DNA of 24,946 bases from positions 1-24,946 of the IMG/VR virus record IMGVR_UViG_3300001213_000095. The stretch is one strand, 5' to 3'. The position numbers and the translations under genes are program-made. The notes beneath the pieces were generated by a model. It made no database searches and was not told the DNA's origin. It saw only the letters and a program-made list of their open reading frames with translations. Positions 1-24,946 of this stretch are shown here, one piece after another. Source of the DNA: a virus. The stretch's first letter is position 1. Each line of letters opens with the position of its first letter.

Positions 1-687
1 GATAGTCCCGCAGAGTGGAGCAAGATCAAAAAACAGCTAAACGAAACCTTTACCGATGAAAATTGCCAGGCGGTTCGCGCGTTTGTTTGGCAACATCTTC
101 AGGAAATAATCACCTATGCGGAATGGCTTACCGACCTCGTGACCGATGAGGCGGGCGAGGGGATGGGAAACCGCTACTCATTCCTTGAGGCCATTCTCTT
201 CTCCGCCTTCCTCAGAGTTTTTCAAGACAAGCTACCTGATGAGGCCGAGGCTCGCGAGTTCTTGCGCCGTGTCTATAAATCCAAGGCTCCGGAGCAACAC
301 GACGATGAGAGCGACATCATGCTCGCTCGCGTATTCTCCGAGGTTGTTCGCCTCGATGGTGACTACAAAAAACAAGAAACTATCGGCGATATTCTGCGAG
401 TAATAAAAGAAAAACGATTGCCCGATTCAACCGTTCGTGCCGAAGAAAACGAACTTAGGCCATATATAAAAACCGCGAGATTCTACGGGCTCGCAATCAC
501 GAAACACGGCCTAGCCGTTGCACCACGGAATCCGAAGCTCGCCGAAATGCTGGGATCTAAAGAATACCTTGTCATGCTTGCGCGCCATTCCCGCGCTGAA
601 AAATCAAAGCAGGTAATTGGAACCTTTAATGCACGATGTCTCATTTTGAACACTGACGTCATCGTGTCTGACGAGGTTCCATTTTGA
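1..687 (+). CDS. C-terminal part of a large phage protein, probably replication (primase/helicase-like); 5' truncated
   Basis: The frame is open from the first base, so this is the last 228 residues of a gene that begins left of the window. An ATG at 139 exists but lacks a convincing ribosome-binding site and the frame upstream remains coding. The visible part is mostly helical and charged. A central stretch (about residues 135-190 of the visible part) looks like a small winged-helix-type domain, as found at the C-terminus of phage primase/helicase proteins. No Walker or nuclease motif is visible. Its position at the head of a run of early-type genes with an SF2 helicase downstream fits replication, but I do not recognise the family. 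The function is inference; coding status is secure. Confidence 0.55.
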   Translation, partial: DSPAEWSKIKKQLNETFTDENCQAVRAFVWQHLQEIITYAEWLTDLVTDEAGEGMGNRYSFLEAILFSAFLRVFQDKLPDEAEAREFLRRVYKSKAPEQHDDESDIMLARVFSEVVRLDGDYKKQETIGDILRVIKEKRLPDSTVRAEENELRPYIKTARFYGLAITKHGLAVAPRNPKLAEMLGSKEYLVMLARHSRAEKSKQVIGTFNARCLILNTDVIVSDEVPF

Positions 688-704
688 CGGGGAGGGGAAA
701 GGAT

Positions 705-992
705 ATGAATGACAATCTTATCAAGAAAAGCCGACCGGTTTTTATTGGCGGGAAACGGTGCGAGTCACTAAGAAAAGGGCTTGAGGAAATCAATAGCCTT
801 TTACCCAAGGCTAAACGTATTTCCTACGATACGCTTTACCGCGCGTTGAAAGCCCGCAAAAAAGAGATTCAAGGAATATCGGTCGGTTTTGAAGCTGAGA
901 AAAAGATAGAAGAGAAAAAAGCCTACGAGCCGAATAAGCATAGGCGGTTATTAAGTAAGATCGAAGACCATGGCGTGGGGTTCGTATCATGA
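705..992 (+). CDS. Hypothetical small basic protein, possible DNA-binding
   Basis: A 95-residue protein starting at ATG 705, preceded by GGAGG (691-695) and AAAGGA; an in-frame TTG at 684 is less likely because it lies upstream of these purine boxes. The protein is lysine-rich. Residues about 12-55 have a pattern (small hydrophobic strand, helix, S-Y-D-T-L-Y-R-A-L-K) reminiscent of NUMOD-type or other small helix-turn-helix DNA-binding modules; this resemblance is weak and made by eye. It ends in an ATGA overlap with the next gene, so the two are translationally coupled. No catalytic motif is visible. Confidence 0.6.
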   Translation: MNDNLIKKSRPVFIGGKRCESLRKGLEEINSLLPKAKRISYDTLYRALKARKKEIQGISVGFEAEKKIEEKKAYEPNKHRRLLSKIEDHGVGFVS

Positions 993-1165
993 TTTGCGCA
1001 TATTGCGGAAAGGAACACGAGCAAGGAATCACGGTAACGATACCAGGGCTCTCGTTGAGTTTTTGCAATACCGAATGTTATTCGAAAGCTTGGGAAAATA
1101 AGGACGTGATTGAAAGTCTGAATAAACGAATGAAGGAACTATCGAAGGAGAAATGCCATGCGTGA
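989..1165 (+). CDS. 58-residue zinc-ribbon-like small protein
   Basis: ATG 989 overlaps the previous stop as ATGA. The protein begins M-I-C-A-Y-C-G-K, giving a CxxC knuckle at residues 3-6. A second pair, C-N-T-E-C, follows in the middle, and a charged helical tail runs to the stop. Four cysteines arranged CxxC and CxxxC fit a single structural zinc site, as in many small phage zinc-finger proteins that bind nucleic acid or protein partners. It overlaps the next gene by eight bases (ATG 1158). The function is unknown; the zinc site is inferred from the cysteine pattern only. Confidence 0.65.
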   Translation: MICAYCGKEHEQGITVTIPGLSLSFCNTECYSKAWENKDVIESLNKRMKELSKEKCHA

Positions 1166-1652
1166 CTATGTCGCCAGAATAGTTTTTATACTCATTTCGA
1201 TTCTAGCCGTCGTCGTACTCTCGGGACGATGCAACGTGTTCATGATTAAACAGCAGATGAAGTCGATGGATTCCATGCCCGTAGCTGCACCGCCCGTGGC
1301 CACGGTTTACGAGCAAGCCTCGGCCGCCTCTGGGTGCCCGGTAAAAATTATTAAAGGTTTATCATTCGCGGAGTCCTCGGGCGGAAAAAACCTGAAGCAT
1401 GCCGACCCGCTTGTCAAAGGCGAGTTTGGCTTAAACGAGCGATTCCATGCTGAACGTGCCAAAAAGTTTGGCGAGTATGACCCCGAGGATCGGCTAGAGG
1501 CCGCAACGCTCACCGGGAAAATGTATTGCGATAACCTCGCATTTTTTGGTGATGAGGATAAGGCGATCTCGGCCCATAGAAAAGGGCGCCATTGGGTAAT
1601 CGAGAATGGGCTCGCGGTAGCGTATGTTGCCAGAGTTAAAGAAAACTTTTGA
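1158..1652 (+). CDS. Membrane-anchored lytic transglycosylase (SLT-type endolysin)
   Basis: This 164-residue protein would cleave peptidoglycan between MurNAc and GlcNAc from the periplasmic side. Residues 5-22 form an N-terminal hydrophobic segment with no acceptable lipobox (the residue before Cys25 is Arg), so it should be a signal anchor, possibly of the SAR-endolysin type. The SLT-like domain covers about residues 48-160. E72 in the F-A-E-S-S-G-G motif is the expected catalytic acid, followed by G-E-F-G-L-N-E (88-94) where the family has its GLMQ-like motif, and A-I-S-A-H-R-K-G where the family usually has AYNxG. The ribosome-binding site is AAGGAG at 1145-1150. It lies inside the coupled early operon directly before a small membrane protein that could be its holin. 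Assignment by motif is fairly good; use in lysis rather than entry is inferred. Confidence 0.75.
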   Translation: MRDYVARIVFILISILAVVVLSGRCNVFMIKQQMKSMDSMPVAAPPVATVYEQASAASGCPVKIIKGLSFAESSGGKNLKHADPLVKGEFGLNERFHAERAKKFGEYDPEDRLEAATLTGKMYCDNLAFFGDEDKAISAHRKGRHWVIENGLAVAYVARVKENF

Positions 1653-1663
1653 AAGGAGATTTT

Positions 1664-1795
1664 ATGTTTGAAGCTGAGACGAAAGTATTTTTTATCGCAC
1701 TAGGTATTATGGCGGGGTTTTCAATTCTTGGTATTTGGAAGTTGATTGAACTTGCCATATCGGTTGTCCAGCATTTTCATTTCATTTGGTCGTAA
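1664..1795 (+). CDS. 43-residue single-span membrane protein, holin candidate
   Basis: Starts at ATG 1664 with an AAAGGAG box at 1653-1659, close after the transglycosylase stop. It has a short polar N-terminus (M-F-E-A-E-T-K), one hydrophobic segment of about twenty residues (8-28), then an amphipathic hydrophobic tail rich in aromatic and His residues. Small one-span proteins next to an endolysin gene are often holins or pinholins that depolarise or perforate the inner membrane. No sequence family is recognised, and the assignment rests on size, hydrophobicity and position. It could equally be a membrane protein unrelated to lysis. Confidence 0.5.
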   Translation: MFEAETKVFFIALGIMAGFSILGIWKLIELAISVVQHFHFIWS

Positions 1796-1806
1796 GGCGT
1801 TTTGAA

Positions 1807-1968
1807 ATGACAGAAAAACAAAAAGCTACCGCGTGGGATACCCTCAAGCTCGGACTATCAAGGATGATTTCAGACCAGTCAAAGTCGTCCGAATGCCGCG
1901 AGATGTCCGCAGAGTTTCTTTCGATGATGACGGAATTAGAACTCACGGTTGAAAATGGAAGGAGATAA
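1807..1968 (+). CDS. 53-residue hypothetical protein
   Basis: A short helical, acidic protein rich in Met, Ser and Glu, beginning at ATG 1807; a TTG at 1786 would extend it into the preceding gene. The upstream Shine-Dalgarno is weak (AAGG at 1794-1797). It is kept because it fills the space between two better-supported genes on the same strand, and its stop lies inside the ribosome-binding region of the next gene. No domain, membrane segment or motif is recognised. Confidence 0.45.
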   Translation: MTEKQKATAWDTLKLGLSRMISDQSKSSECREMSAEFLSMMTELELTVENGRR

Positions 1969-1972
1969 TTCG

Positions 1973-2293
1973 ATGAAAGAAGATGAATTACGAAAACATG
2001 CGACTTGCTCAAAGTGTGGCAATAAAATCGGGCATACCGGTATTCCTCTTTTCTGGACTGTCAGTATTAATCGTCACGGAATTAAGCTTGAAGCGTTAAG
2101 AAGAAGCGCCGGTTTATACATGATGCTTGGAAGTCCAGAACTTGCTCGCGCTATGGGAACAAACGAAGAAATGACTGAGCCTGCAATGGATACGGTTAAT
2201 ATTACGTTATGCGAGGAATGCGCACTCCCAATAATGGGATTGATTGAATCCTGTAAAATGGAAGAGCGCTCAGTTATCGAGGATCATAAATGA
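1973..2293 (+). CDS. 106-residue protein with two split CxxC knuckles (probable zinc binding)
   Basis: ATG 1973 follows GGAAGGAG at 1957-1964, which favours it over an upstream in-frame TTG at 1949. C12-S-K-C15 near the N-terminus and C80-E-E-C83 near the C-terminus are likely to be the two halves of one zinc site. The intervening sixty residues contain a hydrophobic helix with Met-Met-Leu. The family is not recognised. The stop overlaps the next start as ATGA (2290-2293), so it is translationally coupled to the nuclease-like gene that follows and may act with it, though nothing in the sequence shows this directly. Confidence 0.6.
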   Translation: MKEDELRKHATCSKCGNKIGHTGIPLFWTVSINRHGIKLEALRRSAGLYMMLGSPELARAMGTNEEMTEPAMDTVNITLCEECALPIMGLIESCKMEERSVIEDHK

Positions 2294-2799
2294 CCGCGAA
2301 ACAAGTAACTAGGGCTTTGACATGCTCTCCGAACGCTCCTTTTTACTTTCGCCGATATATCGTGGTTCCAAATGTTTCTTGGGGAATGGGTATAAACCAT
2401 GAATGCGACATACTTGCATTGACTCCGGCCGGATTTGCCCATGAAATTGAGGTAAAAATAAGCCGCGCTGATACCAAGCGTGATTTACAAAAGCCTCATG
2501 AACATGACGACAAAAAAATACGTTGCCTTTGGTTCGCTGGACCCGCGAGTATAGTTGAATCTCTGGTCGAATTCGCTCCGGAAAGGTCTGGAATAATTAT
2601 TATTGATGAACCAAACGGATATTTTCAGTATGGAAGACCCCAAGTAATTCGCAAAGCTACTCCCATTAGAGGCGCCGAGAAGTTTACAGATAGCGAACGG
2701 ATGGACCTTTGCCGGTTGGGAATGATGCGGTATTGGAGCCATTTTGAAGAGATGGAAACTAAAGAGCTTCGTGCATCCTCGGAGGCCCCCCATGATTAA
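2290..2799 (+). CDS. PD-(D/E)XK nuclease-like protein (MmcB/Hjr-type fold)
   Basis: A 169-residue protein with the core of a restriction-endonuclease-like fold. H-E-C-D40 ends one strand, and E52-I-E54-V-K56 forms the (D/E)xK half-site on the next. Between and after these come the basic residues K56, R59, K63 and R64 expected near a DNA-binding cleft. A hydrophobic strand (G-I-I-I-I-D, 101-106) completes the sheet. In phages such proteins include MmcB-like repair proteins and Holliday-junction or recombination nucleases. The target is not known. It is coupled to the preceding gene and overlaps the next start at 2792. The nuclease-like fold is an inference from the motif spacing; activity is untested. 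Confidence 0.55.
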   Translation: MTAKQVTRALTCSPNAPFYFRRYIVVPNVSWGMGINHECDILALTPAGFAHEIEVKISRADTKRDLQKPHEHDDKKIRCLWFAGPASIVESLVEFAPERSGIIIIDEPNGYFQYGRPQVIRKATPIRGAEKFTDSERMDLCRLGMMRYWSHFEEMETKELRASSEAPHD

Positions 2800-3067
2800 G
2801 CGCCTTTCTCCATTTATCTGGGCAATCTGTTCATTCGTCGTGATCGCGCCGCTGGTCTACTTCTTGATTTCTGGGCTGATTGCCGGAATCATCGCGCTTT
2901 CTACCTGGACGACAAAACCCTTTGCGCTTCTCTGCCTGTTTTGGATACCCACGGACTCATCAATCCTCGCAGTCGCGCGCGGCCTTTTCTGGCTCGCGTC
3001 AATTGCGGCCGGAATAATCGCCGCCATAACCATGTTTAACGAACACAAGGAGGAACCCCATGCCTGA
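2792..3067 (+). CDS. Small integral membrane protein
   Basis: A 91-residue protein starting at ATG 2792 with GGAGG at 2781-2785; an upstream in-frame TTG at 2744 is not needed. It begins with a basic M-I-K-R and has hydrophobic segments at about 6-30, 37-52 and 58-78, so two or three membrane spans, then a charged hydrophilic tail ending K-E-E-P-H-A. The pattern resembles small phage holins and antiholins but also many phage membrane proteins of unknown role. The start overlaps the previous gene by eight bases and the stop overlaps the next start by eight bases. Confidence 0.6.
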   Translation: MIKRLSPFIWAICSFVVIAPLVYFLISGLIAGIIALSTWTTKPFALLCLFWIPTDSSILAVARGLFWLASIAAGIIAAITMFNEHKEEPHA

Positions 3068-3404
3068 ACTGAACCTCGCCGCCACGAGCCTTGTACTATC
3101 CGAAGTACTCGCTGAGCGTAAGCGTCAACATGCGCTTTGGGGGCAACAAGACCTACCGATCGGCAATACGCGCCATTATGCGATGCTCGAAAAAACCGCT
3201 AAGGAAATGTGCGAGCGTCATGAAAAATCCGGCGATCTAACCTTTTTCGATATCGTGAATGAAGAGTTTTGGGAGGCCTTTGCCTCCGACGATCTCATTA
3301 CGGCCCGTGCTGAATTCGTCCACTTTATCGCCGCCGGAGTACAGGCCGTCGAACGCATCGACCGCGAAATGGCGCTTAAGAATAAAACTGAGGTGCTTCC
3401 GTGA
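3060..3404 (+). CDS. MazG-like protein (all-alpha NTP pyrophosphohydrolase type)
   Basis: This 114-residue all-helical protein has the hallmarks of a common phage family annotated as MazG-like or NTP pyrophosphohydrolase. These are E-V-L-A-E-R-K-R-Q-H-A-L-W-G-Q-Q (15-30), the acidic helix N-E-E-F-W-E-A-F (67-74), and A-E-F-V-H-F-I-A-A-G-V-Q-A-V-E-R-I-D (84-101). The acidic residues E68, E69, E72 and E85 would bind magnesium and nucleotide phosphate. A likely role is control of the nucleotide or alarmone pool during infection. A Shine-Dalgarno AAGGAGG is at 3048-3054. It overlaps its neighbours at both ends (GTGA with the next). The family recognition is by eye. Confidence 0.65.
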   Translation: MPELNLAATSLVLSEVLAERKRQHALWGQQDLPIGNTRHYAMLEKTAKEMCERHEKSGDLTFFDIVNEEFWEAFASDDLITARAEFVHFIAAGVQAVERIDREMALKNKTEVLP

Positions 3405-3568
3405 AAAAACAGGATATCACCTTTATCGTAAATCAATTAGAAAAAAACGTTCGCGATACATTCGACGAGCCCGAATATCGCTTTGACGAGTCGATGCTCA
3501 AAATCTCCTTTGAGATATTCAAACGCTTCGCCCACCGTAACCGTAAACGTGTCGAGGCCAACAAATGA
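3401..3568 (+). CDS. 55-residue hypothetical charged protein
   Basis: Reads from GTG 3401, in a GTGA overlap with the MazG-like gene, to a stop at 3566-3568 that forms an ATGA overlap with the helicase start at 3565. The protein is strongly charged, with an acidic middle (F-D-E-P-E-Y) and a basic C-terminal helix (K-R-F-A-H-R-N-R-K-R). No domain is recognised. Coupling at both ends is the main reason to accept such a short gene, and it may be expressed at a fixed ratio with the helicase. Confidence 0.55.
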   Translation: MKKQDITFIVNQLEKNVRDTFDEPEYRFDESMLKISFEIFKRFAHRNRKRVEANK

Positions 3569-5331
3569 GCCTACGCGACTACCAGACCAGGCTCGTTGTC
3601 CAAGCGCGCGAAGCCTCCATATCGAAATTCAAGGTAAACAAGCTTCTCCCCGACGGTAACATCGAGAGCATTACGAAACCCGTCCACTCGGTCTTGCTCC
3701 AGCTCCCTACCGGCGGCGGAAAAACTCCCATCGTCGCGGAGATCACGCGCTCGGCTTTTTCGGGTCACCGCCGGGTATGGTTTGTAGCCCCTCGAAACGA
3801 GCTCGTCGGCCAGGCATCGGCACACTTTTCTAAGTGGAAAATCCCGCACGGAATCATCTCGGCCCGCTCTGAGGAGTCCCGCGCCTATCAGGTACACGTA
3901 GTTTCCAAGGATACGCTCTTGCGGCGTATGGATCGAATAAAAAACTGGCCCGATATCCTCATTTTTGACGAGTGCCATATCGCCATGGACGCCCAAATAC
4001 GAATAATCACCGCGGGGAACGCCGCCCGCCTCTTCTTAGGTCTCCCCGTGATGCTCGTCCTAGGGATGACTGCGACCCCTGAACGCCAGGATGGCCGGGG
4101 TCTTTGGTCTGGCGCCGGCGGCCCTTACGATACGATCTGTTATGGCCCTTCTATCCCTTGGCTAACCTCGGGGAATTTCCTCTCTCCCCTGCGCTACTTT
4201 GCCCCGCCCATCGAAGGACTCGACAAGCTGCACCGCAAAGGTACGGAGGTCGACGAAAACGAGCTTGAGGCTTTGCTTGAAAAGCGCAAGGTTTACGGCG
4301 ACGTGATCGGCTATTACGAGAAATTCGGGACGGTTAAGCATACGGGCATAAGTCTACCCGGTCAGCCGGTCGTAAACCTTAACCAAAGCTACGCCAAGGG
4401 CCGCCCTGCGCTTATCTTCTGTCGGTCCGTGAAATCGGCCTATGAGACCGCCGAACGCTTCTGTAAGGCCGGATTCTCGTTCCACTGTATCGAAGGCAAT
4501 ATGCCCGACCACGAGCGTAAGGCCCTTATCGACGGCCTGCGCGATGGAAAGATCGACGGCCTCACAAACTGCGATATAGCCACCTACGGCCTAGACATCC
4601 CCCGCATCGAGTATGGAGCCTCAATTCGCCCCACGGCGTCCAGGGCGCTCTATTTTCAGATGGTTGGGCGCATTCTCAGGCCATTCACCGGAAAGGCCGA
4701 GGCGCTCTTTTTCGACCACGCGAACCTCGTCCAAGAGCACCAGACCGTCGAGAACCCCGGCGTCCCACTTTTTTACCTGGAAGACATCGACTGGAACTTC
4801 TACGGGGTAGAAAAGCGGAAACGTAAGAAGCCACAGGCCGAGAACATGAAGCAATGCCCGCTCCTCGATTTTGAGTGGTGCGGGAAGCCATCTTGCGCTG
4901 GGTGTTCGCTTAAGGATCCAGAAGCCCCGGACCCGCGCCGCCTTGGCCTCGAGGTCGTGGACGCGAAGCTTGAGGAGCGAAAAGGCCCGATCCACATATC
5001 CGACCTCCAGCCAGAAGAAAAACGCGATATCCAAGACAGGATAGGTCGCGCAGCCGAAGCGGCATTCGCGGAAGATGGCCAGATACAGTCTGGCCCGGTA
5101 GCGGAACTGCTTAAGGTCGCCCATGAGCTCAACCGCTCGCCCATGTGGGTCTATCACTACCTAACGGACATCGAAAACAAGCGGCGGAACGAAGCCGGAA
5201 AAGGCCCGCGGCTAACGGTGAATTCTCCGCTCTTGCACGAGATCGCGCGTATCGAAGGATTTAAGCCTGAGTGGGCTTGGTATAGACAAAAGGAACTCCA
5301 GAAACGGAGAAAAGAGGAGGCAGTGGTTTGA
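3565..5331 (+). CDS. Superfamily 2 DEAD/DEAH-type helicase with C-terminal zinc-binding segment
   Basis: A 588-residue ATP-dependent nucleic-acid helicase. Visible motifs are L-P-T-G-G-G-K-T (47-54, Walker A/motif I), D-E-C-H (135-138, motif II), G-M-T-A-T-P (167-172, motif III), P-A-L-I-F-C-R-S (281-288, motif IV region), a motif V stretch around 335-346, and Q-M-V-G-R-I-L-R-P (365-373, motif VI with the arginine fingers). Four cysteines at 431, 439, 444 and 447 follow the second RecA domain and probably bind zinc. The remaining 130 residues are helical and charged, possibly a DNA-binding tail. It is related to the phage helicases placed near replication genes. It starts in an ATGA overlap and ends in a TTGA overlap. 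The helicase call is secure; its exact role in replication or recombination is inferred. Confidence 0.9.
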   Translation: MSLRDYQTRLVVQAREASISKFKVNKLLPDGNIESITKPVHSVLLQLPTGGGKTPIVAEITRSAFSGHRRVWFVAPRNELVGQASAHFSKWKIPHGIISARSEESRAYQVHVVSKDTLLRRMDRIKNWPDILIFDECHIAMDAQIRIITAGNAARLFLGLPVMLVLGMTATPERQDGRGLWSGAGGPYDTICYGPSIPWLTSGNFLSPLRYFAPPIEGLDKLHRKGTEVDENELEALLEKRKVYGDVIGYYEKFGTVKHTGISLPGQPVVNLNQSYAKGRPALIFCRSVKSAYETAERFCKAGFSFHCIEGNMPDHERKALIDGLRDGKIDGLTNCDIATYGLDIPRIEYGASIRPTASRALYFQMVGRILRPFTGKAEALFFDHANLVQEHQTVENPGVPLFYLEDIDWNFYGVEKRKRKKPQAENMKQCPLLDFEWCGKPSCAGCSLKDPEAPDPRRLGLEVVDAKLEERKGPIHISDLQPEEKRDIQDRIGRAAEAAFAEDGQIQSGPVAELLKVAHELNRSPMWVYHYLTDIENKRRNEAGKGPRLTVNSPLLHEIARIEGFKPEWAWYRQKELQKRRKEEAVV

Positions 5332-5696
5332 AAGAGAATGATGCTGTAAGGGAAATTTTTAAGGAAAGCGGTTTTACTAAAAATGACATCTACGACAATA
5401 AGGAGCTTTTGAAATCCGAGATACAAAAAGCCTTGGATGTATGGGCCAAGTACGGTGGCTTAAAAATGACCATCGCAAAAAAAGAACGGGTTGCCTTCAT
5501 CGGTGGGACAAGAGATATCGATTTTTTTGAAATACGCCTCGATGGGCCTTATTTCAAGGATCGACAATGCGTGACTTTTGAGCGCGACGGATTTGTCGGT
5601 TTTGCCGGATGGGCTAGCACGGAAAATACCGTCCCAATCTTAGATGGATTTTGCAAATGCCTCGAAATTATGAAATCGCGGGCTACTCCCGAATGA
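5328..5696 (+). CDS. 122-residue hypothetical protein, TTG start
   Basis: Starts at TTG 5328, overlapping the helicase stop as TTGA. A strong GAGGAGG box at 5314-5320 lies seven bases upstream, which decides for this non-ATG start. The N-terminal half is helical and charged. The C-terminal half looks like a small beta-rich domain (R-V-A-F-I-G-G, F-F-E-I-R-L-D, C-V-T-F-E-R-D-G-F-V-G-F-A-G-W-A). No family is recognised. It is the last gene of the plus-strand operon, and its final 14 bases overlap the end of the oppositely directed nuclease gene. Confidence 0.65.
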   Translation: MKENDAVREIFKESGFTKNDIYDNKELLKSEIQKALDVWAKYGGLKMTIAKKERVAFIGGTRDIDFFEIRLDGPYFKDRQCVTFERDGFVGFAGWASTENTVPILDGFCKCLEIMKSRATPE

Positions 5697-6033
5697 TCTT
5701 AAAAATCCCGCCCATGGCCGTGAGGACTCGCTGGAAGATTGTCTGTTCCTTGCTCATGCGGACGCCTTTGGTCTTGAACTCTTCTCCAACAAAAACGGCG
5801 ACGCGCGTGCCGACCATGTCCAGGGTGATTTCGATTTCGTCCCATCCGCAGAGATCCGGCCAGCCCTTCGGCGCACCGTGGAACACCCTGGGGTTCTTAA
5901 TGACGATCATTTCGGGCGTCTGCTTAACTATGTCTCCAGCCCAGCCTTGCCCCGCGTTAATGCGGAAACGGCGCTGATTTTTTTCAAGGAGGTGTAAACG
6001 TGTTTGGATAAGCTCTCGCTCGGCTTCGGCCAT
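5683..6033 (-). CDS. VRR-NUC domain nuclease
   Basis: A 116-residue stand-alone VRR-NUC protein of the PD-(D/E)XK superfamily, which cuts branched or flapped DNA. Characteristic elements are F-H-G-A-P-K-G-W-P-D60-L, the strand A-V-F-V-G-E-E85-F-K87-T, and S-K-E-Q97 followed by the helix ending G-G-I-F-K-I. Together these give the D...ExK...Q active-site set. I chose ATG 6033 because a likely promoter for this gene overlaps the longer frame that would start at 6105, and the domain begins after residue 20 either way. No Shine-Dalgarno precedes 6033; a promoter -10 lies just upstream, so the mRNA may be leaderless. The gene opposes the early operon and is divergent from the lipoprotein gene, an unusual place for this nuclease, which usually sits with replication genes. 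Confidence 0.75.
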   Translation of the reverse strand: MAEAERELIQTRLHLLEKNQRRFRINAGQGWAGDIVKQTPEMIVIKNPRVFHGAPKGWPDLCGWDEIEITLDMVGTRVAVFVGEEFKTKGVRMSKEQTIFQRVLTAMGGIFKIIRE

Positions 6034-6038
6034 ACAAA

Positions 6039-6068
6039 ATATTGGCGTTAGGCTTTCGCAAACGTCAA
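6039..6068 (-). promoter_or_regulatory. Probable sigma70-type promoter for the VRR-NUC nuclease
   Basis: On the minus strand TTGACG (6068-6063) is followed after 18 bases by CAATAT (6044-6039). Only five bases separate this -10 from the ATG at 6033, so initiation would fall at or near the start codon and the message would be nearly leaderless, which matches the absence of a Shine-Dalgarno. Agreement with the -35 consensus is five of six; the -10 is weaker. Confidence 0.4.
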
Positions 6069-6084
6069 TCGCTATCGGATTGAC
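6064..6084. promoter_or_regulatory. Candidate operator: 7-bp perfect inverted repeat between divergent promoters
   Basis: GTCAATC (6064-6070), a 7-base spacer, and GATTGAC (6078-6084) form a perfect dyad. Each arm contains most of one -35 box of the two divergent promoters. Part of the symmetry is forced by two opposed TTGAC boxes, but the outer match extends two further base pairs. A dimeric repressor binding here could control both genes together. No regulator gene is recognised in the window. Confidence 0.35.
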
Positions 6085-6108
6085 ACCCGAATTCGTAGGG
6101 TACATAAT
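6080..6108 (+). promoter_or_regulatory. Strong sigma70-type promoter for the lipoprotein gene
   Basis: TTGACA (6080-6085) is a perfect -35 box. A 17-base spacer leads to CATAAT (6103-6108), five of six matches to the -10 consensus. Transcription would start near 6114-6116, giving a leader of only about a dozen bases that carries AGGAGG (6117-6122) before ATG 6127. This is the best promoter match I see in the window. Confidence 0.7.
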
Positions 6109-6126
6109 TTTTCACAGGAGGAAATT

Positions 6127-7632
6127 ATGCGAAAATATTGGTTTACTTTACTTGCCGCTCTTGCTCTCATCTTACTGGTAACCGGGTGCCCGAACACGAG
6201 CACGTCCGATGATACCAGCTCCACCGCCGCGCCTGCGGCTACTACCGACGCTACCGCTACGCCCGAGGCTACCGCTACCCCAGAAGCGACCGTCAGCCCC
6301 GGAGCTCCGGCAAAAATATCCGTATCCGGGGTTAAGGGCGTCTACCTCAAGACGACCTCAACCTCTACGGCGGCCGCCTCGAAGTTCTCCGTCCGCAGGT
6401 CAATTACTGGCTTCAAGGATGTTAGCTCGAGCACGACTACCGATCTTGGCGCGATAACCAGCGACGGAACCGCTACCACGGCAACCTTTACCGATGACTC
6501 AGGTAACTCCGTAACCGTCTCGATTTCCGAAGCCACTCAGCTTACGAGCCAGTACGTTCTTTTGGCCTACTCGTACAACTCAACGAGCGCTACGGCTATC
6601 CTGGATATGACGACCGGTTCGCTTACCGCGATTACGGTCATCCCGTCGAATTGGGCCAAGATTTTCGCGCGCGGAACTAAGGCCTGGTATATTTCTGGGA
6701 CTACGTTCTATCGACTTGATTTGACCACGGGAACTGCGACGAAACTATCAGAAAGCGCTGAGGTGTACGAAGCGCACGGGACTGAAGCCGATTCGACCGA
6801 CTCGGATGGAACCACGCCTTGGGGAACTGATACCTGGTGTTATTCCGATGCCGATGGAAATGCTTATGCGATTTGCGTCCCTAACTCTGCAAGCATCCGC
6901 GCTCAGGTTATTACCAGTGGAGGAATCGTTAAGAATTTCGGGCAGGCTTATCAGACGCTACAGTTTGCACAATTTGAGTCCGGAGGGTGTTTTCTAATAG
7001 ATGAATCAACTTATAAAATATACGTAGTTCAGGGACATCCGATTATTGATAATAATCCATCATGGGGAGGGTACGGACAGGCAGAGACTGGCGGATATAC
7101 GGTACAGATATTCCCGGTAAACTTAGACCCTGCCACTACAGCCGTCATATCCTACAAAACAGAAACTACTGCGGCTGCATATTGCGAAATGCCAGGTGCA
7201 ACTTCGGCAAATCTTGGGAATTTTATCGGCTTCGGGAACTGGATGGAATCAGGAGTTATGTCTATCGGCGGATATTCTTTCGCCTATACTCCCACAGCGA
7301 TTACTTGCTACGATACATCGAGTATCCCCACTTCTCACGTCGATCCATACGGAGAGACAACAACATCCGTTTATAACTGGAAATATTCGAGCGGGAATAT
7401 TTATGCCGGGCCTACTTCTTCGAGTTCGACAATTTCCTTGGTTAAGTTCAATTCAACTACTGCGGCATATACGCTATTAACTGACTCAACCATATCCTCA
7501 TGGAGCGTTGTCGGCGGTGTACTTTTTTACACCAACTCGAGCGGAACCTATAAGGCATCCGTAGATACGTCAACAGGATCCCTTGGATCGATAGAAACCT
7601 ACAGCGGGACGATCGAAGCCGTTACCCAGTAA
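6127..7632 (+). CDS. Secreted lipoprotein, 501 residues, probable beta-propeller; phage-borne cargo (moron)
   Basis: The N-terminus M-R-K-Y-W-F-T-L-L-A is followed by a hydrophobic core and the lipobox L-V-T-G-C with Cys21, so it should be lipidated and exported. Residues 22-62 are a low-complexity Thr/Ala/Pro/Ser linker with tandem T-P-E-A-T-A units (45-56). The rest is beta-rich with repeated patterns such as Y-R-L-D-L-T-T-G-T-A-T-K-L-S and I-L-D-M-T-T-G-S-L-T-A-I, typical of propeller blades, and several Cys residues. The gene has its own strong promoter, AGGAGG box and terminator and faces the late operon, so it is probably expressed independently of the lytic programme. Possible roles are host-surface alteration or superinfection exclusion; no family is recognised and neither role is shown. 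Base composition becomes visibly more AT-rich in its second half. Confidence 0.85.
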   Translation: MRKYWFTLLAALALILLVTGCPNTSTSDDTSSTAAPAATTDATATPEATATPEATVSPGAPAKISVSGVKGVYLKTTSTSTAAASKFSVRRSITGFKDVSSSTTTDLGAITSDGTATTATFTDDSGNSVTVSISEATQLTSQYVLLAYSYNSTSATAILDMTTGSLTAITVIPSNWAKIFARGTKAWYISGTTFYRLDLTTGTATKLSESAEVYEAHGTEADSTDSDGTTPWGTDTWCYSDADGNAYAICVPNSASIRAQVITSGGIVKNFGQAYQTLQFAQFESGGCFLIDESTYKIYVVQGHPIIDNNPSWGGYGQAETGGYTVQIFPVNLDPATTAVISYKTETTAAAYCEMPGATSANLGNFIGFGNWMESGVMSIGGYSFAYTPTAITCYDTSSIPTSHVDPYGETTTSVYNWKYSSGNIYAGPTSSSSTISLVKFNSTTAAYTLLTDSTISSWSVVGGVLFYTNSSGTYKASVDTSTGSLGSIETYSGTIEAVTQ

Positions 7633-7661
7633 CCTTAATCTTTTAATTCTTATCATTTAGC

Positions 7662-7689
7662 AAGGCGGCCTTAGCGGGTCGCCTTTTTT
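7662..7689 (+). terminator. Rho-independent terminator of the lipoprotein gene
   Basis: AAGGCG (7662-7667) pairs with CGCCTT (7680-7685). The stem extends inward through a G-U pair and CC/GG around a TAGC loop, and is followed by a run of six T (7684-7689). It lies 30 bases after the lipoprotein stop. Confidence 0.8.
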
Positions 7690-7778
7690 GTCTATAAGGC
7701 TAAAAATAGGGACATAGCGCATTTCAGGGTAAAACTATACGTCATTGACGTTAGCGGCTTTACAGTGGCCCAGGATAA

Positions 7779-7806
7779 CAAAAAGGCCGGGGATTTCTCC
7801 CCGGCC
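7779..7806 (-). terminator. Rho-independent terminator of the late (structural) operon
   Basis: GGCCGGGGA (7785-7793) and TCCCCGGCC (7798-7806) form a perfect 9-bp stem. On the minus strand the loop is GAAA, a GNRA tetraloop, and the stem is followed by TTTTTGTT (7784-7777). It lies about 115 bases past the stop of the last minus-strand structural gene. Confidence 0.85.
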
Positions 7807-7816
7807 AGAAGGCAGA

Positions 7817-7842
7817 AGCGACTTGTCCAAAGTCGCTTTTTT
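7817..7842 (+). terminator. Second plus-strand terminator
   Basis: AGCGACTT (7817-7824) and AAGTCGCT (7830-7837) form a perfect 8-bp stem with a 5-base loop and six T (7837-7842). It points toward the convergent late operon and would stop plus-strand read-through past the first terminator. The noncoding stretch 7633-7923 contains only these three hairpins; I see no gene in it. Confidence 0.75.
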
Positions 7843-7923
7843 AAAATTGAGCTTACGGACTCAAACCGTCTGGATTTATCCGGCTTCTTAGCCCGCGGCC
7901 ATTAGGCATCCAGGTAAACCTTA

Positions 7924-8757
7924 CTAGCTCAGGCTCGTCCCGTACTTTGCGTTAATCGCAACAAGAGACGTTTTGTAGGCTTCCTGTGAGCTGGCAAGCG
8001 CCTTAGTAGCATCCTCACCGCTGATTAACGCCTCTTGATAGTCTTGGACGGTCGACTTTTTTACCGAAGACTGAGCGGCTAGTGCCTCTGCGAGCTTATC
8101 GGCATCGCTCAAGGAGGAAACACGATCGGCTTCAGCTTGAGTTGCTATTTCTAATTGCTCATCGGAAGTCAGGTTGGCGGTCAAAATACCACCGCTGGGT
8201 ATTGGCACACCGAGCGTAGAGATGGTGGCGCTTTCCCATTTTTCGCTTTTTTTAATCCAGTACGATTTTCCGCGATAATCGGCGACTTCGCCACCCGCCA
8301 AAAGGAGTTGTCCGTTATCGGTAAGATTGTCGAACGCGGTTTTCATCGTCTCGTATTGAGCGTCGGTGATTTGGGATTCTCCGGATGGAAGTATATGGTA
8401 GACGGCGTTGGCCTCGAATAATTCTTTCCGCTTAGCCTCAAAAGCCTCTACCAGGGTCGGCATATCGACACCCAGAGCATCGGCTTGAGATAGGGCCGAT
8501 TTTTGCTGAGCGGCGTAACTTTCGGCCTGGACGAGCAATCCAGACTTGGTGGCGTTTTCCGCTAGTTGCGCCATATTGGCCGCAATATCGACCTGCGCTT
8601 GGATTTTGGTCTTGAGCGCGTTAACCTGAGTCAGCTCATCGAGGGCTATCACTTTATCTTGGATAGCCGACCAAGTTGCAACACCATCAACGGTAGCCTC
8701 TCCAAATGCGGTCACGATTTCGTAGCCGTCGATATTTTGTGTGATTACAGTTTTCAT
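7924..8757 (-). CDS. Tail-fibre-associated protein (fibre tip or fibre chaperone), helical
   Basis: The last structural gene, 277 residues. AGGAGG lies six bases before the second of two adjacent ATG codons (8757), which is therefore preferred over 8760. The N-terminus has a short beta segment (T-V-I-T-Q-N-I-D-G-Y-E-I-V), then long Ala/Gln/Glu-rich helices likely to form coiled coil (about 40-115). A middle domain (about 120-185) contains S-Y-W-I-K-K-S-E-K-W-E, and a second helical segment runs to the end. Its position after the collar-type fibre gene is where fibre accessory or fibre-assembly genes usually lie. I do not recognise a named family, so the role is from context. Confidence 0.6.
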   Translation of the reverse strand: MKTVITQNIDGYEIVTAFGEATVDGVATWSAIQDKVIALDELTQVNALKTKIQAQVDIAANMAQLAENATKSGLLVQAESYAAQQKSALSQADALGVDMPTLVEAFEAKRKELFEANAVYHILPSGESQITDAQYETMKTAFDNLTDNGQLLLAGGEVADYRGKSYWIKKSEKWESATISTLGVPIPSGGILTANLTSDEQLEIATQAEADRVSSLSDADKLAEALAAQSSVKKSTVQDYQEALISGEDATKALASSQEAYKTSLVAINAKYGTSLS

Positions 8758-8767
8758 CATACTCCTC

Positions 8768-9562
8768 CTAATACCTTATGCAAACTTGAGTGGCGAAACT
8801 TGCCGGGCGGTTCTCGTAATCAAGATTCGGAGTACCGTGAGTTCCATCTGTTATGGCCTCAACAGCCCTTGTCGCGGTCAATGATCGCCAATAAGAAGAA
8901 TCAGAAGTACCGTCTGCCGATTGGTTTGGATAAATGAAGGTTGAAGCTCTTGAAGTATAATCTGCTTTTATACCGTGATAATGGCCTATCATGGCGTCTT
9001 GTATAAACTCAGCAGGTAACGTTCCTCCTGCATAGTAATGCGTTCCCCCAGCCACCATTAGCCTCGTACCATTTGTCCCTAAGGCACGAGGGAAAAGACC
9101 GCGCAGATCAGGCATCTTCATGTACGTCCCGCTGGTGCTTCTCGTACCATCGCTCGTGCACTTATAAAACGCGGGAGCCGTGGCATTGTAGGTATCACCC
9201 ACGTAAACACCTGCGCATAAATCAGCATAGGACGCTATTAATATAATCGACCCGTTCAACGGTAATAGCCGCCTCAATGCCAGCTCCGTCGAGTTGAGCA
9301 TGGAGAGGCACAGCTCGCCGGGGCCGCCGTAGATTCGCTGACCGGCCTTGAGCAGCTGGCTGGCGTTGTAGTCTTCTTGCACTCCGTTCGGCGTAAGATT
9401 GGCCGCGTACATGAGCGCCTTTTGCCAGCCCCAAATCTGATCAATAAAGTTCTTGTCGTAGGGCGTTCCGTCAACGGCGGACGCACCGGATGCGTTCTTG
9501 GCTGCGGTAGCCGGCCAGTCTCCCACGACCAGCGTACCGTAGTTAGTTTTCATATCTATCAA
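8768..9562 (-). CDS. Tail fibre protein with collar-type C-terminal domain
   Basis: A 264-residue receptor-side tail protein. The tail-collar region contains M-P-D-L-R-G-L-F-P-R-A-L-G near residues 148-160 and D-A-M-I-G-H-Y-H near 188-195. The chain ends with the characteristic E-N-R-P-A-S-F-A-T-Q-V-C-I-R-Y, the usual terminus of phage collar fibres whose stem trimerises. TTG 9562 is preferred: AGGAGG lies five bases upstream of it, whereas the in-frame ATG at 9553 is fourteen bases away. A hairpin directly precedes this ribosome-binding site (25-nt repeat shared with the capsid gene). The short length suggests attachment to the baseplate rather than a long independent fibre. Confidence 0.8.
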   Translation of the reverse strand: MIDMKTNYGTLVVGDWPATAAKNASGASAVDGTPYDKNFIDQIWGWQKALMYAANLTPNGVQEDYNASQLLKAGQRIYGGPGELCLSMLNSTELALRRLLPLNGSIILIASYADLCAGVYVGDTYNATAPAFYKCTSDGTRSTSGTYMKMPDLRGLFPRALGTNGTRLMVAGGTHYYAGGTLPAEFIQDAMIGHYHGIKADYTSRASTFIYPNQSADGTSDSSYWRSLTATRAVEAITDGTHGTPNLDYENRPASFATQVCIRY

Positions 9563-9568
9563 AACTGC

Positions 9569-9593
9569 CTCCTTCCGTCATCTCGACGGTAGT
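9569..9593 (-). repeat. 25-nt leader repeat, copy 1: hairpin plus Shine-Dalgarno of the tail-fibre gene
   Basis: This 25-base segment is identical to 21971-21995 in front of the major capsid gene. On the minus strand it holds CCGTC-GAGAT-GACGG (9589-9575), a 5-bp stem with a GAGAT loop, immediately followed by AAGGAG. It fills most of the 37-base gap between the gp48-like gene and the fibre gene. Confidence 0.8.
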
Positions 9594-9599
9594 TTTTTC

Positions 9600-10442
9600 C
9601 TAAACTAGCTGAATTATCATGCCGGCCCACATTCCGAGCGGCTTTATTCTAAGTACGAGTCTATTTAACTCCTGCCGCCTCGCCGCGGGTATCTTAACCG
9701 CCTGGATTGAAGCTATACTCCCGTCTGAATTTCGTGAGACATAACCGCCTACAAAAAATACCAACGGCCAATAACCCGCCGGCGGCGAATCGTAATCATC
9801 AGAATAATCCGCGTACGAGTTATAGTGCCCCGCGCACTGCTGACCTGATAACGAGTCCGACCCGGTAAAAGCACGTGCGCAGACTATCCCTGCCTGGGGG
9901 TATACTGGCACGGCTGTATAGTTATCACCGTTTACCAGGTAGTAACCCGACCGAACGCCCGCGTAAGCCGCAGAATTCCCTGCGAAGGCATTAGATTTAT
10001 CAGACGCGGCATGGGCGGTTGTTTGATAGCACGTCTTGACGATGATCGCAGGATCGATCGCGGGGCTTTCGTTTTGCGTTACGATGAGGCCGTATCCGCC
10101 ATAACCAAAACCGGCACGATCCAAGGCGCTTTGAAGCTTCGTAAGCGTGGACAATCCCTTACGCTTATACCTAGCGATGGCCAGATTCGCGCGACGATCC
10201 GAGATGGTGAGGGCAGAGTTGGGGCTTATCCCGTACTCGCGCTCAAGATCAGGCAAGAGCTCTTCGTCTACTTTCCAAGGATCACGGACAGACTTTAACG
10301 CCTCGAGTTTATCGATATCAGCGTCGTAATTATCCGCGAGGCCATCGAGGAGGTTATCCATGCTTCCACCGGGCACGGGATTATAAATCGCACCACGGGG
10401 GAGATTTCCGTCAAGTATTCGACGAGCGTAAGGCTTACCCAT
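9600..10442 (-). CDS. Mu gp48-like baseplate/tail protein (DUF2313, YmfQ type)
   Basis: A 280-residue protein starting at ATG 10442, which overlaps the preceding stop as TGATG; an in-frame GTG at 10454 is the alternative. The first 130 residues fit the gp48/YmfQ family: a helical opening with L-L-P-D-L-E-R-E-Y-G and the segment L-T-I-S-D-R-R-A-N-L-A-I-A-R-Y-K-R-K-G. The C-terminal half is beta-rich with many Tyr, Gly and Asp. In Mu this gene follows gp47 and belongs to the baseplate periphery that carries the fibres, and the order here is the same. Confidence 0.8.
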   Translation of the reverse strand: MGKPYARRILDGNLPRGAIYNPVPGGSMDNLLDGLADNYDADIDKLEALKSVRDPWKVDEELLPDLEREYGISPNSALTISDRRANLAIARYKRKGLSTLTKLQSALDRAGFGYGGYGLIVTQNESPAIDPAIIVKTCYQTTAHAASDKSNAFAGNSAAYAGVRSGYYLVNGDNYTAVPVYPQAGIVCARAFTGSDSLSGQQCAGHYNSYADYSDDYDSPPAGYWPLVFFVGGYVSRNSDGSIASIQAVKIPAARRQELNRLVLRIKPLGMWAGMIIQLV

Positions 10443-11620
10443 CAGCTCACCCACGTAATTCCGCCGAGCTTCAACGTTTCGCCATCAGCGAGCGCGTAGA
10501 CATCCAAGTACGTTCCAACCGATATGCCGAATTTCACTTCGGTCACCGTTGCCTGATAGTCATCAAGGACGTTCATTGTAACGCGCGCCAGATGCCCCCT
10601 GACGAGTTTATCTAGGCGGTCGAAATCAGGGTCAAGGCCTTGGACGAACGGGCGGAAGGTGATCATGTAGGCGGTAAGCGCCGTATTAACGGCAGCCATG
10701 GCCGCACTGGACGTCCCGAGGCGCACCGAAAGCCCAGCAATTTCAACGTAGATTGGTGTCCTTGCGATCGATTGGACGTAGAGTGTGTCCGAGGTCAGGC
10801 CGAGGATTTCGCGCGATTTCCCGGTGTCGGGGTCGGCTAAGATGGCAGCCTTTACGAGAGCAACGAGTGACCCGTCGGCTATTCCGTCGGCCTGATAAGC
10901 CTTCGTGGCCTCAACATATACCGTACGCATGCCTGGGTATGCGGTAATCGACGCGTTGTAGGGCTTCCCGGTAAACGGATAAACGCGTTTTACCCCTGCT
11001 ACAGACTCGCCCCATTCGCGGATATCGCTTGAGTTACCTCCACCGCCGTCCGCACGTACTTTATCCAAAACACGCTGGCGGTACGTCTCGAGATCCTCTT
11101 TATCTACAGCCGTCGTGGTAATAGCCGTAACGGTGGCCGTCGATTCGGCGCCATCGATGGTTTCTTGCATCGTAAGCTCATCGCCTATCGCGAGATTGCC
11201 GGACGTCCCAGCTTCGGTGCAAATTAATGGTAAAGATACCGAGGTCCCGGAGGCTGTCACCTCTGCGGTCGTTTGGTACTGGAGTCCCTGGGGGCCATCG
11301 AAAATAGAGTTTATAGGTATGATCGTTCCGCTCTCGCAGGGTAACGTCGCGGCAAGAACGCATTGAGAGGCAGGGTTGCGCTCGCAGTCATATTCGATCC
11401 CGATATATTCGAGATCAAGCTCGGGCGCGGAAATGGCCAGATTCGCCTTGGCGCGATCGGCGGCGAACGCATAAAGTCCTTTTTCCGTCATGCCCTGCGA
11501 TACGGCGAGCACCTTATTGTAGGCCTTATCAGCCGAGGGCGTAGTAGCCCCTAGGCGCGATTCAAGATTCGCGAGGTTCCGGGCGGTGAGTTCTGAGGTC
11601 GATGGTATGGTGTCAGGCAT
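10442..11620 (-). CDS. Baseplate wedge protein, gpJ / Mu gp47 family
   Basis: A 392-residue baseplate J-like protein. Family features include the N-terminal helix region, the beta domain with T-E-A-G-T-S-G-N-L-A-I-G-D-E-L, and the signature D-K-E-D-L-E-T-Y-R-Q-R-V-L-D-K-V-R followed by G-G-G-G-N-S-S-D-I-R-E-W and V-A-G-V-K-R-V-Y-P-F. In contractile tails this subunit with gp46 builds the wedges around the spike hub. The start at 11620 overlaps the end of the gp46-like gene by eight bases. Length is typical for the family. Confidence 0.92.
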   Translation of the reverse strand: MPDTIPSTSELTARNLANLESRLGATTPSADKAYNKVLAVSQGMTEKGLYAFAADRAKANLAISAPELDLEYIGIEYDCERNPASQCVLAATLPCESGTIIPINSIFDGPQGLQYQTTAEVTASGTSVSLPLICTEAGTSGNLAIGDELTMQETIDGAESTATVTAITTTAVDKEDLETYRQRVLDKVRADGGGGNSSDIREWGESVAGVKRVYPFTGKPYNASITAYPGMRTVYVEATKAYQADGIADGSLVALVKAAILADPDTGKSREILGLTSDTLYVQSIARTPIYVEIAGLSVRLGTSSAAMAAVNTALTAYMITFRPFVQGLDPDFDRLDKLVRGHLARVTMNVLDDYQATVTEVKFGISVGTYLDVYALADGETLKLGGITWVS

Positions 11621-12044
11621 TCGTTATCCTCCTAGATGCCGGGAATTTTATCTGAGCCGCCCATAGCGCGCCTTCTCGCGTGAGTTTCAAAGCTCCGCCG
11701 GCGCCGATCGTAATCTCGGTATAGATTTGATTTCCGGTCGGGTTTATCGTTTTCGCAGTAACCGTCCCAAAGACCTTTGATTTGAGCGCGCGCTCGGCGG
11801 CGTTTTCGATATCGGTCAGCTTCGAGAGCGTGACGGCACCTTCGCAGGTCTTTTCATAATCCGATCCGACCTGCTCTTCGGCGCCAAGGAAAAGATTTCC
11901 AGCCCAGCCTTCACGGGTAAAAAGGGAGAGTTGGGCGCAATTCTCAAATCCCTGGTCCATAACCGGCTGGCCGCCTTGATACTCAAAATCCGCGCCGTTT
12001 TCCGTTAGCTTGATCTTAGGGTCGCCGGAATAACGATCGGTCAT
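11613..12044 (-). CDS. Baseplate protein, Mu gp46 family
   Basis: A 143-residue protein matching the phage GP46 family. It opens D-P-K-I-K-L-T-E-N-G-A-D-F, then has the run from L-F-T-R-E-G-W-A-G-N-L-F to S-D-Y-E-K-T that precedes the helical segment I-E-N-A-A-E-R-A-L, and a final beta strand region. Mu gp46 corresponds to the wedge-base position of gpW/gp25 proteins in other contractile tails. It overlaps the neighbouring genes by a few bases at both ends. Confidence 0.85.
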   Translation of the reverse strand: MTDRYSGDPKIKLTENGADFEYQGGQPVMDQGFENCAQLSLFTREGWAGNLFLGAEEQVGSDYEKTCEGAVTLSKLTDIENAAERALKSKVFGTVTAKTINPTGNQIYTEITIGAGGALKLTREGALWAAQIKFPASRRITNA

Positions 12045-12283
12045 GATATCGTCCCCGATCCCGTGGCCGTCGTTGTCCCTGTTTGGGCCGCTGCCGTTCC
12101 GGTGGTTGATACTGCTATACCCTTGGCAACTGTGACAGATGCCGTCTTAATTTGCGCATCGATGGCCGCAGCGAGCTGATTTGCGAGCCACGTTTCATCT
12201 TTCGGAGTTCCCGAGGCCGCCGATTTCATCGTTTGAAAAATCGTAAGTAAGTTTGCAGCTAAGGCAGAATCAACTAGCGCCAT
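12041..12283 (-). CDS. 80-residue conserved-type small baseplate-region protein
   Basis: A short Ala/Thr-rich protein: helical up to about residue 50 (L-A-A-N-L-L-T-I-F-Q-T-M-K through A-A-A-I-D-A-Q-I-K), then a strand and a Thr/Gly low-complexity tail. Small proteins of this shape are frequently found between the spike gene and the gp46/gp25 gene in contractile-tailed phages, role unknown. It is overlapped by the upstream spike gene and ends in an ATGA overlap with the gp46-like gene, so expression is tightly coupled. Confidence 0.65.
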   Translation of the reverse strand: MALVDSALAANLLTIFQTMKSAASGTPKDETWLANQLAAAIDAQIKTASVTVAKGIAVSTTGTAAAQTGTTTATGSGTIS

Positions 12284-12761
12284 CGAGTAACTCCTTTATC
12301 GTATTTTTGTAGGCCTCCAGGGACGCTTGCGCGGTCGGGTCGACGACCTGCGCTGCCGGGCTTCCTGCGGTCGTAATCGCCTTAATCTTGTCGATAAGGC
12401 CGGTAAAGACTGTGAGCAAATCAGTTGAGTCATTCGCCATGAAAAACTTGCCGTTTTTCTTAAGCTTGAGCCGGGCTTTTTTCGACCCGTCGCTTTGCGA
12501 GTAGAATTCCTTTTCTCCTGCGCTGGCCGCTGACTCGATAGAATCGTAAGTCGAGACTGCAAGAAGGATGCCTCCAAACTCAAGGCAAGCAATGATGGAA
12601 CCCTTTACCGGAACCGTATCTTCTCCAACCTGTGGCATATACTGGACGGTACGGACGTCCTGAGAGTCGGCGAATTGAACCTGGAGAAGGAGGGCCTTAA
12701 TCTTACCGTTTTTCACCGCTCCCAGCTTAGGGTTCTCGGTTACCGTGCCGATCATGCCCAT
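12270..12761 (-). CDS. Baseplate spike / assembly protein, Mu gp45 / gpV type
   Basis: A 163-residue protein from ATG 12761 (an in-frame ATG two codons later is also possible). An upstream extension to 12803 is rejected because it lies within the hub gene and lacks a ribosome-binding site. An N-terminal OB-fold-like region with beta strands (A-L-L-L-Q-V-Q-F, V-R-T-V-Q-Y-M-P-Q-V-G-E) is followed by a strand-rich stretch G-S-K-K-A-R-L-K-L-K-K-N-G-K-F, reminiscent of the gp5/gpV beta-helix start, and a helical C-terminus. It should trimerise to form the membrane-piercing spike below the hub. The short beta region suggests a short spike. Confidence 0.75.
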   Translation of the reverse strand: MGMIGTVTENPKLGAVKNGKIKALLLQVQFADSQDVRTVQYMPQVGEDTVPVKGSIIACLEFGGILLAVSTYDSIESAASAGEKEFYSQSDGSKKARLKLKKNGKFFMANDSTDLLTVFTGLIDKIKAITTAGSPAAQVVDPTAQASLEAYKNTIKELLDGAS

Positions 12762-14002
12762 GGTGCTTGGATCTCCCCTCCCGCCAAGGCAAACGGCGGG
12801 CAAATGCTCAAGACGGCTGAGCGTGCGGTCGGCTCATACTTATAATCGACGGCGCGAATGACAAACGGATAGAACTGGTCCAGCTCGAGGGTTTCGCTTT
12901 TTACCATGACAATACTATTCTTGCGGTAGAGCTCGCCCTTTGAGTTGTACCAATCAGAGACCGGGAATTGAATCGTCAAAGCGTCGGCCAGAGATTTCGA
13001 GCGCCGATGGATTGCGGCATTTGCCGCCGAGCCAGAATCTACGTCATCCAGCTTAAAGGTGATTTGACGATTTCCGGGGACGGCAGGGTCTTTAGCCGTT
13101 GCTACGATCGCGTCAGCCCCGCCAGATTGACCGAGCGCCTTATATGATCCAAAACGAGCGCGGCCATCAAATGACGCGCCGAATTCAACAGGGAAGGGTG
13201 ATTTCCCTTCCTCAAACGACTCAATCGATTTACCAGACGTTTCAGCCCGGAGGAAAACGAGATTTTCGTCCTCATCATCGGTAATCAGAATTCCGCGCTG
13301 GGTTGCAAGCTTTTGGAAGAAATCGCCATAAGTATCGGTTGCATCGCCGCTAATCGTGTCAAACGTGGCCCCGGGGCTACAGGAGAACTTAAAACCATAG
13401 CCCAGATCGCCAATTATCTGGCTGGCTAACTGCTTCAGGGTTTTATTCTTGTATTCATAGGGGGGCTTCATCGTTGAATCTATGAGGTCAGCCGTTGAAC
13501 AGAAAAACTCGAGGCTTTTGGTTCGGGAATCTACGGTGGCGTGAGGATCGACGCCGTAGAGCTTACCGCGCGCCATGCGCGTATTCCCTAAGTAGATTTC
13601 AGCCTTGGCGTATGAATAACGCTTCGTGGCCTTGTCTATATCTGCATCGAGACCAGGAGTCCACGGCATCTCAATCGTCCAGGCTGAAGCCATAAGATCT
13701 ATGCCCGTGGAAAGCGTGCCCGTGTTAATCGGAAGCTCTTTCCCGCCGCAAATGACGGTCATCTCTCCAGGGTCTCTTCCGACCTGCGGATCAGCGGGGG
13801 CTAGGGCGTCGGTCTCAGGCGGAATCCAAAGCTTTTCGCCGGGATAAATCAGATCAGGGTTTTTCGATTTGAGCGTCGAGACATTGGCCTTATACAGCTT
13901 CGGCCACTGCGCCGCGTTACCGTATGCCCGCCGGGCAATGCGCGACAGGCAGTCTTGTTCGACAACGACGTACATTTTACCGGGGATAGGCATGCTAGAC
14001 AT
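12752..14002 (-). CDS. Tail hub protein: N-terminal LysM domain fused to gpD / Mu gp44-like hub
   Basis: A 416-residue protein. Residues about 9-62 form a LysM domain: Y-V-V-V-E-Q-D-C-L-S-R-I-A-R-R-A-Y-G, then W-P-K-L-Y-K-A-N and L-I-Y-P-G-E-K-L-W-I-P-P. The rest follows the late-control-D/gp44 hub family: I-E-M-P-W-T-P-G-L-D-A-D near residue 110, the helix L-K-Q-L-A-S-Q-I-I-G-D-L-G-Y, and F-F-Q-K-L-A-T-Q-R-G-I-L-I-T-D-D-E-D-E-N-L-V-F. The hub sits between the tail tube and the spike. In P2-like and PBSX-like tails the LysM protein is a separate gene, so the fusion is notable. It overlaps the genes on both sides. Confidence 0.85.
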   Translation of the reverse strand: MSSMPIPGKMYVVVEQDCLSRIARRAYGNAAQWPKLYKANVSTLKSKNPDLIYPGEKLWIPPETDALAPADPQVGRDPGEMTVICGGKELPINTGTLSTGIDLMASAWTIEMPWTPGLDADIDKATKRYSYAKAEIYLGNTRMARGKLYGVDPHATVDSRTKSLEFFCSTADLIDSTMKPPYEYKNKTLKQLASQIIGDLGYGFKFSCSPGATFDTISGDATDTYGDFFQKLATQRGILITDDEDENLVFLRAETSGKSIESFEEGKSPFPVEFGASFDGRARFGSYKALGQSGGADAIVATAKDPAVPGNRQITFKLDDVDSGSAANAAIHRRSKSLADALTIQFPVSDWYNSKGELYRKNSIVMVKSETLELDQFYPFVIRAVDYKYEPTARSAVLSICPPFALAGGEIQAPWA

Positions 14003-15347
14003 AAACTGCTACCTCCCGGCCTTGGCCTAGATGTAAGACATCGCGCCCGTGGAGATTATTCGACCGGCAGAAAAGATCATAATAAAAATCGGCGGTTTCA
14101 GCGGTCGCCCCATATTCCGTGATCGCAACCTCGAGAGTAGTGCGAGGGCGGTCAAGGATGATCTTTTTTTCAATCTTTAGGTTGCAGATTACTGAGAGCA
14201 AATAGCTATTAACCGAGGCGCGTAGATTTGAAACCGCCTCAGAAACTCCGCTTGAAACTATATATTGCTCCTCAAGGTTGAAGCCAGCAGTGGCGGTGGA
14301 AATCGTGTCGCATATGGCGGTCACGGAATCAATGAAGGAACCAAAAGACTCGATAATTGAAACCGCTTCAACCCGGGTCTCTGGAAGCTGGGAGGCGATA
14401 ACCTTCGCCATCGATACGATCATCCCGTTAAGGCAAAGCTCATGGGACATCGCGGCTGATTTAACCGCTTTGGAATTATCCGTTTTCATTACGGACATGG
14501 CGTCAATCAGTTTTAAGCCGATAGCGGCAAGTGAATTAACCTGGGCCGAAGTAGTCACGGTCTTACCCGAAAGGGAAATTACGCTAGAACTTGAGGTTAA
14601 AAGGGCCGTTATATCAGAATCCAGGCTCATGGATTTTGCGGCGCCAGCGAGCATCCCAGAAGCCATACCGGGGGCCTGAAGCAGGGAGGTAACCTCTCCG
14701 GCGATGGAGAGTAAATCCATTTCGGTGCTCGCGATCTCGGATTGAACCTGTCGAATTATAGCCTGAGCCTTGGCGGAAACCTGCGACATTGCCGATTTAA
14801 CCGTGGCGATATTCGCCTTGATCGTATTGGAGAGAGACTGTAATTGAGTAAGCTCGCTGATAGGGGCCTCAGCGAACGCCTCGGCATTTGCCACCGCCGC
14901 GTCATCCGCTGCTGAAAACACGTCTGAAGCCGGAACCGGGGTTGAATCCTGAGCGGTTTCTTTCGGCTCGATCCATGAGGTGGTTATGACTGAAATATTA
15001 CCCGATCCAATTGGATCAAATGGGCAAGAGAACGAAAGCGGCTGGAGCGTCAGCGATCCAAGGACCGGGTGGACAACAGTCCATGGTCCACGCTCAGAAC
15101 TTAACGTCTGGGCGAACTTCCAGGCGTCCTTGTCGTTGTCGACGCCCTCAAAAAGAAGGGTCAACGGAAACGCGAGCCCTTTCATGCCCAGGTCTTGGGT
15201 AATCGTACCGTCAACCATGGGCGCGTCGTGCTGGCCGACCTTCTTCTCTCCGGAGACGGTATCCCCTCGCCATCCGGGGGTGAATTCCGTCCCTTTGGGT
15301 GAGATAAGCTTTATATAGCCGCGGACTCGATCTTGCCAGGTGCTCAT
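13995..15347 (-). CDS. Mu gpN-like tail / DNA-circularisation protein
   Basis: 450 residues. The N-terminal 110 residues match the DNA_circ_N region: W-Q-D-R-V-R opening, V-S-G-E-K-K-V-G-Q-H-D, D-L-G-M-K-G-L-A-F-P-L, and W-T-V-V-H-P-V-L-G-S-L-T-L-Q-P near the end of the domain. A long Ala/Ser-rich helical middle (about 150-330) probably forms coiled coils, followed by a final domain with S-N-N-L-H-G-R-D-V-L-H-L-G-Q. In Mu this gene lies between the tape measure and hub genes, as here, and is thought to cap the tail tube at the baseplate. Its proposed role in genome circularisation remains a family annotation only. Confidence 0.8.
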   Translation of the reverse strand: MSTWQDRVRGYIKLISPKGTEFTPGWRGDTVSGEKKVGQHDAPMVDGTITQDLGMKGLAFPLTLLFEGVDNDKDAWKFAQTLSSERGPWTVVHPVLGSLTLQPLSFSCPFDPIGSGNISVITTSWIEPKETAQDSTPVPASDVFSAADDAAVANAEAFAEAPISELTQLQSLSNTIKANIATVKSAMSQVSAKAQAIIRQVQSEIASTEMDLLSIAGEVTSLLQAPGMASGMLAGAAKSMSLDSDITALLTSSSSVISLSGKTVTTSAQVNSLAAIGLKLIDAMSVMKTDNSKAVKSAAMSHELCLNGMIVSMAKVIASQLPETRVEAVSIIESFGSFIDSVTAICDTISTATAGFNLEEQYIVSSGVSEAVSNLRASVNSYLLSVICNLKIEKKIILDRPRTTLEVAITEYGATAETADFYYDLFCRSNNLHGRDVLHLGQGREVAVYV

Positions 15348-17041
15348 GGAGCCTTCCCTTGCATTTCGGTTCGGATCTTCGCCGGGCCTTTAGACTTCGT
15401 CTCCGTCTTTGCACCAGCAGGAACGTTTTGGAATGTCATCGTTCCTTCAAACCGCGAATCTTGGCGGTCAATCTGAGCCTTATTGGGCGCCTGCCTGGGA
15501 GTCTGACGAACAGGGGTAGTCACCGTCGTCGTCACGTTTCTATTTATCCCAACATCGAGAGATGCCTGCATATCGTTGAGAGCTTTCGCCGCTGGAGCGA
15601 GGAATTTTCCAACGCCGGGAATCTTAGAAATAAGGCCAAGAAATTGAGATATTGGCTTAATTAACGCGCTAAGAAGAACCATCCCGATTGTCTTGATTCC
15701 ACCGATGAAACCTTCGGCCTTAAATGATGCCTGAATAGCCTTAAAATGGCTTGTCAGCGCGATGATTGCATTAATAATCAAGCCAACGGGGCCCAATAGC
15801 CCTATTAGTAGTTCCTTGTTTTTTGACATCCATGCAGACACCTGCTTCCCATGGGTAACTAGAAGGACGATGAGGCCAATGAGGATAGCGACACCGATTA
15901 TTATTACTCCGATTGGATTTGCCGCCATGACGAGGTTAAGCGCTTCTTGAACGGTACATGCGCCTGCGGTAACCGCCTGGTAGGCAAACATGATCGTATT
16001 AACCAGCCCGAATATTTTTCCGGCCGCCGCCGCCGCAAGCATCCCGTATTTGAGTAGATTGAACGCTATAACTGCGGCCATAATTGGAGGCCCGAAGTCC
16101 TTAACGAATCCGATTATCTTGGGAAGCGTGGCCATGGCCCACTGAAGGCCATTACCGATTCCCGTAGCGACTTCTTCAATGCGTTGGCTGATTAAGCCCT
16201 TATTAGCCTGGATCCATGCCGTGGCCTTTTCGACAATCCCCTGGAACGTAGGGATCAGTTTCTTGAGCGAATCATTAAGGGGCTCTCCGGCGGAAGCTTT
16301 GAATCGAGTAATCGAATCTTGCAGGTTTGACGTAATGCCACCCATAGTCTTTGATTGCTGATCCATCATCCCGGAGAAACCCTTCATTTTCATGATCTTC
16401 GGGAGCGCGGCAAGCATCTCGTCTGTGGTTGCCATTAAGGAGCCTTTTTTATCGACGCCCTTTCCGGTAGCCGCTACCCAGTCTTGGGTTGAAATCAGCA
16501 GGTCGCGGAATTGGTTTACCGCCTCGCCTTTTTGGCCAGTAGCAAGCTTCGCGTAGGCGCTCACTACCTGGTCGATCGGCTTACCAGCCGCCGCCGCCAG
16601 GTCTCCGAGGTCGGTCATATTTTGAGTTGAATATTTTCCTAGAGACTGGAGGCGATTCCCAAGATCAACCACCTGGTTTAGCTCGAAAGGAGTTATCGCG
16701 GCAAACTTGGACATTTCCTCGAAACGCGCGTTAGCCGCCGCCTGGCTTCCAAGCATTACGTTCAGAGTAGCCTTATACTTTTCGACTTCTCCGGCAGCAG
16801 CCGAGAATCCTTTTCCTAACTCAAGCACCTTTTGCGGGGCCGCCTGAATGGCGTTGGCCGCGAGATTTCCAAGCGTTACACCGCCCAAGACCTGCTTAAA
16901 AAGTGACGCTTCCTTTCCTGATCGCCTGAAGGCCGAATTCACCATGTCGGAAAAATGATTTGCGGCCTTTTCCCCGCGGGAAAAGAATTGCGTGAGTTGC
17001 TCTTTTACTGTGAAGTTTGTGCAAACCGCAAAATCCGGCAT
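15344..17041 (-). CDS. Tape measure protein
   Basis: 565 residues, helical. The N-terminal part has the typical opening L-G-G-V-T-L-G-N-L-A-A-N-A and I-T-P-F-E-L-N-Q-V-V followed by an A-A-A-G-K-P-I-D-Q-V-V segment. The central region (about 325-440) holds several hydrophobic helices able to insert into membrane, for example G-V-I-I-I-G-V-A-I-L-I-G-L-I-V-L-L. The tail is Pro/Lys-rich. The protein fixes tail length and helps DNA pass the inner membrane; using the usual rule of about 0.15 nm per residue the tail would be roughly 85 nm. The start ATG 17041 overlaps the stop of the frameshifted chaperone product (TAATG). Confidence 0.88.
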   Translation of the reverse strand: MPDFAVCTNFTVKEQLTQFFSRGEKAANHFSDMVNSAFRRSGKEASLFKQVLGGVTLGNLAANAIQAAPQKVLELGKGFSAAAGEVEKYKATLNVMLGSQAAANARFEEMSKFAAITPFELNQVVDLGNRLQSLGKYSTQNMTDLGDLAAAAGKPIDQVVSAYAKLATGQKGEAVNQFRDLLISTQDWVAATGKGVDKKGSLMATTDEMLAALPKIMKMKGFSGMMDQQSKTMGGITSNLQDSITRFKASAGEPLNDSLKKLIPTFQGIVEKATAWIQANKGLISQRIEEVATGIGNGLQWAMATLPKIIGFVKDFGPPIMAAVIAFNLLKYGMLAAAAAGKIFGLVNTIMFAYQAVTAGACTVQEALNLVMAANPIGVIIIGVAILIGLIVLLVTHGKQVSAWMSKNKELLIGLLGPVGLIINAIIALTSHFKAIQASFKAEGFIGGIKTIGMVLLSALIKPISQFLGLISKIPGVGKFLAPAAKALNDMQASLDVGINRNVTTTVTTPVRQTPRQAPNKAQIDRQDSRFEGTMTFQNVPAGAKTETKSKGPAKIRTEMQGKAP

Positions 17042-17627
17042 TATTCCTCTTTGGGCTTTTCAGCCTCGACCATTAATTCGTGCCAGCCGTTCCAATAGGC
17101 GAGCGTATGGAAATCAGTACGTCCAAGAACCTCTATCGATTGACCTCTCGAAAAAAGATTCCCGAGCATTTGATCCATGCGCTCTACACCATTAAAAAAA
17201 TCAACCCCAGGCACTCGGCCACGGAAACGTCGACAGCGTTAAGGCTCTGGATTGCCTTCGCGCCAAGGCCAGACAATGAGCCGAGTAGGGCGTATTGCTT
17301 CTGGTAATTGGCGTTCTCGCCGAACCCGTCCATTACGGTCTTGGCTTCGCCCTTGAGTTCGTCGTATTCGATTTTGGTTTTACTCGCGGTGGTCTGAATG
17401 ACTTTGAATGTTCCATCTTTCCGCGAGTTTTCGAGCTGACCGCGACGATAAGCCGCTTGGAGCTTATTGAGTGCAGACTCGACGGCCTTTTTCATCTTAT
17501 CGTCTTCGATGTCATCGACATCGACGCGGTAAAAAGTCAAAAGATCAATGACCGCCTTCTCCGCGTTTTCTTCGGAAACCGGGAATTCATCCTCTTCGTG
17601 GGGGATGGCCCATTTGGACTTGGACAT
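17041..17627 (-). CDS. Frameshifted tail assembly chaperone (G-T type fusion, 195 residues, -1 frame)
   Basis: The first 145 codons are those of the 147-residue chaperone. A -1 slip on T TTT TTA (17199-17193) opens a frame that continues for 50 codons: N-G-V-E-R-M-D-Q-M-L, then Y-W-N-G-W-H-E-L-M near the end, and stops at 17043-17041. This stop overlaps the tape-measure ATG as TAATG, exactly the geometry of lambda gpG/gpGT and Mu gp41. The extension has no start codon or ribosome-binding site of its own that would give the whole open stretch. The extended form is expected at low frequency and would bind the tape measure, while the short form binds tube protein. The site and open frame are seen; the frequency is unknown. 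Confidence 0.85.
17184..17627 (-). CDS. Tail assembly chaperone, unshifted form (147 residues)
   Basis: Begins at ATG 17627 with GAGGAGG at 17638-17632. It is a helical acidic protein (D-V-D-D-I-E-D-D-K-M-K-K-A-V-E-S-A-L) placed between tail tube and tape measure, where G-type chaperones lie in almost all long-tailed phages. It ends two codons after the slippery heptamer. It should keep the tape measure soluble and recruit tube subunits during tail assembly, and is not expected in the finished virion. Confidence 0.8.
   Translation of the reverse strand: MSKSKWAIPHEEDEFPVSEENAEKAVIDLLTFYRVDVDDIEDDKMKKAVESALNKLQAAYRRGQLENSRKDGTFKVIQTTASKTKIEYDELKGEAKTVMDGFGENANYQKQYALLGSLSGLGAKAIQSLNAVDVSVAECLGLIFLMV
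17193..17199 (-). promoter_or_regulatory. Programmed -1 ribosomal frameshift site (T TTT TTA)
   Basis: Zero-frame codons ATT TTT TTA contain the canonical X XXY YYZ heptamer T TTT TTA, inside a run of seven T. The zero-frame stop TAG follows two codons later, and the -1 frame stays open to the tape-measure start. I see only a weak possible stem downstream (GAGC with GCTC). Confidence 0.85.
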
Positions 17628-17646
17628 ACTGCCTCCTCAAAATGCT

Positions 17647-17662
17647 GGGGCCTTACGGCCCC
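17647..17662 (-). promoter_or_regulatory. Leader hairpin with GTAA tetraloop before the chaperone gene
   Basis: On the minus strand GGGGCC-GTAA-GGCCCC forms a perfect 6-bp GC stem closed by a GNRA-type loop, placed between the tail-tube stop and the chaperone ribosome-binding site. There is no T-run after it, so it is unlikely to be a strong terminator; it may stabilise or process the message. Confidence 0.5.
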
Positions 17663-17681
17663 TATTACGTTATTACGTCTA

Positions 17682-18065
17682 TTACGCTATGAACGGCGTC
17701 CAACCGTTCTTGGGGAATAGCTTCACTTCGACCTTTCCGGATGCCGTCTGGCTACCATCGAAATCGATAAATCCTTGGCCGCGATAGACCGAGCCGTCGC
17801 GAGTCTCGTAGGAGAGCTTCACGTCGTCAGTGGACGCGGCGACGGCCTTGAGTTTCTCGAGTTCGTCCGCGTTCACCTTGAGGCTGACGGATTCGACTCC
17901 CTCATCCTGCTTGGTCATCTTGCGGAGCGATCCGCCCGTGGTCTCCTCAGCCTCGTTTTTGTACGCGGGCTTGCCGTGTTTGAAATCGGCATCGGCGGCC
18001 ACGCGGTAGGTGTAACCGTTAATCGTTACCGCTTTCGGGGTACCGACGATATCTTTTGCGCTCAT
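17682..18065 (-). CDS. Tail tube protein (Mu gpM type)
   Basis: 127 residues, matching the contractile-phage tube family. Features are N-G-Y-T-Y-R-V-A near residue 20, a central acidic helix (D-E-L-E-K-L-K-A-V), then D-G-S-V-Y-R-G-Q-G-F-I-D-F and the terminal strands G-K-V-E-V-K-L-F-P-K-N-G-W. It polymerises as hexameric rings inside the sheath and is the conduit for DNA. It follows the sheath gene after an eleven-base gap that carries the GGAGG box, consistent with high coordinated expression. Confidence 0.88.
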   Translation of the reverse strand: MSAKDIVGTPKAVTINGYTYRVAADADFKHGKPAYKNEAEETTGGSLRKMTKQDEGVESVSLKVNADELEKLKAVAASTDDVKLSYETRDGSVYRGQGFIDFDGSQTASGKVEVKLFPKNGWTPFIA

Positions 18066-18076
18066 GCCTTACCTCC

Positions 18077-19657
18077 TTACGCCGACACCACGGCGATGCT
18101 GGTGTCCACAAAGGACTCGGTGTCTATAATGTTTCCTACGCCTGAGAGGATGTAGGGCACCTGGGTCACGAAGCCGTCGCCTCCGGTGCGAACCGCCACG
18201 GCGCCCGACTTCTTCAGGGCCTCGATGGAATAATCCGGGGTGTAGATCCAAGCGTTTTTCGCGAACGACTGGATCAAAGCTAGTTCAGTGTCGATCACGT
18301 CGTTCAAGTCGCGGCACTTTGCGCGCGAGGCGGCCACGGTGACGTTCGCCTTATCTGAGACAATGGTAAACGCAGTCCAGTCGTCGCTCGAGTACGCCAG
18401 CCACTTGTTGTAGAGGATGTTCTGGAGCTTCGAGATGTTGGCCATCTCGCGGTAGGCGTTCGACGTCTGCGGGACGCTCGCGGGGTGGTAAAACGTGATC
18501 ACGTTCTGAAGCTTTACTGAACCGCCTTCGACGATCGTCGGGGAAATACCGGCCTTAACGGCGGTATCGCGGTTGATATACTGCGAGGTCCAATCGTTCC
18601 CGGCCTGGCGAGCGACGTTCCCCGGGTCTACCCCAGATAGGATATACCCGACGTAGTTGGCCTCTGCCCGCTCGTTATTCGCGGCAGCCATCATGCCCAT
18701 TGCCTCGGCGGCAATCTCGGACGGATGGGAGAGCGAGCCCGGGCGGGATACGATTCCGTTACAGCGATCGCTTAAACGACCGGCGCCGAGGGCAAGCAAT
18801 GCCGTGAGCCCAGCGCTTCCGGGGGCGACGTCTCCGGTCAGCGAGCGGAAGGGGCGGTGTACGTTGCGGTCGTAAAGGCCCGTATACTCGTTTCCTTCGC
18901 CAACATAAGCGGAAAGAGCGTCGAGGACGGTGGTGTCCTGAACGTATCCGTGAACAATGTCGGTAAAGAAGTCCGCGTTGGCCGCAGAGCCTACGCCAAG
19001 GGCCGCCTGGAGATCGGCGGCAACCGTGGGGGCGCCGCTTCCACCGGTCATGGCCGTAATGGTAGCCGTGACACCCGATGGGAGAACTTGGCCGGCCGCC
19101 AGATCCTGGTTAATGGCGATGGAGATGTAATTTCCCCACACGCCCTTGGATTTTGAGGTAAAGGCTACCGTGCCGGACGTGTTTACGGCGGTAACCGGGC
19201 AAGCCGTATCGGCAGCCAAGACCGCGACGATCGCGTCGCCAATAGTGGAAGCCGAATCTCCCTTGGCCACAGCGACCTCATACAAGGTTCCGGCGATATA
19301 GAGGTAAATCACGCCCTTTAGCGCGCTCGTTACCGCGATGGCGATGGATCCTGCCGCCTGGGCCCCGGCGGACGGCTCAGTCTCGTACATAATGTAGACC
19401 GGCACCGAATAATTCGACCCTCGGAAAGCCGCGAGGGCGAGACGGTGGGCCATTCCGCCGAAACCTGACTCGTCTCCGACTTGCGCCGGGCTTAAGACCA
19501 GCTTGGGAATGTTTATGTTGACGTTGCTCGCTTTGGCGGAAAGCGGCGTGGCCATGATGAGAATTTTCCGGGCGACCAACTCGGCCCCCGGCTTAAAAAC
19601 CTTATTCTTGACTCCCGCGCCAACGCCAGCGGCGAGGGAATTCGCGCTCATGCTCAT
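18077..19657 (-). CDS. Tail sheath protein (Mu gpL type)
   Basis: 526 residues, the usual size for the family. Recognisable segments include R-K-I-L-I-M-A-T near residue 27, L-A-A-F-R-G-S-N-Y-S-V-P-V-Y near 80, a domain with G-N-Y-I-S-I-A-I-N, and the conserved C-terminal region with N-V-I-T-F-Y-H-P, R-E-M-A-N-I-S-K-L-Q-N-I and A-I-V-S-A at the end. The sheath contracts to drive the tube through the envelope. The start TAATG overlap links it to the preceding gene. Its presence shows a myovirus-type tail. Confidence 0.93.
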   Translation of the reverse strand: MSMSANSLAAGVGAGVKNKVFKPGAELVARKILIMATPLSAKASNVNINIPKLVLSPAQVGDESGFGGMAHRLALAAFRGSNYSVPVYIMYETEPSAGAQAAGSIAIAVTSALKGVIYLYIAGTLYEVAVAKGDSASTIGDAIVAVLAADTACPVTAVNTSGTVAFTSKSKGVWGNYISIAINQDLAAGQVLPSGVTATITAMTGGSGAPTVAADLQAALGVGSAANADFFTDIVHGYVQDTTVLDALSAYVGEGNEYTGLYDRNVHRPFRSLTGDVAPGSAGLTALLALGAGRLSDRCNGIVSRPGSLSHPSEIAAEAMGMMAAANNERAEANYVGYILSGVDPGNVARQAGNDWTSQYINRDTAVKAGISPTIVEGGSVKLQNVITFYHPASVPQTSNAYREMANISKLQNILYNKWLAYSSDDWTAFTIVSDKANVTVAASRAKCRDLNDVIDTELALIQSFAKNAWIYTPDYSIEALKKSGAVAVRTGGDGFVTQVPYILSGVGNIIDTESFVDTSIAVVSA

Positions 19658-20295
19658 TAATTACCTACCTTTACGCCTTGCTTGGCGCTATCGAGGTTCT
19701 CGCCGCTCGTGCCTGCGGTCGTTTCTATGATGTTGTCCACTCCAGTACCTTCCGCTCCCGTTTCTCCCGCAGGGTACTCAGGGGCTTCGGCGGTCATGGT
19801 TATGGACCCGGAAAGTAAAACGATGGCCCCTTTTTTAAGGGAGTCATTTTTTTGAATCTGCGTTACCCAGCGATTGGGTGAGTAACTAAGGCCTAACTGG
19901 TCATTTACTGGATCCATGATGATCGACCAGATGATTCCCACGATCTCATCCCACTTCGCGTCAACCGCACTCTCAGCATCGATCGAAGCCGACAGCACTG
20001 CGGCGATCTCTTCGGCCGTCGAGGTATCAGTGATCGCGGAAAGATCCATGCTCGCTGTAGCACCAACCAGGATGTCAATCGAGAAGGTCATCGCATGGCC
20101 GAATGGACCTTGATAGGATCCGTCTCCCTTATCGAATGCCCCTTGCTTGTAGTACGTCGTAACCTGCGGAATCGAGAGAACGGACTCAGCGTCATGTTGG
20201 CGAGCCTTATTGGTTCGCACGGCATAACGCGAGGCGGATTTTGATTCTAGTAACGCATCAAGCGCGTTCTTGATTGCGACGTATTCCATACTCAC
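19657..20295 (-). CDS. Unrecognised head-tail or tail-completion protein
   Basis: 212 residues: an N-terminal helical part with R-Y-A-V-R-T-N-K-A-R, a beta-containing middle (H-A-M-T-F-S-I-D-I-L-V), a Ser/Ala/Asp-rich helix, then a strand region (I-V-L-L-S-G-S-I-T-M-T-A-E-A-P) and a Glu/Gly/Thr-rich tail. The gene sits directly before the sheath, where tail-terminator proteins are usual. The pattern of an early helix followed by sheet and a central long helix would fit that fold, but I do not recognise the sequence. It overlaps both neighbours by one to four bases. Confidence 0.6.
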   Translation of the reverse strand: MSMEYVAIKNALDALLESKSASRYAVRTNKARQHDAESVLSIPQVTTYYKQGAFDKGDGSYQGPFGHAMTFSIDILVGATASMDLSAITDTSTAEEIAAVLSASIDAESAVDAKWDEIVGIIWSIIMDPVNDQLGLSYSPNRWVTQIQKNDSLKKGAIVLLSGSITMTAEAPEYPAGETGAEGTGVDNIIETTAGTSGENLDSAKQGVKVGN

Positions 20296-20684
20296 GATTG
20301 CGCCACCTTCGATAGATAAAGCCGCACGGTACCAAGGGAATCATCTCCTTCAACCGCGCGGCCCTTGTCTAGGTAAAAGACAACGCTCGGAACTTCGGAA
20401 AGGGTATTCGCCGGAAGCATGACGCACCACGTCTCACCACTCACCGGCACCCGCGAGAGCGAGGCGCGACGAATGGTGATTATGGGATCTTTAATTGACG
20501 TAAGCTCGCCGGTCTGGAGATTCGGCCGCACCGTGCCCCAAACGATCCGCGCCTTGAGAGGGTTGCCGTTTTTATCTTTCGAATATATTTGGCCATCGGG
20601 GCCGATGAGTGAGATCGGAAGCCCAAATTCACCCTCTAAGGTTGAGGCAAGATCGTTTGTTACCATGGCGCGGACGTTCGTCAT
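20292..20684 (-). CDS. Head closure / head-tail joining protein candidate (gpFII-like position)
   Basis: 130 residues, beta-rich. The opening F-G-L-P-I-S-L-I-G-P-D-G-Q-I-Y resembles the start of gpFII-like head closure proteins, followed by R-I-V-W-G-T-V-R-P and strands leading to P-I-I-T-I-R-R-A-S-L-S-R-V-P and V-V-F-Y-L-D-K-G. This would complete the head and provide the tail-binding surface. It lies in four-base overlaps with both neighbours. The identification rests mainly on size, gene order and beta pattern. Confidence 0.55.
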   Translation of the reverse strand: MTNVRAMVTNDLASTLEGEFGLPISLIGPDGQIYSKDKNGNPLKARIVWGTVRPNLQTGELTSIKDPIITIRRASLSRVPVSGETWCVMLPANTLSEVPSVVFYLDKGRAVEGDDSLGTVRLYLSKVAQS

Positions 20685-20941
20685 GCCTGCGAACCTCCGC
20701 TCAAGGATGACGCGACCGTCGTTTTTTTACTCGCCGAGGAGATAGCGGCCGTCAGATCAGCCGAGGACATCGTCACCGCGTCCTCCTGCTTAATGCCGGC
20801 CGCCACGGCCTTAGCGACGAGATCGTTCCAGGGCTTAAAGGCTGACTTGGTCGCGTCCGGGAGGAGCGACTCGTCGACCGTATCACCTGCGTTAAACTGC
20901 TGACGCCCAGCGTGGAACGTCATTCCAGCGGGAACGATCAT
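20681..20941 (-). CDS. 86-residue small connector-region protein (gpFI-like position)
   Basis: Begins with F-H-A-G-R-Q-Q-F-N-A-G-D-T-V-D, a short beta unit, followed by helices and a Ser/Thr/Ala-rich end. It is placed immediately after the capsid gene (ATGA overlap at 20938-20941) and before the closure protein. In lambda-like heads this position holds FI, a packaging-assisting protein, or a head-tail adaptor. No clear family is recognised, so function is by position only. Confidence 0.55.
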   Translation of the reverse strand: MIVPAGMTFHAGRQQFNAGDTVDESLLPDATKSAFKPWNDLVAKAVAAGIKQEDAVTMSSADLTAAISSASKKTTVASSLSGGSQA

Positions 20942-21963
20942 GCCAGTACCGCCGCGACGAGATAGGAATCGACCTCATGGGGGACGAGGATCGGGGCCGA
21001 CTGCATCTCGATGATGCGGGACTCGGGGTTCTTCTCGGTCCACGAACGCGGGAACCGGGGGACGGAGTAGAAGGAGTCAAAGCTTTGGATCACGCCGTAG
21101 AGGCGGTCGAATCGGGCGTTCGCCGAGCCCATCCAGATTTTCTTGGCGGGGACCATGGCGACGTTGTCCGATCCGTCGTGGTACCACTCGTCGTAGGAGT
21201 AAACATCGACTCCCACGTCCTTGAGATAACCCCAATACGTGACTCCGTTCGGAAGCAAACTCGGATCGATCTGGCCACGATCTATGCGGATCGAGGAGAG
21301 AGGAGAGCCTGCGGTATCGGGGTCTAGTGCCTTGATGAAGGCGTCGGCCGCATCGGTGCCCATGATGAGGTGCGTCGGGGCGCGGCCGGAATCCTTGATG
21401 ATAAGGCGTCTCCAGAGGCGGAGTTCCTTTAGCAGGTCGTTTTTTCCGATGCTCGCCCAGAGGGTATGGCCGGCGCCCGAGGCGAGGTTGTGAGTCGCGT
21501 CGAGTCCGAAGGAGATGGTCTCTCCGGATCGGGTGTTGATGTAGCCGTTGAACATGCCCTCAGCAGCCTGGATTTCCTCGCGCCGAGTAACCATGTCGTC
21601 GATCTCGACGAGGTCCATGTTGATGAGGCGCGCGGCCTGAGCCATGGGGCCGCCGGCCGAGTAGATATTCTCGGACGGGGCACGCTTCATACAATCCTCG
21701 GGGGTGAGGATCTTTTGCTCCTTGATGTAGGGAGCCTCGTAGGTCTTCGTGGTATATCCGTTCCGGTCAGAGACGTGGCCCTTGTCGCGGGGACTCACGT
21801 AGGCGGCCACGCGGCGCTTACCCTTAATGATGTCGATGTCCACCTTGGAGGTGTTAAAGTTGATGGTGTTCCGGTAGAAGGTGTCCCGGAGGAAGGTCCG
21901 GGCGGGGGGAATTTGTTCGAGAGCCTGAAGCATGACCCTCGTATCAAACATATCAATAGCCAT
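20938..21963 (-). CDS. Major capsid protein, lambda gpE family
   Basis: 341 residues, the same length as lambda gpE. It has the family opening M-F-D-T-R-V-M-L-Q-A-L-E-Q-I-P-P, F-L-R-D-T-F-Y-R, the conserved F-N-T-S-K-V-D-I-D-I region, a glycine-containing loop R-D-K-G-H-V, and near the end S-W-T-E-K-N-P-E-S-R-I-I-E-M-Q-S-A-P-I-L-V-P. It forms the icosahedral HK97-fold shell. AAGGAG lies seven bases upstream of ATG 21963, with a hairpin abutting it and further hairpins in the 106-base leader, including a terminator. The leader suggests special control of this most abundant protein. Confidence 0.93.
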   Translation of the reverse strand: MAIDMFDTRVMLQALEQIPPARTFLRDTFYRNTINFNTSKVDIDIIKGKRRVAAYVSPRDKGHVSDRNGYTTKTYEAPYIKEQKILTPEDCMKRAPSENIYSAGGPMAQAARLINMDLVEIDDMVTRREEIQAAEGMFNGYINTRSGETISFGLDATHNLASGAGHTLWASIGKNDLLKELRLWRRLIIKDSGRAPTHLIMGTDAADAFIKALDPDTAGSPLSSIRIDRGQIDPSLLPNGVTYWGYLKDVGVDVYSYDEWYHDGSDNVAMVPAKKIWMGSANARFDRLYGVIQSFDSFYSVPRFPRSWTEKNPESRIIEMQSAPILVPHEVDSYLVAAVLA

Positions 21964-21970
21964 TGGCTAA

Positions 21971-21995
21971 CTCCTTCCGTCATCTCGACGGTAGT
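21971..21995 (-). repeat. 25-nt leader repeat, copy 2: hairpin plus Shine-Dalgarno of the major capsid gene
   Basis: Identical to 9569-9593. CCGTC-GAGAT-GACGG (21991-21977) abuts AAGGAG (21976-21971), which is followed by the capsid ATG after seven bases. The core GTCGAGATGAC also forms the top of the terminator hairpin at 22030-22061. A further small stem, GCGCC-GGGAA-GGCGC, lies between them at 22004-22018. Confidence 0.8.
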
Positions 21996-22020
21996 AGGTC
22001 TGGGCGCCTTCCCGGCGCTC

Positions 22021-22061
22021 AAAGAAAAATGGCCCAGGCTGTCATCTCGACATGAGGGCCA
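22021..22061 (-). terminator. Intra-operon terminator between decoration and major capsid genes
   Basis: On the minus strand TGGCCC and GGGCCA (22061-22056 and 22035-22030) form the outer stem. An internal loop leads to the TGTC-GAGAT-GACA top stem, and TTTTTCTTT follows (22029-22021). It sits eight bases after the decoration stop. Either it partly terminates, or a processing or antitermination event lets transcription pass to the capsid and tail genes. Confidence 0.65.
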
Positions 22062-22069
22062 TACGAAAA

Positions 22070-22720
22070 CTAGGCGGCGAGCGTGTCCTTCAGGAAGATG
22101 CAAAGCTTGCGGAGCTTGTCCTTGATCGCGGCGGCGGTGTCGCCGGAATGAGCAAAGACCAAGGCGGCGGCGTTATAATCTCCGGTAAGGGCGACAACAC
22201 CGGGCTGGGTAGCGGCGATGTTTGCGCGGTCATCGAGCAAAATCGCGCAGGGCTCCTCGGTGCCGTCGATTGCGGTAGAATCGTAAGCCGCGAGCTGACC
22301 GGAGCCGGCCGCAACCACGATGTCCCATCCGTCTCCCGCTACGTGCGCGGTGCCGGAATTCGCCAGGGTGAACTTTATCTTCTTGGCGAAGGTTCCAAGC
22401 GCGACCGCTGAGCCGATAACGATTCCATCGGGATCAGTCACGTAGAAGGCGGTGGCCCCGGTGAAGGCGACGTGGTAGGTGCCGGGCTTACAGCCAGCAA
22501 GGCGGGGCTCGGTGGCGTCGATGACGCAGGTACCAGCGCCAGTATTGGCGCCAGCGGTACCAGCACCGGCGGCGACCGCAGCGGCAACCGCGCCCTTGGT
22601 GATCTTGCCCATCACCTGGCCTCGGACGAGAGCGCCAGCACTGATTTTGATGGTGCCCTGCTCGGTATTCTGCGGGAAATTCCCCGCGATGAGGTTATCA
22701 GGGGTAAAGGTCTCGGACAT
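22070..22720 (-). CDS. Head decoration protein (gpD-like)
   Basis: 216 residues. The N-terminus S-A-G-A-L-V-R-G-Q-V-M-G-K-I-T and the C-terminal part, with D-G-T-E-E-P-C-A-I-L-L-D-D and G-D-Y-N-A-A-A-L-V-F, match the lambda D-like capsid-stabilising family. Between them lies an inserted beta domain (about 60-145) beginning G-T-C-V-I-D-A-T-E-P and including Y-V-T-D-P-D-G-I-V-I-G, common in prophage versions and probably exposed on the capsid surface. It would bind threefold sites after expansion. ATG 22720 overlaps the protease/scaffold stop as TAATG, with GGAGG seven bases upstream. Confidence 0.85.
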   Translation of the reverse strand: MSETFTPDNLIAGNFPQNTEQGTIKISAGALVRGQVMGKITKGAVAAAVAAGAGTAGANTGAGTCVIDATEPRLAGCKPGTYHVAFTGATAFYVTDPDGIVIGSAVALGTFAKKIKFTLANSGTAHVAGDGWDIVVAAGSGQLAAYDSTAIDGTEEPCAILLDDRANIAATQPGVVALTGDYNAAALVFAHSGDTAAAIKDKLRKLCIFLKDTLAA

Positions 22721-23100
22721 TATTTAACCTCCTTGGGCTTACCGCCGCCAGCGATCAAGGACGCCATAGCGCTAATCTCAGCCGCCTCGTTCTTGGTGGG
22801 GGCCGCGGCGCCAGTCTCGCCCTGGGCCTCGGTCTCGGTCTTTGCCTGCTGGCTTTTCTGGGACTCGGCCACGGCGTCGACGGCCGCGACTGCGCCGAGT
22901 ACGACGTCGACGCTATTCTCGCCCTTAAGGGCAAGCGCGACCTGTTTACGGATAGCGGCGTTCGAGGCATAAGCCCCGGACTCCACGATGGGAGCGAGGG
23001 ATTTAAGCTTTCCGCGCTCCTCTTCCTTTGCGGCCTGGACCCGCTTATCGAATTCCGCTTTCGCGGCGGGTTCCTTGGCCAGGATCTCGTCTAAACTCAT
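22720..23100 (-). CDS. Nested capsid scaffolding protein (internal start, Nu3-like)
   Basis: Inside the protease gene, in frame, ATG 23100 is preceded by a perfect AGGAGG (23111-23106) at five bases. The 126-residue product M-S-L-D-E-I-L-A-K-E-P is helical, charged and Ala-rich, typical of a scaffold. This is the organisation of lambda C/Nu3, in which a separate scaffold is made from the 3' part of the protease gene. It overlaps the full-length protease and uses the same stop. The internal ribosome-binding site is visible in the sequence; translation from it is inferred. Confidence 0.75.
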   Translation of the reverse strand: MSLDEILAKEPAAKAEFDKRVQAAKEEERGKLKSLAPIVESGAYASNAAIRKQVALALKGENSVDVVLGAVAAVDAVAESQKSQQAKTETEAQGETGAAAPTKNEAAEISAMASLIAGGGKPKEVK

Positions 23101-24072
23101 AGTTTCCTCCTGGATACTGACTCCCGCAAAAGCGGGTATAGATGCCTTAGATTCTTCTTCTTGCTTTTCGTTCTCGTTTTGATCGTCTTCTTTTTTTTCA
23201 ACAGTGACGGGGAACGCTTTGACCTTAAGGCCGACGCCATCGATCATCCCAGCCTTGAGCGCCGAGGGCTTGGAAGTGTCGGGATCACTCGCGAGGAGTA
23301 AGCCGCCTTGTCCGAAATTCGCCTTCACGTCTTCGACCGAGACCTTACGACCTTCGGCCACCCTGGAAATAAAAACGCGCTCGGTGGCGTCGAGCTGCTC
23401 TTGGATGATGTCGCGGCCTTCGGGGGTGTCGAGCCCGGCGGCCTTTTTGGGCGCGTTAGACGAAACCATGGAAACCTTGACGGCGCCCATGGATTTATAA
23501 AATTCGGTGAGATCCCAGCCGGCACAGCGAACGCCGATGGATCCGATCAAATCGGTAGGGTCTCCGGCTAAAATTTTGTTGACGGGGCAGGCAAGCCAAT
23601 AGCCAGCCGATGCCAGCATGCCGGTTACCTGCGCGGTGGTCGATTTTACCTTGCTCAGATCAGCGATCGCCTGGCGCGCGAGGTCAACGCCGTCGACGTT
23701 CCCGCCGGGGGTATCCATCGCAAAAATAACGTTTTTAACCCCATAGGCATCCTGGGCCTTTTTACAGGCGGCGATTATCGTCAAATAAGACGTCCCGCCG
23801 TAACCGGAAACAATGTCCCAATAATCGGGGCCCTCTTTAGAGAGCGGGCCGGTGATGGAGATTATCGCGGTGTCACCGTTTACCTGGAGGATCTGATCGA
23901 CGGACTGATCGGAGCCAGGGCACGATAAATCGCGGCCACCATACGACTCCATATAGAGATCACGAGCGGCCTTTATTCCCTCGGGACGCGAGGTGTCGCG
24001 GAGTTTGGCTTCGAGGTAGGACTTAAAAAAATCAGAGTCGCCCGCGATCAAGCGGGTCTGAACACTGCTCAT
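22720..24072 (-). CDS. S49-family prohead protease with C-terminal scaffold region (lambda gpC-like)
   Basis: 450 residues from ATG 24072; in-frame TTG codons upstream, up to 24153, would extend it into the spanin gene. The SppA/ClpP-like domain (about 58-290) has A-M-D-T-P-G-G (118-124), the nucleophile in L-A-S155-A-G-Y-W, G-S-I-G-V (177-181), and a candidate general-base Lys at 209-210, close to the 52-residue spacing in Bacillus SppA. A charged hinge (291-310) leads into the scaffold domain. The protease matures the prohead by cleaving portal and scaffold. No good Shine-Dalgarno precedes 24072, so the exact start is uncertain. The portal gene expected just upstream is not found; instead a spanin-like gene lies there. 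Confidence 0.85.
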   Translation of the reverse strand: MSSVQTRLIAGDSDFFKSYLEAKLRDTSRPEGIKAARDLYMESYGGRDLSCPGSDQSVDQILQVNGDTAIISITGPLSKEGPDYWDIVSGYGGTSYLTIIAACKKAQDAYGVKNVIFAMDTPGGNVDGVDLARQAIADLSKVKSTTAQVTGMLASAGYWLACPVNKILAGDPTDLIGSIGVRCAGWDLTEFYKSMGAVKVSMVSSNAPKKAAGLDTPEGRDIIQEQLDATERVFISRVAEGRKVSVEDVKANFGQGGLLLASDPDTSKPSALKAGMIDGVGLKVKAFPVTVEKKEDDQNENEKQEEESKASIPAFAGVSIQEETMSLDEILAKEPAAKAEFDKRVQAAKEEERGKLKSLAPIVESGAYASNAAIRKQVALALKGENSVDVVLGAVAAVDAVAESQKSQQAKTETEAQGETGAAAPTKNEAAEISAMASLIAGGGKPKEVK

Positions 24073-24109
24073 AACTCGAAGAAACCATTCCCGACCGCAA
24101 ACGTCAAGC

Positions 24110-24616
24110 TCATACAACCTTTTTGAGTACAAATCGTAAAACGATATACCCAACTATGGCCGCAATTACAAAAAACAGAGCAATAGCGAGGCCCGCGATC
24201 CAGCCGTTACGACGAATGATCTTGACCTTATCTTTTTCAACGGTCGCGAGGGCTTTGTTTTTTTCATCGGTGACCACCGTGGCTTGGGCTTGCGCAGTCT
24301 CAAGCGTTTTAGTTTGCTCGGCCAATTTATTGGTAACGATTTTGGCAGATTCGGCGGCAGCCGTCGCGGTTTCAGCGAGCTTGACAGCTTGGGCCTTAAC
24401 CTCGGGCGCCGCGGTGTCGAGGGTCTTGGCCAGCGTCTCTGCCTGAGTCTGGGTATCCTCGGCCTTATCCTGCGCGGTGGTCGCGTCCGCCACGATCTCA
24501 GTCTGCTGAGCCTGGGCCGTAGCGAGCGCGCTGACGCCGGACGTCAAACTGTGCGGCGTGGATAAACAGGACGTCAGGGCGAAGCACGTTAACAGGATAG
24601 TAAAGAATTTCTTCAT
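24110..24616 (-). CDS. Candidate unimolecular spanin (lipoprotein with C-terminal membrane anchor)
   Basis: 168 residues from ATG 24616, selected because GGAGG lies five bases upstream. An earlier ATG at 24628 overlaps that box. The lipoprotein signal M-K-K-F-F-T-I-L-L-T leads to the lipobox L-T-S-C17. About 110 residues of Ala/Gln/Thr/Glu-rich helix, likely coiled coil, follow. A single C-terminal hydrophobic span (139-161) ends in basic residues. A lipid anchor in the outer membrane joined by a periplasmic rod to an inner-membrane span is the design of T1 gp11-type u-spanins, which fuse the two membranes at lysis. Positive charge flanks the span on both sides, so orientation is not settled. 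It overlaps the upstream gene as ATGA. It could alternatively be an unrelated envelope lipoprotein. Confidence 0.6.
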   Translation of the reverse strand: MKKFFTILLTCFALTSCLSTPHSLTSGVSALATAQAQQTEIVADATTAQDKAEDTQTQAETLAKTLDTAAPEVKAQAVKLAETATAAAESAKIVTNKLAEQTKTLETAQAQATVVTDEKNKALATVEKDKVKIIRRNGWIAGLAIALFFVIAAIVGYIVLRFVLKKVV

Positions 24617-24885
24617 GCGTTCCTCCATGCCCCATTCTCAAGCCAACCGTGATACTCAAGGGATCCACCGCGGCAAAGAATCGACGGTGAGACGGTTATC
24701 GTCCCGTCATCATTCTCGGTGACATGGTGGCAACTAAGATCGGCGAGTAGAGTAATAAGCCCATCATCGTCAACCGGTACGGGGCAGGCCGCATACCAGC
24801 CATGGCGCGGATCGAACCAATAATTGCCCGGCTGGACGTTGCGAAGGTTTTCGGCTTCTTGCCATGTAATTTTTCGACCTTGCAT
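24613..24885 (-). CDS. DUF6527-like phage protein, 90 residues
   Basis: The protein has the family pattern P-G-N-Y-W-F-D-P-R-H-G-W-Y near residue 20, A-D-L-S-C-H-H-V-T-E, then D-G-T-I-T-V-S-P-S-I-L and a terminal W-L-E-N-G-A-W-R. This resembles small beta-rich phage proteins labelled DUF6527, of unknown role, often found near packaging or lysis genes. AGGAG at 24894-24890 precedes ATG 24885 by four bases. It begins 13 bases after the tRNA 3' end and ends in an ATGA overlap with the spanin candidate. Confidence 0.65.
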   Translation of the reverse strand: MQGRKITWQEAENLRNVQPGNYWFDPRHGWYAACPVPVDDDGLITLLADLSCHHVTENDDGTITVSPSILCRGGSLEYHGWLENGAWRNA

Positions 24886-24898
24886 AACGATCTCCTAT

Positions 24899-24946
24899 AG
24901 CCACCTCTCGGATTCGAACCGAGGACCCCGAGATTACAAATCACGT
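24899..24946 (-). tRNA. tRNA-Thr (anticodon TGT), 3' portion, truncated by window edge
   Basis: Read on the minus strand, the visible part starts one base before the anticodon stem. The loop TTTGTAA carries anticodon TGT. The variable loop is GGGTC, the T arm CTCGG-TTCGAAT-CCGAG is perfect, and the acceptor 3' strand AGGTGGC with discriminator T fits tRNA-Thr. The anticodon stem has one central T-T mismatch. CCA is not encoded. The 5' half lies outside the window. Confidence 0.8.

Follow-up and report, generated by a model that had tools for sequence, protein, structure and literature searches.

A hairpin element abutting the Shine-Dalgarno sequence of capsid and tail genes in otherwise unrelated uncultured phages

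Two identical copies of the element in the window

The window, that is, the whole stretch of DNA analysed here (24,946 nt; positions 1 to 24,946 of virus record IMGVR_UViG_3300001213_000095), carries its late genes on the minus strand, among them a major capsid gene and a tail-fibre gene (Table 1). Sequence comparison within the window showed that the segments 5' of these two genes, 21971-21995 and 9569-9593, agree letter for letter over 25 nt. Read on the minus strand, the 25-mer is ACTACCGTCGAGATGACGGAAGGAG, or ACTA-CCGTC-GAGAT-GACGG-AAGGAG. That both copies are identical and each ends in the Shine-Dalgarno (SD) sequence of a structural gene, as a preliminary description had claimed, was confirmed by direct comparison and by Pfam and PHROG matches. 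The identity spans the 5' ACTA and the SD because both are parts of the element. Judging from the sequence, TTG 9562, six nucleotides past the SD, is the probable start of the tail-fibre gene.

Table 1. Coordinates of the element, its parts and neighbouring features
Feature	Position	Strand	Evidence or remark
Complete element 5' of major capsid gene	21971..21995	-	Covariance model R1, 44 bits, E 4.8e-13; sequence already in seed alignment
Parts of capsid-gene element	ACTA 21995-21992; stem 21991-21987 with 21981-21977; loop GAGAT 21986-21982; SD AAGGAG 21976-21971	-	
Complete element 5' of tail-fibre gene	9569..9593	-	Covariance model R1, 44 bits, E 4.8e-13; sequence already in seed alignment
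Parts of tail-fibre-gene element	ACTA 9593-9590; stem 9589-9585 with 9579-9575; loop GAGAT 9584-9580; SD AAGGAG 9574-9569	-	
Terminator-like hairpin, 3' of head decoration gene	22030..22061	-	Energy folding
Middle hairpin GCGCC(GGGAA)GGCGC, third GNGA type	22004..22018	-	Between terminator-like and SD hairpins
Major capsid protein gene	20938..21963	-	Phage_cap_E (Pfam 6.5e-49), phrog_29
Tail-fibre/collar-type protein gene	8768..9562	-	phrog_9370, phrog_4711
Head decoration protein gene, upstream neighbour of capsid element	22070..22720	-	HDPD, phrog_49
Mu Gp48-like baseplate wedge gene	9600..10454	-	Stops 7 nt short of tail-fibre element
Hairpin array of Pseudomonas phage PAJU2	L183:2382-2568 = NC_011373.1 10534-10720	sense	

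The core 11-mer GTCGAGATGAC occurs three times in the window, always on the minus strand; 100 shuffles, with one mismatch allowed, gave a mean of 0.42 and a maximum of 2, which the observed count exceeds. Its third copy (22041-22051) carries the different stem TGTC...GACA noted earlier and lies within the terminator-like hairpin, which is composed of an outer GC stem, a 3x4 internal loop (UCA/GCCU) and an inner TGTC(GAGAT)GACA, with a U run after it. Comparable upstream hairpins, with internal loops UCA/GCAU, were found in L014, L015 and L024. Three GNGA hairpins stand in a row 5' of the window capsid gene (22030-22061, 22004-22018 and 21977-21991). Full copies of the element beyond the two were not found elsewhere in the window. 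The tail-sheath gene of the window has no element in front of it (upstream of 19657); its relatives in contigs L036 and L107 have one.

A 501-aa lipoprotein-like ORF with an LVTGC lipobox and a threonine/alanine-rich start (6127-7632, plus strand) adjoins the late operon.

Recurrence, covariation and downstream genes

The element is common to dozens of otherwise unrelated uncultured phages. An exact 21-nt search returned zero further viral contigs because stem and loop vary. The pattern GTCGAGATGACNNAAGGAG matched 11 viral contigs, and in all 11 the NN pairs with the dinucleotide on the 5' side of the core (AC-GT, CT-AG, TT-AA or GC-GC). When the 5-nt loop was left free, all fully paired matches had GNGA followed by T, C or A. 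The constant GAGAT loop of the preliminary description had to be corrected accordingly: the loop is GNGA plus an optional fifth base, where N is A, C, G or T and the fifth base is T, C, A or absent.

The sequences scanned hold 81 distinct ACTA-N5-loop-N5-AAGGAG sites, with all five pairs formed in 73; an ORF start was detected at none of the 8 sites that are not fully paired. Fully paired copies with an ORF downstream number 72; 55 are left at a cut-off of 75% protein identity, and the proteins fall into 26 families. The recurrence predicted beside ribosome-binding sites of other phages was indeed observed. A 5-bp hairpin abuts 83 of 287 AAGGAG starts, against 2.3 in shuffles, on contigs picked for carrying the motif. 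Sampling was driven by the motif throughout, and many records are fragments. Many contigs have two or three copies.

Virion proteins account for 60 of the 72 downstream ORFs, as judged by a PHROG hit or by BLAST linkage to a scanned member. They comprise 25 major capsid proteins from seven PHROG families (10, 29, 283, 371, 267, 247 and 1005), 29 major tail proteins, 4 tail sheaths, 1 head protein and the tail fibre of the window; no function was assigned to the other 12. Of the two targets first proposed, the capsid gene therefore proved typical and the tail-fibre gene unusual, the downstream gene being mostly capsid, tail tube or sheath.

L036 and L107, which belong to the capsid family of the window, have the element before both capsid and sheath genes, with different stems and loops. 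The element is absent from the capsid-based close relatives L003-L006 (44-49% identical), so it is not simply inherited along with this capsid family. Coat-gene relatives within annotated phages mostly have no such hairpin. A BLAST search of 50,697 phages, mostly from cultured hosts, with six short queries was a limited test and gave almost nothing: all matches were partial, the informative ones being phiKp_21 and PAJU2/IME307; one query against plasmids gave zero matches. In the jumbo Klebsiella phage phiKp_21 (LC768486.1; L020:2501-2524), a single 30-bit copy, ACTACTGTCGTGATGACAGAAGGG, lies in a 2-kb gap without annotated genes. A match in Gemmatimonadota (L007) was rejected as due to chance, 395 genomes of the phylum giving 1 pattern match and 1 reversed-control match.

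The structure of the element is well supported: an ACTA flank, a 5-bp hairpin with a GNGA(N) loop, and an SD directly abutting the hairpin. Both window copies belong to model R1 (5-bp hairpin, (R)NGA(N) loop, abutting SD). The five upper pairs are formed in 100% of 35 distinct sequences. Changes on both sides of a pair occupy 39 cells, against 10.7 +/- 4.8 in shuffles, and none of 500 shuffles reaches this count, in agreement with the compensatory stem changes that had been predicted. They affect four of the five upper pairs, and slid controls collapse. The search patterns left the two outer pairs free throughout and the third and loop-closing pairs largely fixed; for the middle pair, T-A was imposed by the early scans and no longer by the final two.

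Among copies retrieved by patterns that demanded neither ACTA nor AAGGAG, the 5' flank varies along with the SD (CUA-AAG, CCA-AGG, UCA-AGA). Below a nearly invariant A·A mismatch, two positions pair in 17/19 and 19/19 copies, both with compensatory changes; none of 5000 permutations of these 19 copies pairs as well, and a formal count on 18 rows agrees. Therefore, the helix continues past the A·A mismatch and takes in SD bases, with which ACTA pairs. As bases 2 and 3 of the SD stretch belong to the lower-stem pairs, the SD is partly within the structure. Minimum free energy folding of the window and other copies predicts the same lower stem, with the helix reaching the SD. An in silico SD-opening test found the SD no more accessible with the hairpin. 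At equivalent sites in homologues, the deviant loops TTGG (L025) and GCAA (before the L120 capsid gene) weaken the case for strict loop recognition.

A second GNC-GNGA(N)-GNC hairpin lies at most 100 nt upstream in 23 of the 55 copies, against 0.28 in shuffles and 0 on the antisense strand. Ahead of its major tail gene, the cultured Pseudomonas phage PAJU2 has a 187-nt gap that contains four sense-strand GNGA hairpins. No further hairpins of this kind (C-G or T-A closing pair, stem of 4 bp or longer) occur in the 13 kb that the comparison covered, and phage IME307 (L184) has a nearly identical array. None of the PAJU2 hairpins abuts an SD and their R1 scores are low; we consequently regard the array as a related arrangement of unproven membership. 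Its presence in a cultured phage makes bench work possible.

A possible translational operator and its rivals

Late phage operons have to supply capsid and tail-tube subunits by the hundred, and they also encode proteins needed in few copies. To our knowledge, the post-transcriptional setting of virion subunit ratios is poorly known. Covariation, strand, position and SD pairing support the reading of the element as a cis-acting RNA linked to translation initiation. Of the roles first suggested for it (a site for an RNA-binding protein, a processing site or a translation switch for abundant virion proteins), all may still apply, and from the SD pairing and the types of gene downstream we favour translation-level control. 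Our main reading, to which we give a probability of about 0.55, treats the element as an RNA operator that acts in cis within the translation-initiation region of genes for abundant virion proteins and is recognised through its GNGA hairpins. We hypothesize that a putative RNA-binding factor would bind these hairpins, and that its binding and the weak SD-pairing lower stem would together set the strength and timing of ribosome loading. Capsid and tail subunits would as a result be made late, abundantly and in coordination, by way of either activation or repression.

Since one element precedes 26 protein families, autogenous control by the phage's own structural protein is implausible. The candidate factor more probably comes from the host, given that no gene shared among the phages was found. 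The Com zinc ribbon (PF10122) and a CsrA gene were both absent from 42 phage records, many of them incomplete. Clustering of 11,223 ORFs from 64 records, most of them incomplete, revealed no widely shared non-structural protein family at BLAST sensitivity; the top clusters were mainly virion and packaging families. It is tempting to propose, if only tentatively, that many unrelated phages make use of a host RNA-binding factor that reads GNGA hairpins, each having put the same operator before its own capsid, tail-tube and sheath genes. The hairpins might then possibly make up a post-transcriptional code across phages that sets virion stoichiometry or timing, undescribed as far as we could check. 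The recurrence of one small RNA element before capsid and tail-tube genes, in phages whose capsids are unrelated, points to a mechanism that is shared and testable, and perhaps to a new RNA-binding partner. The element can also serve to flag, by sequence, the major capsid and tail genes in uncultured phages.

Two explanations are serious rivals of the operator. The first, rather unlikely in our opinion, is selective RNA processing and stabilisation, by which the late polycistronic RNA would be cleaved 3' of the upstream hairpin and 5' of the SD hairpin. The upstream hairpin would then shield the message before it at the 3' end, and the SD hairpin, capping the capsid or tail message at its 5' end, would make that message more abundant. 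Such processing would account for the succession of terminator-like hairpin, U-rich stretch and SD hairpin in the window, L014 and L015, and for targets from which more product is needed than from their operon neighbours. Elsewhere among bacteria, this mechanism is established for operon stoichiometry (PMC4423207, PMC10667835). However, it requires neither the flank-SD covariation nor the GNGA loop, and 32 of the 55 copies are without an upstream GNGA hairpin under the criterion applied.

The second rival, which we consider unlikely, is intrinsic ribosome recruitment without a trans factor: the hairpin would stack on the SD:anti-SD helix, or dock the 30S via its GNGA loop, and strengthen initiation. 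The exact abutment of hairpin and SD, the TTGG and GCAA loops in homologues and the failure to find a phage-encoded partner all agree with such a device. Yet it should be widespread, whereas the mostly cultured-host phages were almost empty in the limited test with six short queries; moreover, partial pairing of the SD should hinder recruitment, and the extra GNGA hairpins distant from the SD are left unexplained.

A DNA-level feature (promoter, operator, REP-type repeat or functionless recent segmental duplication) is very improbable, for although the window copies are identical and hyphenated-palindromic, it is already contradicted by outer pairs that covary while the oriented loop stays GNGA, and by an element that is strand-specific, fixed in position relative to the SD of unrelated genes and without further full copies in the window. 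A REP-like or host-wide repeat was rejected on strand, position and covariation, and a recent duplication lacking recurrence and covariation, the outcome that would have overturned the preliminary description, fails because both were found.

Known systems and looser relatives

The translational operator that we favour may, by analogy, work as known ones do, although the element is a tested member of none. At the window sites and carrier loci, Rfam 15 returned no family at the gathering score, nor at E<=1 to 5 with lax filters and shorter stretches. In the open-licence literature, we found neither the core 11-mer nor such a hairpin/SD/capsid element described.

MS2-type coat and T4 gp43 operators are likewise hairpins that take in part of the SD; those are sites for one specific phage-made protein, whereas here 26 protein families lie downstream. 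CsrA/RsmA leaders also have tandem hairpins with one at the SD, but CsrA sites need the loop GGA, and in the element's GNGA loop the N is variable. The boxB hairpins of the lambda and P22 nut sites are similarly short, with a purine-rich 5-nt loop. They have a GNRNA loop and follow early promoters; the element is found at the SD of several late genes for structural proteins, its loop being either GNGA+Y or a plain tetraloop, and with a fifth base that is T, C, A or absent it does not conform to the GNRNA pentaloop. Selective RNA processing/stabilisation stem-loops likewise lie between operon genes of unequal stoichiometry, and we know of no conserved loop or SD pairing in them.

The closest working parallel is the translational activation of mom by Com in phage Mu, where a small hairpin in a late-gene initiation region has a GA dinucleotide in its loop. 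Com prefers CC(N)2-3GAG within a hairpin loop (PMC6483171). Tetraloop copies of the form GCC-GNGA-GGC contain CC-GN-GAG; pentaloop copies, including those of the window, lack the GAG. The element differs in that it precedes not mom but the capsid and tail genes of unrelated phages, many in number, and in that no PF10122 was found in the 42 records.

Other arrangements of similar hairpins were observed. In marine contigs L050-L081 (e.g. L055:8800-8855), tandem GTGA and GAGAT/GGGAT hairpins with a TAGGAG SD precede 76-79 aa signal-peptide proteins of unknown function; these contigs are mostly one homologous group, which we count as a looser relative, and L055 bears an alphaproteobacterial tmRNA. 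On the contigs of L123, L097 and L108, the loci L140, L143 and L145 have TGA-CYGYC(GNGA)GRCRG-ACA and then a purine-rich SD; the ORFs downstream are DNA-methyltransferase-like or of other kinds. Finally, in L099, L156 and L158, GAGAC/GAGAT hairpins precede related ORFs starting VPKRIDLTGQRFGR or LPKRIDLTGQRFGR, which are possibly mobile endonucleases.
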